A DNA stretch of 64,000 nucleotides from assembly GCA_021819245.1 (NCBI GenBank), contig JAKARI010000001.1, positions 124,001 through 188,000 on the forward strand, read 5' to 3'. The notes beneath the pieces are model-generated. The model saw nothing but the letters and a program-made list of their open reading frames with translations, did not search any database and was not told where the DNA came from. The translations under genes and the position numbers were made by a program. Positions 1 through 64,000 of this stretch are shown piece after piece (the stretch's first letter is position 1; each line of letters starts with the position of its first letter). This stretch comes from Pseudomonadota bacterium. Its GTDB lineage: Bacteria > Pseudomonadota > Gammaproteobacteria > Acidiferrobacterales > Acidiferrobacteraceae.

Positions 1-357
1 GTCCTGCTGGCCTCGGGCACCGAGACACCGTTTTGCGGCGGCCTGCTCGATGAACACGGGACCGGGACCTTTGTCTGCCGCTTGTGCGCGCTGCCGCTCT
101 TTCGGTCCGATGACAAGTTCGATTCCCGCACCGGCTGGCCGAGTTTCACACAACCCTTCGACCCCGACCATGTCGTACGAAGCGAGGATACAAGCCACGG
201 CATGAGGCGTATCGAGATCCGATGTGCCCGCTGCCAAAGCCACCTCGGGCACGTCTTCCCCGACGGGCCGCCGCCGGTCGGTGAGCGCCACTGCGTCAAT
301 TCCGTATCGCTGCGCTTCCTGCCGGAAGGCGCGGGCGGGGACCGGGACGACGACTGA
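1..357 (+). CDS. msrB: Peptide-methionine (R)-S-oxide reductase MsrB, 5' truncated by window
   Basis: Reduces methionine-R-sulfoxide in oxidised proteins. The reading frame is open from base 1 and ends at TGA 355-357, so the N-terminus lies outside the window. The visible part starts near GTETPFCGGLLDEHGTGTFV and contains the family landmarks: two zinc CxxC pairs (CRLC and CARC), the FDSRTGWPSF segment, HLGHVFPDGP, and the catalytic cysteine in RHCVNS. An internal TTG at base 82 is not the real start because conserved sequence continues upstream of it. Assignment is secure. Confidence 0.95.
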   Translation, partial: VLLASGTETPFCGGLLDEHGTGTFVCRLCALPLFRSDDKFDSRTGWPSFTQPFDPDHVVRSEDTSHGMRRIEIRCARCQSHLGHVFPDGPPPVGERHCVNSVSLRFLPEGAGGDRDDD

Positions 358-500
358 AAGACGGCGCCTCGACATCGAGGCCAACCCCCCTGGCACGGTC
401 CCCGAGACCTCGGGAAAGACCGCCCAACGAGACACGGGCCGCATGTCCTGTCGACCGGCCGCCCCAGGGGCCGCGGGACGGTGGCGGCATGCGCGCGGAA

Positions 501-965
501 CTATGCGCGCGGCTTGAGCGGCCTATCGACAGGACCCTCTATCCCCTCCTCGACCGCCTCCAGGATCGGGCAGTGACAGGGGCTGTCACTATGCCGGCGA
601 CAGTCGGCAAGCAGCGTCTCGAGCACGGACTCCATGAAGCGCAGCGCCTCGCTTTTTTCCCGCAACAGGGCCAGCTTGTCTTCGGCCAGGCGCTGGACCT
701 CGCCGCAGGTCGAAGGATCGTCGGCCGATAGCGCCAGCATGTCGCCTATCTCGGCAAGCGTAAAGCCCAGGGACTTCGCATGCTTTATGAACTGGATACG
801 GCGCACGAACGCCCCCGGGTAGCGGCGTATCCCGCCATAGGGCCGGGGTGGCTGCTTGATAAGGCCGCGGCGTTCATAAAAGCGGACGGTCTCGACCGAG
901 ACATGAGCGGCCTTGGCCAGATCGCCTATCGTCATGCCGGCAAGCTTTGTCTCGTGATCCCCCAT
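501..965 (-). CDS. MerR-family heavy-metal-type transcriptional regulator
   Basis: A 154-residue regulator of the MerR family, which bind DNA as dimers and activate promoters by distortion. The N-terminal winged helix-turn-helix runs over residues 11-80 (MTIGDLAKAAHVSVETVRFYE), followed by the dimerisation helix. Cysteines at 87, 122, 130 and 132 lie in the same region as the metal-binding cysteines of mercury-sensing MerR, though the last spacing is one residue longer. The ATG at 965 is chosen because AAGGAG precedes it by six bases; a longer upstream frame lacks this. No mer or other metal-resistance gene is adjacent, so the ligand is unknown. Confidence 0.85.
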   Translation of the reverse strand: MGDHETKLAGMTIGDLAKAAHVSVETVRFYERRGLIKQPPRPYGGIRRYPGAFVRRIQFIKHAKSLGFTLAEIGDMLALSADDPSTCGEVQRLAEDKLALLREKSEALRFMESVLETLLADCRRHSDSPCHCPILEAVEEGIEGPVDRPLKPRA

Positions 966-1130
966 AGAGCGCTCCTTGTGCCTTGGGCCGGTAGAGCCGG
1001 CCTGCGGTCCCACACGGCCTCACGATCTTTAGATTCTAATGGATTTTCGGCATCGGGGGATCCCCACATTGCCTCTCGGCCGGGCGTCGTCTCCCCTTAA
1101 AGCATAAGGCCGCTGTGCGGCCGGAGGGGG

Positions 1131-1928
1131 ATGCGTCTGGCCCAAGCGTTCCGGGGATGCGCGTGGCTTGGGCTCACGGCATCCGCTATGGCCGCCCCGA
1201 TCGGATCGCCGATACCCGACAATGCCTGCCCGGTTGCGCACCGCCCCTGTCAGGCGAGCCGTGCTGAATCCGACCCCTCTCACGATGACCCGCCTGCCGC
1301 TTTTCTCATGCCGTTCCGCACCCAGCGCCCCATGCCCCTGATGCAAAAACTCGCTCAAGCCCCCGGGGACTCTTCAGTCCCGCCTTCGGGCCCCGCCCAT
1401 GCTCTTGTTGTGGGGGCCTTCCTGAGTGCAACACCAGGCGAGTGGCGGGCCATCGCAATCACCGAAATGCGGACCAACGATCTCAAATCGACCGCGGCGG
1501 GCCGGCAACTGATCCGCCAGATCAAGGTCGCGGCCACCGCACAAGGGGCCGCGACCACACCGCCCGGTGCGGAGGCCGGCGCCCCCTTTAAGCCGCAATG
1601 GACACCCGCCTCACGCATCGCAAGCGGGATGCTGGCAAGACGGCTGCGTGCCCTGCGCGTGGCCGAGGAACGGGCCACCATGCGCCGCGCGGGCGCGCCG
1701 GTCCCGCTCCCCACGGGGATCTGTCGGGCCACCCTGGTCCTGTCATCGGCAGGCGGGGTTCGTAAAATGACGAGGCCGGGTTGCTCAAATACTGGCCTGC
1801 AAAACGCCTTTTTGCGTGCGGTCTTTGCGCGAGAGACCTTGCGCGCCTTAGTCGGCCCGGGACCGCGGCTGGTACACGTCAATACCATCGCGCCGGTCAG
1901 CGAACCGGGCCTTGGCCCGTATCGTTAG
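1131..1928 (+). CDS. Predicted secreted protein of unknown function, weak TonB/TolA C-terminal resemblance
   Basis: A 265-residue protein with a convincing signal peptide: a short basic start, a hydrophobic stretch and an AMA/AP cleavage site near residue 21. A GGAGG motif lies just upstream of the ATG. The middle is rich in Ala, Pro and Arg. The C-terminal segment beginning CRATLVLSSAGGV, with a second cysteine about 20 residues later, weakly resembles the C-terminal domain of TolA/TonB-type proteins, but this is only pattern similarity. A long antisense frame exists here; the signal peptide and ribosome site favour this strand. It converges with the ccm operon. Confidence 0.55.
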   Translation: MRLAQAFRGCAWLGLTASAMAAPIGSPIPDNACPVAHRPCQASRAESDPSHDDPPAAFLMPFRTQRPMPLMQKLAQAPGDSSVPPSGPAHALVVGAFLSATPGEWRAIAITEMRTNDLKSTAAGRQLIRQIKVAATAQGAATTPPGAEAGAPFKPQWTPASRIASGMLARRLRALRVAEERATMRRAGAPVPLPTGICRATLVLSSAGGVRKMTRPGCSNTGLQNAFLRAVFARETLRALVGPGPRLVHVNTIAPVSEPGLGPYR

Positions 1929-1952
1929 GAACCGCGGCATGAGGTTGGATTT

Positions 1953-2486
1953 TTAGGCCGGTTGCGCCTCGAGATGCTTTACCAAGGGAATCAGCTTGGC
2001 GTGCAGTTTGCGGTAACTGATGGGCCCTATGAATTTGTAGGCGATGATGCCCTGCTTATCGACGACAAAGGTCTCGGGCACGCCATAGATGCCCCAATTG
2101 ATGGCGGTCATGCCGCGCTTATCCGTGATGATCATGGAATAGGGATCACCAAAGGCATCGAGGTAATGATGCAGGCCCTTGGGGGTATCCTTGTAATCGA
2201 CGCCCACGAGGCGCACGAGATGCAGGGCATGAAGCCGCATCAGATTCGGCATCTCCTGTTTGCAGCTTACGCACCACGACGCGAAAACATTGAGTAGCGT
2301 CACATGCCCCTTGAGGTCGGCATTATCCAGGTCCGTCTTCGGGTCGGTCGCAAGCGGCAGGGAAAACGCCGGCATGGGCTTGCCGATCAAGGGCGACGGG
2401 ATGTAGGTCGGGTTCAGGAACAGACCGCGGCCGAGCGCCACGCCGATGGCTATGAACAGCGCCACCGGAATCAGGAACTTCTTCAC
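1953..2486 (-). CDS. ccmG: Thiol:disulfide interchange protein CcmG/DsbE
   Basis: Membrane-anchored periplasmic thioredoxin that reduces apocytochrome c cysteines before haem attachment. It has an N-terminal membrane anchor (residues 3-22), the redox site WCVSC at 71-75 and the cis-proline loop GVPE at 135-138. The start ATG overlaps the ccmE stop as ATGA. It is the last gene of the ccm operon, whereas in E. coli it lies between ccmF and ccmH. Length (177 residues) is normal for the family. Confidence 0.95.
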   Translation of the reverse strand: MKKFLIPVALFIAIGVALGRGLFLNPTYIPSPLIGKPMPAFSLPLATDPKTDLDNADLKGHVTLLNVFASWCVSCKQEMPNLMRLHALHLVRLVGVDYKDTPKGLHHYLDAFGDPYSMIITDKRGMTAINWGIYGVPETFVVDKQGIIAYKFIGPISYRKLHAKLIPLVKHLEAQPA

Positions 2487-2926
2487 GACAGCGCCGCCTT
2501 GGCCTTGGCGGCCATCGAGCGCTTGAGCTCAGCTGCGACATCCGGCGGCATGTAGTTGGCGCCGTGCTTGGCAAGCACTTGGCTTGCGAGAAAGGTCGTG
2601 GTCCCCACGCGCCGGCCCTGAACGACCACACCCTGCCCCTGCCGAAAGAGGTCCGGAAGGATGCCCGTGTAGTGGACGACCATGCTGTGGCGCAAATCGG
2701 TGAGCGTGAAGGTGGTATGCAGCCCGTCTTTCTTGATGCTCCCCTTCTCGACGATACCGCCTAAGCGAAACACCCCGTGGCTGGGCGCCTTGCCTTCAAA
2801 GACCTGAGTCGGGGAATAGAAGAACACGAGATTGTGCCTAAACGCGGTCAAGACGAGCCAGACCGCAACACTGACCCCCGCAAGCCCGATTATGACAAAC
2901 GCGAGCCTCTTATTCTGCTTCCTCAT
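2483..2926 (-). CDS. ccmE: Cytochrome c maturation haem chaperone CcmE
   Basis: Periplasmic chaperone that binds haem covalently after CcmABCD and passes it to CcmF/H. The protein has 147 residues with an N-terminal anchor at about 8-29, an OB-fold, and the haem-binding histidine H121 followed by Y125 in HGANY. The common HDENY form is altered between the two key residues, both of which are kept. The ATG at 2926 is chosen because GGAGG lies six bases upstream; a longer frame runs into ccmD. It overlaps the ccmD end by 17 bases. Confidence 0.95.
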   Translation of the reverse strand: MRKQNKRLAFVIIGLAGVSVAVWLVLTAFRHNLVFFYSPTQVFEGKAPSHGVFRLGGIVEKGSIKKDGLHTTFTLTDLRHSMVVHYTGILPDLFRQGQGVVVQGRRVGTTTFLASQVLAKHGANYMPPDVAAELKRSMAAKAKAALS

Positions 2927-3095
2927 GCGTATCCTCCACGCCATCGTCCAGGTTACGCTGCAGCCGCTTCCATAGCTTGCGCCTCTCAATCAACGGCTGC
3001 ACGATATTCAAAAAGACCATAAGGGCGGTAAAACCATAGGCCCCCCAGATAAATACCGAGAAGCGCCCCATCTGCAAAAACCCGGGCAGGCTCAT
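2910..3095 (-). CDS. ccmD: Haem exporter accessory protein CcmD
   Basis: Small 61-residue membrane protein needed to release holo-CcmE from the CcmABC complex. It has one hydrophobic span (about residues 12-33, GRFSVFIWGAYGFTALMVFL) followed by a charged cytoplasmic tail ending in acidic residues, the usual CcmD layout. Its start overlaps the ccmC stop by four bases (ATGA) and its end overlaps ccmE. Sequence is poorly conserved in this family; position and topology carry the assignment. Confidence 0.9.
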   Translation of the reverse strand: MSLPGFLQMGRFSVFIWGAYGFTALMVFLNIVQPLIERRKLWKRLQRNLDDGVEDTHEEAE

Positions 3096-3829
3096 GACCG
3101 CGACTCAACGAGCTTACGGACCCAGTCCGCGCGGCGCTCGCGCCAGAGGATCTCGCTGCGCGAGCGCACACAGAGCATAGTCAGGTAAAAGAACATGAAG
3201 CCTATCGACATGATGATGAGTGGGATCAGCATGGTGATATAGATCTTGGGCTGACTTGTCAGGGTAAGGGATGCCGGCTGATGCAGGGTATGCCACCAAT
3301 ACACCGAATAATGGATGATCGGGATATTCACGAGCCCCACGATGGCAATGATGGCGCTTGCGTGCGCCGCCCGGCGCGCATCATCTATGCTGGCCTGAAG
3401 CGCCATGTACCCGACATAGAGAAACAACAACACGAGTTCGGAGGTGAGCCTCGCGTCCCATACCCAATAAGTGCCCCACATCGGCTTACCCCACAGCGAG
3501 CCGGTGACGAGCGCCGTCAAGGTAAACGATGCCCCGAGGGGCGCCGTCACCTTGGCCAGAATATCGGCCAGGCGGATATTCCATATGTACCCGGCAGCGG
3601 CGAACAGCGCCATGGCCACATAGGCCATCATCGACATCCAGGCATTGGGCACATGCACGAACATGATGCGATAGGCGTTGCCCTGCTGATAATCGGGCGG
3701 CGCCCAGTAGAGCCCTAAGTAAAGCCCGGAGATAAACAACAGGGCCGTGAGCGTAGCGAACCATGGCGCGAGCATCCCGGCGAGTTCATAGAACCGCTTG
3801 GGCGCGCTGTATTTGTGAATGAGCTTCAT
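3092..3829 (-). CDS. ccmC: Haem handling protein CcmC
   Basis: Six-span inner membrane protein that loads haem onto CcmE. The protein has 245 residues, with the tryptophan-rich WWD motif WGTYWVWD at 118-125, a conserved histidine in FVHVPNAW (about residue 59) and a second in HTLHQPAS. The start ATG at 3829 shares its last base with the ccmB stop (TGATG). The open frame continues far upstream through ccmB but has no family sequence there. Confidence 0.96.
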   Translation of the reverse strand: MKLIHKYSAPKRFYELAGMLAPWFATLTALLFISGLYLGLYWAPPDYQQGNAYRIMFVHVPNAWMSMMAYVAMALFAAAGYIWNIRLADILAKVTAPLGASFTLTALVTGSLWGKPMWGTYWVWDARLTSELVLLFLYVGYMALQASIDDARRAAHASAIIAIVGLVNIPIIHYSVYWWHTLHQPASLTLTSQPKIYITMLIPLIIMSIGFMFFYLTMLCVRSRSEILWRERRADWVRKLVESRS

Positions 3830-4512
3830 CAATCGAGTGACACCCGCAAGGCCGCTGAACTCGCCCATGGGGCAAAACTTAAAGCCAGCGCCAAAAACGC
3901 CCCCAGTAAGGATAAGTGGGCCACCGACGCGAAACCTTGGCCCGCTGACGCGGCAACGGCCTCGGCGCCGAATATGAGAATAGGAGTATACAGCGGCAGC
4001 ACCAACAGGGAAACCAGCACGCCCCCGCCGCGCACACCGAGCGTCAAGGCCGCCGGGATCGCGCCAATCAAGGTCAGGGTCGGCGTGCCTAGCAAAAGCG
4101 AGCCCACGAGTGTCCCTATGGCCTTGGTCGGCAACGCCATCTGCACCGCAAGCAGCGGCGACAAAAGCGCAAGCGGCAGGCCCGTCAATACCCAATGGGC
4201 GGCGATCTTGGCAAGCACCATGGCCGACAGGGGATAAGGGCTCATGAGCATCTGCTCGAGGCTGCCATCCTGATAATCACTCGCAAACAGGTGATTGAGC
4301 GACAGGGTGGTCGCCAAAAGCGCCGCCACCCACAACACCCCGGGGGCCACCACCATCAGTTCGCGGCGCTCGGGTCCTATCGCCAAGGGGAACAGGGTCG
4401 TGACGATCACGAAAAACACGAGCGCCGCCATGACCTCGGTGCTGCGCCGCCAAAATACCAGAAGCTCACGCAGGAACACCGCGCGCATGGCGCCCAACAC
4501 CCCTCCCGTCAT
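3829..4512 (-). CDS. ccmB: Haem exporter membrane subunit CcmB
   Basis: Membrane subunit of the CcmABCD ABC-type complex. About 227 residues with six hydrophobic spans and the LRELLVFWRRSTEVMAALVF N-terminal segment typical of CcmB. The ATG at 4512 is chosen because it forms an ATGA overlap with the ccmA stop, matching the junctions throughout this operon; an alternative ATG at 4527 adds five residues. It is followed directly by ccmC. Confidence 0.94.
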   Translation of the reverse strand: MTGGVLGAMRAVFLRELLVFWRRSTEVMAALVFFVIVTTLFPLAIGPERRELMVVAPGVLWVAALLATTLSLNHLFASDYQDGSLEQMLMSPYPLSAMVLAKIAAHWVLTGLPLALLSPLLAVQMALPTKAIGTLVGSLLLGTPTLTLIGAIPAALTLGVRGGGVLVSLLVLPLYTPILIFGAEAVAASAGQGFASVAHLSLLGAFLALALSFAPWASSAALRVSLD

Positions 4513-5153
4513 CGCCGCGACCTGCAATATCGGGTCAGCTCGAAATCGCGGATGCCCGGCAGATCGAAGGCCTGATGCGACACCACCAGCGCCAAGCCAC
4601 CCGCAGCCATATGTTCTCCAATCAAAGACGACAGACTCGCAACCGAGGCCGCATCCAGGGCCGTAAACGGTTCATCCAGTACCCACAAGGGCCGGCGCAG
4701 CACCAACAATCGCGCCAAGGCCAGGCGCCGCTTCTGTCCCTGCGATAAATGGCGCGCCGGCCGGTCGGTCTGAGCGCGCAGACCGACACGCTCCAGGGCC
4801 TCACGCTCACTCAAGCCCGCGTGCCCACGGCGCGTGAATACACGGCCCGCCAGCCGCAGGTTCTCGCCTGCAGTGAGTTCGCCCTGAATTCCATTCAAGT
4901 GCCCGACATAGGCCACTTCGGCGGTAAAGTCCTCGGCCAGATCCGCGATGCGCTCCCCGCGCCAGCGGATCTCTCCACGCACCGGCCGCGACAATCCGCA
5001 CAAGGCGCGCAGAAGCGTGGTCTTGCCGAGCCCGTTGGGGCCCCGTATGTGCATGGCCTCGCCGGCGCGCAGCTCGAGCGACAAGGCCGCAAACAGGGTC
5101 CGGTCCCCGCGCACGCACGATAGCCCTCGCACGGCAAACATGGGGTCACTCAT
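4509..5153 (-). CDS. ccmA: Cytochrome c biogenesis ATP-binding protein CcmA
   Basis: ATPase of the CcmABCD complex; hydrolysis drives release of haem-loaded CcmE. In its 214 residues the Walker A is GPNGLGKTT at 38-46, the ABC signature LSQGQ at 135-139, Walker B WVLDEP at 156-161, and the switch histidine is in VVSHQ. The start overlaps the ccmI stop as ATGA. Here ccmA follows ccmFHI instead of opening the operon. Confidence 0.96.
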   Translation of the reverse strand: MSDPMFAVRGLSCVRGDRTLFAALSLELRAGEAMHIRGPNGLGKTTLLRALCGLSRPVRGEIRWRGERIADLAEDFTAEVAYVGHLNGIQGELTAGENLRLAGRVFTRRGHAGLSEREALERVGLRAQTDRPARHLSQGQKRRLALARLLVLRRPLWVLDEPFTALDAASVASLSSLIGEHMAAGGLALVVSHQAFDLPGIRDFELTRYCRSRR

Positions 5154-6088
5154 GGGGCGGCCGCTTTCGCCTGAGTCCTTGCGCCTTGTCCGGGGCTCGC
5201 GGGTGAGCGCCCCTGCTCGGCGGCGAGTATGGTCCGGATCTTGCCGACCGCGGTCTCGACACCGTTGCGCGCCTTACTGCCCGGAGGCAGCTCCTGCTCG
5301 AGTTTGGCCCAATACATCAAGGTCTTGTGGAAGTGGTGGCGATTGTAGGCGGCCAACCCCAAAAACCACAGTGCGTCTTGCTGGCGCGGGTCCTGCTTAT
5401 AGAGGCGATGGAACAACGTATCGACCCGCCCCGTGGTCTTGGCGGGGTGCGCCGAATACAGGATCCAGGCGTAACTCGCCAGCACCGCCTCGTCATCGGG
5501 CGCGAGCCGATAGGCCCGCGCATAGGCCGCGCGCGCCCCCTTGAGATTCCCCAGCACGATATTGGCGCGCGCAAGCTCAAGCCAGCCGGATGTATCGCGC
5601 GGATGGCGCACGAGGTGGCGCTTGAGCTTCGCCACCATGCTCAAGACCATGGGAGGGAAGCCATGGACGCCGCGTACCCGTCCTTTCGCATTGAGTGTCG
5701 CAAACGTCAGCAGCGCGGGCTTATTCTGCCAATAGTCCATGCTGCCTGCCGCAATCGTCAACACGGCCAGCAGGCCTACGAGTACAGGGCCCCGGCGCGT
5801 GAGCCTTTCGGTACCAACCGGGGCCGCCTGGCTACCGGCCTCCAGTGCCCGCAGGGTCTGGGCCAAGGTGTACTTGAGGCGCGCGGTCTCTTCGCGGGCC
5901 ACCAACTCGTCTATGCGCCCATCACTCCGGTCGGACTCGATCTCGCGCAGCTGCTTGAGCGTCTCGTCACGCGTGAGCTCGAGCGCGATCTGGTGTCCCT
6001 CGGCCGCGGCCCGTCCCTTGATGGGGCGCGTCAGGAACCACGCCGCGAACAAGGCGAGAAACCCCGACAACACGATAATGACAAACAT
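5150..6088 (-). CDS. ccmI: Cytochrome c biogenesis TPR protein CcmI
   Basis: Apocytochrome c chaperone with an N-terminal pair of membrane spans and a periplasmic TPR domain that binds the cytochrome C-terminus. Of 312 residues, the first span is at about 1-19, the cytoplasmic coiled segment contains QLREIESDRSDGRID, a second span follows at about 100-118, and the C-terminal half carries TPR-like helices (WLELARANIVLGNLKGARAA). The ATG at 6088 has AGGAG five bases upstream and lies just after the ccmH stop; the longer frame inside ccmH is not supported. Confidence 0.92.
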   Translation of the reverse strand: MFVIIVLSGFLALFAAWFLTRPIKGRAAAEGHQIALELTRDETLKQLREIESDRSDGRIDELVAREETARLKYTLAQTLRALEAGSQAAPVGTERLTRRGPVLVGLLAVLTIAAGSMDYWQNKPALLTFATLNAKGRVRGVHGFPPMVLSMVAKLKRHLVRHPRDTSGWLELARANIVLGNLKGARAAYARAYRLAPDDEAVLASYAWILYSAHPAKTTGRVDTLFHRLYKQDPRQQDALWFLGLAAYNRHHFHKTLMYWAKLEQELPPGSKARNGVETAVGKIRTILAAEQGRSPASPGQGARTQAKAAAP

Positions 6089-6090
6089 AA

Positions 6091-6546
6091 CTACTCCTGA
6101 CGCGTGAGGGCCTCGACACGGGCCTGATCTTCCGGTCCCAGCTCTGGGGCCGGGGGAGGCATGGGCGCGCGCGCACGCCGCCGCATCACCACAAAAGCGA
6201 CCCCGCCAAGCCCAGCCGCCAAGACAAAAGGCCATATCCACAGGATGGCACCGAGTGGATCAAACGGGGGCTTTAACAGGATGTAATCGCCGTAGCGCTT
6301 CACGAAATAGGCGCGGATCTCGGCAGGCGTCTGCCCGGCGCGCAGCTTCTCGCGAATCAGTCTGCGCATGTCGTGGGCGATACCGGCCTGAGAAACCGCC
6401 AACGACTCCGCCTGGCATACCGTGCATCGCAGCTTTTTCGCAATCGCGATCTCGCGGCGATGGATCACACTCTCATGCACCACGGTGGCTGCCATGCTTG
6501 GCACGAGCCACGCCCACAGAAGGACACCCCATGCCCAGCGTCTCAT
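6091..6546 (-). CDS. ccmH: Cytochrome c maturation protein CcmH
   Basis: Membrane-anchored thiol protein acting with CcmF in haem ligation. It is 151 residues long, with a signal-like first span (1-20), the LRCTVCQ redox motif (cysteines 41 and 44), a three-helix bundle and a C-terminal membrane span. This is the short CcmH; the TPR part is encoded separately as ccmI. The start overlaps the ccmF stop as ATGA. Confidence 0.96.
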   Translation of the reverse strand: MRRWAWGVLLWAWLVPSMAATVVHESVIHRREIAIAKKLRCTVCQAESLAVSQAGIAHDMRRLIREKLRAGQTPAEIRAYFVKRYGDYILLKPPFDPLGAILWIWPFVLAAGLGGVAFVVMRRRARAPMPPPAPELGPEDQARVEALTRQE

Positions 6547-8543
6547 GAGTGGCTTGCCACGGCTCCGGAGGTCGCAAGCACCTGCCTGCGGCGGCGCACA
6601 TAATCGCTTAAGGAAAACGCGAGCCCGGCAATGACGATCCCGCCACCCGTCCATATAAAGTTCACAAGCGGGTTGACGAAAAGATGAATCTCCCACTTGC
6701 CATTATGTTGATCGCCGATATCCACATACACATCGCGCAATGGCGTCGAGTTCACGCTCGGGCGCTCGACCTGCATCGAGCTTCCGAAAAATACCCGCTG
6801 CTCGGGACGCAAGTGCGCGCCGTTGTTTAGAATCGTAAGGAGCCCTTGCACAGCCGTATAATCCGGACCCTTTATGTTGCGCGTGCCATCGAACCGCACC
6901 CGCTCATGCGCGACCTGCAGGATGTCACCCGGGGCCATCATGACAAGCTTACTCTCGGCGAAAAGCCCGGAGCCCGTAAGCCCGATCACCATCACGAGGA
7001 TACCCATGTGAACAACCATGCCACCGTAGTGCCGGCGGTTGCCGAGTACCGTCGCCAGGAAGGCCCGCGCGAGACCTTCATGATGCTGTTTGCGGCGCTG
7101 TGCCACGGCGCGAAAGACATTAGCGCCTATGGTGGTCGCCACAAATGCCACAAGCCCCACGGCCACGGGCGCGGTCCAGTAGACAGGGCCCCACACGATT
7201 ACTACGAGCGAGGCGAACGCCACGCCCACAAGCGCCGGGACCAGGAGGCGCCCGCGCAGCTTCGCGATATTCGCCTTTCGCCAGGAAACGAGCGGCCCTA
7301 TGGCCATGACAACAAGCATGATCAGGAAGATCGGCACCATCACGAGATCAAAATACGGGGGACCGACGCTGATGCGCGCCCCGGTCGCCGCCTGCAAAAA
7401 CAAGGGATAAAGCGTGCCAAGCAGGACCGATGCGCATGCCACCGTGAAAATCACGTTGTTCCAGATGAACATGGATTCGCGCGAAAATGGCGAAATGAAC
7501 GACTCCTCGGCCTGCTGATAGCCGCCCTTTACGAGAAACAGGCCAAAGGCCAGCGTCAGCACCACCATCATAAAGCTCAACAGGTAAATCCCCTGCCCGG
7601 GCGCCGCCGCAAAGGCGTGCACCGAGGCCAGGACCCCGGAACGCACCAGAAAGGTGCCGAGGAGCGACAAGGCAAAGGTCGTGATGATGAGAAAAATATT
7701 CCAGGTGTGGAGCATGCGCCGCCGCTCCTGCACCGAGATCGAATGGATCAGGGCGGTTCCCATGAGCCACGGCATAAACGAGGCGTTCTCGACCGGATCC
7801 CAGCCCCAGTACCCGCCCCAGCCCAGCACATAGTACGACCACCACGCGCCGAATATGATGCCGGCAGTGAGAAAACCCCAGGCAAACAGCGCCCAGCGGC
7901 GCGTATGCCCTATCCACAGCTCGCTCTTCCAGTTGGTGAGGAGCGCTGCCACGGCAAACGAAAACGGTATGGAAAACCCGACATAGCCCATATAAAGCAT
8001 CGGGGGATGAATGACCATGCCCGGATCCTGAAGCAGCGGATTCATGTTCTGGCCTTGCGGCGGGATCGGGAAGAGGCGCGCGAACGGATTGGAGAGGAAT
8101 AAGACCAGGCCGTAAAAACCGGCGATGAGCGCACCCTCGACGGCCATAATGACGGGCAGGCGATCCGGGTAGCGCGACCGCCCATGATGGGCGACCGCAG
8201 CCGTGTAACCCGTCATGATCCATACCCACAGATAAAGCGAGCCACGATGCCCGCCCCATAAGGCCGCTACCTTATAAAAGATCGGCAGGTGGGTATTGGA
8301 GTTGCTCGCGACATAGAGGACCGAAAAGTTGTTGGTGAGAAGCGAGTAGACGATGGTGAGGGCCCCTACCGTCGTCAGCAAAAACAAAAGCGGCGCGGCG
8401 TTGACGGACAAGGTGCGCAGACCCGGGGCCTTGAAGACCCGCGCGGCCAGGGGCGCGAGGGCCTGGATTATGGCAACAAAAAACGCGAGATATGCCGCGA
8501 AATGACCAAGCTCGATGAGGTTAAGCGAAACACCTGATAGCAT
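6543..8543 (-). CDS. ccmF: Haem lyase subunit CcmF
   Basis: Large inner membrane protein forming the haem lyase with CcmH. Its 666 residues include many hydrophobic spans, the WWD motif WGGYWGWDPVEN at 242-253, a conserved histidine in the GMVIHPPMLYMGYVGF segment, and a C-terminal periplasmic domain. ATG at 8543 has AGGGGAG upstream. It is the first gene of the operon in this genome. A long His/Lys-rich antisense frame inside it is a shadow. Confidence 0.97.
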   Translation of the reverse strand: MLSGVSLNLIELGHFAAYLAFFVAIIQALAPLAARVFKAPGLRTLSVNAAPLLFLLTTVGALTIVYSLLTNNFSVLYVASNSNTHLPIFYKVAALWGGHRGSLYLWVWIMTGYTAAVAHHGRSRYPDRLPVIMAVEGALIAGFYGLVLFLSNPFARLFPIPPQGQNMNPLLQDPGMVIHPPMLYMGYVGFSIPFSFAVAALLTNWKSELWIGHTRRWALFAWGFLTAGIIFGAWWSYYVLGWGGYWGWDPVENASFMPWLMGTALIHSISVQERRRMLHTWNIFLIITTFALSLLGTFLVRSGVLASVHAFAAAPGQGIYLLSFMMVVLTLAFGLFLVKGGYQQAEESFISPFSRESMFIWNNVIFTVACASVLLGTLYPLFLQAATGARISVGPPYFDLVMVPIFLIMLVVMAIGPLVSWRKANIAKLRGRLLVPALVGVAFASLVVIVWGPVYWTAPVAVGLVAFVATTIGANVFRAVAQRRKQHHEGLARAFLATVLGNRRHYGGMVVHMGILVMVIGLTGSGLFAESKLVMMAPGDILQVAHERVRFDGTRNIKGPDYTAVQGLLTILNNGAHLRPEQRVFFGSSMQVERPSVNSTPLRDVYVDIGDQHNGKWEIHLFVNPLVNFIWTGGGIVIAGLAFSLSDYVRRRRQVLATSGAVASHS

Positions 8544-8771
8544 ACTGCTCCCCTAAATATAGCCGAAGGCCGGAACGACCCGACAATAGCGCTCGCCCAG
8601 GCCACGAGCCGGTCGCAAGGGTATCCTAAACGCGGCGCCTCGTATAGTATGTGACGCCCATCAAGGCACGGCGGAGATATCGACAAAAATGGTGCGTAAC
8701 CCTGTGCATAAACCTGGTGTGGATGGGTCGGGTCGGCATACCTCCTTCGCTTCTTTCGGATTGATCACGCT

Positions 8772-9332
8772 TTGAACACGGACAAGACCATCAGTTCCCC
8801 TCCCGGACGCGCGAGCGCCCTCATGCGCCGCATGGGCGCGAACTCTTACGACGCGATGCTGGTGGTGGCGCTGTGGGTGGCGGCCGCCGCACCGTTTGCG
8901 ATCGGCTTTGCCATCGCCGGCCGCTTGCAGAGTCCGGCCTTGCAGATGCTCTTGCGCGTCTATCTCCCCTTCGTGGGATTCGCCTATTTCGGGCGCGCAT
9001 GGGTCCGGTCGGGCCAGACCTTCGGGATGCGCGCCTGGCATCTCGGTGTCCGTGCCGCGCGCGGCCGGCTTACCGTCGCGCGCGCCGCGGTGCGCTATCT
9101 GCTGGCACTCCTCTGGTGGGCATCGCTCATCGAGGGTTTCGCGCTCGCTTTTCAAGGGCGCTACCACGTCGCTGCGTTGGCGCTGGCGGTGTTCGGCACT
9201 GCGTATTTCTGGATATTTCTCGACCCCGAGGCACAGGCCTTGCATGACCGCTTGAGCGGTACGCGTGTCCTGTTCATTCCGAAATCACCCGGCGCGGGCG
9301 ATAAACCCGGCGCAGATCAGGGCCAGCCCTAA
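8772..9332 (+). CDS. RDD family membrane protein
   Basis: Protein of about 186 residues with three or four hydrophobic spans. Family features visible are RRMGANSYDAMLV (the Arg...Asp of the RDD name), SGQTFGMRAWHLGVR, and the C-terminal ALHDRLSGTRV. Some RDD proteins transport Na+ or other solutes, but most are uncharacterised. The start is uncertain: TTG at 8772 gives the full frame, ATG at 8823 would begin right at the RDD core; neither has a clear ribosome site. Its 3' end overlaps lptG on the opposite strand by 48 bases. Confidence 0.82.
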   Translation: MNTDKTISSPPGRASALMRRMGANSYDAMLVVALWVAAAAPFAIGFAIAGRLQSPALQMLLRVYLPFVGFAYFGRAWVRSGQTFGMRAWHLGVRAARGRLTVARAAVRYLLALLWWASLIEGFALAFQGRYHVAALALAVFGTAYFWIFLDPEAQALHDRLSGTRVLFIPKSPGAGDKPGADQGQP

Positions 9333-10334
9333 CGTGGGCACCATAGCCCCGAGCATGGGTGGCCAATGATAGAGCAGCGTCAGATCGCCAAACCCGCGAT
9401 TGACGACATAAAAGACGAGTCCGAGCACGACCGCTAGGAATAGCCGCAACCCAAGCCCTCCGTGGCGCCCGTGGCGAAAGACAAAGGGCACCGCGAGCAG
9501 CACCATGGCGGCGGTGGTAAACGGCGCCAGGATCTTATACCAGAACACGAGCTTGTAATGGGCGGTCGCCTGCTGGTTGCGCTGCAGGTGACGGATATAG
9601 CGAAACAGATCGACCAGGGACAGGGCGTGAGGATTGACCGCAAATACCGACAAGAGGCTTGGTGCGATCCCCTGCCAATAGCCCCGCTTGCTGGTCTTTA
9701 CGATCAGCCGTTCTTTACGAAACAGGGTCTCGGACACGCCTCGCAATCGCCAGCGGCCATGGTGGTAACGACCGCTTTCGGCAAACATCTCGTGCGTGAG
9801 CCGCCCGTGCTGAAAGCGATAGATCGTAATCCTCAAGATGCTTAAATCCGGCAAGACCTCGCCGATATCCACGAAGCTATGACCCTCCCTGAGCCATAAA
9901 CCCTGAGCGTTCATGGCCACCCCCAACCCGGCGGCCTGGGCCTGCTCGCGGCGCGCGAGCGAAGCGGCCTTGGGCCCGAGAAAATCCCCCAGCAGCGCCG
10001 CCACGAGACCGAGCGCAAGCGCCGCCCTCAAGGCGGCATAGGCGATCTGCCCAACCGAGATCCCGGCGGCGCGCATGGCGGTGAGCTCGCCGTCAATGGC
10101 AAGCGACGACAGGCCGAGGGTGGCGCCGACCAGGGCCGACATCGGGAACAACATGGAGATCTTCGCCGGAACCCCTAGGATCAGGATCACAAACAGGCGG
10201 TAAAACCCCCCGCGGTGGATATGATCCAAGGTGGTTACGAGGTCGAAGAACAGAAACAGACCCACGAAAACGCTCAACACAAGGGCCGTGCTTAGAATCA
10301 GCCGTCGCGCGATATAGTTATTCAGTCTATGCAT
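9285..10334 (-). CDS. lptG: LPS export permease LptG
   Basis: Transmembrane subunit of the LptB2FG transporter that extracts lipopolysaccharide from the inner membrane. The protein has 349 residues, starting MHRLNNYIARRLI, with three N-terminal spans, a periplasmic jellyroll and three C-terminal spans. The start ATG at 10334 shares one base with the lptF stop (TGATG); the longer frame upstream lies in lptF. The 3' end overlaps the convergent RDD gene. Confidence 0.95.
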   Translation of the reverse strand: MHRLNNYIARRLILSTALVLSVFVGLFLFFDLVTTLDHIHRGGFYRLFVILILGVPAKISMLFPMSALVGATLGLSSLAIDGELTAMRAAGISVGQIAYAALRAALALGLVAALLGDFLGPKAASLARREQAQAAGLGVAMNAQGLWLREGHSFVDIGEVLPDLSILRITIYRFQHGRLTHEMFAESGRYHHGRWRLRGVSETLFRKERLIVKTSKRGYWQGIAPSLLSVFAVNPHALSLVDLFRYIRHLQRNQQATAHYKLVFWYKILAPFTTAAMVLLAVPFVFRHGRHGGLGLRLFLAVVLGLVFYVVNRGFGDLTLLYHWPPMLGAMVPTLGLALICAGFIARAG

Positions 10335-11422
10335 CAGCGAAACCGCCCCAGCGGCAAAAGCGCCTTGCCGGCCGCACGGCGGAAAAAGAGCATCGCGGCC
10401 AGCCCCGCAAACACCGCATGGACCCACCATAACCCCAGCCACACCGGCTCTTGTCCCCGCGCAAGCAGGGCATGGGCGATGCTCAGCAGGTTGGCATATG
10501 AGAAGTAGGCAAGGACTGCGGCAAAAAGCGGCGCAAAGGCCCCCCGACGGGAATCGGTATAGGCAAAGACCAGCGCCAATGGCGTCAATATGAAAAGCGA
10601 TAGGGGCTGCGCCAGGCGCCATTGCCATTCGGCGATTGCAGACGGGCTCGATGAGCGCAAGAGGCGCAGCGTCGGGATCTCGTCGTGGGTAAGCCCCGTC
10701 ATGTCCGGCGTGAACCGCCGCCGCTTGATGCGTAGCGCGTAGGTCCGGTAGCGCAGGATGCGGTAATTGGCCTGACCGGGAATCCCCTGATAACGGCGGC
10801 CGTTCAACAACACAAGAAAACGGGCGCCGGTCTGATGATCCTTGAATTCGTACCCGCGCTTGGCGATCAGCACCCCGCCCTTGCCAAACTGGGTGCGGCT
10901 GACAAAGATATCGTGCAAGCGTCCCCTTGACCCAACCCGCTCGACATAAAAAATCGCCCGCCCGTTTCGAGTATGGTTAAAGCGCCCGGGGATCACGCCG
11001 GCGGCGTACGCCGATGTGTTTTCGAGCTTGATCTTATGGAGCAAAAGCGCGGCCATGGGCGCCAGATAAAACGCAATCGCGGCCACTATGGCAGCCACCG
11101 CACCCGCCCAGACCATGGCCGGGCGCAGGAGCCGGGCAAGCCCGATCCCACAGGCCGCCAGCACCGTCACCTCGCTGTCCCGATACCAGCGTGCCATGGT
11201 CAGCAAAAGCCCGACAAAGACTGTGAGCGGCAGTATCATGGCGAGATTCTTCAGGAGCTCCAGCGCAAGGAGCAAAAACACGATGTGCGCCGGAAACTCG
11301 CCGCTCGCCGCCTCGCTTAAGAGCTTGACGAGACTGACCACGAGATAGAGTGTCAGAAACGTCAAGGTCACAAGCAGCGTGGTCTGGGTCGCCTCGCGGT
11401 AAAAGGCCTTGTGGACTATCAC
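10334..11422 (-). CDS. lptF: LPS export permease LptF
   Basis: Partner of LptG in the lipopolysaccharide exporter. About 362 residues from the GTG at 11422 (VIVHKAFYREATQT), which matches the usual LptF beginning and length; ATG candidates upstream would add some 78 residues with no family similarity. Spans lie near the N-terminus (TLTFLTLYLVVSLVKLL) and C-terminus with a periplasmic domain between. It is divergent from pepA across a 90-base gap, the standard gammaproteobacterial arrangement. Confidence 0.94.
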   Translation of the reverse strand: MIVHKAFYREATQTTLLVTLTFLTLYLVVSLVKLLSEAASGEFPAHIVFLLLALELLKNLAMILPLTVFVGLLLTMARWYRDSEVTVLAACGIGLARLLRPAMVWAGAVAAIVAAIAFYLAPMAALLLHKIKLENTSAYAAGVIPGRFNHTRNGRAIFYVERVGSRGRLHDIFVSRTQFGKGGVLIAKRGYEFKDHQTGARFLVLLNGRRYQGIPGQANYRILRYRTYALRIKRRRFTPDMTGLTHDEIPTLRLLRSSSPSAIAEWQWRLAQPLSLFILTPLALVFAYTDSRRGAFAPLFAAVLAYFSYANLLSIAHALLARGQEPVWLGLWWVHAVFAGLAAMLFFRRAAGKALLPLGRFR

Positions 11423-11512
11423 GGCTTCTTCTGGCGCCACAAGCGGTTTATCATGAGGCCGCGCATGCTGGCGCTCCCGTAACCGACATATAACCCGAGA
11501 CCCTCGAGCCCT

Positions 11513-12994
11513 ATGGAATACGCCCTCACAGATAAAACTCCTGATCAGTTGGCCACGGAATGCCTGATCGTGGGCATTCACGAAAACAGCGGGCTCTCGG
11601 AGGCCGCCGCGGCCGTCGATCGCGCCCTGGGCGGCGCGATCTCGGCCATTGTGCAACGCGGCGACATCGAAGGCAAACCGGGCCAGACACTGCCACTCGT
11701 AAGCACATCCGGCAAGGCCGAGCGGGTGCTGCTCGTGGGCATGGGCGCGGCCGGTGAATTAAAGCCGGCGCAGTACAAGGAGGCCGTGGCGCGGGCCGCA
11801 CAGGCGGCCGCGGATCTGCGCGCCGCGACCGTCGCAAATTTCCTGCCGTCGGTCCCAGTCAAGGACCGTTCACCGGCCTGGGCCCTCGAGCAGGCGGTGG
11901 TGGCTACCGAAGATGCCCTCTACCGCTTCGACCGGCTCAAGACCCGGGCCCCGGCGCGACCGGTACCCCAATCCTGCATCTTCGGTACCCCCGTCGGGCC
12001 CGAAGCCGCCGCGCGCGAGGCCCTGGCGGCCGGTAGCGCGATCGCGCGCGCCGTGTCGTTTGCCAAGGATCTCGCCAATCTCCCCGGCAACATGTGCACG
12101 CCATCGTACCTCGCCGAGCAGGCGCAGGGACTCGGGACCCGCGCGGGCCTCAAAGTCAGTGTGCTCGAAAAGACCGACATGGAGACCCTGGGGATGGGGG
12201 CGTTGCTTGCCGTGGCGCGCGGCACCCACGAGCCCGCCAAACTCATCGTCCTCGAATACCATGGGAACGGCACCAGTGCCCCGATCGCGCTTGTGGGCAA
12301 GGGCGTGACCTTCGATGCCGGGGGCATATCCTTAAAGCCGCCGGCCAACATGGATGAGATGAAATTCGACATGTGCGGGGCCGCGACCGTATTGGCCACC
12401 GTGCAGGCGGCAGCCGAACTCACATTGCCGATCAATCTCATCGGCATCGTGCCGGCCACCGAAAACCTCCCGGGCGGGAGCGCGATCAAGCCGGGCGATA
12501 TCGTGACAAGCCTGTCCGGCCAGACCATCGAGATCCTCAATACCGACGCCGAGGGGCGCCTGATCCTGTGCGACGCATTAAGCTACGCCGAGCGCTTCAA
12601 GCCAGCCGCGGTCATCGACATCGCCACATTGACCGGGGCCTGCGTCATCGCGCTGGGCGCGCAGGCCGGCGGCCTCATGAGCAATGACGAGGCCCTTGCC
12701 CACGAACTGGAGCAGGCCGGCCAGGAGGCCGCGGATCGCATCTGGCCGCTGCCGCTCTGGGAAGAATATCAAAAACAGCTGGACTCGAATTTCGCGGACA
12801 TGGCCAACATCGGTGGCCGCGAGGCCGGGACCATCACCGCGGCCTGCTTCCTGTCGCGATTCACGGAGGCCTACCCCTGGGCGCATCTCGACATCGCCGG
12901 CATCGCCTATAAGAGCGGCAAGGAAAAGGGCGCGACCGGGCGGCCGATCCCGTTGCTGGTCGAGTTTCTGAGGCGCCGCGCGCGGCTGTCATGA
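11513..12994 (+). CDS. pepA: Leucyl aminopeptidase (cytosol aminopeptidase) PepA
   Basis: M17 di-metal aminopeptidase that removes N-terminal residues from peptides; in some bacteria it also binds DNA. At 493 residues it is of usual length. The catalytic domain has VGKGVTFDAGG at 261-271 and the family signature NTDAEGRL at 343-350. The 3' end overlaps holC as ATGA. Confidence 0.97.
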   Translation: MEYALTDKTPDQLATECLIVGIHENSGLSEAAAAVDRALGGAISAIVQRGDIEGKPGQTLPLVSTSGKAERVLLVGMGAAGELKPAQYKEAVARAAQAAADLRAATVANFLPSVPVKDRSPAWALEQAVVATEDALYRFDRLKTRAPARPVPQSCIFGTPVGPEAAAREALAAGSAIARAVSFAKDLANLPGNMCTPSYLAEQAQGLGTRAGLKVSVLEKTDMETLGMGALLAVARGTHEPAKLIVLEYHGNGTSAPIALVGKGVTFDAGGISLKPPANMDEMKFDMCGAATVLATVQAAAELTLPINLIGIVPATENLPGGSAIKPGDIVTSLSGQTIEILNTDAEGRLILCDALSYAERFKPAAVIDIATLTGACVIALGAQAGGLMSNDEALAHELEQAGQEAADRIWPLPLWEEYQKQLDSNFADMANIGGREAGTITAACFLSRFTEAYPWAHLDIAGIAYKSGKEKGATGRPIPLLVEFLRRRARLS

Positions 12995-13395
12995 CACGCG
13001 TCGATTTTTATCTCGGCCCTGAGGGGATAGGACGCGATACGCTCGCCTGCCGGCTCGTGGAGACCGCTTGCAGGCATGGCCACCGGGTGTTCCTCTGGGT
13101 CCCGGCAGCGGAGATCGGTCTCTGGGACGAGCGGCTATGGACGTTCTCCGATACCGGCTTTGTGCCACACGCGCCCGTGGGCGCTACGGATGAGCCGGTG
13201 CTCATAGGCGCAGAGCTTCCGGAGGCGGGGGACTGCCTGGTCCCCCTGACCGCCGGCGCCCCGCCCTCGGTGGCGGGCTTTGCGCGGGTACTCGAGGCCG
13301 TGGGCGCCACCGATGACGAAAAGGAGCGGTCGCGCGAGCGCTTTCGTCACTACCGCCGCCAAGGCCTCGCGCCGGTCGTTCATAACCTGCCATGA
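12991..13395 (+). CDS. holC: DNA polymerase III chi subunit HolC
   Basis: Chi subunit of the clamp loader, which links the replisome to single-strand-binding protein. It is 134 residues long; MTRVDFYLGPEGIGRDTLACRL and the WTFSD...FVPH segments fit the family. It sits between pepA and valS with ATGA overlaps on both sides, the conserved gammaproteobacterial order, here interrupted by one small extra gene. Confidence 0.92.
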   Translation: MTRVDFYLGPEGIGRDTLACRLVETACRHGHRVFLWVPAAEIGLWDERLWTFSDTGFVPHAPVGATDEPVLIGAELPEAGDCLVPLTAGAPPSVAGFARVLEAVGATDDEKERSRERFRHYRRQGLAPVVHNLP

Positions 13396-13775
13396 CCCAC
13401 ACCCGCCATGAATCGTTGCCGGATATCCTCGCCGGGCTGCGGGCGTTGGCCGCCGATCTGCAGAATGATGCCAAGATCGGCGAGGACGGGATACCAGTCC
13501 TGACGGCCGTTGTCGCCAACCCGACCCGGCCGGACATTCGGCCGCGCGCCGTAGGCGCCCCGGTCCCCACATTGAGTCATGTGGTCGCGCGCCTGCCTGG
13601 CGCCCCGAGTCCCGAAACCACGAATCGTCAGGCGCTGTCGGCTCAGATACAGGCCACGGCGATCATACAGCGCTTCACGGCCCTGTGGCGCGCCGGCGGG
13701 AACCGCCCGCTCGACCCTGCTATGATATCAGCCCTCGAGCGCATACTGGCGCAAGCCCTTCAAGAGTCGACCTGA
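13392..13775 (+). CDS. Hypothetical protein between holC and valS
   Basis: A 127-residue soluble protein with no recognised motif. It has a helical, acidic N-terminus (LPDILAGLRALAADLQNDA), a proline/arginine-rich middle that may be disordered, and a helical C-terminus (ALERILAQALQES). It is translationally coupled to holC by an ATGA overlap and ends six bases before valS, so it is expressed with both. Its position suggests a possible replication-related role, but nothing in the sequence shows one. Confidence 0.75.
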   Translation: MTHTRHESLPDILAGLRALAADLQNDAKIGEDGIPVLTAVVANPTRPDIRPRAVGAPVPTLSHVVARLPGAPSPETTNRQALSAQIQATAIIQRFTALWRAGGNRPLDPAMISALERILAQALQEST

Positions 13776-13781
13776 CACGAA

Positions 13782-16559
13782 ATGACGGAACCATCACCGC
13801 ACGCCCTGGCCAAGGGCTATGAACCCGGGGAAATAGAAAAGGCGATCTACGCGCAATGGGAGGCAAGCGGGGCGTTTGCGCCCTCCGGGCGCGGGCCGGG
13901 ATATTGCATCGTCATACCGCCGCCGAACGTAACGGGCAGCCTGCACATGGGGCATGCCTTTCAGGACACCATCATGGATGCCCTCACGCGCTACCACAGG
14001 ATGCGCGGCGACGATACCCTCTGGCAGCCCGGGACCGATCATGCCGGTATCGCGACCCAGATGGTCGTCGAGCGCCAACTCGAGGCAGCGGGAAAAAGCC
14101 GGGTCGGACTGGGCCGCGAGCAGTTCCTCGAGGCGGTGTGGGAATGGAAGGCGCGCTCCGGCGGACGGATCAGCGAACAATTGCGCCGCATGGGGGCATC
14201 GGTCGACTGGTCGCGGGAACGTTTCACGCTCGACGAAGGCCTGTCGCGCGCCGTGCGCGAGGTCTTCGTGCGACTCTACGACGAGGGGCTCATCTATCGC
14301 GGGCAACGGCTCGTAAACTGGGACCCGCGGCTCGAGACCGCGGTCTCGGATCTCGAGGTCACGGCCGAGGAAGAAGACGGCCACCTCTGGCATATCCGTT
14401 ACCCGCTGGGCTCAGGGGGGCATCTCGTGGTCGCCACCACCCGCCCCGAGACCCTGCTCGGGGACGAGGCGGTGGCGGTGCATCCCGAGGACCCGCGGTA
14501 TCGGCATCTCATCGGACAGACGGTGAGGCTGCCGCTGACGGCGCGTGATATCCCCGTTATCGCCGACGACTACGTCGATCCGGCATTCGGCTCGGGCTGC
14601 GTCAAGATCACGCCCGCACACGATTTCAATGACTATGAGGTCGGCCAGCGCCACGGGCTTGCGCTCACCAATATCCTGGACAAGACCGCCCATATCCAGC
14701 TCCCAGGCTCCCCCTACCATGGACTCTCCCGCGAAGAGGCGCGGCTGCGGATCGTGGCCGATCTCGAGGCCGCGGGCCTTCTTGAAGGCGTACAGCCGCA
14801 CAAGCTCAAGGTGCCGCGCGGGGAACGCAGCCATGCGGTGATCGAGCCATGGCTCACGGACCAATGGTACGTGCGCACCACTGAGCTCGCGGGGCCCGCA
14901 ATCGCGGCGGTCGAGGATGGCCGCATCCGCTTCGTACCCGAAAACTGGGACAAGACCTATTACGAATGGATGCGCAATATCAAGGACTGGTGCATATCGC
15001 GCCAGATCTGGTGGGGTCACCGCATCCCCGCCTGGTATGACGCGGCCGGACGCGTCTACGTCGCGCGTAGCGAGAAAGAGGCGCGCGCGCGCCACGGATT
15101 GGAGGCAGATATCCCGCTCACGCAAGATCCGGATGTCCTCGATACATGGTTTTCCTCGGCGCTCTGGCCGTTTTCCACGCTGGGGTGGCCGGATCAGACT
15201 GAGGCCATGGCGCGTTTTTATCCTACACAGGTCCTCGTAACCGGATTCGACATCATTTTCTTCTGGGTTGCGCGGATGATCATGATGGGCCTTAAGTTTA
15301 CAGGCGACGTGCCGTTCCGCGAGGTCTACGTCCACGGCCTCGTGCTCGATGCCAAGGGCCAAAAGATGTCGAAGTCGCGCGGGAACGTGATCGATCCTAT
15401 CGACCTCATCGACGGCATCAGCCTCCCGGATCTCATCGCCAAGCGTACCAGCGGGCTCATGCAGCCGGCCAAGGCCGAGGCGATCCGCCGGGCCACCGAA
15501 CGGGAATTTCCCGAAGGCATCCCATCCTACGGCACGGACGCCCTGCGCATGACATTTGCGAGCCTTGCCACGCAAGGCCGGAACATCAACTTTGATCTCG
15601 CGCGCGTCGACGGCTATCGCAACTTCTGCAACAAGCTCTGGAATGCAGCGCGCTTCGTGCTACTCAATACCGAAAATGCCGACTGCGGAAACGATGGGGA
15701 TTATGTTCTCGATATCGGCGATCGCTGGATCATAAGCCGCCTTCAGGAGACCGAACAGGCGGTGGAGGAGGCATTCACCGCCTACCGTTTCGATCTGGCC
15801 ACGCAGGCCCTCTACAGTTTCATATGGGATGAATACTGCAGCTGGTACCTCGAGTGGTCAAAGACGGTCCTCGCCGATGCCGATGCCCCCGCATCGCGCG
15901 GCACACGCCGTACACTGGTGCGCGTGCTCGAAACGACGCTTCGTCTCCTGCACCCGCTCATGCCATTTATGACCGAGGCCCTCTGGGGGCGGGTGGCGCC
16001 GCTGTGCGGCCGCGGTGGACCCACCATCATGCACGCGCCCTACCCGCGCCATGATCCAAGCCGCATCGATGCGCGCGCCACTGCCGACATGCAGGCGCTC
16101 ATGGGCATCATCGGCGCCGTGCGTACCATACGCGGCGAAATGAATATCGCGCCCAGCGCGCGCATCCCCGTGATCCTAGACGGCGCCCTGGATTTGGTCA
16201 GCCTCGTGCGAGCCCATGATCGTACGGTCATGACGCTGGCCCGGCTTTCGGATATCACGCACCTCGCCCCGGGCGCTGCGGCGCCCGAATCCGCAGTCGC
16301 GCTGGCCGGGGCGGTGCGCGTCCTGGTCCCCCTGGCGGGACTGATCGACAAGGCCGCGGAACTCCGCCGTCTCGCCAAGGAGATCGAGAAACTCGAACGC
16401 GAGATCGATCGCGCGCGCGCCAAGCTCGAGCGTGCCGACTTCGTCTTGCGCGCGCCTGCCGCCGTGGTCGAAGAAGAGCGCCGGCGCCTCGCAGACTTCG
16501 AGGAGCGCAGGCACAAGCTCTCCGAACAGGAGGCCCGCATCGCGCGCCTCTCCGCCTAA
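13782..16559 (+). CDS. valS: Valine--tRNA ligase
   Basis: Class Ia aminoacyl-tRNA synthetase charging tRNA-Val, 925 residues. The HIGH-type motif is HMGH at 55-58 and KMSKS lies at 528-532; the editing domain falls between. The C-terminal coiled-coil arm ([20 protein letters not shown]) is typical of ValS. It is the last gene of the pepA operon and is followed by a new promoter for the fluoride operon. Confidence 0.98.
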
Positions 16560-16607
16560 CCGCGGAGATACCCATGCGCGCAAACACACGAGGCATGGGC
16601 GCGCCGA

Positions 16608-16636
16608 TTGCGCCCCTTCCCGGTGCCCGGTACACT
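16608..16636 (+). promoter_or_regulatory. Sigma70-type promoter of the fluoride operon
   Basis: TTGCGC at 16608-16613 and TACACT at 16631-16636 are separated by exactly 17 bases. Transcription would begin about 16643, a few bases before the first paired base of the fluoride riboswitch, which is what a riboswitch leader needs. Confidence 0.65.
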
Positions 16637-16647
16637 AGCCCCCGCAT

Positions 16648-16696
16648 GGGAGATGGCATGCCTCCCTGAACCGCCCTCGCGGCTGATGATGCCTAC
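16648..16696 (+). promoter_or_regulatory. Fluoride riboswitch (crcB motif)
   Basis: Aptamer of the crcB RNA family, which binds fluoride with Mg2+ and turns on fluoride-resistance genes. Seen directly: GGGAG (16648-16652) pairs with CTCCC (16662-16666); loop bases GGCAT (16655-16659) pair with ATGCC (16689-16693) as the pseudoknot; a small hairpin CCGC/GCGG lies at 16671-16682; and the conserved CTGATGATGCCTAC closes the 3' side. It lies 111 bases upstream of crcB, downstream of a well-placed promoter. Confidence 0.93.
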
Positions 16697-16722
16697 AGTT
16701 TCCGGGAATCGGAAATGTAGGC
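16691..16722 (+). promoter_or_regulatory. Likely expression-platform hairpin of the fluoride riboswitch
   Basis: GCCTACA (16691-16697) and TTTCCG (16699-16704) pair with CGGAAA (16710-16715) and TGTAGGC (16716-16722): 13 base pairs, one bulged G, five-base loop. The 5' arm reuses GCC of the aptamer pseudoknot, so the two structures exclude each other. No U-run follows, so it is not a classic intrinsic terminator; Rho or another mechanism may be used. Confidence 0.65.
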
Positions 16723-16806
16723 GTGTCGACCCGCCCGCCTCGTCCGATCGATCCATGTAACCCGCGGGCTTGATGAGCCCCGTATCGCGACCGTCGAGGA
16801 GGACTG

Positions 16807-17178
16807 GTGACTGTGTTTTGGATCGCGTGTTTCGCTGTGCCGGGGGCTTGGTTGCGCTATGGGCAAAACCTTCTCGTGCAACGCCTCTGGGGACGGGCCT
16901 TTCCCTGGGCCACACTCTCGATCAACGTCCTAGGCTCGTTTCTCATAGGTTTCCTATCGTACACGCTGGTCCATGGGGTGCCGGTCAGCGCCGCCCTGCG
17001 TACCGGGATCATCGTAGGCGGCATCGGCACCTATACGACCTTTTCCACATTCTCGCTTGAGACCCTGCTGCTCGTAGAAGATGGGCAGAGATTGCGCGGC
17101 CTTATCTACATCGCGGCGTCGCTCGCCCTTGGGGTTGGCGCCGTGCTGCTCGGGGCGCTTGCCGCGCCACGACTTTGA
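16807..17178 (+). CDS. crcB: Fluoride exporter CrcB/Fluc, first copy
   Basis: Small dual-topology fluoride channel of 123 residues with four membrane spans. Family features: a G-x-x-x-R segment near the start (GAWLRYGQNLL), TLSINVLGSFLIGF, and GTYTTFSTFSLE with the track phenylalanines and threonines. GTG at 16807 follows GAGGAGG by four bases. Controlled by the upstream fluoride riboswitch. The presence of a second crcB two genes on suggests a heterodimeric channel. Confidence 0.95.
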   Translation: MTVFWIACFAVPGAWLRYGQNLLVQRLWGRAFPWATLSINVLGSFLIGFLSYTLVHGVPVSAALRTGIIVGGIGTYTTFSTFSLETLLLVEDGQRLRGLIYIAASLALGVGAVLLGALAAPRL

Positions 17179-17194
17179 CACAAACGGAGGACGA

Positions 17195-17506
17195 ATGCAG
17201 GCTATCGAAATCGTGCGCATCTATGTTCGCGAGGGTGGCGACGAAGCGGGCTTAAGCCTCATGGAGCAGGTCTTCGCGCTGCTCCACGATCGGCACAAGA
17301 TCCAGGGGCTTACTGTATTCCGCGGCATCGCCGGGTTCGGCATCCATGGCGAGGTCCACGCCGCCGACCTCCTGCACATGTCCGCACGCCTGCCGCTCGT
17401 CATAGAATTCTTCGACACGCCAGAAGCGGTTACGGCAGCACTTGCTGCGCTGCAGGGTCTGATTCCATCCGGACATATCGTAAAATGGCCTGCGCTATGC
17501 CTCTAG
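17195..17506 (+). CDS. DUF190 family protein
   Basis: 103-residue cytosolic protein of the DUF190/UPF0166 family, small ferredoxin-fold proteins often encoded next to crcB. Family features are EIVRIYVREGG at the start, LTVFRGIAGFG and LPLVIEFFDTPE. ATG at 17195 is chosen because CGGAGG lies five bases upstream; upstream in-frame sequence overlaps crcB without family similarity. It probably belongs to the fluoride response, but its biochemical role is not established. Confidence 0.92.
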   Translation: MQAIEIVRIYVREGGDEAGLSLMEQVFALLHDRHKIQGLTVFRGIAGFGIHGEVHAADLLHMSARLPLVIEFFDTPEAVTAALAALQGLIPSGHIVKWPALCL

Positions 17507-17576
17507 CGAACCGCAAGGCGCCCTCCCGCCCGCTCGTGACGCCCATACGCACGCAGCCATGGGGTGGGGGCCATGT

Positions 17577-17960
17577 ATGAAAACCCTGGCGTTCATCGCG
17601 GTATGTGCAATCCTCGGGGCCATCGCCCGCTACCTGCAGGCGCTGGTCGTGACTGATATCGTGGGCGGCCCCTTTCCCTGGGACATCCTGTCGATCAATG
17701 TCCTCGGTTCGTTTGCCATGGGCTTTCTGTTCTTCGAGACCCTGGAGCGCATCAACGTAAGCCCGGAGGCGCGCACAGGCCTGCTTACGGGCTTCCTGGG
17801 GGCCTACACCACGTTCTCGACCTATACCTTCGGAGCCCTAAGGCTCCTCGAACACGGGGCCTTTGCCATGGGGTTCGGCTATCTCCTGGGATCAGTGGTA
17901 CTAGGTCTTGCGGCCACGACCTTCGGCGCCTGGCTTTCGCGCAGCCGCTCAGGCGCATAG
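17577..17960 (+). CDS. crcB: Fluoride exporter CrcB/Fluc, second copy
   Basis: Second Fluc protein, 127 residues, four membrane spans. It carries GAIARYLQALV, ILSINVLGSFAMGF and GAYTTFSTYTFG, the same landmarks as the first copy but clearly divergent, as expected if the pair forms an antiparallel heterodimer. ATG at 17577 is favoured over 17559 because a G-rich ribosome site lies just upstream. It converges with rimI ten bases further on. Confidence 0.95.
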   Translation: MKTLAFIAVCAILGAIARYLQALVVTDIVGGPFPWDILSINVLGSFAMGFLFFETLERINVSPEARTGLLTGFLGAYTTFSTYTFGALRLLEHGAFAMGFGYLLGSVVLGLAATTFGAWLSRSRSGA

Positions 17961-17970
17961 CATCGCAACC

Positions 17971-18459
17971 TCACAGATCGCAGGCCAGCACCAGGGCGTC
18001 TTCGCGGCCGTGGCGCGCGGGATAATAATTCTTGCGCAGGCCGATCTCATTGAACCCGAGACTATAATAGAGCGCGTAGGCAGCCTTGTTGGAGCGCCGC
18101 ACCTCGAGCAAGGCGACCTTGGCCTGTCCTTGACGGGCGACATCCAGTAAGTGAGAGAGCAGGCGCCGCCCGAGCCCGCGGCGCCGGTAACGCGGATGGA
18201 CGCAGATATTCAACAGATGGCATTCGCCGGCGGCGACCGCCATGATTCCGTGGCCCACGAGGCGCCCCTCGTCTTCCAGGACCCGGCAACAGTAACCGAC
18301 CCGCAGGCAATCCCGGAATATCCCCTCGGTCCACGGAAACTCATAGGCCTGGCGCTCGACCTGCATGACGAACGGGAGATCCTCGCGGACCATCGCACGC
18401 AGCCGGATCTGGGAAGACGCCGCACGCGCGGCCTGCGCCGGCAGACGCCAACTACTCAT
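17971..18459 (-). CDS. rimI: Ribosomal protein bS18 alanine N-acetyltransferase RimI
   Basis: GNAT acetyltransferase that modifies the N-terminus of ribosomal protein S18. It is 162 residues long; the acetyl-CoA loop RRRGLGRRLL, the LLEVRRSNKAAYALYYSLGF segment and NYYPA near the end are typical. ATG at 18459 overlaps the upstream glycosylase by eight bases and has GGGAGG nine bases before it; a TTG at 18468 abuts that site too closely. Confidence 0.92.
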   Translation of the reverse strand: MSSWRLPAQAARAASSQIRLRAMVREDLPFVMQVERQAYEFPWTEGIFRDCLRVGYCCRVLEDEGRLVGHGIMAVAAGECHLLNICVHPRYRRRGLGRRLLSHLLDVARQGQAKVALLEVRRSNKAAYALYYSLGFNEIGLRKNYYPARHGREDALVLACDL

Positions 18460-19108
18460 GGGTCGCAACCTCCCGGGCGCGCTTTAAGTCCGCCCAGGCC
18501 GCGGCCTTATCCGCCGGACGCCGCAAGAGATAGGCGGGGTGATAGGTCACCACCATAGGGATGCCCTCGTACTCATGTATGGCCCCGCGCAGCCGGCCAA
18601 GCGGCTGATCTGTAGTCAGTAGGGCCTGAGCGGCAAATCGGCCCAGGGCGACTATGATACGCGGGCGCACCGCCGCGATCTGTGCACGCAGAAACGGCAG
18701 GCACGAGGCGACCTCGGACGGCTGCGGGTCACGATTTCCTGGTGGCCGGCACTTCAGGACATTGGCGATAAAGACCTCTCTGCGCTCTAATCCCAAGGCC
18801 GCAAGCATGGCATCGAGCAGCCGGCCGGCGCGCCCGACGAAGGGCTCCCCGCGCCGGTCCTCCTCGGCCCCGGGCGCCTCGCCTACGAAACACCACTGGG
18901 CGCTATGCGAACCGACCCCAAATACCGTCTGCGTGCGCCCGGCATGCAAGGCGCAGCGCGTGCATCCCCGCACCTCCGCCTCCAGACGCCCCCAGTCACC
19001 TGCGTCCGGGGGCGCATTCGAGGCACCCGCCCCGGCAGGCGGCGAACGGCGCTGCCAGATGGTAATCCCCATGGCCTCGAGCCAAGGGCGTGAGGCATTG
19101 CTCTCCAT
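18452..19108 (-). CDS. Family 4 uracil-DNA glycosylase
   Basis: Iron-sulfur uracil-DNA glycosylase removing uracil from DNA, relevant for deamination damage. Its 218 residues include CTRC plus two further cysteines (in LKCRPPGNRDP and SCLPFL) that would hold the 4Fe-4S cluster, the active-site motif GEAPGAEED, and YHPAYLLR near the end. The N-terminal ~40 residues are variable, and a later start is possible. The pairing with rimI downstream is widespread in proteobacteria. Confidence 0.9.
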   Translation of the reverse strand: MESNASRPWLEAMGITIWQRRSPPAGAGASNAPPDAGDWGRLEAEVRGCTRCALHAGRTQTVFGVGSHSAQWCFVGEAPGAEEDRRGEPFVGRAGRLLDAMLAALGLERREVFIANVLKCRPPGNRDPQPSEVASCLPFLRAQIAAVRPRIIVALGRFAAQALLTTDQPLGRLRGAIHEYEGIPMVVTYHPAYLLRRPADKAAAWADLKRAREVATHE

Positions 19109-19189
19109 GCCGGAAGTATAACCGGCCGCAGGCGGATCGGTGGAGATTTTGTGGATCGGGGCGAGACCGCATACCCCCAGCGGGTGCCT

Positions 19190-19876
19190 TTAATGGCCTA
19201 CGGCGGGCGTGCCCGGCCCGGCGCCGCGGTGGGGTGCCGCTAGGTAGCCGGCAATGGCCGCGACCTCGCGGCTGCTTAAGGGATTGGCATACCCTATGGC
19301 CCGCGTCCCCCGCACCCCGGCCTGGATCTCGACGATCAGGTCAGCCGGGCGCTCCTTACGCGCGAGCGCGAAAAGGTCAGGGACGGGACTGCCGGGGCCC
19401 GCCGCAGCATGACAGGTCGCACACAAGCGGCTATAGAGAAAGCGCCCCTCGCGCCAACGCCGCCCGCCGGTGCTAAGCGGCAGCAGGCCGCGAAAGTCCA
19501 TCGGGAATTCCCGCCGTAGGGCGCGCATCTGCCGCCAGACGACCGACATCGCCCCCTGTCTCAGGGCCGCGCGGGCCACCCGGATACGGGCCGCTATCGG
19601 TCCCATGCGGCACCCGGCCCGGACGCAATACGATCGCGCCTCAAAACCCAGTATCCCCAGATCGCTTGTGATGCGCGCCACAAGCCGCGGCGGCGGCTGG
19701 CCGGCTAGCGCCCGATGGGCCTCATGCGCAAGGAGCGCCACCTCCATGCGAAAACGCAGATCACGGTTGGCATGTGCCAGCACCGGCACGAGTAGGGCGG
19801 CAAGCAGCCCCAGGCGGTTTCTGCGCGCACGGCCCCGCGTGCCTAGCCAACGACCACTGCCTGTCGCGCCTGTCAC
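19190..19876 (-). CDS. Secreted c-type cytochrome with one CxxCH motif
   Basis: 228-residue protein with an N-terminal arginine-rich segment and hydrophobic signal sequence (LGLLAALLVPVLAHA). A unique middle region contains SYCVRAGC. The C-terminal ~80 residues form a class I cytochrome c domain with one haem site, CATCH. Where the axial methionine is expected the sequence reads GTRAIGYANPLS, with no methionine, so the sixth ligand is unclear. The start overlaps the preceding small gene as ATGA, linking it to the sulfur operon; it likely moves electrons in the periplasm. Confidence 0.8.
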   Translation of the reverse strand: MTGATGSGRWLGTRGRARRNRLGLLAALLVPVLAHANRDLRFRMEVALLAHEAHRALAGQPPPRLVARITSDLGILGFEARSYCVRAGCRMGPIAARIRVARAALRQGAMSVVWRQMRALRREFPMDFRGLLPLSTGGRRWREGRFLYSRLCATCHAAAGPGSPVPDLFALARKERPADLIVEIQAGVRGTRAIGYANPLSSREVAAIAGYLAAPHRGAGPGTPAVGH

Positions 19877-20067
19877 ACGGTCACGACCACGTCACCTGTC
19901 AAAATGGCATCCAGCACCGCGTCCCACGCGCCCTCGCTTAAGCCCGGGTGGCGCAGATCCTGGCGGGACAGCTGGTGTGCCGAAGGCGCCCGCTCCAAAG
20001 ACACCAAGGCCTCGTTGAGGGTATGCCTGTCGGGAAAAAGATCGGTCTCCAGGACCACGATACGCAT
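19873..20067 (-). CDS. Hypothetical 64-residue protein in the sulfur operon
   Basis: Small soluble protein beginning MRIVVLETDLFPDRHTLNEA and ending in a hydrophobic strand (GDVVVTV). It has no cysteines and no recognised motif. It lies between a DsrE-type gene (21-base gap) and the cytochrome gene (ATGA overlap), so it is co-translated with the sulfur operon. No function can be assigned. Confidence 0.7.
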   Translation of the reverse strand: MRIVVLETDLFPDRHTLNEALVSLERAPSAHQLSRQDLRHPGLSEGAWDAVLDAILTGDVVVTV

Positions 20068-20088
20068 GACGCCTCCCCCTTGATCGCC

Positions 20089-20364
20089 TTACAGTGAAAT
20101 GACGGCCGCGGCACTCACGAGGGCCGCCGCGAGTGCCGCGGTATCGAGATAGGGCAGGCCCTGATCGGCAACCGTGGTCTCCGGTTGCACATCGGCAAGC
20201 TCGAGACTCTCCGCCTGCACCGCGTTTTCCGGGGTGTCGGCGACCGGCCCGCCCATAAAGATCAGACGCACGGCATGACCAAATATCGTAAGCCCCGCGG
20301 CCACGCGCATCGCCTCCGTGTGGTCATGACGACCAAGAACCACCACCGCCTTGGGCGCGCCCAT
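20089..20364 (-). CDS. DsrE/DsrF-like protein without cysteine
   Basis: 91-residue protein with the alpha/beta fold signature of the DsrE/F/TusD family: AVVVLGRHDHTEAMRVAAGL followed by the strand VRLIFMGGPV. Members shuttle persulfide sulfur when they have a conserved cysteine. This copy has no cysteine, so like the non-catalytic partners in TusBCD or DsrEFH it may be structural. The gene three bases upstream is a cysteine-containing relative, a likely partner. Confidence 0.75.
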   Translation of the reverse strand: MGAPKAVVVLGRHDHTEAMRVAAGLTIFGHAVRLIFMGGPVADTPENAVQAESLELADVQPETTVADQGLPYLDTAALAAALVSAAAVISL

Positions 20365-20367
20365 GGG

Positions 20368-20655
20368 CTAAAGGCTCACGACATGCCGCGCATCGGCGGC
20401 CATGGCGCTATTGTCAGTCTGGCTCCCCAGGGCAATCGGGCAGGGTCCCTTCCCATAACGCTCCCACGAATATTCGCAAACCACGGAATCGGGACAGGCG
20501 TGCAAGACCGCCTCGATCTTGGGATCACAGGGGAGTTGCGCGGCGGGCCCGGTAAAAAAGCAGCGGCACGACACCCGGCGCCGTTCACAGGCGCGCAAGA
20601 GCCCGGCGAGCAGAGGTGCCGACTCGGTTCGCGACACCAGAAACAAGACATCCAT
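20368..20655 (-). CDS. DsrE-like cysteine-containing protein
   Basis: 95-residue protein starting MDVLFLVSRTESAPLLAGLL, consistent with the DsrE/DsrF fold. It has six cysteines, including VVCEYSWERYGKGPCPIALG near where sulfur-carrier cysteines of DsrE-type proteins lie. ATG at 20655 has AAGGAGG five bases upstream and shares a base with the preceding stop (TAATG). Family placement rests on fold pattern and context, and which cysteine would carry sulfur is unknown. Confidence 0.7.
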   Translation of the reverse strand: MDVLFLVSRTESAPLLAGLLRACERRRVSCRCFFTGPAAQLPCDPKIEAVLHACPDSVVCEYSWERYGKGPCPIALGSQTDNSAMAADARHVVSL

Positions 20656-21545
20656 TAGCGCCTCCTTGTCATGCGCCATACGAGAGTCATGATGGCAGCG
20701 GCCGCCGACACCGCCGCCAGCGCCTTGTCCGGGGCCGGCAGCCCCGAAGAGGGGTGCGGCCTCAGGATTCGTGCACCGCGCGCGCGTATCCAGTCTTGCC
20801 AACCACCGACGAACACGTGTGCCGGCACCGCCCGCATGCGAAGCCGCGCAAAATAGGCCACCGACTCATAGGGCCCCGCCCCGTAGGCCACCACCGCGGC
20901 CGGTTTGGGCAAGCGTCCTGGAGACAGTGAGGCGCGGCCCCGCCCGAGACCTGCCATCGGCAGGGATTGCGCCCCGGGGATATGCCCGGACTGCTGATAG
21001 CGCAGGCGCGAGCGTCCATCCACGATGCCATACCCGCCCACGCCATGCCGTATGCGTGCGGCGAGTTCGTGGCGCAGCACCACGAGCCTTGTGCGCGGCC
21101 AGGCCGTGTATAGGGCCTCGCGGAATACCCCGCGGGTCGTTCCCGCGCCGGAGGCCTGCGGATGATGGCGAAGCCATGCGCTCACCGGATCGGCAATCAC
21201 ATCGACACGCCTTTGGCCGGCGAGATACAGCATACCGGCCACGAAATCCTCGCGCCGAGCATGGTCACCGACGACGAGCGCGGTTTCGGCTCCCGTCATA
21301 TTCAATGCCCCGAGGAGCCAACGGACGTTGCGCCAGCTCGCCAGCTCGCCGCGCGCCGTCAGAAGCATGCGCGGATTCAGGCATACCGCGCCGGTCACCG
21401 ACTGGCGCTCGCACACGGCGCGGCGTCGCGTATCCACAACGACGCTGTCGGCGGGCAGCGGCCACGGCATGGCCGCACGCGCCGTAAGCGCCCCTGGCGT
21501 GACCGCATGCCGCGCGCCAGACCCCGGCAGCGGTCCGGCATGCAC
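20655..21545 (-). CDS. Tail-anchored tandem rhodanese-fold protein lacking catalytic cysteines
   Basis: 296 residues from GTG 21545. The first rhodanese-like domain contains AVTPGALTARA, DSVVVDTR and ALVVGDHARR; the second contains YGIVDGRSRLRYQQSGHIPGAQ and VVAYGAGPYESVAYFARL. In both, the cysteine of the active loop is glycine, so sulfur transfer by the normal mechanism is unlikely. A hydrophobic span close to the C-terminus (ALAAVSAAAAIMTLVW) would anchor it in the membrane. It begins three bases after the previous stop. It may bind sulfur species or act as a scaffold; this is inference. Confidence 0.75.
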   Translation of the reverse strand: MHAGPLPGSGARHAVTPGALTARAAMPWPLPADSVVVDTRRRAVCERQSVTGAVCLNPRMLLTARGELASWRNVRWLLGALNMTGAETALVVGDHARREDFVAGMLYLAGQRRVDVIADPVSAWLRHHPQASGAGTTRGVFREALYTAWPRTRLVVLRHELAARIRHGVGGYGIVDGRSRLRYQQSGHIPGAQSLPMAGLGRGRASLSPGRLPKPAAVVAYGAGPYESVAYFARLRMRAVPAHVFVGGWQDWIRARGARILRPHPSSGLPAPDKALAAVSAAAAIMTLVWRMTRRR

Positions 21546-21547
21546 CG

Positions 21548-21913
21548 TCAGCAGCCCCCGATCTTGGGCAGGCGCGGCACGAACCCCGCGCCCTGGGCCG
21601 GCGGCGGGTTCTGAATATAGTAATTCACGAGCTCGCGCACCGTCACGGTCCCGTACAGGCCACCCATCGGAATGGGCGCGAACCGCCCCGCGGTCTGCGG
21701 GGTCTCCGAGCGCTTGATCAACTCGGGCGACACCGAGGCCGCGCGCATCAGAAGCGCCATCCCGACCACCACGAGGGCAACGCATGAGCCGCAGTAGAGC
21801 AGGATTTGGCTGGGTGTCATTGCCCCGCTGCCGGTATCCCGGGCCTGCGGCTGAGGCACCGGGCAGCCGGCATCCGGCAAGGTCACGCCATGCAATACCT
21901 CTTTTATTGTCAT
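21548..21913 (-). CDS. Single-span membrane protein with YY-N motif, sulfur operon
   Basis: 121 residues: a cytosolic N-terminus with one cysteine, one membrane span (about 36-57, ILLYCGSCVALVVVGMALLM), then a domain with GGLYGTVTVRELVNYYIQN and a terminal cysteine (KIGGC). ATG at 21913 has GGGAGG five bases upstream. The VRELVNYYIQN stretch resembles VDRLAQYYKGN in the 89-residue protein two genes upstream, so the two look related. No known family was recognised. Confidence 0.75.
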   Translation of the reverse strand: MTIKEVLHGVTLPDAGCPVPQPQARDTGSGAMTPSQILLYCGSCVALVVVGMALLMRAASVSPELIKRSETPQTAGRFAPIPMGGLYGTVTVRELVNYYIQNPPPAQGAGFVPRLPKIGGC

Positions 21914-21928
21914 AAGGCCTCCCGACCC

Positions 21929-22021
21929 CTAGAACACATCCGTCGTCAGGGCAATGAAGAGCACATACATCATAACGACGAACATGACGAGTTGCGCGAT
22001 CGTTGGCACATTGAAATGCAT
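21929..22021 (-). CDS. 30-residue single-span membrane peptide
   Basis: ATG at 22021 follows TAGGAGG closely and the frame ends at TAG 21931-21929. The predicted peptide starts MHFNVPTIAQLV, continues as one hydrophobic helix with MYVLFIALT and ends TTDVF. It fills an otherwise unexplained gap between two genes of the sulfur operon. Small peptides of this type often stabilise membrane complexes; here that is inference. The ribosome site, one clean span and operon position support it as real. Confidence 0.65.
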   Translation of the reverse strand: MHFNVPTIAQLVMFVVMMYVLFIALTTDVF

Positions 22022-22029
22022 AGATCCTC

Positions 22030-22299
22030 CTAATGTCCGCCATTCTTCGAAGCCGGGACCTTTTCCACGGCATAGACGCCGGCAGAGACATTGCCCTTAT
22101 AGTATTGGGCGAGCCGATCCACGTTGAGCGGCTTGCCATTGACCGGGTCGATGACAGGCGGCGTGAAGTATGCGACCCCGTCGCGCGTCCGATGCAGATA
22201 GGCTGGGGGCGTAGCAAGAATGTATATGAAGGTGCCGATGGTCATGACACCAGCCAGCAACGCCAGCGCCAGCATCTGTTTTTGACCGGCCGGAAGCAT
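22030..22299 (-). CDS. Single-span membrane protein with YY-N motif, shorter copy
   Basis: 89 residues, one N-terminal membrane span (about 9-29), then probably a periplasmic domain with AYFTPPVIDPVNGKPLNVDR and LAQYYKGN. The pattern of span, about 30 residues, then V-x-x-L-x-x-YY-x-x-N is shared with the 121-residue protein nearby. GGGAGG precedes the ATG. It lies 12 bases after tusA. It is not recognised as a known family. Confidence 0.75.
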   Translation of the reverse strand: MLPAGQKQMLALALLAGVMTIGTFIYILATPPAYLHRTRDGVAYFTPPVIDPVNGKPLNVDRLAQYYKGNVSAGVYAVEKVPASKNGGH

Positions 22300-22311
22300 G
22301 GCGCGCCCTCC

Positions 22312-22626
22312 CTAGTTCTTGCACACGAAGACGCGCCAGTAACGATCCGCCTTGACGGTCGCCAGGTGCGTGCCGTTGACCGCCGCCATCACCGTCGGCA
22401 AGGCCTCCATGGATGTCGGATTATCCACCCTAACCTCTATGACGGCCCCGGATATGGCCTCGTTCAAGGCCTTTTTGGTCATAAGCTGCGGGCGCGGGCA
22501 GGAATCTCCCAAGACATCCACTATGCGGCTTATGGTGTAGGTGCACCCGTCCGGCAAGGTCACCTGCGCGATCGGCTCGGCCGGTGCGGCCGTGGCCGGT
22601 GCGGCTTTACGGTTGAATAGTCCCAT
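22312..22626 (-). CDS. tusA: TusA-family sulfur carrier with N-terminal extension
   Basis: 104 residues. The sulfur-binding motif is DSCPRPQLMTKKAL, matching the CPxP site of TusA proteins that carry persulfide sulfur on the cysteine. The protein has an Ala/Pro-rich N-terminal tail of about 20 residues and an altered C-terminal half ending in CKN. It follows two YeeE/YedE genes by five bases; TusA next to YeeE/YedE is the arrangement of the TsuA-TsuB thiosulfate uptake system and of PmpAB operons. Confidence 0.88.
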   Translation of the reverse strand: MGLFNRKAAPATAAPAEPIAQVTLPDGCTYTISRIVDVLGDSCPRPQLMTKKALNEAISGAVIEVRVDNPTSMEALPTVMAAVNGTHLATVKADRYWRVFVCKN

Positions 22627-22630
22627 GACA

Positions 22631-23335
22631 TCACTCTCCTAAGGTGGGTAAGGCGGCAGACACATTTGCGTTGCCGTCAGTGGACTTGGCGAGCACCGGC
22701 GCTGCACTCGTCAAAGAGGCGCCTTGCACCGGCTCGCCCTTGCCTTCGGCCGCAAGGGTCGACCGCTCGCGCCTCAGAATCCGCCGGTACAGGGCATAGA
22801 GGGCAGCCGTCTGAATGAGGCCGAAGACGATCGCCGGAATGCCGGTGTCACGCTGCAAGGTCAGGGCATCGGCCCAGCCAAACTGCAGGCCCGCGGCATT
22901 GGAGTGCCCGGTCATCGTCTGCCCGGCAAGCGGCCAGTACGAGAAGGACCACATGAGCGACGATAAAAATAGGCCCACGATGAGAAAGAGCAGGGCCCAT
23001 AAGGCGCCAATGTTGCCCTCGCCGGTCTTGACCCATGATGACACCGTACAGGCCCCGGCAAACACCATGCCGATGCCAAAGAGAAACAGCCCTATGAACT
23101 GGTTGATCCCGACATCAAAGCGCATGGGATTGCCATTGCCGAAACTGATCATGGCGGTAAATCCCACGGTCAGGATCATCATCGCCACCAGCAAGGCCTT
23201 GGTATTGCGGTAGCTCTTAAAGAGCATGGCGTCGCGCAAAGCCGCCGTGTTGCACCAACGTGACCTTTGCACGAGCACCCCGACGGTGCTTCCGAAAATG
23301 AAGGCTGCCAAGCATTGGCCGTCTACGGTAATCAT
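22631..23335 (-). CDS. YeeE/YedE family transporter, second half protein
   Basis: 234-residue membrane protein with five or six spans and a disordered C-terminal tail. Family features: VGVLVQRSRWCNTAALRD near the start and GIGMVFAGACTVSSW, which hold the cysteines that line the pathway in the thiosulfate channel TsuA. The partner half is encoded three bases upstream, so the transporter is split into two genes, as in PmpA/PmpB. The likely substrate is thiosulfate or another sulfur compound. Confidence 0.9.
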   Translation of the reverse strand: MITVDGQCLAAFIFGSTVGVLVQRSRWCNTAALRDAMLFKSYRNTKALLVAMMILTVGFTAMISFGNGNPMRFDVGINQFIGLFLFGIGMVFAGACTVSSWVKTGEGNIGALWALLFLIVGLFLSSLMWSFSYWPLAGQTMTGHSNAAGLQFGWADALTLQRDTGIPAIVFGLIQTAALYALYRRILRRERSTLAAEGKGEPVQGASLTSAAPVLAKSTDGNANVSAALPTLGE

Positions 23336-23338
23336 TGA

Positions 23339-23833
23339 TCAGGCCTCCAGGATTTTCTTGTATACCCAGGTTCCGACCCACGCGCCGATCACGAGGCCGC
23401 TCACCGCCAAGTAACCGCCGAGATTCATCTCCGGCGTGAGGCCAAGAAACGTACTGACGTTGCAGACAAAAGACAGGCGAATACCGATACCCATGAGCAG
23501 GCCGCCGATGGTGATCATCACCCACTCCGACAGATGCTTTGGGACACGCCAGTAAAACTCCTTGCTCAAGATCGCGCTGACAAGGGCGCCAAACCCCATG
23601 CCTAGGCTTATGTATATCTTCCAATAGGCCCACGTCGGCTTGAATACCATGCGCCAGAACGGGATGCGATTCATCTCCTTGGCGCCGACCAGGGCCTTCA
23701 CAAACAGCCCTGCGATCATCGTCTCGCCACCCCCTACGGTCCACGCACCGACGATCTGAAAGAGAAAGATGTCGAATACCGCGATGATCGCCAACGCGAC
23801 TATGGGATCCAGAGATTTCTTGAAAAACTCCAC
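23339..23833 (-). CDS. YeeE/YedE family transporter, first half protein
   Basis: 164 residues from the GTG at 23833 (start VEFFKKSLDPIVALAI), five spans. The conserved cysteine motif is GIGIRLSFVCNVSTFLGL. GTG 23833 is preceded by AAAGGGGGGGG; the frame is open further upstream without family similarity. It opens the run of tightly spaced sulfur genes that continues to the cytochrome, so its promoter should lie in the 671-base gap upstream. Confidence 0.88.
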   Translation of the reverse strand: MEFFKKSLDPIVALAIIAVFDIFLFQIVGAWTVGGGETMIAGLFVKALVGAKEMNRIPFWRMVFKPTWAYWKIYISLGMGFGALVSAILSKEFYWRVPKHLSEWVMITIGGLLMGIGIRLSFVCNVSTFLGLTPEMNLGGYLAVSGLVIGAWVGTWVYKKILEA

Positions 23834-24504
23834 GGTACCACCCCCCCCTTTAAGCGTTTGGCCCTGTAGCGGCGCAAGCCCCCCATCTGCCGTATCAAAA
23901 AACGGCACACCGCAAAGGCCCTTGCGCGTCGCCCAACCGAATGGCCCGCGACCTCCTCGAGACGGCCGCCTGGGCTTCCTGTCATCGACCATGAGCAAAA
24001 CTCAGGCCAGGGAGTCAACCTGGGGATTTCGCGGGCCTTTTCCCGGACACGACGGGACTGGCATCACCATCTTGGGAGCCTTCATCACCAGGATGGTGAT
24101 GTCGAAAAAGGGCCGGCACGCGCCCCGCCCTGGCACCGCCGCCGGCCGCACGCCGGCGGACATAAGAAGGCCCCACGGACACACCGGATCCGACGGGCGG
24201 CGCAAAGCCCTCCCTGACAGAGGATCGACAGAGGATCGGTGACAATCGCGGGCCCAAGGGCCTTGGAGAATCGGCCGGAGGCCGGTTGTGGCCTTGTGCC
24301 GGCCCCTAGGAGCGCGCCAGACCCTGGGCCTACCGGTCGCTGACGGGCGCCCCGTACCGGGGGGCTAAAAAACGCGGCGCGCCCCCGATAGCACAGCCAT
24401 CACACCAGACCACGCCACACCCTGATGCGCCACGGGGCCGCCCTCGAAGGCCTTGCCGCCCCGAAACCCTAGGCCCCGGGGCCCCATACACCCTAAGGAT
24501 CGCC
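23834..24504. other. 671-base intergenic region between sulfur genes
   Basis: No convincing gene is seen on either strand. Features noted: a perfect inverted repeat CATCACCA/TGGTGATG with a three-base loop at 24083-24101, with another CATCACCA at 24062-24069; a TGCCGT...ACGGCA hairpin around 23887-23907; a tandem GACAGAGGATC repeat near 24225-24237; and GGCCCCGGGGCC near 24472. The region must contain the promoter of the split YeeE/YedE operon. Confidence 0.5.
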
Positions 24505-24840
24505 TCAACCAGTACTCCAGCCGCGCGGCCGGCGCATGCCCGCCACCTTGCAGGCCTGTTTGACATAGCCATAGGGGAATAGCTCGAACAGGCGGGCGCG
24601 GGCCTTGGCGCCCATCCCCTGATCGGCGAGGTGGCGGATCGCGAAACGGACATCCGGAGCCACCTGGCGCTCCTCGAAAAACCCGCGCATGAACCGAATC
24701 ACCACCCAATGGTCGTCTTCCAGAACCAGGCCCTCGGACTGCGCCAGGGCCAGGGCCACGGATTCGTTCCAGTCCCCAGGGTCGACCAAATAGCCTTCCG
24801 CATCGACGGCGACACGCGCGCCTTTCACTATGATCTCCAT
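24505..24840 (-). CDS. DsrC/TusE-family sulfur protein with C-terminal Cys replaced by Trp
   Basis: 111 residues starting MEIIVKGARVAV. The family core is clear: DAEGYLVDPGDWNESVALAL, EDDHWVVIRFMRGFFEE, and a C-terminal arm with QACKVAGMRRPRGW. DsrC has two arm cysteines, TusE only the last. Here the inner cysteine (QAC) is present, but the normally invariant penultimate one is Trp, followed by STG. Persulfide chemistry would therefore differ. ATG at 24840 is chosen for family length and a purine-rich ribosome site. Confidence 0.85.
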   Translation of the reverse strand: MEIIVKGARVAVDAEGYLVDPGDWNESVALALAQSEGLVLEDDHWVVIRFMRGFFEERQVAPDVRFAIRHLADQGMGAKARARLFELFPYGYVKQACKVAGMRRPRGWSTG

Positions 24841-25066
24841 ACCCTCCCCCTCGCCATCGGTTGCCATGACGCCAAGGCCCTTCTTTAAGGCTCGCAATCG
24901 ACCACCCTGCGCACCCGTAAGGCCCGTTTACGCGGCACTCTTCCAGATTCGGGCCGGGACTAGCCTTGATGGCGGTCAAGCCGCCTACGCCTTGCCGTCC
25001 GAGGGCCGCTGCGGCAAGATGACAAAGGCGCATCCCCCTTATGCGCCACGCAGATCGAGGCCGCGG

Positions 25067-25333
25067 ATGTCATCACCCTGGTTCGTTTATATCCTGGAAT
25101 GCGCCAACGACCGCCTCTACACCGGAATCACGACCGATGTCTCGCGCCGCTTTCGCGAACATGCGACTGGGCGTGGCGCCGCCTTTACGCGCATGAACAA
25201 GCCGCGCCGCATGCTGGCATTCACGGCATGCCCAGACCGGTCGCAGGCCAGCCGTCTCGAGGCCCACATAAAGCGGCTTCCGGCGCAAGACAAGAGACGG
25301 ATATGCCGCCTTTGGCTCCTCGCAAACGATTAG
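25067..25333 (+). CDS. GIY-YIG nuclease superfamily protein (UPF0213-like)
   Basis: 88 residues. The GIY-YIG core is VYILECANDRLYTGITTDVS, followed by the catalytic-type arginine in RRFREH and a C-terminal AHIKRLPAQDKRRI segment as in the YhbQ/UPF0213 group of small GIY-YIG proteins. ATG at 25067 has GAGG six bases upstream. It stands alone between the DsrC homologue (divergent) and the regulator downstream. Cellular role unknown. Confidence 0.88.
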   Translation: MSSPWFVYILECANDRLYTGITTDVSRRFREHATGRGAAFTRMNKPRRMLAFTACPDRSQASRLEAHIKRLPAQDKRRICRLWLLAND

Positions 25334-25447
25334 TCCGTCCTGCAACATACCAATATGTCTCTAAATGTGTGCTCGGCATGACCATTCCGGCACAATGCCA
25401 CCAGGAATTTGGATAGTCCCATTTTCTTACCTGACTATTATTGCAGG

Positions 25448-25476
25448 TTGACGCACTCTCTCCTCTTTACGATAGT
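25448..25476 (+). promoter_or_regulatory. Predicted sigma70 promoter of the GAF-LuxR regulator
   Basis: TTGACG at 25448-25453 and GATAGT at 25471-25476 with a 17-base spacer. The predicted start near 25483 leaves only eight bases before the ATG at 25491, so a later start codon (25599) is preferred for the gene. The surrounding stretch is noticeably more AT-rich than its neighbours. Confidence 0.5.
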
Positions 25477-25598
25477 GGGCACGCGGCCTTATGGCCTGTC
25501 CCATGAAGGGGCATAGGAAGATATGCGGTACCGACACCATGACGGTGCAACTCCTCCCGTGCCCGGATATCGTGATACACACGCAATCGGGGGAGAAT

Positions 25599-26393
25599 AT
25601 GTGGAAAACCATCCAGCATCTGCAGACGGCGGACGCCCCGGACATCATCCCGCACAACGTGCTCGCGGATTCTTACGATCGATGCCGCATGCTCGACGTG
25701 TGCGAGACCCAAAGGCGCATTGAAGACGCCCTGAGCGAATGGGAAACCCGGACTTTCCTGCAGCACAATGGCAGGCTCGTAAGCTTTGGGAATCAGGTCG
25801 TCAAGGAATACATGGGTGACATCAAGGAGGCGAGCGACCTTTTCATACTTACGGACGGCGAAGGACGCGTACTGGGCCTATGGTCACGCCTGGAGATCGT
25901 ATCGGCGGCTCATGATATCGGTCTTCGCCCCGGGGCATCGCTCGCCGAGAATAGCGCCGGGACCAACGCGGTGGCGCTCGCATTGGCAATGAGAGACCCG
26001 GTCATTCTCAGGGGCGAGGAACATTTGTGCCGCATATTTCACGACTGGACCTGCGTGGCGGCACCCGTCATAAACACGGACGGAGACCTCGTGGGATGCC
26101 TCGACATTTCTGCGCCCAAGGGTCCGGTCTATGAAAAATTGGCCTTGGCACGATCGATCGCGCGGGAACTCGGGCGCCTCATTGGCAGCAAAAAATCGTT
26201 TGGCGGAGTCACGATCCGTCAGCGCGAGGTGCTTGCGCTCTTTTCCCAGGGGGTTAGCTATAAGGGGATCGGCAACATGCTCGGCATATCGATCAAGACC
26301 GTGGAGGAGCATCTCGACGCCGTGCGTATCAAGATGGGCATGGACACGCGGCGGGCCTGCATCAAAAAAGCCATTGAGATGGGCATCCTCTAG
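25599..26393 (+). CDS. GAF-domain LuxR-type transcriptional regulator
   Basis: About 264 residues. The N-terminal half resembles the sensor region of AcoR/DhaR-type activators: a helix with SYDRCR and a GAF domain with LAENSAGTNAVALAL, EEHLCRIFHDWTCVAAPV and GDLVGCLDIS. Instead of a sigma54 ATPase, the C-terminus is a LuxR/GerE helix-turn-helix (REVLALFSQGVSYKGIGNML, then ISIKTVEEHLDAVRIKMG). ATG at 25599 has GGGGGAG upstream; starts at 25491, 25503 and 25539 are also in frame. The signal and targets are unknown. Confidence 0.85.
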   Translation: MWKTIQHLQTADAPDIIPHNVLADSYDRCRMLDVCETQRRIEDALSEWETRTFLQHNGRLVSFGNQVVKEYMGDIKEASDLFILTDGEGRVLGLWSRLEIVSAAHDIGLRPGASLAENSAGTNAVALALAMRDPVILRGEEHLCRIFHDWTCVAAPVINTDGDLVGCLDISAPKGPVYEKLALARSIARELGRLIGSKKSFGGVTIRQREVLALFSQGVSYKGIGNMLGISIKTVEEHLDAVRIKMGMDTRRACIKKAIEMGIL

Positions 26394-26422
26394 AAGCGAG
26401 GCCCAATGGGCGCAAGGCCCCA

Positions 26423-29400
26423 TCAGTCCGGGACCGGGGCAAATTCCCGCGCGTGGATATGCTGGACCTTTTCGGGGGTGCGCTCCAGAACGCCCTTCAC
26501 CCGCACCAGGGCAGATCGCAGGACCAGCGCGCGAAATGCCTGCGCCACCCCGGGGGGCACGATGATGTTGGCGGTACCGGTTTCGTCTTCCAGTAGCAAG
26601 AACATGAGTCCCCCGGCAGATCCCGGCCTCTGCCGGCTGATCACAAGTCCGGCAATGGTGACGATCGCACCGGACCTTATGCCCCCCAGGGCCGCGATCG
26701 ACGGAGTCGGTAACGCAAGCCGCCGACGCGCAAGCGTCGCCGGATGACCGCGCAAGGAGAAACCCAGCGCCCGGTAATCGGCGGCCATATCACCGGCATG
26801 CGAGCCCGGACGCCGCCAGATCCGCACCTCTTGCGGGTCCGGGAATAACGGCAAGGGCGCCTGGGCCGCGAGGCCCGCCCACAAGGCCTGCGGCCGTGAC
26901 CCGCATACACCGTCTAAGGCCCCGCCTTGCGCCAGATGCCAGCCGTCAGCCTGCGACAGGGGTACGCCCTGCGCCAGTGACCGCCACGAGGACCGTTCTC
27001 CCGTGGGTAGTTGCGTAATGTGCGTCATGCCCTTACGGGTCAGCCCGCGCACGAGACCAAGACCGAGGCGCACCACCCGCCCGGTAGGACGGGTCTCCAA
27101 GACCGTGGCGGCCTGACTGAAGCGGACGTCCGGCGCCAATACCCGTACCCCATGGCGCCGCGCATCCGCTATGAGTTGCGACGGCGCGTAAAACCCTAGC
27201 GGCTGGCTATTGAGCAAGGCACATAAATAGACGTCCGGAACATGGCATTTGAGCCAGGCACTGGCATAGGCCAGAAGCGCGAAGCTCGCAGCATGGGATT
27301 CCGGAAAGCCATAGGCCCCGAAGCCATGAATCTGGCGATACATGTCATTGGCATAATCCTCGCTATAACCGCGCTCGCGCATTCCTCTCAGAAAACGCTC
27401 CTTGAAGGCCTGAAGGTCCCCATCCCGTTTCCAGGCCCCCATGGCGCGCCTCAGGGCATCGGCCTCGCCCGGCGAGAATCCCGCGGCAACGACCGCGAGC
27501 TTGATCACCTGCTCCTGAAAGAGCGGTATCCCGAGCGTCCGGCCAAGCACCGCCTCGATCTCACGGCTTGGATAAGACACCGCCTCGCGCCCCTGACGGC
27601 GGCGCAGATAGGGGTGGACCATATTCCCCTGAATGGGTCCGGGACGCACGATGGCGATCTGAACGACGAGATCATAGAAGGTCCGCGGCCTCAGGCGCGG
27701 CAAGAGTGCCATCTGGGCGCGCGACTCGATCTGAAAGACGCCCACCGTATCGGCCGCCGACACCATCTCATAGACGGCTTGGTCTTCGGCCGGTATCTCC
27801 CACAGGGCGCTCGGCCCAAGCCTGTGCTCGCGCATGAGCGCAAAGGCCTTGCGCAAAGCGGTGAGCATCCCGAGCCCCAGGCAGTCGACCTTCATGATAC
27901 GCAAGGCATCCAGATCATCTTTGTCCCACTGCAGAACGGTCCGACCAGGCATCGCCGCCTGCTCTATCGGGATGAGCCGCGTCAGCGGCCACTGCGACAG
28001 CACCATCCCTCCAGTATGCTGCGAGAGGTGGCGCGGACGACCGATTAATTCCCGCACCAGGGCGATCAGTTGGCGAAAAGGCGGCCTGCGCGCGTCCAAG
28101 CCATGCTCGGCCAGCCGCTCGCTCAGGACATCGATCCCCTCCCACCAGCCAAGCCACCCGGTCAGGCGATCGACAAACGCGGCCTCGAACCCCAGGGCCT
28201 TGGCGACATCGCGTAGCGCGCTACGGGTCCGATATGTGATGACGCTCGCCGTCATTGCGGCCCGCTCACGGCTATAGCGTTCGTACAAATACTGGATAAC
28301 TTCCTCACGCCGCTCATGCTCGAAATCTATGTCGATATCGGGAGGCTCATTGCGTTCACGCGATATGAACCTCTCGAACAAGACCTCGAGGCGCGCGGGA
28401 TCGACCGCGGTAATGCCCAGGGCGAAGCAGACCACGGAATTGGCCGCCGACCCCCGCCCCTGGCAGAGAATCCCGCGATCCCTGGCAAACCCTACGAGGT
28501 CATGGACAGTCAGGAAATAATCCGCATAAGAAAGCTCGCCTATCAAAGACAGCTCGTGGCGCGCCAGCGACCAGACGCGGTCCGGCACACCCTGCGGATA
28601 GCGCGATGCAAGCCCCGCGCGCGTGAGCCGGATCAATCGCCCCAGACCATGGCGTAGACTGCGGCCCTGGCGCGGATAGTGGTAACAAAGGTCCTCCAAG
28701 GAAAAGCGGCAGGCCTCGGCGACGACCTGTGTCTGCGCAATCCAGGCCTCGGGATAGAGGGTACACAATGCCGGGATATCCCGCAGATGCCGCTCGCCGT
28801 TTGGAAACAAGGACCATCCGGCATCCGCCACGGCCGTCTTCAGGCGAATGGCGGTCATGGTATCTTGTAGGGCGCGACGCCCACGCTTATGCATATGTAC
28901 ATCACCGCATGCCACGATCGGCCTACCGAGGCGCATAGACAGGTCCTGTAAGCGTCTCTTGTGGTGGTCATCGATCCCTGTCTTGTGCAATTCGCCGGCA
29001 ATCCAGAACCGCGCGCCCAGGGTCCGCGCAAGCGCCGACGCCAGAGAATCTCGATCCCCGCTGGCATCGGGGCACCAGAGCACGAGACAATCCGCGAGCG
29101 CCCCAATATCGGTGACGCCCAGGTCATAATGGCCCTTGTTCACGCGCCGGCCGTGCGTAATGAGCCCAGAAAGCTCAGCGTAGCCTGATGCACTGTTTAC
29201 CAACACTACGCACTTCAATCCCTCCCGGACCGTGATCTCGGATCCTACGATCAGATGCAGGCCCCTATCCCTGGCGGCGCGATGGGCGCGCACGATGCCA
29301 GACAGGGAGCATTCATCGGTTATGGCAAGCCCCTTATAGGACAAGGCGCAGGCGCGCTCCACGAGCTCCTCCGGGGACGACGCGCCGCGCAGAAAACTGA

Positions 29401-29437
29401 AATGGCTCAGGCAATGCAGCTCGCTATAAGCGATCAT
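26423..29437 (-). CDS. dnaE2: Error-prone DNA polymerase DnaE2 (ImuC)
   Basis: C-family polymerase used for SOS-induced translesion synthesis, 1004 residues. The N-terminal PHP domain begins YSELHCLSHFSFLRGASSPE; the polymerase core includes PPDIDIDFEHERREEVIQYL, with catalytic aspartates, and GRGSAANSVVCF; an OB-fold lies near the C-terminus. It is shorter than replicative DnaE, as expected for DnaE2. ATG at 29437 overlaps the imuB stop as ATGA. Last gene of the lexA-imuA-imuB-dnaE2 operon. Confidence 0.97.
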   Translation of the reverse strand: MIAYSELHCLSHFSFLRGASSPEELVERACALSYKGLAITDECSLSGIVRAHRAARDRGLHLIVGSEITVREGLKCVVLVNSASGYAELSGLITHGRRVNKGHYDLGVTDIGALADCLVLWCPDASGDRDSLASALARTLGARFWIAGELHKTGIDDHHKRRLQDLSMRLGRPIVACGDVHMHKRGRRALQDTMTAIRLKTAVADAGWSLFPNGERHLRDIPALCTLYPEAWIAQTQVVAEACRFSLEDLCYHYPRQGRSLRHGLGRLIRLTRAGLASRYPQGVPDRVWSLARHELSLIGELSYADYFLTVHDLVGFARDRGILCQGRGSAANSVVCFALGITAVDPARLEVLFERFISRERNEPPDIDIDFEHERREEVIQYLYERYSRERAAMTASVITYRTRSALRDVAKALGFEAAFVDRLTGWLGWWEGIDVLSERLAEHGLDARRPPFRQLIALVRELIGRPRHLSQHTGGMVLSQWPLTRLIPIEQAAMPGRTVLQWDKDDLDALRIMKVDCLGLGMLTALRKAFALMREHRLGPSALWEIPAEDQAVYEMVSAADTVGVFQIESRAQMALLPRLRPRTFYDLVVQIAIVRPGPIQGNMVHPYLRRRQGREAVSYPSREIEAVLGRTLGIPLFQEQVIKLAVVAAGFSPGEADALRRAMGAWKRDGDLQAFKERFLRGMRERGYSEDYANDMYRQIHGFGAYGFPESHAASFALLAYASAWLKCHVPDVYLCALLNSQPLGFYAPSQLIADARRHGVRVLAPDVRFSQAATVLETRPTGRVVRLGLGLVRGLTRKGMTHITQLPTGERSSWRSLAQGVPLSQADGWHLAQGGALDGVCGSRPQALWAGLAAQAPLPLFPDPQEVRIWRRPGSHAGDMAADYRALGFSLRGHPATLARRRLALPTPSIAALGGIRSGAIVTIAGLVISRQRPGSAGGLMFLLLEDETGTANIIVPPGVAQAFRALVLRSALVRVKGVLERTPEKVQHIHAREFAPVPD

Positions 29438-30846
29438 GAAAAATAGCCGTGCAGAAACCACTCACCGCGCGCGCAGCGAAATACCCAAAGAGACTCGTGT
29501 CTCGCATTGGTCGCCACAAAATAGTCGCGCACCACAGAACCGTCCCACCAGCCTGTTTCCACCCGCTCGGGGCCGCGCGCAAGGTGCAGAGGGCCATGGA
29601 ACATCGGTACCCCGCAGGCCACGTTCAGCCTCTCGGGAGGGTCCATGAGCCATACTGGGCGATCGACCAGGGCATGGCCCGACGGCGGCTGCAGACGGCG
29701 TGGCGGCCAGGCGGTCTCGCGGCTTGCGCGCTCTGGACGGTGATCCGGGCACAAAGACAGCGCGCGCACCGATTCGTGACCGAGCCGCGCCTGCAACCTG
29801 TCCAAAAGCCCGCGAAAATCCTGCTCACGCCATGGCCCATCACGCCACAAGGGCAGACTGGTCTCCGTATGGGCCTCCAGGGGCGACGATATCGTCACCG
29901 CGGTTATGGCGGACCCCGGCCGAAAATCCCGCAGCCGCTCCCGTACAAGGCGCATCAGGACCTGTCCATCCCGCTCCGGGCGCGTGAGCGTAAAGGCCTC
30001 TATCCGCGGGACCCTGTCCTCACAGGCCATCTCGACCGTAAATCCGGCCACGCGCGATGCCCGGGCCCGCAGCACCATAACCCACTCGCGTATGATCCGC
30101 GCCACAGCAAACATCAGGGCCTCGTCCGTAGTCACGGGATGGGCAAGAACCAGCCTGCGCCTAAATCGCGGCGCCGGCGCCCAGTAGTCCTCGATCTCCG
30201 GACGCTCCCCCATGAGCCCCTCGAGAAGCCAGACGACCCCCTGGCCGAAGCGGCGGGCCAGGCCCGCGCGCGGCAGATCGAGAAGATCACCAACCTGCGA
30301 AAGCCCGAGAGATCGGCAGGCAGCGCGCACCTCCCCCGTCAAGGGCAGCCCCGTAAGCGGCAGGGATCGCGCCGCCCGGCGCCAGGGGTCCTGCTGTGTC
30401 CATATGCCACGCACCGCGGAACACGCACACAGCCACGCCATGGCGGCGGTCGGCGCCATGGCGATCTCGAAGGCATATCCCAGATCCTTCAGGCCTTGCG
30501 TCACATGGGCCAAGACGAGATGCGGGTCCCCCATGGGGCTTGCCCGATCCGTAAACCGCATCAATACCCCGTCGGCGCGCAAGGCGACGTGAGGGCTAAA
30601 ACCGTAGGCAAAGGCCGCGAGCCCCTCTAAAAGATCACCCTCGGCAATCCGGTCGCGGGCCCTGAGCGACAGGGATGGACACAAGGCGCAGGCCCGCGCC
30701 ACAGACAGGCCCGGCGCGAGACCTGCGGCCCGGGCCTGCGCATCGCAGCCGACCAAGACCGTGTCCTCGGTGACTGCAAACGGGGCAGGACGCGCCGCAA
30801 ACACCTCCAAAGGCAACGCAGTCAGGGCCACAGCCAGCCATAACAT
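29434..30846 (-). CDS. imuB: ImuB, inactive Y-family polymerase-like mutasome protein
   Basis: 470 residues. ImuB links DnaE2 to the sliding clamp and lacks polymerase active-site acids. The start MLWLAVALTALPLEVFAARP matches the usual ImuB beginning, and there is no DxD at the position used by active Y-family enzymes. FAYGFSPHVAL and the GLSQVGDLLDLPRAGLARRF segment are typical. ATG at 30846 lies 14 bases after imuA; the frame extends upstream into imuA without similarity, and no strong ribosome site is visible. Confidence 0.92.
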   Translation of the reverse strand: MLWLAVALTALPLEVFAARPAPFAVTEDTVLVGCDAQARAAGLAPGLSVARACALCPSLSLRARDRIAEGDLLEGLAAFAYGFSPHVALRADGVLMRFTDRASPMGDPHLVLAHVTQGLKDLGYAFEIAMAPTAAMAWLCACSAVRGIWTQQDPWRRAARSLPLTGLPLTGEVRAACRSLGLSQVGDLLDLPRAGLARRFGQGVVWLLEGLMGERPEIEDYWAPAPRFRRRLVLAHPVTTDEALMFAVARIIREWVMVLRARASRVAGFTVEMACEDRVPRIEAFTLTRPERDGQVLMRLVRERLRDFRPGSAITAVTISSPLEAHTETSLPLWRDGPWREQDFRGLLDRLQARLGHESVRALSLCPDHRPERASRETAWPPRRLQPPSGHALVDRPVWLMDPPERLNVACGVPMFHGPLHLARGPERVETGWWDGSVVRDYFVATNARHESLWVFRCARGEWFLHGYFS

Positions 30847-30860
30847 GGCAACAACCCAAA

Positions 30861-31451
30861 CTAGGGTACGACGACAAGCGGTGGCGCCGGGCGTCCCGCC
30901 TTGCGGACAAAGGTGATACGCAGCCCCCCCGGTACGGACTCTAGAAGGAGGCGCAGGCGCGAGGGCTTGGGCGCGAGACCTGAAGGCAGAAAACAAAAAC
31001 CCCAGCGCCCCCCTTGGGCCGCGTATCTCTGCAGGGCGCGAAACTCCTGATCACGGATATCGGTAAACCAGCTCACCACGGCCCCGACGGCGGGACTCAA
31101 AAGCCCCTGGCCTACCGCCCACAGGGCCTCCTTGTGGGTCCGCGGGCGCACGACAATCAGGTGATCCAAAACCACATCATGGGCGGCGAGCGCCGGGGCA
31201 TAGGGTCCATAGGGGGGTGCGACCCACATCAGCCGACCTTCGCGACTCAAGGCCGCCAGTGCCGGCAACAGCAGACGCACCTCGCCGATGCCCATCTGCG
31301 CGACGCGCAATTCCGTGAGGACCCCAGCCGGCCAACCTCCCCCCTCCAGGCGCCGGTCGAGATCCAAGGAGCCTGTGGGCATAACAGTGGCCTGGGCCGG
31401 GGCCACCCCGCGACGCACACCAATCCCCTCCCCGACGCCAGCCCAGGCCAT
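30861..31451 (-). CDS. imuA: ImuA, RecA-like mutasome accessory protein
   Basis: 196 residues. ImuA is a RecA/SulA-like protein that works with ImuB and DnaE2 in damage-induced mutagenesis. Seen: GSLDLDRRLEGGGWPAGVLT, resembling the region before the RecA Walker loop, LLLPALAALSREGRLMWVAPP, and RRL-rich C-terminal strands. No clear Walker A is present. ATG at 31451 shares one base with the lexA stop (TGATG). Confidence 0.88.
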   Translation of the reverse strand: MAWAGVGEGIGVRRGVAPAQATVMPTGSLDLDRRLEGGGWPAGVLTELRVAQMGIGEVRLLLPALAALSREGRLMWVAPPYGPYAPALAAHDVVLDHLIVVRPRTHKEALWAVGQGLLSPAVGAVVSWFTDIRDQEFRALQRYAAQGGRWGFCFLPSGLAPKPSRLRLLLESVPGGLRITFVRKAGRPAPPLVVVP

Positions 31452-32062
31452 CACGACATACCCTCCAGGCCTTGGCGCAGAACCCCCACCCCGACCCCTT
31501 CTATGGCCCAATCCTCATGATCCCGTGGAACGATCGGCTGGTAGTCGGGATTCTCCGGCAACAAGGCAACCCGCCCCGCACGGTATCGCAGACGCTTGAC
31601 CGTCACCTCGTCATCCCGGCGCGCCACCACGATCTGGCCATCCTGAGCGGCCGGGGTCTTATGGACCGCCAGCAGGTCCCCATCCCGAATCCCGGCATCG
31701 CGCATACTCTCGCCGACCACTATCAGGAAATAGTCCGCGCGGGGCCGAAACAGGGCCGGGTCGATCCGATGATAGGCGGTGACATGGGCCTGCGCGAGCA
31801 GGGGCTGGCCGGCCGCCACGTGCCCGATCACGGGGATACCCTCTGCGTGTCGATCCGGCAGGCGGATACCGCGCGCGCTACCCGAGGCCAGGATGATCAT
31901 GCCCTTGCGGGCCAGGGCCCGAACGTGCTCCTCGGCGGCATTGACGGACCGAAAACCCAGGGCGGCGGCGATCTCGGCGCGCGTGGGTGGGCGGCCGGTG
32001 GCCTCGATCTGCCCCCGGATCCAGTCCAAGACCTGCTGCTGACGTCCTGTCAGAATTGACAT
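31451..32062 (-). CDS. lexA: SOS repressor LexA
   Basis: 203 residues. N-terminal winged helix ([33 protein letters not shown]), cleavage site A84-G85 in HVAAGQ, catalytic S119 in VGESM and K156 in EVTVKR: all elements of a self-cleaving repressor. The start is fixed by alignment with the usual MxxLTxRQQ beginning. The SOS box abuts the ATG directly with no ribosome site between, implying a leaderless mRNA. It heads the imuA-imuB-dnaE2 operon and likely represses it along with itself. Confidence 0.96.
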
Positions 32063-32081
32063 ACTGTGAATATATACAGTA
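32062..32081 (-). promoter_or_regulatory. LexA binding site (SOS box) overlapping the lexA promoter
   Basis: The plus-strand sequence TACTGTGAATATATACAGTA has CTG (32064-32066), ten bases, CAG (32077-32079), matching the E. coli-type SOS box nearly perfectly. A TATATT -10 element (minus strand, 32074-32069) is inside it, so LexA binding would block RNA polymerase. The last base is the first base of the lexA ATG. Confidence 0.92.
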
Positions 32082-32089
32082 TTAAGAGG

Positions 32090-32118
32090 AAAAAAAAGGG
32101 GGCGGCAAGACCGCCCCC
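32090..32118 (-). terminator. Rho-independent terminator after leuA
   Basis: On the minus strand an 8-bp GC stem (GGGGGCGG and CCGCCCCC, loop TCTTG) is followed by eight Ts. It lies 12 bases after the leuA stop and 28 bases before lexA, separating the two transcription units. Confidence 0.93.
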
Positions 32119-32129
32119 CTCTGCTATCG

Positions 32130-33674
32130 CTACATCCCTCTTGGCAACTGCGGATGGGTGCGGTTGTCAGGGACGAGCAGCTTGTTGAGGGCGTTGAGGT
32201 AGGCCTTGGCGGAGGCCAGCACGATATCGGTATCGGCGCCGTGGCCATTGACGATGCGCCCCCGGCGCTCGAGACGCACCGTGACCTCGCCCTGGGCATC
32301 GGTGCCGCTCGTAATGGCATTGACGGCATAGAGCTGCAGGACGGCGCCGCTTGCGATGACACCCTCAATGGCCCGAAACGCGGCATCGACCGGCCCCCCG
32401 CCCTCGGCGCGGGCCTCATAGTCCTTACCGTTCCAGACCAGCCGCACGCTGGCATGGGGCTTTGTGCCGGTGCCCGAGGCGGTCTCCAGCGCCACGAGCT
32501 TCACCGACTCGACTGCCTCCAAGGCACCCTCACTCACAAGCGCCTGGAGGTCTTCATCGAAGATCTCGTGCTTTTTGTCGGCGAGATCCTTGAAGCGCTC
32601 AAAGGCCTGATTCAAGGTCGCATCGTCCTTCAAGGCGATGCCGATCTCGGCAAGCCGCGCGCGAAAGGCGTTACGCCCGGAGTGCTTGCCAAGCACCATG
32701 CGGTTTGCAGTCCAGCCCACATCCTCGGCGCGCATGATCTCATAGGTCTCGCGGTTCTTGATGACGCCATCTTGATGAATGCCGGCCTCGTGGGCAAAGG
32801 CATTCGCGCCCACGATGGCCTTGTTGGGCTGCACGGCAAAGCCCGTAATAGTCGATACCAGGCGGCTCGCGGCGACGATGTGCGGGGTGTCGATGCGCGT
32901 GCTGCAGCCAAACACATCCTGGCGGGTGCGCACGGCCATGACGATCTCCTCCAAGGCGGCATTGCCGGCCCGCTCCCCGAGCCCATTGATCGTGCATTCG
33001 ACCTGGCGGGCGCCGTACTGCACGGCCGCCAGGGAATTGGCGACCGCCAACCCCAGGTCATTGTGGCAATGCACTGAGAACACCGCCTGATCGGCGTTCG
33101 GGATGCGATTTCTGAGCATCCCGATGAGCTCTCCGAACTGCGCGGGGACACTGTAGCCGACGGTATCCGGGACATTGACGGTGCGCGCGCCGGCGGCGAT
33201 CACCGCCTCCATGACCCGGCACAAAAAGTCCGGATCCGAGCGGCCGGCATCCTCCGCCGAGAACTCCACGTCATCCGTGAATTGCCGGGCATGACGCACC
33301 GCCTTGACCGCGGCCTCGAGCACGGCCTCGGGGCTCATGCGCAGCTTTTCGCGCATATGAATCGGCGAGGTTGCAATAAAGGTATGAATGCGCCCGGCGC
33401 GCGCGGGCTTCAGCGCCTCCGCGGCGCGCTCTATGTCCTTGTTCAAGGCGCGCGCGAGCCCACACACGCGGCTGTCCGTAATCGCCTCGGCAACCGCCTT
33501 GACGGCCTTGAAGTCATCCGGACTTGCGATCGGGAACCCGGCCTCGATCACATCGACCCGCAGGCGCTCGAGGGCACGTGCAATACGCACCTTCTCCTCG
33601 CAGGTCATGGACGCCCCGGGGCTCTGCTCCCCATCGCGCAATGTGGTATCGAACACCAAAAGTTGATCGGCCAT
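32130..33674 (-). CDS. leuA: 2-isopropylmalate synthase
   Basis: First enzyme of leucine synthesis, condensing acetyl-CoA with 2-ketoisovalerate. It has 514 residues. The TIM barrel begins [18 protein letters not shown], carries the metal-site HCHNDLG and GLGERAGN segments, and is followed by a C-terminal LeuA allosteric domain, so leucine feedback is expected. ATG at 33674 follows GAGAGGG; upstream in-frame sequence is unrelated. It ends at a strong terminator. Confidence 0.97.
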
Positions 33675-34373
33675 AACCCTCTCGCCTACGCCAATCGGCG
33701 CCGTCCGCGCCGTTTCTGCCCTGGTCGCCCGGACTCTAGCCAAAATCCCGGGCGAAGTCTATTGAGCGCCTGCGCGGCACGATCATGCCCGGCGGCATGG
33801 ACACTCTGCCGTCCGCGCGCCTGCCGATGCGTCCCCGGTCCGCGGCCCGCTCCTCGCGCCCCGCGCGGATCGCGCCTGGGCACTCACCCGGCCTTGACCG
33901 CGGGCTTGGTATGACGAAACACAAACGCAAGGGGCATGCATGCGAAGAACGGAAACCCCATGAACCGGAAGTCATCGATGGAGGCGGGCATCTGCGCCTC
34001 GCGCCGCACCACGGCATGGCGTGGTTCCGGGAGATCGCCATGCGGCCCATCACCATGCCGCAGCGACACGCTGAGGGTCGCAAGACCCCAGACCTCCGCG
34101 AACGCCGCGCCGGCGACCCCTAAGACGACCGCCCGGAAATTGGCCGCGCCTGACAGCTCGCGGTCTTTCAGGGCCTACGACACAGGTTATGGCGCGCGGG
34201 ACATATCAGCCCGCGTCCGCGCGAGCCCGCGGGGTGAGGACACCGACCCGAGCCCCGGCCAGTCCCCCAAAGAATCGCGATCAGGACCCGCACTGGGCCC
34301 GCGGTCGTATCCCAAGAGCGGTCTCAGAAGAGAAGGGCGCAATGCGCCTTCTTGCCCGCCGAACGGGAACGTC
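33675..34373. other. 699-base region between pssA and leuA without a convincing gene
   Basis: Several open frames cross here but have shadow-like composition. The only candidate with normal-looking codons is a minus-strand frame ending at 33884, whose last 35 residues (from an internal ATG at 33991) read MPASIDDFRFMGFPFFACMP followed by LAFVFRHTK; it has no recognised family. The region should hold a promoter or leader for leuA. No attenuator peptide rich in leucine codons was seen. Confidence 0.4.
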
Positions 34374-35135
34374 TCAGGCCCGCGGCGACCCTTCATGGCC
34401 ATCATCGACCCTGCGCCTCGCCAGAAAACGGCGATAGCGGCGCGCCAGCGAACCGATAGGTCCCGACAACGCGTAGCAGGAAAACAGTCCAAACAGCACG
34501 CGTGCGGGATCAAGAGAAATCAGCACGAAGATCAGGACAACGGCCAAGACCGCGATAAAAGGCACCCGCCCTTTCAGATCGATATGCTTGAAGCTATGGT
34601 AACGAATATTGCTGACCATGGCGGCCCCGATCAGGACAGTGACCGTGAGGGCCAATGCGCGCAACCAAAGCGGCGGCACGCCATGACCCTGCAGGATCCA
34701 CACCAGGCCTGTGACCACCGCCGCAGCAGCCGGGCTCGGCAGCCCATGGAATGAAAGGCGCCGGTCGGTATCGACCTGAACATTAAAGCGCGCCAAGCGC
34801 AGGGCAGCTGCCGCCGAGTAGATAAAGGCCGCCAGCCAACCGAGCTTGCCGAACCCCGAAAGACCCCATTCATAGATGACAAGCGCCGGCGCGATTCCAA
34901 ACGACACCATATCCGACAGGCTGTCGTACTGTGCCCCGAAATCGCTCTCGGTATGCGTCCAGCGCGCTACGCGCCCATCCAGTCCGTCCATGACCATGGC
35001 CACAAATACCGCCACTGCGGCGTGCCAGAACTCGCCCTTCATGGCCTGCACAATGGCGTAGAAACCGGCGAACAAGGCAGCCGTCGTGAACAGGTTCGGC
35101 AGGATATAAATGCCTTTGCGCTTGTCTTCCATCAC
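34374..35135 (-). CDS. pssA: CDP-diacylglycerol--serine O-phosphatidyltransferase
   Basis: Membrane enzyme making phosphatidylserine. About 253 residues, several spans, and the CDP-alcohol phosphatidyltransferase motif DGLDGRVARW followed by the aspartates of FGAQYDSLSD. It begins eight bases after psd, so the two steps to phosphatidylethanolamine are coupled. The start may be either of two adjacent ATGs. Confidence 0.95.
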   Translation of the reverse strand: MMEDKRKGIYILPNLFTTAALFAGFYAIVQAMKGEFWHAAVAVFVAMVMDGLDGRVARWTHTESDFGAQYDSLSDMVSFGIAPALVIYEWGLSGFGKLGWLAAFIYSAAAALRLARFNVQVDTDRRLSFHGLPSPAAAAVVTGLVWILQGHGVPPLWLRALALTVTVLIGAAMVSNIRYHSFKHIDLKGRVPFIAVLAVVLIFVLISLDPARVLFGLFSCYALSGPIGSLARRYRRFLARRRVDDGHEGSPRA

Positions 35136-35143
35136 CGTACCCC

Positions 35144-36858
<1,715 letters not shown>

Positions 36859-36897
36859 TTAGCTCGGCCAGGCCGGGCCATGATGAGGTTGAAAGAT

Positions 36898-37398
36898 TCA
36901 CGGCGCGTCGGGAATACAGGCGCCACTGCCGCGCGCGATGCCGATCACTCCGGACCGCACCACCTCGAGGATTCGCCGCGGCTGCAAGACCGATATGAAG
37001 GCATCGAGCTTGCTACCGTCACCGGTCAGCTCGATAGTGTAGGCGCGATCCGTCACGTCTATTATACGTCCCCGAAAAATGTCGGACAGGCGCTTGATCT
37101 CGTCACGCTCACTGCCCTCAGCGCACACCTTGACAAGCAGCATCTCGCGCTCGATGCGCTCATTATCCGTCAAATCGACGAGCTTCACCACGTCGACGAG
37201 CTTGTTCAACTGCTTGCGGATCTGGTCTACCACGCCCTCGGATCCGCTCGTGACAAGCGTCATGCGCGACAGGCTTGGGTCCTCCGTCGGCGCCACCGTG
37301 AGCGACGCGATATTGTAGCCACGCGCCGAAAACAGTCCCGCGACACGCGACAAAGCGCCCGCCTCGTTCTCCAGGAGTATAGAAATAATGTGGCGCAT
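36898..37398 (-). CDS. ilvH: Acetolactate synthase small (regulatory) subunit
   Basis: Regulatory subunit giving valine feedback. It has 166 residues with an N-terminal ACT domain (HIISILLENEAGALSRVAGL, FSARGYNIASLTVAPTED) and a C-terminal domain with DRAYTIELTGDGSKLDAFI. The ATG shares one base with the ilvI stop (TGATG). Confidence 0.97.
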   Translation of the reverse strand: MRHIISILLENEAGALSRVAGLFSARGYNIASLTVAPTEDPSLSRMTLVTSGSEGVVDQIRKQLNKLVDVVKLVDLTDNERIEREMLLVKVCAEGSERDEIKRLSDIFRGRIIDVTDRAYTIELTGDGSKLDAFISVLQPRRILEVVRSGVIGIARGSGACIPDAP

Positions 37399-39113
37399 CA
37401 GGCGAGTTCGCGATCTGTCGCCAGATGCATCTCGTGGTGGCCGGCTCCTGCCGCTATCATGGGATAGACGTTCTCCGTCTGGTCAGTGATAAAATCGAGG
37501 AACACAAGCCGGTCGCGCTGACCAAGCGCTTCCTTCAAGGCTGCTTCTACATCATGAGGCTTGTCGATGCGCACGCCCGCGTGCCCGTAACTCTCAGCGA
37601 GCTTCACGAAGTCCGGCAAGGCCTCCAGATAGGAATGCGAATAACGGCTCTGGTAGAAGAATTCCTGCCATTGGCGCACCATGCCCATATAGCGGTTGTT
37701 CAGGTTAACGATCTTCAACGGCAAATCGTACTGCTTGCAGGTCGACAACTCCTGTATGCACATCTGTATGCTGGCCTCGCCGGTGACGCAGGCGACCGTG
37801 GCATCGGGATGCGCAAGCTGCACGCCGATGGCCGCCGGCAATCCGAAGCCCATGGTGCCAAGCCCCCCGGAATTGATCCACCGACGCGGCTTGTCGAACT
37901 TATAGAACTGTGCCGCCCACATCTGATGCTGACCCACATCCGAGGTAATGAAGGCATCGCCGCGCGTAAGCCGATAGAGGGTCTCCAGCACGAATTGGGG
38001 CTTTATGACCTCGGTATTCGCGCGGTCATACTGAAGGCATTGGCGCGCGCGCCATTCGTCGATCTTGCGCCACCAGGCATCCAGCGCCGCCTTGTCGAGA
38101 CGCCTGCCCGCAGCCTTCAGGGCGGCGAGCAGATCGCGCATCGCAAGACCTGCCTCGGCCACGATCGCTATCTCGACTGCGACATTCTTCTGAATGGAGG
38201 CCGGATCGACATCGATATGGATGATATGCGCATTGGGACAGAACTTGTCCAGATCGCCCGTCACCCGATCATCGAAGCGCGCCCCGACCGCGAGCAGCAC
38301 ATCGCACTCATGCATGCTCATATTGGCTTCGTAGGTCCCGTGCATGCCGAGCATGCCCACAAACAGCGGGTCGGTCCCCGGAAAAGCGCCCAGCCCCATC
38401 AAGGTATTCGTGCACGGGGCGCCGAGCCAATGAACGAGTTCGGTGAGCTCGGAGGCGGCGTTGCCGAGCACGACCCCGCCGCCGGCATAGACCATGGGAC
38501 GCCGGGCCTGCAAAAGCAGATCCGCGGCCCGGCGAATCGCGGCCGGATCGGCCTCGCGCGGGGGCTTGTATGAGCGCAGCGCGGGGTCCTTGGGAAAAAC
38601 ATATGAGGTCTTGTGGGCGGTGATGTCCTTGGGAATATCCACGACCACAGGCCCCGGGCGTCCGGTAGTGGCCACGTGAAATGCCTTGCGTATGATGGGT
38701 GCAAGGTCGCGGACATCCTTCACCATGAAGTTATGCTTGACGCACGGCCGGGTAATACCGATCGCGTCGACCTCCTGAAAGGCGTCATCCCCGATGAGGT
38801 GCGTCATGACCTGGCCGGTAAAGACCACAAGCGGGATAGAGTCCATATAGGCAGTGGCGATCCCGGTCAGGGCATTGGTGGCGCCCGGACCCGAGGTCAC
38901 GAGCACGACTCCGGGCTTGCCCGTCGAGCGCGCGTACCCATCGGCGGCGTGCGCCGCGCCCTGCTCGTGGCGCACGAGGATGTGCTTGATCTCTTCTTGC
39001 TTATAGAGGGCGTCGTAGATGTGCAAAACCGCGCCGCCCGGATAGCCGAAAAGATACTCGACGCCTTCATCGTGAAGGCAACGAACGAAAATCTCTGCCC
39101 CCGTAAGCTCCAA
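37398..39113 (-). CDS. ilvI: Acetolactate synthase large (catalytic) subunit
   Basis: Thiamine-diphosphate enzyme condensing pyruvate to acetolactate. About 571 residues; the catalytic glutamate lies in LVRHEQGAAHAADGYA, and the thiamine-binding region contains VTGEASIQMCIQELST and NNRYMGMVRQWQ. The second glycine of the usual GDGSFQM is alanine-glutamate here (GEASIQM), common in this branch. TTG 39113 (ELTGAEIFVRCL) is favoured over TTG 39131 because GGGGTGA lies upstream and the length fits. Confidence 0.95.
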   Translation of the reverse strand: MELTGAEIFVRCLHDEGVEYLFGYPGGAVLHIYDALYKQEEIKHILVRHEQGAAHAADGYARSTGKPGVVLVTSGPGATNALTGIATAYMDSIPLVVFTGQVMTHLIGDDAFQEVDAIGITRPCVKHNFMVKDVRDLAPIIRKAFHVATTGRPGPVVVDIPKDITAHKTSYVFPKDPALRSYKPPREADPAAIRRAADLLLQARRPMVYAGGGVVLGNAASELTELVHWLGAPCTNTLMGLGAFPGTDPLFVGMLGMHGTYEANMSMHECDVLLAVGARFDDRVTGDLDKFCPNAHIIHIDVDPASIQKNVAVEIAIVAEAGLAMRDLLAALKAAGRRLDKAALDAWWRKIDEWRARQCLQYDRANTEVIKPQFVLETLYRLTRGDAFITSDVGQHQMWAAQFYKFDKPRRWINSGGLGTMGFGLPAAIGVQLAHPDATVACVTGEASIQMCIQELSTCKQYDLPLKIVNLNNRYMGMVRQWQEFFYQSRYSHSYLEALPDFVKLAESYGHAGVRIDKPHDVEAALKEALGQRDRLVFLDFITDQTENVYPMIAAGAGHHEMHLATDRELA

Positions 39114-39808
39114 AACGATGTCACCCCGCAACTTTTGGCCTTTTTCGAACCCCTGATTGTCGGATAAGGAGCGCCAGCGGTCAAGGCCTTGGGATACGGA
39201 CGCGCCAATTTCTCCCCGTGAAGCGCGATGGGGGACCGGGACGGGAAAACGCCCGGTGCCGGGGCCCTGGGTGCCCTATCTCGGGTACCGGATACCGGGG
39301 ACTCGGGCCAGAATGCCTGTGAGGGCTTGCCCCGGGGCGTTCGCCACCGAATCCGACACGGCGATGCATGAGCCCCAGGCAGGTGGGGGCATCCCGAACG
39401 GGCGCACCATCGGCAGGACCCGCCACACCGTAAGCGGGCACATCGGGTCCGCAGACGTGTGGCCCCTGTCTGGGGCACGATTGGAAAACGGGGATCGTGG
39501 ATAGCACGCTAAAGCAGGCGGCATCACCCCAGCCGACCCCGCGACCTCGAACGCGCGGAGCGGCTGTTTGCGTGCCAGGGGCCTTCGGGGTGTCCTCTGG
39601 GCGTTGTCGCGTGGTGATCCCTGGAGGCCACGAATCGGCGCATCCGGCTCGGGGTGGCCAACGTCCACCATACAAGACGGCGAAAGCCCGGGGGAATGCC
39701 GGTCATTCCGCCGCGAAAGGCGCGCCTCACACCATAGCCGAATCGGCTTGGCGGGGGCCGCTTATGTGTCGCGAATAACCGGGCACGACATGACCGGTCG
39801 CCCGCCTT
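39114..39808. other. 695-base region between cysS and ilvI without a convincing gene
   Basis: GC-rich sequence with open frames on several strands, none with recognisable protein features. Short palindromic stretches such as GGGTACCGGATACCGG near 39283 are present. The promoter and any leader control of the ilv operon should lie here. No leader peptide rich in Ile, Val or Leu codons and no clear terminator for cysS were found. Confidence 0.45.
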
Positions 39809-41179
39809 TTAAGCCCGGCGCCAGACCGTCCCTGTCGGGGTATCCTCGAGTACGATGCCGCGCGCCTTCAGCTCGTCGCGCAAGGCATCGGACCGCGCCC
39901 ACTGCCGCTCGCGCCGCGCCTGATTACGCTGGGCCACTAAGGCCTCGATCTCTTCATGGTCCCCGCCGCCCTGCAGGAACGCAGCCGGCGGCCGCGACAG
40001 GAGCCCGAGCGTGCCCGCGAGCAGCCTTAAGGTGGCGCCCAGCCGCCCGACCGCAGGGATATCTTTCTGTTCACGCGCGCGCTGCATGGCATGCCCGATC
40101 TCGAAGAGCACCGCGAGCGCCCCGGGGGTATTGAAATCGTCGTCCATCGCCGCATGGAACTTGCGTGCGTAATCGCCCTCGGCCTCCGCGACCCCCTCAG
40201 GCGCATCCTTTAACGCCTGATAGAGCCGGGTCAATGCCTCCCGGGATTGCGCGATCGCTTCATCGTCGTAGTTCAAGGGGCTGCGGTAGTGACTGGTGAG
40301 GAGAAAATAGCGAAGCACCTCGCCGTCGAACACCGCCAGAAGATCGCGCAGTGTGCGGAAATTCCCCAGGGACTTGGCCATCTTCTCGCCATGGGTGCGC
40401 ACAAAACCGACATGCATCCAGGTATTGGCCAATGTCACATCACTGGCCGCCTCGCTCTGGGCGATCTCGTTTTCGTGATGCGGAAAGGTAAGGTCCATTC
40501 CGCCGCCGTGGATATCGAAGTGCTCGCCCAGGCAGTGTGCCGCCATCGCCGAGCACTCGATGTGCCATCCCGGCCGGCCCGGCCCAAACGGCGAGGGCCA
40601 TGAAGGCTCATGGGCCCGCGCCGACTTCCAGAGCACGAAATCCAGTGGGTCATCCTTGGCCTCATCGGCCTCAACCCGCGCGCCGACCTTCAGGTCATCG
40701 AGGGTGCGTCCCGACAGCCTCCCGTAGCGGGGAAAGCGACGCACATGGAAATAGACGTCGCCATTACGTCCTTGATAGGCATAATCCTTGGCCACCAGTC
40801 TCTCGATCATCGCGGTCATATGATCGATGTAGCGGGTGGCACGCGGCTCGTGATCCGGAGGCGCCACAAACAGCGCCGCCGCGTCTTCGGTCATCGCGGC
40901 GATGGTGCGCTCGGTCAAGGCCGTGATGTCCTCCCCATTTTCTTTTGCGCGATTTATGATCTTGTCGTCGATATCGGTGATATTGCGCACGTAGGTGACG
41001 CGGTAACCGAGATAGCGCAGATAACGCACCACCGTGTCGAACACCACGAAGACGCGCCCATGGCCGAGGTGGCATCGATCATACACCGTAACCCCGCAGA
41101 CATAGATCCGCACATGGCCCGGTTCCAGGGGTGTAAACGCGTCCTTGGCGCGCGTCATGGTGTTATAGATCTTTAGCAT
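39809..41179 (-). CDS. cysS: Cysteine--tRNA ligase
   Basis: Class Ia synthetase charging tRNA-Cys, 456 residues. The zinc/HIGH region is [17 protein letters not shown] and the KMSKS-type loop is KMAKSLGNF; zinc ligands also include the WHIECSAM segment. ATG at 41179 lies inside the gltX end (17-base overlap); an alternative ATG at 41191 adds four residues. Confidence 0.97.
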
Positions 41180-42548
41180 CGGCGTTTCCATATTCCAACA
41201 GGCGCTGCGCCACAAGGGTGCGCGGCATGAGCGCCAGTATATCCTTGAGTTCCGGCCCCGCGATCCGCCCGGTCAGGGCCGCGCGCAGGCCATGAAAAAG
41301 AGGCCGGCCGGCATAGCCCGCCGCCTTCAGGGCCGCCGGCAGATCGCTTGGCGCACCGCCTTCCTTGAGATGCGCGCAGGCCGCCCGAAAGAACTGTGCG
41401 CCCACCGCCGCGACCGCCGCACGCGCTTCATCATCCAAGACCAGGCGGCCACCATACACGATCTGCGCCCAGCGCCGGAAATCCTCCGGGAACAGGGCAT
41501 TGGGACGGACGGCCTCCACGAACCGCTGGCGATCGGCCTCAGGGACACAATCCGCGACCCACGCGAGCCATTCGGCGACCGGGGTCTGGGCCATCGCCAG
41601 ACGCTGCCAATGGAGCAGCTGTTCCCGGTCGTAATGCGCCGGCGCATGCCCGATCCGCCGGCTATCGAAGGCCTTGGCAAGGGCTGCGATCGGCAAAAGC
41701 TGATCGGACCCCACCACCGCGCCCAGCCGCGCCAGGTAATTGATGACGGCAAGCGGCAGAAAGCCCTCCTTGCGCAAGGCCGCGAGACTCCCGGAGCCGT
41801 CGCGCTTTGATAGCGGCACGCCGTCTGCACCCAGTACCAGCGGCAGATGGCCATATTCCGGGACCGGCAGCCCCAATGCGCGCAATATCAGGATCTGGCG
41901 CGGGGTATTGGCCAGATGATCCTCGCCACGCAACACCAGGGTCACGCCTGACAAGGCATCGTCCAGGGCATTGGCAAAAAAGAACATCGCCTCGCCATTG
42001 GCGCGGCGCACGATGAAATCCCCGAGCAGGGTCGTGGCGACGCGCTGTGGCCCGCGCACGATATCATGAAACCCGACCTCCTCCCCCTCCGTGACACGGA
42101 AACGCCACACAGGGGTCTCGCCGGCGGCGATCCGGCCCTGGGCGACCTCTGGGCGGATCACCGCGCAGCGGCCCAAATAGCGCGGGGGCAGACCCTGAGC
42201 GCGCAGCCGCGCGCGCTCGGCGCCGAGCTCGGCTTGCGTGCAAAAACACGGGTAGGCGCGGCCCATTCCCTCCAATCTCTTCAGGTAATCATTATAGATG
42301 GCGGCACGTTGCGACTGGCGAAGGACCGCCGCCTCATCCATGTAGGCCCCGAACCCGAGCCATCTGAGATCGGCCCGCAGGGCCTCCTCAAATACGGGAC
42401 TTACGCGCTCGCGGTCGCTATCTTCGATACGCAGCAGGAAGCGGCCATCGGGCAGGGCGGCAAGCAGGCTAAAGAGCGCGGTGCGCACGTTACCGAGGTG
42501 CAAGAGCCCGCTTGGGCTCGGGGCGAAACGGGTCGTAGGGGCACTCAT
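41163..42548 (-). CDS. gltX: Glutamate--tRNA ligase
   Basis: Class Ib synthetase charging tRNA-Glu, 461 residues. The HIGH-type motif is in [20 protein letters not shown]; the KMSKS-type loop is [13 protein letters not shown] at 42548 is fixed by the family start; upstream in-frame sequence is non-coding. A C-terminal anticodon-binding domain is present. Divergent from ppiB. Confidence 0.97.
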
Positions 42549-42624
42549 CCCTCCATGATAGCGCGTCATTGCCCTGGCCCGCCAAGTCGGCGACAATGCG
42601 CCAAACTTCACAGAGGATACCCCG

Positions 42625-43116
42625 ATGGTGCACGTCGAAACCAATCAAGGCGTCATTGTGCTCGACCTCAGTGCCGACAAGGCGCCAAAGACCGTCGCCA
42701 ACTTCCTGGCCTATGCCCGCGAGGGATTCTTCACGAACACCATCTTCCATCGGGTCATAGACGGCTTCATGATCCAAGGGGGCGGTTTCGAGCCCGGCAT
42801 GCGCCAAAAACCCACCCGGCCACCGATCGACAACGAGGCCAGCAACGGGCTGCGCAACGCGCGCGGCACCATCGCCATGGCGCGTACCAGCGACCCCCAC
42901 TCGGCGACAAGCCAGTTTTTCATCAACGTCGCCGATAACGACTTCCTGAACTTCACCGCCCCGACCCCGACCGGATGGGGGTATTGCGTCTTCGGGCGGG
43001 TGACCCAGGGCATGGATGTCGTCGATACCATCAAGGGCACCGCGACCACCAGCCGCAGCGGACATCAGGACGTGCCGGTAAACGACATCATCATAACCGG
43101 CGTACGCATCGATTAG
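42625..43116 (+). CDS. ppiB: Cyclophilin-type peptidyl-prolyl cis-trans isomerase, cytosolic
   Basis: 163 residues, no signal peptide, so a cytosolic PpiB type. Active-site segments: [36 protein letters not shown] and [23 protein letters not shown] lies upstream of the ATG. It runs into lpxH with a four-base gap, a common gammaproteobacterial pair. Confidence 0.96.
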
Positions 43117-43120
43117 ACGC

Positions 43121-43882
43121 GTGAAGGCGCAGGCATTCATCGCCGATCTGCACCTGACGGCGCAACGGCCGCAGGCGATCGCGCTCTTTTGCGACTTCCT
43201 GGCGCAGGCAGAGGGCCGGCTCGACCACCTGTACATCCTCGGGGATCTCTTCGAGTACTGGGCGGGAGACGATGGCGCAGACGAGGCCGAGTTCGCGCCC
43301 GTGGTGGCGGCCTTGCGTGCGGCCACCAGGGACGGGCTTGCCATCAGCGTCCTGCATGGCAATCGCGACTTCCTGCTGGGGGCGCGGTTTGCTGAGCTGA
43401 CCGGCTGCCGCCTGCTAGAGGACCCGCATGAACTCACCCTGTTCGGGACCCGGACCCTCATAAGCCATGGCGATGCGTTGTGCACGGATGATCACGAATA
43501 CCAGGCCATGCGAAAGCAATTCCGTGACCCGCACTGGCAACGCCAAGTCCTGGCCCGGCCGCTCGCCGAGCGCATCGCCATGGCCCGCGCCTTGCGCCAG
43601 GAGAGCGGCCGGGCGACGCCGGCCAAGGACGCGGCGGCGCTTGACGTCAATACCGCGGCGGCCAGCGCGCTGCTCGATCGTCACGGCCTGCGCCTCCTGA
43701 TTCACGGTCACACCCATAGGCCAGGGGAGTACCCCGTGCCAACCGCCGGCGGGCCGGCGGTGCGTATCGTGGTGGGGGATTGGTATGAGGGCTCGAGCGT
43801 CCTCATCGCAGGGCCCGCGGGCCACACCTTAGCTGCCGTTACGGATTTGTCCCGGACTATAGAGAACGTAATGCGCAGGTAG
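43121..43882 (+). CDS. lpxH: UDP-2,3-diacylglucosamine diphosphatase LpxH
   Basis: Lipid A pathway enzyme releasing lipid X. 253 residues with metallophosphatase motifs: FIADLHL (residues 6-12), LGDLFEYW, HGNRDFLLG, SHGDALCTDD and HGHTHRPGE. The start is GTG at 43121. The 3' end overlaps the convergent lipoprotein gene by 54 bases. Confidence 0.96.
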   Translation: MKAQAFIADLHLTAQRPQAIALFCDFLAQAEGRLDHLYILGDLFEYWAGDDGADEAEFAPVVAALRAATRDGLAISVLHGNRDFLLGARFAELTGCRLLEDPHELTLFGTRTLISHGDALCTDDHEYQAMRKQFRDPHWQRQVLARPLAERIAMARALRQESGRATPAKDAAALDVNTAAASALLDRHGLRLLIHGHTHRPGEYPVPTAGGPAVRIVVGDWYEGSSVLIAGPAGHTLAAVTDLSRTIENVMRR

Positions 43883-44545
43883 GGTAAAGAGGCTTGGTTT
43901 CACCAGGACATCCTTCTTGTAACCGACAAGGACCTTCTCATTTTCGTTATAATCGAGAACGCGCACCGGGAAGCCATAGGCGTATTCCCGTGCCGGGTCG
44001 AATACGTTGTCGGCAAGATCACAGGGCGTTGTCAGTCCCGGCGGCGTATTGGCGACGGTCCGTGCCTGCTCTCCGGCAAGCGTATATGCGTAGGCCTTGA
44101 GGGCTGATACCGCACCCGGCAAAAGGCCCTTGGCAGCGAGAATGTAGTAGCACTGATGATTATTTGTGTAGAGCCGGTAACTGCGCAGCTTATGACCCTT
44201 GAAATGACCCTTGGCAAGCCCCCTCTTGGCTGTCTCGCGCAGATTTGCCGGTCGTGCCAGGGTGATGATGTGGCGGCGGATGACCAGAATAGTATGGTCG
44301 CCGTGGTCGACGCTGTAGATTATGCCCTGCTTGCGATTGAACAAGATGTAGTTACCGGTCCCGGTATCCGGATCGATCCGCACATAGTGGCGATTGAAGA
44401 TGATGCGCGTCGGAAACGGCGGACCACCCAATTCGCGCTCCCTCATCGTAAGAATGGTAGCGTGCGGTCCGCCTCGCCCGCAGGACGCGAGCGTCATGAT
44501 AAGCGCCCCCAGCGCAAGCCGTGCTAGTCCCTGGCAAACCTTCAC
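43829..44545 (-). CDS. Predicted lipoprotein of unknown function
   Basis: 238 residues with a lipoprotein signal: a short basic start, hydrophobic core and lipobox LASC at about residues 19-22. The mature part contains GTGNYILFNRKQGIIYSVDH and four later cysteines-poor strands; no family recognised. GTG at 44545 overlaps the metZ stop as GTGA, so it is translated with metZ. Its end overlaps lpxH on the other strand. Confidence 0.8.
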   Translation of the reverse strand: MKVCQGLARLALGALIMTLASCGRGGPHATILTMRERELGGPPFPTRIIFNRHYVRIDPDTGTGNYILFNRKQGIIYSVDHGDHTILVIRRHIITLARPANLRETAKRGLAKGHFKGHKLRSYRLYTNNHQCYYILAAKGLLPGAVSALKAYAYTLAGEQARTVANTPPGLTTPCDLADNVFDPAREYAYGFPVRVLDYNENEKVLVGYKKDVLVKPSLFTLPAHYVLYSPGQIRNGS

Positions 44546-45747
44546 CGCACCCCCTCCAAAGCCGCGACCGCCTGTAATCCGGTCTTAAGATCGGCGAGCA
44601 GGTCCTCGCGATCTTCAAGACCTATGGAAAGACGAATCAAACCATCCTCTACACCCCCTGCGCGCCGTGCCTCAGGTGTCAGTCGGCCGTGAGTGGTGGT
44701 CGCCGGATGGGTTACCGTGGTCTTCGTATCGCCGAGGTTCGCCGTCCGCGACAACAACCGACAGCCATTGACGAACGCGAATGCCCGGCGGGCATCACCG
44801 TCTTTGAGGGTAAACGATACGACCCCGCCACCGGCCGACTGCTGGGCACGCGCCAGATCATACTGAGGGTGATTCGTCAGGTAGGGGTAGTATACATGGT
44901 CGACGCCAGGCTGCTGCGTAAGCCACTTGGCAACGGCTAGGGCCGTCTCGCTATGTGCCTTCATGCGCAAGGACAAGGTCTCCAGACCCTTGAGGAAGAT
45001 CCAGGCGTTGAACGGACTCATGATGGGACCTGCGGTCCGCACGAACGGAAATATCTCGCCTGTCACGATCTGTTCTTGGCCTACGATCGCTCCGCCCAGG
45101 GCGCGCCCCTGGCCATCGATATACTTGGTCGCCGAATGCACGACCAGATCCGCGCCCAGCGCAAGCGGCCTTTGCAAGGCCGGCGTGCAGAATGTGTTGT
45201 CGACGACGAGCTTAGCACCATAACGGTGGGCAACCCCGGCCAAGGCTGCGAGGTCGCCCAGTACGCACAAGGGGTTGGATGGCGTCTCAAGAAACAGCAG
45301 CCGCGTACGGTCCGTACACGCGCTCTCCCAGGCCGACACATTATCGAGGGCGACAAAACTCGTGCTCACGCCAAAACGCCCGAGCATCTGGAACAGGGCT
45401 ACAGACGGGCCAAAGACGCTTTGCGAAACGACGACATGGTCCCCGGCCTTCAAGAGCGCCATGCACACGGACAAGATCGCGGCCATCCCCGATGCCGTCG
45501 CCAGCGCCCGCTCGCCGCCCTCCAGGACCGCCAGCCGTTCCTCGAAGATGCGCACGGTCGGATTGCCCGTGCGTGAATAGATGTTGCCCTCGCTGCGTCC
45601 CGCAAAGCGATCCGCGGCCTGCTCGGCATCATCAAAGACGTAGCTCGATGTAAGAAACAAGGGCTCGCTATGCTCGCCTTCATGGGTCCGGTGGTGACCG
45701 GTATGAATCGCGAGCGTGTCCATTCGACCCTTCAAGTGGTCATCCAT
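44542..45747 (-). CDS. metZ: O-succinylhomoserine sulfhydrylase
   Basis: PLP enzyme making homocysteine directly from O-succinylhomoserine and sulfide. 401 residues; PLP-binding lysine in VHSATKYIDGQGRALGG, with YSRTGNPTVRIFEERLA and LETPSNPLCV typical of the Cys/Met metabolism family. ATG at 45747 has GAGGGGG upstream. The location after purF is the usual one for metZ in proteobacteria, which distinguishes it from metB. Confidence 0.94.
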   Translation of the reverse strand: MDDHLKGRMDTLAIHTGHHRTHEGEHSEPLFLTSSYVFDDAEQAADRFAGRSEGNIYSRTGNPTVRIFEERLAVLEGGERALATASGMAAILSVCMALLKAGDHVVVSQSVFGPSVALFQMLGRFGVSTSFVALDNVSAWESACTDRTRLLFLETPSNPLCVLGDLAALAGVAHRYGAKLVVDNTFCTPALQRPLALGADLVVHSATKYIDGQGRALGGAIVGQEQIVTGEIFPFVRTAGPIMSPFNAWIFLKGLETLSLRMKAHSETALAVAKWLTQQPGVDHVYYPYLTNHPQYDLARAQQSAGGGVVSFTLKDGDARRAFAFVNGCRLLSRTANLGDTKTTVTHPATTTHGRLTPEARRAGGVEDGLIRLSIGLEDREDLLADLKTGLQAVAALEGVR

Positions 45748-45776
45748 TCGCCACCCCCTCGTCTTTCGGCTAATCG

Positions 45777-47288
45777 CTAGTAGTACGTGTGAAGTTCTGT
45801 CGATACGAGATCGTTCATGGGGCTTGCGCACTTCGCCGCGTCGCCTCGCATGTGTTCAACGTGCTCCAGATAGCGTTTATCGACATCGCCCGTCACATAC
45901 ACTCCGTCGAAACATGAGGTGTCAAAACGCGTGATGCGCGGATTGCCTTCGCGCGCGGCCTCGACGAGATCCTCTAGATCCTGATAGATAACCCGGTCGG
46001 CGCCTATGGCGACTGCCACCTCCTCTGTGGTGCGGCCAGTGGCAATAAACTCCTGGGCCGAGGGCATATCGATGCCATAGACATTGGGATAGCGGACAGG
46101 CGGCGCGGCCGAGGCGAAATAGACTTTATTTGCGCCCGCATCACGCGCCATCTGAATAATCTGCATCGAGGTCGTGCCGCGCACGATGGAATCGTCGACC
46201 AGCATGACATTCTTGCCGCGGAATTCGAGATCGATGGCATTTAACTTCTGGCGCACCGACCGGCGCCGCTGCGCCTGGCCCGGCATGATGAACGTCCGCC
46301 CGATATAGCGGTTCTTGATGAAGCCCTCGCGATATTTCACGTCGAGCTCCTTGGCCATCTCCAGAGCCGCCGCACGGCTGGTATCGGGAATCGGAATAAT
46401 GACGTCGATGTCATGCGAAGGCCACTCGCGCAATAATTTGCGCGCCAGCCGCTCACCCATGCGCAGCCTGGCCTTGTAGACGCTGATCCCGTCCATGATC
46501 GAGTCCGGACGCGCCATATACACATGCTCGAATATGCACGGGGTATAGTGGGGATCATCGGCGCACTGGCGCATGGATAAGTCCCCTTCCATGTCCACGA
46601 ACAGGGCCTCCCCGGGCTGGACATCGCGCACCAGGCCATAGCCTAGGACATCGAGCGCGACGCTTTCCGAGGCAAACATATGCTCGGGCCCTTCGTCGGT
46701 ATCGCGCCGGCCATAGACAAGCGGCCTGATCCCCCAGGGGTCCCGGAACGCGACGATCCCGAAACCGGAGATCATGATCACGGCCGCGTAGGCACCGCGT
46801 ACGCGCCTGTGAACCGCGGCAATGGCTCGGAAGATATGCTCGGGCATGAGGCTCACGCCGCCTACCTTCTGCATCTCATGGGCGAAGACGTTTAGCAGGA
46901 CCTCGGAGTCCGAGTCGGTATTGATGTGGCGCTGATCCTCGCGAAACAGCTCATCACGCAGCTCTGCGGCATTCGTGAGATTGCCGTTATGCGCTATGGC
47001 AAGACCAAACGGCGAGTTGACGTAAAACGGCTGGGCCTCGGCCGAGGATGCGCAGCCGGCGGTCGGGTAACGCACATGCCCGATCCCCATGACCCCACGC
47101 AGCGCCATCATATGGGATGTCTGAAAGACGTCGCGCACGAGGCCGTTGTCCTTGCGCATATAGACGCGCTTGCCGTCGCTCGTAATGATTCCCGCCGCAT
47201 CCTGGCCGCGGTGCTGGAGGACGATAAGGCCGTCGTAAAGGGCCTGATTGACCGGGCCCTTTGCCAATATCCCGACTATCCCACACAT
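45777..47288 (-). CDS. purF: Amidophosphoribosyltransferase
   Basis: First committed step of purine synthesis. 503 residues; the N-terminal nucleophile is Cys2 in MCGIVGIL, with [11 protein letters not shown] and [13 protein letters not shown] in the glutaminase domain and the PRPP site [11 protein letters not shown] in the transferase domain. It lies between cvpA and metZ, as in many gammaproteobacteria. Confidence 0.98.
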
Positions 47289-47327
47289 GATCGCGACCCC
47301 TCGGGGAACGCTGAAAAGCGGCCTAGT

Positions 47328-47819
47328 TTAGCCATAGCGGAGGCTGCGGGCAACGTCTGCAGGCAGCCAGTGGGCCATATAAAGGGCCACTCCCTGGAAA
47401 TACCCCACAAACAGCGACCCGCGCCAGCTGGGATAACCCGGGAATGGCGTAAGGCCGGCGAGCAACACCATGAGAACGATGACCAAGGCCCCCTTCACAA
47501 ATCCGACGGCACCCCCCAACAGGCGATCCACGGCCCGTGAACTGACCTTGAACCAGGCCTCGCGAATGAAGTGGGACACGATCACCAAGATCACGAACGT
47601 GACGAAAAAGAACAAAAAAAACACCAGCACCGAGCGCAGGTTCGCATCTTTCACGTGACCTGCGAACCAACCCGTAAAATCCCCCGAGAAGAGCCAAGCC
47701 ACGAGAAAGCTCAAGACCCAGGTCAGGAACGACAGGACCTCGCTTATGAAACCCCGCAATACGCCCACCAGCACGAATAGGCCGATGACCAGAACGATAA
47801 CGATATCCACCCAGCTCAT
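47328..47819 (-). CDS. cvpA: CvpA family membrane protein
   Basis: 163 residues with four membrane spans; N-terminal WVDIVIVLVIGLFVLVGVLR and the central DRLLGGAVGFVKGALVIV segment are typical. CvpA is needed for colicin V production and stress resistance in E. coli, with no known biochemical activity. The start overlaps dedD as ATGA and it lies upstream of purF. Confidence 0.95.
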   Translation of the reverse strand: MSWVDIVIVLVIGLFVLVGVLRGFISEVLSFLTWVLSFLVAWLFSGDFTGWFAGHVKDANLRSVLVFFLFFFVTFVILVIVSHFIREAWFKVSSRAVDRLLGGAVGFVKGALVIVLMVLLAGLTPFPGYPSWRGSLFVGYFQGVALYMAHWLPADVARSLRYG

Positions 47820-48367
47820 CGCGCTGCCGTCCCCTCCTCGATCACAAACCCTTGAATGCCGTTACGCCGCCGCACCCTCTGCTGCACAGTCCGCGCCTGG
47901 CCCTTGCCATAGGGGCCCAGCACTACAATCACCCCGCGACTCTGAGCAAGCCGCGCGAGCTTGACGTGCGCCGGCAGGCCCTGTTCCTTGAGCTTATGCG
48001 CGAAGGCGATGCCATAGGCGGCATTCACATAGGCCCCGACCTGCACATACCATTCAGGGACAACGGGGCTCTGCGCAGGGGGCGTTGCTGGTGCCACCGA
48101 GACCGGGGCCGGCGGCGTGGGTGCAGGCGCAGGTTTGGGGGCCGGGGCCACGGCCATCGGCGGCGCGGGCTTGGCCCCAACCGACGCCGGGACCCCCACC
48201 ATGACCGCCTGGACACCGTGGGTGGCGCGGCGCACCGTCAGTATTTCGCGGCCAGTCGCCGACGATGGCGGCCGCCGGAGCAGTATCGGCAGGACCACCA
48301 CCGCCACGGTCACGAGAATGGCGGCACCCACAATCCTGCGCTTGGCATCAAACGACCCTTCCTCCAC
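47816..48367 (-). CDS. dedD: SPOR-domain membrane protein, DedD-like
   Basis: About 183 residues: one span near the N-terminus (RRIVGAAILVTVAVVVLPIL), a long Pro/Ala-rich linker and a C-terminal SPOR domain (WYVQVGAYVNAAYGIAFAHK, VVLGPYGKGQARTVQQRVRR) that binds septal peptidoglycan. GTG at 48367 is chosen because GGAGGAGG lies just upstream; ATG at 48391 is possible. It sits between folC and cvpA, the normal dedD position. Confidence 0.9.
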   Translation of the reverse strand: MEEGSFDAKRRIVGAAILVTVAVVVLPILLRRPPSSATGREILTVRRATHGVQAVMVGVPASVGAKPAPPMAVAPAPKPAPAPTPPAPVSVAPATPPAQSPVVPEWYVQVGAYVNAAYGIAFAHKLKEQGLPAHVKLARLAQSRGVIVVLGPYGKGQARTVQQRVRRRNGIQGFVIEEGTAAR

Positions 48368-49628
48368 CGCCTCCTCCCGGGCCCTGCACATGAGCCAGTA
48401 TAGCACCGACCGTCTTAAACGACCCAAAAACGACGATCCGGTCGTCAGGCCCGGCACATCCGATGGCCGTGGCAAAGGCATCCACCGGGTCTCCGTAGAG
48501 CCCGCGGGGCCTTAACCCGATACCCCGCAGCGCGCCTTCCAGCAATGCCGCATCGGCCCCCCGCGGATCGTCCAGGGACGCCAGAAACCAGTCGTCGAAC
48601 GACCCCCGAAGGGCCGCGAAGACCTCACCGACGGGCTTGTCTTTCAACATACCGACGACCCCCAGGGTGCGCCCCGTCACGCGCTGTTCACGCAAGGTCT
48701 GCGCGAGCGTGCGCGCGGCCTCCGCATTGTGGGCGACATCAAGTACGACCCGCGGCCCCGGTCCCGGCAGGGTCTGAAAACGCCCGGCCAGGCGCACGGC
48801 CTGCAATCCCGTACGCAGATCCTGAGCAGTCAGGGTAAGCCCTGGCAAGGCCTCGGCCGCGGCAAGCGCGCACGAGGCATTGGCGAGTTGATAACCGCCG
48901 CGCAGGGCCGGATAGGGCAGGTCCCGGGTGCCGGCACCACTGACGAAGCGCCACGCGCCCGGGCGGGCCTCATACCGGAAGTCACGGCCCGCGATCAGGG
49001 CGCGCGCGCCCATGCGCCGCGCCTCGTGCCACACCGAGTCCGACACATCAAAACCCACGACCGCCGGGCGCCCGCCGCGAAAGATCCCCGCCTTCTCGCG
49101 CCCTATCGTCTCGCGATCCGGACCCAGCCAATCCTTGTGGTCCGTGCCCACCGACACGACCACGGCAACATCCGCGTCGATGATGTTGACCGCATCGAGG
49201 CGCCCGCCTAGGCCCACCTCGAGAATCGCGATATCGACGCCGGTGCGGGTAAAGAGCCAAATCGCAGCGAGCGTGCCAAACTCGAAATAGGTAAGCGATG
49301 TCGTCCCGCGCGCCTCTTCGACGGCTGCAAACGCCTGGCACAAGGCCTCGTCGGTCGCTTCCTCGGCATTGATGCGCACCCGCTCGTTGTAGCGCATCAA
49401 GTGTGGCGAGAAATACGCCCCGGTCCGGTAGCCCGCGGCCCGATAGAGGGACTCGAGAATGGCCGCAGTCGAACCCTTCCCATTGGTCCCGCCGACGGTA
49501 ATGACCGGGCAGGACAGGGGCGTCATCCGCTCATAGACCGCGCGCACGCGACCTAGCCCGAGATCGATGCCGCGAAAGTGGAGGCTGTCTATGTAGACCA
49601 GCCATTCTTGAAGGGTTTCGTGATTCAG
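48348..49628 (-). CDS. folC: Bifunctional folylpolyglutamate synthase/dihydrofolate synthase
   Basis: Adds glutamates to folates. About 426 residues with the ATP loop [42 protein letters not shown] and [10 protein letters not shown]. The domain must begin near [20 protein letters not shown], but there is no ATG, GTG or TTG in frame close by. The best start is CTG at 49628, which forms a CTGA overlap with the accD stop, like other overlaps here. The open frame reaches far into accD without similarity. Confidence 0.93.
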
Positions 49629-50518
49629 ATGTCTTTTTGCAACACGCTGATAGTGCCGGCCACAAGCGGCCTGTTGGTGGTCAACGACAGCAATCGGGCG
49701 ATGGTCTCGCGCAGCTTGTGGCGGTGCACGATCATGTCGATCGCGCCGTGCTCGAGCAGGAACTCCGATCTCTGGAAACCCTCCGGCAAGGTCTCGCGCA
49801 CGGTCTGCTCGATCACGCGCGGGCCCGCAAAACCGATCAGGGCCTTGGGCTCTCCTATGATCACATCCCCCAGCATGGCGAAACTCGCCGATACCCCACC
49901 CATCGTCGGGTCGGTCAGCACTGAGATGAAGGGTAGCCCCTGATCGGCCATGCACGTGAGCGCAGCCGAGGTCTTGGCCATCTGCATGAGCGACGTTAGG
50001 CCCTCCTGCATACGCGCGCCGCCGCTCGCCGAAAAGCAGACAAAAGGCAGCCGCTCCGTAAGACAGACGTCCACGCCGCGCACAAAACGCTCGCCGACCA
50101 CCGAGCCCATGGAGCCGCCCATGAAGGCAAACTCGAAGGCCGCGACGACCAGGGGCAGCCCCTGCAACCGCCCCTTTTGCACGATGAGCGCATCGCGCTC
50201 CCCGGTGGTCTGTGCCGCTTCGGCCAGACGATCCTTATAGCGCTTGCTGTCCTTGAACTTGAGGAAATCCGTGGGCACCAGATCGGCCCCGATCTCCGGG
50301 TGATCGCCGGCGTCGAGAAAGGCGGCAAGCCTTTTGCGCGCCGATATGCGCATATGATGGTCGCAGCGGGGGCACACACCCAGGTTCTTTTCGATCTCGG
50401 CGTGATACAAGACGTTGCCGCAGGCCGGGCACTTGCTCCAGAGCCCCTCAGGCACCGCCTTCTTCGCCGCCCCACGGCTCTTGATCTTGGGCGGCAATAG
50501 TTTATCGAACCAACTCAT
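49625..50518 (-). CDS. accD: Acetyl-CoA carboxylase carboxyltransferase beta subunit
   Basis: Forms malonyl-CoA with AccA. 297 residues; N-terminal zinc finger with [10 protein letters not shown] and CPRCDHHM, and the carboxyltransferase domain with [12 protein letters not shown] and [16 protein letters not shown]. The ATG overlaps the trpA stop as ATGA. accD-folC is a conserved pair. Confidence 0.97.
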
Positions 50519-51330
50519 CGCGGCAGATCTCCATCACGCGTCAAGGCCGCGCGCACATCGCGCACGAAGGCCTCGACGCCGGCGATCATGGTCTCGACGG
50601 ACCCGCCGGCGGCTATCTTTTCTACGATCGCGCTGCCGACGATGACCGCATCGGCGAATCGCCCGACCTCGGCTGCGCTCACCGCGTCGCGGATGCCAAA
50701 GCCCACGCCCACCGGGAGCGCCACGTGCCTGCGCATCGCCGCAAGGCGTTGAGCCACCTCGGCTATATTCAAATGACTTGCCCCAGTGACCCCCTTGAGG
50801 GCCACATAGTAAAGGAATCCCGTGGACGCCGCGGCGATCACGGCCAGACGCTCCATGGACGTCGTCGGAGACAGCAGGAAAATCGTGTCCACGCCCGCGC
50901 GTTGGGCCTGCGCGCGCCACTCTGCGGCCTCCTCGGGGGGCATATCGACGAGCAGCACGCCGTCGACACCCGCCTTCGCGCAGGCCATGGCAAAGACGCC
51001 ATACCCCATGGTCTCCACCGGATTGACATAGCCCATGAGGACCACTGGCGTATGCGCGTCGTCGCGGCGGAAGGCCGCAACCAGATCGATGATCATGCGG
51101 GTCGTGGTGCCGGCGGCCAATGCCCTTTGATGGGCCATTTGAATTGCCGGACCATCGGCCATCGGATCGGAAAACGGCATGCCGATCTCGATGATATCGG
51201 CCCCCGCGCGCACCAGGGCATGCATGAGCGGGACGGTCGCCGAGGGCGTGGGATCACCGCCCGTGATAAACGGGATCAGGGCCGCGCGCCTGCCGGCCAG
51301 TGCCGCAAATGTGCCCTTTATGCGCGACAC
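50515..51330 (-). CDS. trpA: Tryptophan synthase alpha subunit
   Basis: TIM-barrel subunit cleaving indole-3-glycerol phosphate. 271 residues; catalytic residues lie in [16 protein letters not shown] (Glu49-like and Asp60-like), with GFGIRDA and GSAIVEKI in the phosphate site. It starts 13 bases inside the trpB 3' end. Confidence 0.97.
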
Positions 51331-52526
51331 GCCCTGCCCCCCTCGTGAGCCGCCACGGTCTCGACATCCTTATCCCCGCGGCCCGACAGATTGACGATCA
51401 GGGCAGCGTCCCGCCCAAGGCGGGCTGCCAGGATCTGAGCGTAGGCCAGCGCATGACTCGACTCCAGGGCCGGCAGAATGCCTTCAAGCCGCGTAAGCGC
51501 ATGAAAGGCCGCAAGCGCGGCATCGTCGTCGACCGCCACATACTGGGCCCGGCCGCTATCCTTCAACCATGCATGCTCCGGTCCCACACCCGGATAGTCG
51601 AGACCCGCCGAGATCGAGTGCGTATCGCGAATCTGCCCATCCTCATCGAACATGAGATAGCTCCGGGCCCCATGCAACACCCCGCGCCCGCTGCCGGCGG
51701 TAAGCGGCGCGGCATGCCGGCCCGACGCCAAGCCCTTGCCCGCCGCCTCGACACCATAAAGGGCAACCTCGGCATCGTTCAGAAACGCATGAAAAAGGCC
51801 GATGGCATTGGAGCCGCCCCCCACGCACGCCACCAGCGCCTGCGGGAGCCGCCCCTCGCGCTCCAGAAACTGCTGGCGGGCCTCCTGCCCGATGACCGCC
51901 TGAAAATCGCGCACCATGGCCGGATAGGGATGAGGGCCGCTTACCGTCCCGATCACATAGAATGTCTCGTCGACCGTCGTCGCCCAGTCGCGCATCGCCT
52001 CATTCATGGCATCCTTCAGGGTCTGCGAACCCAAGGTGACGCTCACCACCTCGGCGCCCAAAAGACGCATGCGTCGAACATTGGGGGCCTGGCGGGCGAT
52101 ATCCTCGGCACCCATATAGATGACGCATGATAGCCCCAGGCGGGCCGCCACCGTGGCGGTGGCCACGCCATGTTGCCCGGCCCCGGTCTCGGCGATCAGC
52201 CGCTTCTTGCCCATCCGGCGGGCAAGCAGGGCCTGGCCTATCGTATTGTTCACCTTGTGGGCACCGGTGTGATTCAGGTCCTCGCGCTTAAGGTAGATCC
52301 GCGCGCCGCCAGCCTGCGCCGTCAGGCGCTCGGCCAGATACAGGGGCGACGGCCGCCCCACATAATCCCGCAAATCCTGAGCCAGTTCCGCCTGAAAGGC
52401 CGGGTCCCGGCGCGCCTCGTGATAGGCGCGCTCGAGATCCGCGAGCGGACCCATCAGGGTCTCGGCCACAAAGCGCCCCCCGTAAGGCCCGAAGTGCCCG
52501 CGCTCATCCGGCTGTTCGTAACTCAT
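51318..52526 (-). CDS. trpB: Tryptophan synthase beta subunit
   Basis: PLP subunit joining indole and serine. 402 residues; PLP lysine in [14 protein letters not shown], with [22 protein letters not shown] and the phosphate site. ATG at 52526 forms ATGA with the trpF stop; an upstream ATG at 52550 lies within trpF. Confidence 0.98.
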
Positions 52527-53143
52527 GACTCTCCTCGTGCGTTGCGGCAAAACTCGCGCATGCGCTGCTCATCCTTGATCCCCGGCGCACTTTCCACGCC
52601 GCTGCTGACATCCACCGCATAGGGCCGGACCTGCCTGATGGCCTGCGCCACATTGGCTGCAGACAGGCCGCCTGCCAGAATCACAGGCTGGCAAAGGTCC
52701 TCGGGGATGCGGCCCCAGTCAAAGACCTGTCCCGTGCCGCCGGCGCGCCCTTTTTGATAAGCATCGAGGAGCAGACCCTGGGCCGATGCATAGCGCACCG
52801 CGGCCCGACGTGCATCCGCCGCCTCGTCCATGGCGATCGCCTTGAGGTACGGCAAGCCATACCGCTCGCACTCCTCGGGTGTCTCCCGGCCATGAAACTG
52901 CAAGACATCCAGCGCCACCTCGGCCAGCACCGCCTCGATCTCCTCGGGCGCGGCATCCACGAAAAGCCCGACCCTCGTCACAAACGGCGGCAACACCGCG
53001 AGAATCGCCTGCGCGCCCTCGATAGCGACATAGCGCGGGCTTGCGCGATAAAACACGAGACCGATGGCGTCGGCGCCCGCCGCCGCCGCGGCCTGGGCAT
53101 CCAGGGGCCTCGTAATCCCGCAAATCTTCACACGTGTCGGCAT
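52523..53143 (-). CDS. trpF: Phosphoribosylanthranilate isomerase
   Basis: Third step from anthranilate in tryptophan synthesis. 206 residues; [20 protein letters not shown] holds the catalytic cysteine, with the aspartate in [11 protein letters not shown] and [12 protein letters not shown] for phosphate binding. First gene of the trpFBA-accD-folC-dedD-cvpA-purF-metZ run. Confidence 0.96.
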
Positions 53144-53179
53144 AGGGCGATGGAGTCTACCAGAGGAGCGGCCAGGGCT

Positions 53180-53530
53180 TTAAGTCTTGGACGCCCGATA
53201 CGCCTCGAAGTGCGTCCTAAAGAGGGCCTCCAGATCGTCGATCACCTCCGCGTTCGGTCGGCCCCCGATGACGCTCTGGGCCATCAGGGTCGAGGTCTCG
53301 TTGAGCATCTTCCCGCGGTCTAGCATCGGGTAGCTTGCCGCGAGCCGCTTGATGGCCCGTACCACACTCTCCTCCTCGGGCCGCGGAATCGGCACGGGTT
53401 CCGACGGCGCCAAGGGCTGAAGGGCACCCTGCCGCACATGCAGGAATTCGGCAAAGGCCAGGACCTGCTCCCGACCGTCGTCCGGGAGATCGCGCACCAC
53501 AGCCAGCAGGCGTTTCTCGAAGCGATCCAC
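53180..53530 (-). CDS. Conserved hypothetical protein downstream of the degenerate amidotransferase
   Basis: 116 residues, soluble and mostly helical: FEKRLLAVVRDLPDDGREQV, then AFAEFLHVRQG, then IPRPEEESVVRAIKRLAASY and PMLDRGKMLNETSTLMAQ. I recall similar proteins in other proteobacteria labelled as Crp/Fnr regulators, but no cyclic-nucleotide or DNA-binding domain is visible here, so that label is not used. It starts two bases after the amidotransferase-like gene and is probably co-expressed with it. Confidence 0.75.
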   Translation of the reverse strand: MDRFEKRLLAVVRDLPDDGREQVLAFAEFLHVRQGALQPLAPSEPVPIPRPEEESVVRAIKRLAASYPMLDRGKMLNETSTLMAQSVIGGRPNAEVIDDLEALFRTHFEAYRASKT

Positions 53531-53532
53531 CC

Positions 53533-54273
53533 CTACTCACCGATACTCAATCGGAACACGGGCATCTTGCGCCGTTCCCTCATCAAATCGAGCTCCTTTA
53601 CGAGCGCCACAATCACTTGGTCTGTCGTGTCCTGCGTCTCCCCCCAATACCGGCGGGCGTCGGCCAGTAGCTCCCCGATGTCGGGCGGGGTCTTGCGCTT
53701 GGCCTCCATGACCATATCCTCGATCATCCCGGGCTTGAGCTCGGGCCGAAACAGCAGGCCGTAGGCCAGGGGATCCGGGCGGATTGCGATCCAGCGGCCG
53801 TCGTCATCGACCACGATAGGCGCCATGCCCACAGGCAGGGTCGCCGCACCGTTGGCCATCACCAGCACCCGCCGACCGTCGACGGCCTGGGCCAAGGCAT
53901 CCGCCTCCCCGGCCGGGGTCTTGTGAGCGATGGTCCAGTAGGCGTTATGAAAGGGTTCGGGGCTCAAGAGCGCGCCTTCATACTCAGCCAGCAGCAAGGC
54001 CCCATAGCCAAGCCCCACCATCGGCCGGCGCGCCTCCCGGAATATCCCGATCAGCCGCAGCTCATCGTCATGCCAGGGGTTCTTGTCGTGATCGCCGGGC
54101 GGGGCCTGGCCGCCTAGCACGAACAGGGCATCGAATTGGCCGGCGCTGCCCGGCAGGTCCTGCCCCACAAACGGCCGGAAATAGGCAAAGCCGATGTCGC
54201 GCTTTTCCAGCTGGTTTTCTATCAGCCCCAGGAATTCGGCATAGGTGTGCTGAACGACAGCAAACTGTTTCAT
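53533..54273 (-). CDS. Degenerate class I glutamine amidotransferase-like protein
   Basis: 246 residues with the GATase class I fold: FDALFVLGGQAPPGDHD, then the nucleophile-elbow region MVGLGYGALLLAEYEGA, and LLFRPELKPGMIEDMV near the end. The active cysteine (normally GxCxG) is glycine and the catalytic histidine (FHPE) is arginine in FRPE, so glutaminase activity is not expected. ATG at 54273 overlaps the LysR gene stop as ATGA. Confidence 0.8.
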   Translation of the reverse strand: MKQFAVVQHTYAEFLGLIENQLEKRDIGFAYFRPFVGQDLPGSAGQFDALFVLGGQAPPGDHDKNPWHDDELRLIGIFREARRPMVGLGYGALLLAEYEGALLSPEPFHNAYWTIAHKTPAGEADALAQAVDGRRVLVMANGAATLPVGMAPIVVDDDGRWIAIRPDPLAYGLLFRPELKPGMIEDMVMEAKRKTPPDIGELLADARRYWGETQDTTDQVIVALVKELDLMRERRKMPVFRLSIGE

Positions 54274-55202
54274 ACTACCAACGCCTTCGACGCCGCATCG
54301 ATGCCCCCTTGCCGCTCGCAATGCGTGTGCGCGAAGCGCATGAACTCCTCCACCGCCCGCAAGCGGAACTTCTGGCGCTGATAAACGAATGAGAACGGCC
54401 GATCGATCGGTGGATCAAGCGGCAGGGCAACCAAGGTACCGAGCCGCAGTTCCTTGGCCACCGTCGCCTTGGAGACGATGGATACGCCCAATCCCGCCTC
54501 CACCGAACTCTTGACCGACTCCGGGCTGCCAAACTCCATGCTGAGATTGAGATCGTGCCATTGCAGCGCATTGTGCGCCAGGTAATCGCTGATGACCTCA
54601 CGGGTCCCCGAGCCCTCCTCGCGCGCCAGAAACGGGAGATCCAGGAGCTCGCGCGCCGGCACCCTATCGGCCTTCGCCATGGGGTGATCGGGACGGCAAA
54701 TGAAGACCAGCTGGTCTTGCCAACACACCTCGACCGCGAGGTTCTTGTTGGCCACCGGCGATTCGACTATGCCGATATCGACCGTATTGCTCTCCACCAT
54801 ATGCACGATACCCAGGGAATTGGATACGCTCAGGCGGATACGGACATCCGGATGGCGCCCCTGAAACTCGCCCAGCAGGGCCGGCAACACATACTCGGCG
54901 ATGGTCGTGCTGGCACCGATGATCAGGACACCCGAGACATCCCCCGTGATGTCGCGGACACGAATATTCATCTCGTTGTAGAGGGCTATGATCCGGTCGG
55001 CATACTCGAAAACCCGCTCACCGGCGGCTGTCAGATTGATGCGATTGTGCGTCCGATCGAACAGGCGGGTATTGAAGAACTCCTCGAGTTGCCGTACCTG
55101 GAAGGTCACCGCCGGCTGCGTCATGTGCAAGGTCTCGGCGGCCTTGGTAAAACTTAAAAGTCTTGCTACCGTGTGGAATACCTGTAATCGCCGGTCAGCC
55201 AT
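54270..55202 (-). CDS. LysR-family transcriptional regulator (CbbR/CysL-like)
   Basis: 310 residues. N-terminal helix-turn-helix (LQVFHTVARLLSFTKAAETL, HMTQPAVTFQVRQLEEFF) and a substrate-binding domain with GASTTIAEYVLPALLGEF and NTVDIGIVES. The sequence is of the CbbR/CysL-type group, which control carbon fixation or sulfur assimilation, but no cbb or cys operon is adjacent. Its partners are the amidotransferase-like gene and the 116-residue protein. It is divergent from the TM2-like gene, with a 57-base gap holding both promoters. Confidence 0.88.
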   Translation of the reverse strand: MADRRLQVFHTVARLLSFTKAAETLHMTQPAVTFQVRQLEEFFNTRLFDRTHNRINLTAAGERVFEYADRIIALYNEMNIRVRDITGDVSGVLIIGASTTIAEYVLPALLGEFQGRHPDVRIRLSVSNSLGIVHMVESNTVDIGIVESPVANKNLAVEVCWQDQLVFICRPDHPMAKADRVPARELLDLPFLAREEGSGTREVISDYLAHNALQWHDLNLSMEFGSPESVKSSVEAGLGVSIVSKATVAKELRLGTLVALPLDPPIDRPFSFVYQRQKFRLRAVEEFMRFAHTHCERQGGIDAASKALVV

Positions 55203-55259
55203 GTCTTATCGCACCCCTCGATCGCACGCCCGTCGGGCCTTATAGTATACAATGATTTG

Positions 55260-55817
55260 ATGTCTAACGCCTGGAAACGCTTGGATTTCACCGGGGCGGG
55301 CCTGCAGTCGCTCAACCTCGAACTGACGAAACGCCAACGGCGCCCCAGGGTGGCGTTCGGCCTGTGGGCCGGTTTCGCGCTGGGACTGCACGCCTTTTAT
55401 CTCCATGAACGGTGGCGCGCATTCGGCTATCTCTCGGCAAGCCTTGCCTGGACGGTCGCCGCGCTTATGATGCCGTGGCCCATTGCAGCCGGGCTCGGGA
55501 CCGTGTATCTGGCGGCCGCGCTTGCCGACCTTGCGACCCTGGATAGGCGCGTGACGGCCTACAACAAGGCCTTGCGTATGCGCCTGTCCCTACGCAAGGA
55601 CTCCGCGCCGCCACCAGGCTTCCGTGGCCGCTACACGGACCAGGACGCCGATATACGTGCCTATACAGCGCTTAAGGAGCAGGAGCGCGCGGGTCACCAG
55701 GCCCCATCCGCATCCGCCGGCAAGACGCGCCCGGTCGCCAGCCCCTCCTTTCAGGAGCAGGAGGCCGCCCTGCGCGCCCAGACCAAGCGGCGCCCCCTCA
55801 AAACCCCTCGATCTTAA
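55260..55817 (+). CDS. TM2-domain-like membrane protein
   Basis: 185 residues. Two hydrophobic spans in the N-terminal half around GLWAGFALGLHAFYLHERWR resemble the TM2 domain (a G-x-H-x-FYL core). The C-terminal half is charged and probably cytosolic. ATG at 55260 has no ribosome site, and TATACA at 55247-55252 places the predicted transcript start at or one base before the ATG, so it may be leaderless. Overlaps the end of the PilT-like gene by 20 bases. Confidence 0.75.
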   Translation: MSNAWKRLDFTGAGLQSLNLELTKRQRRPRVAFGLWAGFALGLHAFYLHERWRAFGYLSASLAWTVAALMMPWPIAAGLGTVYLAAALADLATLDRRVTAYNKALRMRLSLRKDSAPPPGFRGRYTDQDADIRAYTALKEQERAGHQAPSASAGKTRPVASPSFQEQEAALRAQTKRRPLKTPRS

Positions 55818-56904
55818 GGCGCAGGTCGTTGGCGCTCGACGCATACTGCAGCGCAACGGCCGGCGTGATGCGCCGGGCCTTGACGAGCGCGAGCAGGCAG
55901 GCGTCGAAGGCCAGCATACCGTCTTGCACATTGCCGCGCTTGACAATCTCCGGCAGATCCTTGATGCGCGCCGGATCCGCGATCAATTCACGCGCCAGCG
56001 CCGAGATCGTCAAGACCTCGCAGGCCACCGCCCGCCCCTGACCATCGGCCCGCGGCAGTAAGCGCTGGCTTACCACAGCCTTCAGGTTCTGCGACACCTT
56101 CACCCGCACCCCTGACTGGGCCTCGGCAGGAAACGCCGTAATGAGGCGATTGACCGCCTCGGGGGCGGCCGGGGCATGGGCCGTGGCGAGCACGAAATGG
56201 CCGGTCTCCGCCGCCTGAAGCGCGGTCCCGATCGTCTCGATATCGCGCATCTCGCCCAGCAAAATCACGTCCGGGTCCTCGCGCAGGGCCGCGCGCATGG
56301 CCTCCTGAAAGGTCGGGGCATCGACCCCGATCTCGCGCTGGGTAATGAGCGACTTCTGTTCGGCGAACAGGAACTCGATAGGATCCTCGATCGTCAGGAC
56401 GTGCTTGGTCTGCGTCAGGTTGATTTCATTGACGAGCGCGGCCAGTGTCGTCGTCTTGCCCGAACCACTCGCACCCGTGACCAAGACGAGCCCGCGCTCG
56501 AGCTGGGTGAGCTTTGCCACGATGTCCGGCAGGCCGAGACTGGCAAGCGGCGGCACCACACTATGAATGACGCGCAACACCAGGGCGACCGTGCCGCGCT
56601 GCAGGAATATGTTGGCGCGTACCCGTCCTATCCCCCTGAATCCACGCGACAAATCAACCTGGTGATCGCGCTCGAAGATCATCCTCTGGCGGGTATCCAT
56701 CATGGCCTCGCCAATCTCGGCGACCCGCTCCACCGTCAGGCGCGCCTGGTCATCAAGGGCGCGCAGCACGCCATCGACCCGCACTATCGGGAAATTCCGG
56801 GCGCGCAAATGGATGTCCGACGCCCGATAACGGGCGGCCTCGGCCAGAATCTGACTCAACCACTCGAGCGGCTCGCTTGCCGCACCACCCATCGGGCTCT
56901 CCAT
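55798..56904 (-). CDS. pilU: PilT/PilU-type twitching motility ATPase
   Basis: 368-residue hexameric ATPase that retracts type IV pili. Walker A GASGSGKT at 144-151, HVLTIEDPIEFLF, Walker B region DVILLGEMRDIETI, and the AHAPAAPEAVNRLI His box. The C-terminal part and length suit PilU slightly better than PilT, but this is not certain. No other pilus gene is in the window. Confidence 0.9.
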   Translation of the reverse strand: MESPMGGAASEPLEWLSQILAEAARYRASDIHLRARNFPIVRVDGVLRALDDQARLTVERVAEIGEAMMDTRQRMIFERDHQVDLSRGFRGIGRVRANIFLQRGTVALVLRVIHSVVPPLASLGLPDIVAKLTQLERGLVLVTGASGSGKTTTLAALVNEINLTQTKHVLTIEDPIEFLFAEQKSLITQREIGVDAPTFQEAMRAALREDPDVILLGEMRDIETIGTALQAAETGHFVLATAHAPAAPEAVNRLITAFPAEAQSGVRVKVSQNLKAVVSQRLLPRADGQGRAVACEVLTISALARELIADPARIKDLPEIVKRGNVQDGMLAFDACLLALVKARRITPAVALQYASSANDLRLKIEGF

Positions 56905-57128
56905 AGGTCCTCATTGTAGCAGGGGTGCGGGGAATGCAATGGCATCGAGCGATTCGGATCACCTCGAACCCATACACCCGGAATCCGGCCGTCATCCGGC
57001 ACCGAAACGGGGGCGGCGATGCCCGGAATGCCCCCGCGATTCAGGTCGAACGAGATATCATCTAGACACTGGTCCTAGCTAGACTAAGCTAAGTGAGGCC
57101 CAGGAATCATCTCATAAGCGAGAGAGCC

Positions 57129-57380
57129 ATGCGCACAGTCAATATGCTGGAGGCGAAGTCGTCCTTGTCGCGACTCGTGGAGGCCCTGGAGCAAGGTCGG
57201 GAACGGGAGATTATTATCGCTCGCAATGGCCGGCCGGCGGCCAAGCTCGTGCCATTCGAGACCCAATCTTTGGACAAGCGACTCGGTGTCGCCAAGGGTC
57301 TCTTCGACGTGCCCGATGACATCGATACCCGGAATGGGGATATTGCGCGGATGTTTCATGGCCCCTCGGACGACGCATGA
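57129..57380 (+). CDS. Phd/YefM-family antitoxin
   Basis: 83 residues; VNMLEAKSSLSRLVEALEQG and IIIARNGRPAAKLVPF form the Phd/YefM DNA-binding fold. The flexible C-terminus would wrap the toxin. ATG at 57129 is preceded by GAGAGAG; upstream in-frame ATG at 57093 lacks support. Its stop overlaps the toxin start by four bases, typical of type II modules that repress their own promoter. Confidence 0.9.
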   Translation: MRTVNMLEAKSSLSRLVEALEQGREREIIIARNGRPAAKLVPFETQSLDKRLGVAKGLFDVPDDIDTRNGDIARMFHGPSDDA

Positions 57381-57763
57381 ATCTCCTGCTGGACACGCAT
57401 GTGGCCCTGTGGGCCATAGCGGATAGCCCGCGGCTGTCACCGCAAGTGCGGACCCTGATCGTATCCCCCAAAACCACGGTCTGGGTCAGCGCCGCCAGCC
57501 TCTGGGAGATCACCCTCAAGCATGCGCTGGGTCGTGGCGGCATGCCGCTCTCTGGTCACGAGGCCCTGGGCTATTTCCGTGATGCAGGCTACCGGCTCCT
57601 GCCCGTCGATGCGCACCATACGGTCGCCGTCGGGGATTTGCCTACCCACCATCAAGACCCGTTCGATCGCATCCTTGTGGCGCAAGCGCTACTCGAACCG
57701 ATGCGTCTTGTCACCCATGACCCGCTCGTCGCGCGTTACGGCGACACCATCATAAGCGCCTGA
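57377..57763 (+). CDS. PIN-domain toxin (VapC-like ribonuclease)
   Basis: 128 residues, complete PIN domain: acidic residues in LLDTHVALWA, SLWEITLKHA, HHQDPFDRILVAQA and LVTHDPLVARY match the four metal-binding positions. It is expected to cleave RNA and to be neutralised by the Phd-type protein encoded just upstream. Confidence 0.9.
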   Translation: MNLLLDTHVALWAIADSPRLSPQVRTLIVSPKTTVWVSAASLWEITLKHALGRGGMPLSGHEALGYFRDAGYRLLPVDAHHTVAVGDLPTHHQDPFDRILVAQALLEPMRLVTHDPLVARYGDTIISA

Positions 57764-57964
57764 CAAGACGCTCTTTCCACAATCCCTATGAAATTGCAAT
57801 GCCTACTCATTAACACGCCTGCCGCTAAATCACGAGAGCGCTCGCAACGGAGGTTTCAGTCCTGCATTCTTCACTCCCTGGTTGCGCGTCCCATACCCTC
57901 GCCGTTTCCAGCCGCACGGCTTATAGAGGATCTCCCAGGCCTCAACGAACGGACCCCCGGATCA

Positions 57965-58249
57965 CTATGGCCGCAGGACGACGCTTGCCCGACCCTTAAG
58001 GGGCAACGGCACCCGCGTATTGAACTCAGGCAAAACGCGCGTATCGAGCCATGCGCGCATGACCATACCTTGCCGGGGATCTTTGCGTTCGAGCTGCACA
58101 ATACCGAGTTCCAGCTCAAGGATCGTGATGGCCGAGAGATACAGGCAACTTGCCTCCACGCGACCGGCCCATTGCTCGACACAAGGATCGGCCTTCCCTG
58201 AGCGAATCTTGCGTAGCTCGGAAATGACATTGGTATCAAGGACAAACAT
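57965..58249 (-). pseudogene. Truncated VapC-type PIN toxin remnant
   Basis: 94 residues beginning MFVLDTNVISELRKIRSGKA with SAITILELELGI, clearly the N-terminal half of a PIN toxin. After about residue 78 it diverges (PLPLKGRASVVLRP) and stops, so the later acidic residues of the active site (DALIAATA-type segment) are missing. The bases downstream contain no frame resembling the lost half. The antitoxin gene upstream is intact and shares a TGATG junction. Confidence 0.8.
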
Positions 58250-58503
58250 CAGGAAAAATCAGCCGGCAGGATACCCATATGGACATGGGGTGGATCAAAC
58301 TCGACATCGGCGAAGGCGGGCATCGCCAATGCATCGGCAATCTTACGATGCTGACCCATGATGCGTTGATAGTCCTCAATGCTGAGCAGCACATGGGCAG
58401 GCTTGCCACGGTCAGTAATGAATACTGGCCCCTTAAGAGCGGCCTTCTTGGCGCGGCTGGTATCCTGATTGAACTCCCGGCTGGAAAGAGTGGTAATTGC
58501 CAT
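58249..58503 (-). CDS. Phd/YefM-family antitoxin partner of the truncated toxin
   Basis: 84 residues with LSSREFNQDTSRAKKAALKG, VFITDRGKPAHVLLSIEDYQ and RIM, the prevent-host-death fold. It appears intact although its toxin partner is truncated, so it may act as a leftover antitoxin or repressor. Confidence 0.88.
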   Translation of the reverse strand: MAITTLSSREFNQDTSRAKKAALKGPVFITDRGKPAHVLLSIEDYQRIMGQHRKIADALAMPAFADVEFDPPHVHMGILPADFS

Positions 58504-58604
58504 AGGCCGCCTCTTGATTTACATAGGCTAATCGACTATGTACAAACATTACTACTTATCGTTTCTCTCGTTAACGGGCCTTGCTCCTCGATGCTTGGCA
58601 TCAA

Positions 58605-59762
58605 TCAATTCTCGGTACGATGATAGAGCGCCATGTACGCGGAATGACTCAAAAGCGGCATGCGCGCCACCGCCAACAGGTCCTCGAGATGCGCAAGGGT
58701 ACTTAAACCCACGAGGGTCGTGCCAAGCCCCGGGGTCGAGCGATTAAATTGCAGGGCGCGCCGGGCGTCGTTGGCCAAACCGGGCATGGCCTGCACGAGG
58801 ATATCAACCGGCTGGCGGGCGAGATGGCCCTTAAACAGCCCGTGGCTTGCCACGGTATAGAGATTGAGCGCCAGGGCCGCCTGCAGGGTCGAGGCCTCCG
58901 CCCCCTCGCCCGTGATCTGATTAAACCGCGAGAAGCCCTCCGGCATGACGGCATTGAACGGCATCTCGATCAGCGCGAAGTGATGGCCGCGCTCAGACCC
59001 CGTCACGGCCTTCGCGGCCTTCCTGGCAAGCGCCATGAGTGAGGCAAGCGACAGAAACGCGGCATCGTCGGTGGCCACGCGAAATGCCTGAAAGCTCGAT
59101 ACCCCGTAATGGGCGATGGCGCCGTCGCGCACCGCCTCCTCGAGCGCCACGAACACCGCGGCAAGCCTATCGATCAAGGCCGCCTTGCCCGCTACCGGGA
59201 TCTGGACCTCCGGCTGATCCACGAGAAAGGCGTCCAGGGTCTCGACCCCGAGGGCCACACGGCTCTGCTCGATCTGGGCACGGATATGGCCGGGGCTCAA
59301 GACATGCGCCCCGGCGCAGTCCTCGCGCCGGCCAAGCCCCTTGGCGCAGATCTCGGCCTCTATATAGGCCTTGGGGTCGGCCGGCATCGCCCCCGGAAAG
59401 GTGACGAAACCGCCCTTGGACATGAGCCACAGGGCCTTGCGATCCACGCCATCGGCAAGCGCGCGGCGCAGGCCCTCGGCAATGGCCGCAAGCGAGCGGC
59501 CATAGCGATAATGGGCGGCGGTATCGACGACATTGAGGCCGCTTGCGAGCCCCTTATGGACGATATCGGCGATCGCCCGGTCGGTGGCGTCATCGGCCGC
59601 CCCCGGGAAGGTCCCAAGCCCGATGGCGCTGAGCTTTATGCGCCCGCGAAAGTCGCTGTAGTGACCGGGGTCAAGACCGCGGGCGCGACTATAGGCACGC
59701 GTGGCCTCGGCGGTCGCAGCCCCGGGGATGACACCCACAGTGCGCCGGCCTAGGAGGCCCAT
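58605..59762 (-). CDS. Aldo/keto reductase family protein
   Basis: 385 residues, longer than the usual ~320. TIM-barrel features include LSAIGLGTFPGAADDATD, NVVDTAAHYRYGRS (catalytic Asp and Tyr) and a lysine in LMSKGGF. The position of the catalytic histidine is not obvious. It begins 13 bases inside the histone-deacetylase-family gene, so the two are co-expressed. The substrate is unknown. Confidence 0.85.
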   Translation of the reverse strand: MGLLGRRTVGVIPGAATAEATRAYSRARGLDPGHYSDFRGRIKLSAIGLGTFPGAADDATDRAIADIVHKGLASGLNVVDTAAHYRYGRSLAAIAEGLRRALADGVDRKALWLMSKGGFVTFPGAMPADPKAYIEAEICAKGLGRREDCAGAHVLSPGHIRAQIEQSRVALGVETLDAFLVDQPEVQIPVAGKAALIDRLAAVFVALEEAVRDGAIAHYGVSSFQAFRVATDDAAFLSLASLMALARKAAKAVTGSERGHHFALIEMPFNAVMPEGFSRFNQITGEGAEASTLQAALALNLYTVASHGLFKGHLARQPVDILVQAMPGLANDARRALQFNRSTPGLGTTLVGLSTLAHLEDLLAVARMPLLSHSAYMALYHRTEN

Positions 59763-60925
59763 AGACGCCTCTTCAAGGCCGGGTGATGCGACAGCGCGAC
59801 CATGAGTTCACGAATCACGGGCCGCACCGGCCGCTCCTCGCCATATTCCAGACGGTTACAGAACAGGCCCTCATAATACGGCTCGTCTTCATCCTCATCC
59901 CAGCCTACGGCACGCAGCGCGCGGCTCGCCGCCTCCGGAAGCGCCACCGGGAGCGCGCGCCCCGACAAAAGCCCCCACACCCCGGTCCAGGCGCGCGCCA
60001 CAAGCAGCGGGTGGTATCCCCCACCCCCGGTGGCGAGTACCGGGATCCCGGCCCCCACGACCTGCGCCACGACAGCCAGAAAACCCGCTGTCGATAACCG
60101 AAACCGGCCCAGGGGGTCGCCAAACAAGGCATCGGTCCCAGCCTGCAAGACGATGGCGTCGGGCCGAAAGCGCTCCAGGACCGGCTGCCACACACCCTCG
60201 AAGATCGTGCGATATTCGCGGTCATGGGTCTCGCGGGGCAGCGGAACATTGAGCACGCATCCCAGTGCTTCAAGCCCCCCTTGATCCTCAAGACGCCCAC
60301 CCTTGAAGGGGTAGGCATAGGCGGTATCCATGTGCAGCGAGATCGTCATGACCGAGGTATCATCCCAAAACGCCTGCTCTACCCCGTCGCCGTGGTGGGC
60401 ATCGATATCGAGGTACAAGACCCGCAGACCCTCGGCGCGCAGCCGCAGAATGGCGAGTACCACATCATTCAGATAACAAAAACCGCGCGCGGCATCCGGC
60501 ACCGCATGATGCATGCCGCCCGCGGGACTAAAGGCATGCCCCCCGGCCAGGACCGCCTCCGCGGCCTGTAGGCTCCCCCCAGCGGCTAGCGCCGGCGTAT
60601 AAAACACACCCGGAAAGTATGGGTTTTCGATCGTGCCCAATTCGTGGCGCGCGCGATCCTCGGACCGCACCCGCCCAAAGGCCTCGGCGCGCCTCAAGGC
60701 ATCGACATAGTCGCGGGTATGAAAGCCTGTCAGCTCAGCCACGCTCGCCGGGCGTGAGGAGACAAACTCGGAGGGCAAAAGGGCCTCATAGGCGGATATC
60801 ACATCGAATGCAAGCGACACGCGCGGAATGGCAAGCGGGTGATTGTGGCCATAACTCGGACGGCGGTAGTGGGGGCCACCCACGAATACCGCGCCACGCC
60901 CGCCCCCCGGCTGCGGTCCGGTCAT
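59750..60925 (-). CDS. Histone deacetylase/AcuC/AphA family protein
   Basis: 391 residues of the arginase-deacetylase fold. Zinc and catalytic residues are seen in GGMHHAVPDAARGFCYLNDV and YLDIDAHHGDGVEQAFW, with the second aspartate in LQAGTDALFGDPLG and a tyrosine in GGGGYH. Bacterial members deacetylate acetyl-lysine, polyamines or acetoin-pathway enzymes; the specific substrate cannot be told. The start overlaps an unknown 137-residue gene as ATGA. Confidence 0.92.
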   Translation of the reverse strand: MTGPQPGGGRGAVFVGGPHYRRPSYGHNHPLAIPRVSLAFDVISAYEALLPSEFVSSRPASVAELTGFHTRDYVDALRRAEAFGRVRSEDRARHELGTIENPYFPGVFYTPALAAGGSLQAAEAVLAGGHAFSPAGGMHHAVPDAARGFCYLNDVVLAILRLRAEGLRVLYLDIDAHHGDGVEQAFWDDTSVMTISLHMDTAYAYPFKGGRLEDQGGLEALGCVLNVPLPRETHDREYRTIFEGVWQPVLERFRPDAIVLQAGTDALFGDPLGRFRLSTAGFLAVVAQVVGAGIPVLATGGGGYHPLLVARAWTGVWGLLSGRALPVALPEAASRALRAVGWDEDEDEPYYEGLFCNRLEYGEERPVRPVIRELMVALSHHPALKRRLWAS

Positions 60926-61335
60926 GCCCCCGTCAGTCCGTGTTCCTTGATGGCGCGCGTGCGCATATAGAGATAGATGTGACGCAGCGTTCGCACCGTC
61001 ATCGCAAGCGGCTGAGGCGGCAGCGCGTCCTCGCGCCCGCTAGCTAGGCAATTGCGGTAATACACGAGCTCGCGCAGGTTATCCCGCACGGCATTGAGCG
61101 AGGGGTCGCCCTTGACAAAAACCTTAAAGACTTCAAGGGGATCGGCGTGTTCATCAAGACCGGTAATCGCATGACCGCAGGCCTGCGCGAAGGCCAGCAT
61201 CAGGTGATTGCTAAGGCGAAGCGCCCGCCCGACGGCCGGTTCGAGAGGAAGGTGCCCCGCGCGCAGGCCCTCCTCGAGGACGCGGATCTCGCCCTCTACC
61301 TCGCGCATCGCAGTCTCAAGCCCCGAGTCTGTCAT
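60922..61335 (-). CDS. Conserved hypothetical protein upstream of the deacetylase
   Basis: 137 residues, helical and soluble: EGEIRVLEEGLRAGHLPLEP, RLSNHLMLAFAQACGHAITG, ELVYYRNCLASGRED. It has three cysteines. No known family recognised. It overlaps the deacetylase gene as ATGA and is divergent from the next gene, so it heads this three-gene operon. Confidence 0.75.
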   Translation of the reverse strand: MTDSGLETAMREVEGEIRVLEEGLRAGHLPLEPAVGRALRLSNHLMLAFAQACGHAITGLDEHADPLEVFKVFVKGDPSLNAVRDNLRELVYYRNCLASGREDALPPQPLAMTVRTLRHIYLYMRTRAIKEHGLTGA

Positions 61336-61420
61336 GCCGCGCTAGACCTCCCGCTCCACATTCCGTAAAATCCCGCCATCTTATCACACCGCCTGCTCAC
61401 TGGCGGCGTCCCGGAGGCCC

Positions 61421-61747
61421 ATGAAAAAGCTCGTCAAGCTCGTGCGTCTGAACAATCTCACCTACAACACCAACCGCGACCCGCAGGTCTACCGCCGCGT
61501 GCCCAAGGTACCGTTTCGCATTCAGGCCCTGCTCGAAGGCGAGGGGCGCGCCCGCGCCCAGGTCGTAGTCGAGGGCGAGACCCAGGCGCGCTGCGATCAG
61601 CAGATCACGCTGCCCAACACCTTCACCTGCGAGGTCGCGTTCGACACCGCCGGCAGCCGCGTAGCCACACTGATCGTCGAAAACGGCGGCGAGTCCTTCC
61701 GGCAGAACCTGCGGCTTGATGTCATGGAGCATGCCTGGATCGGCTGA
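61421..61747 (+). CDS. Hypothetical protein, beta-rich
   Basis: 108 residues, beginning MKKLVKLVRLNNLTYNTNRD, then IQALLEGEGRARAQVVVEGE and CEVAFDTAGSRVATLIVENG. The regular alternation suggests a beta-sandwich. One motif-like piece has two cysteines (ARCDQQITLPNTFTCEV). No signal peptide or known family. Converges with the receiver-like gene one base downstream. Confidence 0.75.
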   Translation: MKKLVKLVRLNNLTYNTNRDPQVYRRVPKVPFRIQALLEGEGRARAQVVVEGETQARCDQQITLPNTFTCEVAFDTAGSRVATLIVENGGESFRQNLRLDVMEHAWIG

Positions 61748-61748
61748 A

Positions 61749-62132
61749 CTACCAAGCGTACTGGGCGAGGAACCGTGGCAACACGGCCACGATCTCCTCG
61801 CGTGAGTAAAAGCGGTCGGCGCGCGCCATCCGCATCTCGTCTTGCATGGCGGCATCCCCGCCAAAGCACAAGACCGCGATCTGCAGGAGATACTCCATCC
61901 GCAAGGTCCTGATCACATCGATCGGGTCGAAGGCCTCGACCTCATCGAGATCGAGCAGCAAAAAACGGTAGAGCAGGATCTCATTCCAGTCACCGGCCTC
62001 GTCTAACGAGGTGATCGCAACCATCTCCCACCCGGAGGGCACCTCTGCCTTCAGCCTTTCACACAAGGCGACATCAGTCGTCATGACCAGAAACCGGCGC
62101 GTCAGACGCGCGGCAATCGTTGGGGCCGCCAT
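61749..62132 (-). CDS. Degenerate receiver-like protein
   Basis: 127 residues resembling a CheY-type receiver: strand RFLVMTTDVALCERL, strand FLLLDLDEVEAFDPIDVIRT with the aspartates at the expected phosphorylation strand, strand LQIAVLCFGG, and a helix DAAMQDEMRMARADRFYSRE. The usual conserved lysine is not clear, so it is probably a non-canonical receiver. It follows the next gene by three bases. Confidence 0.65.
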   Translation of the reverse strand: MAAPTIAARLTRRFLVMTTDVALCERLKAEVPSGWEMVAITSLDEAGDWNEILLYRFLLLDLDEVEAFDPIDVIRTLRMEYLLQIAVLCFGGDAAMQDEMRMARADRFYSREEIVAVLPRFLAQYAW

Positions 62133-62135
62133 AGG

Positions 62136-62537
62136 CTAACCGCCCGCCTCGTCCTCGTCTTCTCCGGGGGTATAGAACTTCCCGAAATAGAAATCGCGGC
62201 GATTGAGGTCTTCGTAGAGCGCTGCGCGCTCACGCACCCCCTGCTCGACGATCTCGGCCATGAACGCCGCCTGCTCGCCATCGAGAATAAAGATGCGGCC
62301 GACCAGGTCCTCATCGACAGTCACGATCCGGGCGCTCAAGCCATCGGGATAATCGATATAGATGAGATAGGACTTGGCCTCGGGGTCCTCGGGATCGAGC
62401 GGCATCATGGTCACCTTGCCAAGCCACGCGAGCCGTGCCGCCTGATTGAATTGGCGGATCTCGAGCTTCTTGCCCTTGCGGTACTTGTTGAGCTCGTTTT
62501 TGATCTGGCCTACATCGGTAACCTTGATCGACTTCAT
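62136..62537 (-). CDS. Conserved hypothetical protein preceding the receiver-like gene
   Basis: 133 residues starting MKSIKVTDVGQIKNELNKYR, then LEIRQFNQAARLAWLGKVTM and EDLVGRIFILDGEQAAFMAE, with an acidic C-terminus. It is soluble and lacks cysteines. ATG at 62537 has a G-rich ribosome site. Three bases separate it from the receiver-like gene, suggesting the two work together. No family recognised. Confidence 0.75.
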   Translation of the reverse strand: MKSIKVTDVGQIKNELNKYRKGKKLEIRQFNQAARLAWLGKVTMMPLDPEDPEAKSYLIYIDYPDGLSARIVTVDEDLVGRIFILDGEQAAFMAEIVEQGVRERAALYEDLNRRDFYFGKFYTPGEDEDEAGG

Positions 62538-62642
62538 GGATGCCCCCGCCAAAACCCCCATTCTAAAGAGGGGCGCGGGAACAGGCAAAGGCGGGCGGCA
62601 GGCCTTGGGCCTGCCGCCCGGGGTGCGACCGCCGGGGAAATG

Positions 62643-63548
62643 CTAGCTGCGGCCTGCCACCTCTTTCATCACCTTACGAATCGCCCCCGGGGCGCTGATG
62701 ATGTTCATAAAGCCATGCGAACCCATCATGGCCGTATCCGGGAAATTGACGGCAATGCGAAAACGCGGACGCAGGGCAATGACGCGCCGGCCGACGACCA
62801 TCATCTCATAGGGCAGATAGGCGTAGCCGCGATAGCGGTGCACATCGATGAGACGCAGGATATGGTGATCCCCGCCCCTGCCGCTCTTGATCCCGAAACC
62901 AAAGACCGTGGTCGGCTTCCGCGTCCCCGGGACGTTCACTTCATAGACGAAGGTCGTCGTCGCGACGTGCTTCATGAGGTTTGCGCGGATCGTATTCACC
63001 GCCGCCGCATGATTGGGGAAGCGGCGCACGTGATCGACATTGTTGAAGTACGGCATGAAGAGCGCATAGTGGTAATTGCCGGGCTTGAGCTCGTCACGCG
63101 TAAGACCCCGCCGCGACCCGAATATCTTCTTTGCGCCCAGCGCACCCTTCAAGGCCGCGTCGGTCTGGGGTAAGGGGCTTAAGCCGTAGGCCACCGCCAG
63201 ATAGTCCGGGTTCACGTAGGACACCTGCCAGCTGCCGTGTACCTTCGTGATCGAGATCCGCTCGACCGCCCCGAAACCGCCGTTTTTGGCATGCGCAGCG
63301 GCATTGAGCATCTCCGGATAGGTCGCACACACGATGGTCGTGCGCCGAAACGGGACATACTGGCCGACGACATGAAAACCATTGGCCATCAAGGCCTGGC
63401 GCGTGGCCGCAACCACCTGGGTCATGGTCTCCGAACCCGGGGCCTCGTGCCCGAGGATAAAGGGCTTGTAGCGCACACTGGCCGCGGCCACCGTGCTGAC
63501 TAAAAGCCCCGCCGCCAGGACATACCCTAGCCATTGCGTCTTCTTCAT
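62643..63548 (-). CDS. Secreted DUF302-like protein
   Basis: 301 residues with a signal peptide (about 1-23, LGYVLAAGLLVSTVAAA). The following domain (TMTQVVAATRQALMANGFHV, VPFRRTTIVCATYPEMLNAA) resembles DUF302 proteins, and the rest (RRFPNHAAAVNTIRANLMKH, PYEMMVVGRR) is unassigned. ATG at 63548 follows AGGGGTG. A terminator of the porin gene lies just upstream, so it has either its own promoter or read-through. Confidence 0.75.
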   Translation of the reverse strand: MKKTQWLGYVLAAGLLVSTVAAASVRYKPFILGHEAPGSETMTQVVAATRQALMANGFHVVGQYVPFRRTTIVCATYPEMLNAAAHAKNGGFGAVERISITKVHGSWQVSYVNPDYLAVAYGLSPLPQTDAALKGALGAKKIFGSRRGLTRDELKPGNYHYALFMPYFNNVDHVRRFPNHAAAVNTIRANLMKHVATTTFVYEVNVPGTRKPTTVFGFGIKSGRGGDHHILRLIDVHRYRGYAYLPYEMMVVGRRVIALRPRFRIAVNFPDTAMMGSHGFMNIISAPGAIRKVMKEVAGRS

Positions 63549-63573
63549 AGATCACCCCTAGTGTTCTTTTCAG

Positions 63574-63599
63574 AAAAAAAAGGGGGCCGCAAAGCCCCC
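63574..63599 (-). terminator. Rho-independent terminator after the FadL-type gene
   Basis: Minus-strand stem GGGGGC/GCCCCC with loop TTTGCG, followed by eight Ts. It lies about 40 bases after the porin stop and 26 bases before the DUF302-like start. Confidence 0.9.
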
Positions 63600-63637
63600 T
63601 CATCTTCACGTAATGTGAATGACAGACGTTTTTATTG

Positions 63638-64000
63638 TTAGAACTTCCATCCCCAGTTCGCCTCGAGCTGGTACTCGTGCATGTCGATCTTGATCGATTG
63701 GCCACCAAAGGCAGTAGGCGTCGTGCCATACAGGGCCTCAGGCAGACCGTACATGGCGGCCACGCTCACATCCTGATGGCGCGCCACGCGGGTCGTGAAG
63801 CCCACCGTCACATGGCGTTGAATGACACCCGGGGCCAGGAGGTTTAGCAAAAGCTGGTTCTGCGGGATCGGTTCGTTATTGTAGGCAAACCCGGCCCGGA
63901 GGGTCGTGCCGCGGGTCACCCGGTACTGATAGCCGATCTTATAGACGTCGATATCCTGCCATCCGAAACCCGAGCCGTTGGTCGCACCGAACGCGGGGGT
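63638..64000 (-). CDS. OmpP1/FadL-type outer membrane protein, C-terminal part (5' cut by window)
   Basis: The last 120 residues of a beta-barrel protein; the frame is open to the window edge. It shows YKIGYQYRVTRGTTLRAGFA, YNNEPIPQNQLLLNLLAPGV and a final strand ending in phenylalanine (WGWKF), which is the outer membrane assembly signal. The pattern fits the FadL/OmpP1 family, used for uptake of fatty acids and other hydrophobic compounds. The start and substrate-binding region lie outside the window. Confidence 0.82.
   Translation of the reverse strand, partial: TPAFGATNGSGFGWQDIDVYKIGYQYRVTRGTTLRAGFAYNNEPIPQNQLLLNLLAPGVIQRHVTVGFTTRVARHQDVSVAAMYGLPEALYGTTPTAFGGQSIKIDMHEYQLEANWGWKF

Follow-up and report, generated by a model that had tools for sequence, protein, structure and literature searches.

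The route by which sulfane sulfur passes from periplasmic reactions or sulfur globules to the cytoplasmic Dsr or sHdr enzymes has been called unknown (PMC11582611). An operon in the genome of an Acidiferrobacter-like bacterium raises the question whether such a route could be encoded by one gene cluster. The operon lies at 19190-23833 on the minus strand of the window, i.e. the whole stretch of 64,000 nucleotides that was analysed.

Gene content and conservation of the operon

The sequence-only reading described 11 small, tightly packed genes, and all of these open reading frames are in place (Table 1), with intergenic gaps of about -4 to 21 nt and with Shine-Dalgarno-like sequences in front of most starts.

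Table 1. Features of the operon and its upstream region (positions in the window).
Feature	Position	Strand	Basis or remark
Sigma-54-type (-24/-12) promoter-like site TGGCCTGAGTTTTGCT	23994..24009	-	upstream of first gene
Yb, C-terminal half of YeeE/YedE channel, 164 aa, GTG start	23339..23833	-	Pfam Sulf_transp profile 171-310
Ya, N-terminal half of YeeE/YedE channel, 234 aa	22631..23335	-	Pfam Sulf_transp profile 1-157
T, TusA-type sulfur carrier, 104 aa	22312..22626	-	Pfam TusA 5.7e-15
A, single-span membrane protein, extracytoplasmic-type tail, no Cys, 89 aa	22030..22299	-	homologues
p, single-span membrane peptide, 30 aa	21929..22021	-	same place in 90/98 loci
B, single-span membrane protein, 121 aa, ends ...LPKIGGC	21548..21913	-	C-terminal Gly-Cys in homologues
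R1, tandem rhodanese-fold protein, C-terminal anchor, GTG start	20655..21545	-	Pfam Rhodanese 7e-10
E, DsrE-fold protein, 95 aa, invariant Cys60	20368..20655	-	AlphaFold2 and fold match
F, Cys-free DsrE/F-like protein, 91 aa	20089..20364	-	weak Pfam DsrE in homologues; follows E
H, alpha/beta protein, 64 aa, DsrH position, without conserved Cys	19873..20067	-	AlphaFold2; trio with E and F
C, secreted mono-haem cytochrome c, 228 aa, CATCH	19190..19876	-	Pfam Cytochrome_CBB3 2.4e-7

Among 80 loci fetched by relatives of the Cys-free F protein alone, 66 have the complete order Yb-Ya-T-A-p-B-R1-E-F-H; of the 14 incomplete loci, 11 end at contig ends, two have the core only and one lacks R1. The loci span alpha-, beta- and gammaproteobacteria and SAR324, and 12 other genomes of the same family have the identical arrangement, which is far beyond chance. 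The idea of a single system had been staked on the small membrane proteins being found beside yedE-tusA elsewhere; the small proteins are conserved across several classes, and the hosts with the complete order come from sulfur-oxidising lineages. H is usually followed by a gene for a second, catalytic secreted rhodanese (R2) and then by that for cytochrome C, and the ancestral cluster appears to comprise twelve genes, R2 being absent at this position in the window's lineage. Downstream of the cluster, an ORF on the opposite strand recurs that shares sequence with the R2 gene; it is probably spurious. Homologues of A are present in 18 of 57 genomes of the order and in 11 of 369 genomes of the class. 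Carriers are related to the cultured lineages Thiobacillus, Sulfuriferula, Sedimenticola, Thiorhodococcus and Magnetovibrio; a search of plasmids recovered distant YeeE relatives only.

Judged by its genes, the core of the operon is the YTD cluster, or yeeE-tusA-dsrEFH type II, in which yedE, tusA and dsrE are accompanied by genes for two conserved hypothetical proteins (PMC8780430, PMC9751629, PMC13047784, PMC13293266). The operon has a YedE-related channel gene, an adjacent tusA and a dsrE-related gene, and it shares with YTD a Cys-bearing DsrE-fold protein and two small family-less proteins in the same relative order, F and H being putative counterparts of Chp1 and Chp2 on the grounds of gene order. 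It differs in that (i) the channel is encoded in two halves whose gene order is reversed, (ii) A, p, B and R1 are inserted between TusA and E, and (iii) R2 and the cytochrome c gene follow H. The combination, which the sequence-only reading did not know as a described system, has a published core, and a literature search covering the text of openly accessible articles found no description of A, p, B, R1, R2 and C in sulfur oxidisers. These non-core genes, about half of the cluster's parts, are apparently undescribed, and on their conserved placement they are not accidental.

Type II clusters in the literature come for the most part from Desulfobacterota and Nitrospirota that possess reductive DsrAB. 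The present hosts, by contrast, belong to Pseudomonadota and SAR324; they have dsrA and, as a rule, canonical DsrEFH. This bears on the first proposal for YTD, in which a module for sulfur disproportionation or sulfide export would move sulfur outward or both ways. In Desulfolithobacter, expression of the YTD core rises during thiosulfate disproportionation (PMC9751629), but a subsequent study speaks against a role specific to disproportionation (PMC13293266) and the present hosts are members of sulfur-oxidising lineages that have canonical DsrEFH; we regard this function as highly improbable here.

The split channel and TusA

Both channel halves match the TsuA/YeeE and YedE family models, and all three TsuA cysteines, two of which are essential in TsuA (PMC11582611), are retained across the Ya and Yb pair: in the NCBIfam alignment the invariant Yb Cys124 aligns with TsuA Cys293, and Ya Cys28 and Cys96 align with TsuA Cys22 and Cys91. 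Ya has an additional Cys8 in 94% of cases. The active Cys43 of TusA is present in 100% of 87 proteins.

In the TsuA-TsuB (YeeE-YeeD) system, as here, a TusA-family protein adjoins the channel. An analogous function would be thiosulfate uptake and cleavage, the channel importing thiosulfate and TusA cleaving it to persulfide and sulfite, with the periplasmic proteins merely delivering or capturing thiosulfate. The retained cysteines and the adjoining tusA speak for this possibility. However, the channel consists of two polypeptides, has many more partner genes, and scores far below the curated cut-offs of the TsuA models (NF052577 / NF041049; 59 and 55 bits for the two halves against an equivalog cut-off of 400, and 60 and 26 bits against 645), the related Hyphomicrobium transporter SoxT1A cannot import thiosulfate (PMC11582611), and plain uptake would not require a Cys-tailed carrier, a cytochrome c or a pair of rhodaneses. 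On balance we consider plain thiosulfate uptake doubtful. Selenium transport, suggested by a YedE/FdhT match, was rejected because the score is far below the cut-off and because of the link to dsrA described below.

Other relatives share single traits with the channel. PmpB and PmpA likewise correspond to the N- and C-terminal halves of a YeeE protein, but they have about 130 aa and one Cys each, unlike the longer Ya with three cysteines and Yb with Cys124. SoxT imports sulfur for cytoplasmic oxidation; it is a single chain of 330-350 aa whereas the present channel is split.

The E-F-H trio and its hosts

The AlphaFold2 model of E (pLDDT 96.6) has as its best fold match DsrE of A. vinosum (2hy5_A; Z 12.4, rmsd 1.9 over all 95 residues), and Cys60 is present in 100% of 95 E proteins. 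DsrEFH type II has a single conserved functional DsrE cysteine, Cys67 in cable bacteria, to which Cys60 may correspond. E is placed by fold comparison only: Pfam DsrE is detected in 13 of 46 E members with weak E-values and as weak similarity in three of 46 F members, searching PDB sequences with profiles of E, F and H returned nothing, and hhalign against canonical DsrE, DsrF and DsrH gave no significant match, including none of H to type I DsrH. The model of H (pLDDT 92) has a beta-alpha-beta-alpha-beta order, and its fold search gave 2hy5_A at Z 4.6 only, among unrelated folds, without specifically recovering canonical DsrH. H was first listed as a 64-residue unknown; it has no Pfam family, but it is a member of a conserved trio. 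In all complete loci E is followed by F and H, as it also is in two loci (L107 and L123) in which YedE and TusA are near and the accessory genes are absent.

The gene dsrA is present in 47 of 50 carrier genomes; within the class sample it occurs in 118 of 369 genomes and in nine of the 11 carriers (Fisher p about 0.0008). Canonical DsrEFH is encoded by 43 of the 50 carriers and, therefore, the E-F-H trio seems either superfluous or dedicated to a different partner. No dsrA is present in the window's own genome, which has sHdr-type genes, and a 100%-complete genome without dsrA combines the 12-gene cluster with sHdr and a GcvH-like LbpA. One further genome with the cluster (G014, with a stated completeness of 99%) has no dsrA and no orthologue of HdrB2 of the sHdr system.

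Accessory membrane proteins, rhodaneses and cytochrome

Both single-span proteins that had been noted as related are present, neither A nor B belonging to a Pfam family; what the sequence-only reading had missed is the invariant C-terminal cysteine of the second, for B ends in Gly-Cys in 92 of 92 homologues or loci (as GGC, QGC, EGC or AGC). This tail resembles that of SoxY in SoxYZ, a periplasmic carrier with its sulfur-binding cysteine in a C-terminal Gly-Gly-Cys arm, a resemblance that amounts to three residues (GGC) only. Unlike SoxY, B is membrane-anchored, its chain stops at the cysteine itself, and it is without the SoxY domain (no match to Pfam SoxY among 44 B members), a SoxZ partner or the GGCGG of SoxY.

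R1 had been described as a rhodanese without catalytic cysteines. The catalytic-loop cysteines are indeed absent, but the protein is not Cys-free, Cys45 and Cys55 being invariant (100% of 86). R1 probably faces the periplasm, since its homologues mostly start with a signal peptide; the window's own R1 has no clear one. The catalytic cysteine of R2 is present in 100% of the proteins, and both haem-motif cysteines of cytochrome C in 99% of 88.

Promoter and neighbouring regulators

The sigma-54-type site of the window has two mismatches to TGGCAC-N5-TTGCW and the corresponding site of congeners has one; sites with at most one mismatch precede the cluster in 46 of 86 loci versus 0.6% of shuffled upstream regions. 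Next to many copies lie genes for a PhnD-like binding protein and a sensor kinase, which could detect an oxyanion if the channel imported thiosulfate. Together, the site and a neighbouring sensor accompanied by a gene for a periplasmic binding protein are consistent with induction by a sulfur compound from outside the cell.

A sigma-54 activator and kinase adjoin the cluster in about 15 loci and a ribbon-helix-helix gene in 12. With SoxT1B as a precedent (PMC11582611), these neighbours could indicate a module whose channel relays a small sulfur signal to regulators in the cytoplasm instead of serving energy metabolism. Yet the regulators are not conserved together with the cluster, twelve genes including a cytochrome and the EFH trio exceed the needs of signalling, and the link to dsrA is strong; we find a sensing function quite improbable.

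A model for sulfur transfer

Gene content and order, the conserved cysteines, the DsrE fold, the co-occurrence with dsrA and the sigma-54-type site are observed; from these we infer transport, what is transported and which way, the path of the electrons and physical contact among the proteins. We suggest, with a probability of about 0.5, that the operon encodes a redox-assisted trans-membrane conduit that would take sulfane sulfur from the periplasm by way of the channel to TusA and thereby feed cytoplasmic sulfur oxidation. In this model, (i) B would be anchored on the periplasmic side and bear sulfur on its C-terminal Gly-Cys arm in a SoxY-like manner, (ii) B would be loaded or unloaded by the rhodanese-fold protein R1, joined in most lineages by the catalytic R2, (iii) cytochrome c would accept electrons when a reduced sulfur species joins a thiol, and (iv) with A, p and B placed around the split YedE channel, its three cysteines would pass the sulfur species across the membrane to TusA as the cytoplasmic recipient. 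Transfer from TusA via DsrE type II to DsrC has been described in vitro (PMC13293266). Placed downstream of TusA in the model, E-F-H, an edition of DsrEFH type II, may in most hosts deliver sulfur to DsrC and reverse Dsr; where Dsr is missing, as in the window's own genome, the recipient may be the sHdr system.

The YTD core has been discussed as a marker of sulfate reducers and disproportionators. The finding that it also occurs in other organisms, beside canonical DsrEFH, implies that its presence alone is not indicative of disproportionation. As a candidate for the sulfane-sulfur route, the cluster is concrete and compact, is conserved widely and offers named cysteines to mutate. It is possible, and we propose it tentatively, that these twelve genes encode a hitherto unrecognised machine under sigma-54 control, equipped with a membrane-tethered C-terminal-Cys carrier and a cytochrome of its own, which may be the long-sought route for sulfur from the periplasm to the cytoplasm in many Dsr- or sHdr-type oxidisers.

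Organization and conservation of the operon

The eleven ORFs of the operon lie head to tail, spaced about -4 to 21 nt apart, and most are preceded by good ribosome-binding sites, in agreement with the tight eleven-gene unit proposed in the sequence-only reading.

Features of the operon, its surroundings and related loci
Feature	Location	Strand	Description
Operon	window 23833-19190	-	Transcription order Yb, Ya, T, A, p, B, R1, E, F, H, C
Yb	first gene	-	C-half of YeeE/YedE channel (Pfam)
Ya	second gene	-	N-half of YeeE/YedE channel (Pfam)
T		-	TusA (Pfam)
A, B		-	Single-span proteins
p	between A and B	-	30 aa
R1		-	Tandem rhodanese, one rhodanese domain backed by Pfam
E, F, H		-	Small-protein trio, E of DsrE fold; 95, 91 and 64 aa
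C		-	Mono-haem cytochrome c (Pfam)
Sigma-54-type site	window 23994-24009		Two mismatches
DsrC/TusE-family protein	window 24508-24897	-	Just upstream of operon; Pfam DsrC 1.4e-30
LuxR-type regulator gene	window 25491-26393	+	Upstream of operon
B-R1 junction	L016 6491-7985		Short partial tandem duplication
Two single-span proteins	L107 4065-4549		63 and 87 aa, beside full-length yedE and tusA
PhnD-type protein, HAMP kinase, sigma-54 activator	L071 495-1460 and neighbours		Adjoin many cluster copies

Twelve further genomes of the family carry these eleven genes in the same order, as does a second family within the order. When 84,980 species genomes were scanned with the F protein only, 127 relatives came to light, the best 80 of which were read, each part of the cluster being located with its own iterated HMM. 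Among these best 80 of 127, Yb-Ya-T-A-p-B-R1-E-F-H is contiguous in 66 loci, with R2, a second rhodanese, next in 52 and the cytochrome in 63; the small membrane proteins are thus conserved beside yedE-tusA, and the lack of conservation that would have spoken against the sequence-only reading was not observed. The 14 loci lacking the complete order comprise 11 cut by contig ends, one without R1 (L127) and two core-only loci (L107 and L123), in which YedE, TusA and E-F-H are present and A, p, B, R and C are absent; YedE is a single full-length chain in L107, and the sequence of L123 starts within the YedE gene. By record title, carriers include Thiobacillus, Sulfuriferula, Sulfuritalea, Sedimenticola, Thiorhodococcus, Maritimibacter, Sinisalibacter, Magnetovibrio and SAR324. 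Because the window proteins are only about 31-55% (E) and 24-42% (B) identical to those of most other lineages, the gene order has been held despite much sequence change.

In L016, from a near-complete relative (G001), the duplication breaks the B frame and represents either an assembly error or a real event. The two tiny proteins of the gammaproteobacterial locus L107 gave no match when their sequences were compared with A, p and B; small membrane partners may exist for other YedE clusters too.

The DsrEFH type II study describes a system that mostly accompanies reductive DsrAB, with some of its carriers in Pseudomonadota. Another survey reports that, among the phyla it covered, Desulfobacterota and Nitrospirota alone have the complete YTD cluster (PMC12998232). 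In the parts available to us, A, p, B, R1, R2 and C are named in neither of the two. Sulfur import by SoxT has been shown in Hyphomicrobium, and an unexplained short single-span protein lies beside soxT1A (PMC11582611).

Regulation and upstream neighbours

Of 86 loci, some of them close relatives or one genome counted twice, 46 have a sigma-54-type site ahead of Yb that shows no more than one mismatch, versus 0.6% of base-shuffled controls. The congeners of the window genome, one of which is recorded as Acidiferrobacter sp. (L051), have a site with one mismatch where the window has its two-mismatch site. A sigma-54 activator adjoins the cluster in 15 loci, 13 of them with a site of at most one mismatch; in most, genes for a HAMP histidine kinase and for a periplasmic binding protein of PhnD type are also present. 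Together, these three proteins may form a sensor of sulfur compounds. In 12 loci, mostly alphaproteobacterial, a divergent ribbon-helix-helix gene takes the place of the activator, and the site is missing in 10 of these.

The DsrC/TusE-family protein ends in ...QACKVAGMRRPRGWSTG and so lacks the usual penultimate Cys. A relative of the LuxR-type gene lies upstream in six Acidiferrobacter-like loci.

Conserved cysteines and a proposed model for sulfur transfer

Ya Cys28, Ya Cys96 and Yb Cys124 are 99-100% conserved and coincide with Cys22, Cys91 and Cys293 of TsuA in NCBIfam alignment coordinates; TusA Cys43 is invariant. Pairs of half-length YeeE proteins are already known, as PmpB/PmpA. B, for which no Pfam family match was found, has Gly-Cys at its extreme C-terminus in 92/92 sequences (GGC 80, QGC 9, EGC 2, AGC 1).

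R1 had been read as a tail-anchored tandem rhodanese without catalytic cysteines; no Cys was found in its rhodanese loops, but two other cysteines (Cys45 and Cys55 in the window) are invariant in 86/86 sequences. The majority of R1 homologues begin with a signal peptide, and many close with a membrane segment and then positive charges at the C-terminus, so that a periplasmic location of R1 is most likely; in the window copy no signal peptide is clearly recognisable. In R2, a secreted protein, the FCN-type catalytic Cys is invariant. R2 is absent from the window cluster, and elsewhere in the window genome only distant relatives (37% and 34% identity) were found.

E has an invariant Cys60, and its AlphaFold2 model (pLDDT 96.6) best matches A. 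vinosum DsrE (2hy5_A; Z 12.4, rmsd 1.9, 95/95 residues), followed by E. coli YchN and TusD. No conserved Cys was found among F homologues, and H is modelled as an alpha/beta protein (pLDDT 92), for which the fold search gave 2hy5_A at only Z 4.6 among unrelated folds.

Plain thiosulfate uptake through the channel we regard as rather improbable. We favour, with a probability of roughly one half, a redox-assisted conduit, all transport and redox steps of which we infer. The rhodanese-fold proteins would mobilise periplasmic sulfane sulfur, the terminal Cys of B would hold it, and it would pass from B through the three-Cys channel to TusA, with E-F-H relaying it onward. The cytochrome would take away electrons during oxidative joining of sulfur to thiol, a role that we liken to that of SoxAX acting on SoxY: in the Sox system, SoxAX performs the oxidative joining of sulfur for SoxY.

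Association with cytoplasmic sulfur oxidation

dsrA is present in 47/50 carrier genomes (43 above the curated cut-off) and canonical DsrE/TusD in 43/50. In an even sample of the class (369 genomes, overlapping the carrier sample in some genomes and lineages), dsrA occurs in 118 genomes and A in 11, nine of which have dsrA (Fisher p ~0.0008). In one genome with the whole cluster (G014, locus L025; listed as 99% complete), neither dsrA, canonical DsrE nor an orthologue of its relatives' sHdr HdrB2 was found. Neither dsrA nor canonical DsrE was found in the window genome (2.25 Mb, 91% complete), which has sHdr-type genes with CCG-domain, 4Fe-4S and lipoate-ligase proteins. Similarly, G317 (100% complete) lacks dsrA and combines the twelve-gene form of the cluster with an sHdr-like cluster including a GcvH-like lipoate-binding protein. 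Because these two genomes have sHdr-type genes in the absence of dsrA, the module accompanies cytoplasmic sulfur oxidation in general and not Dsr alone.
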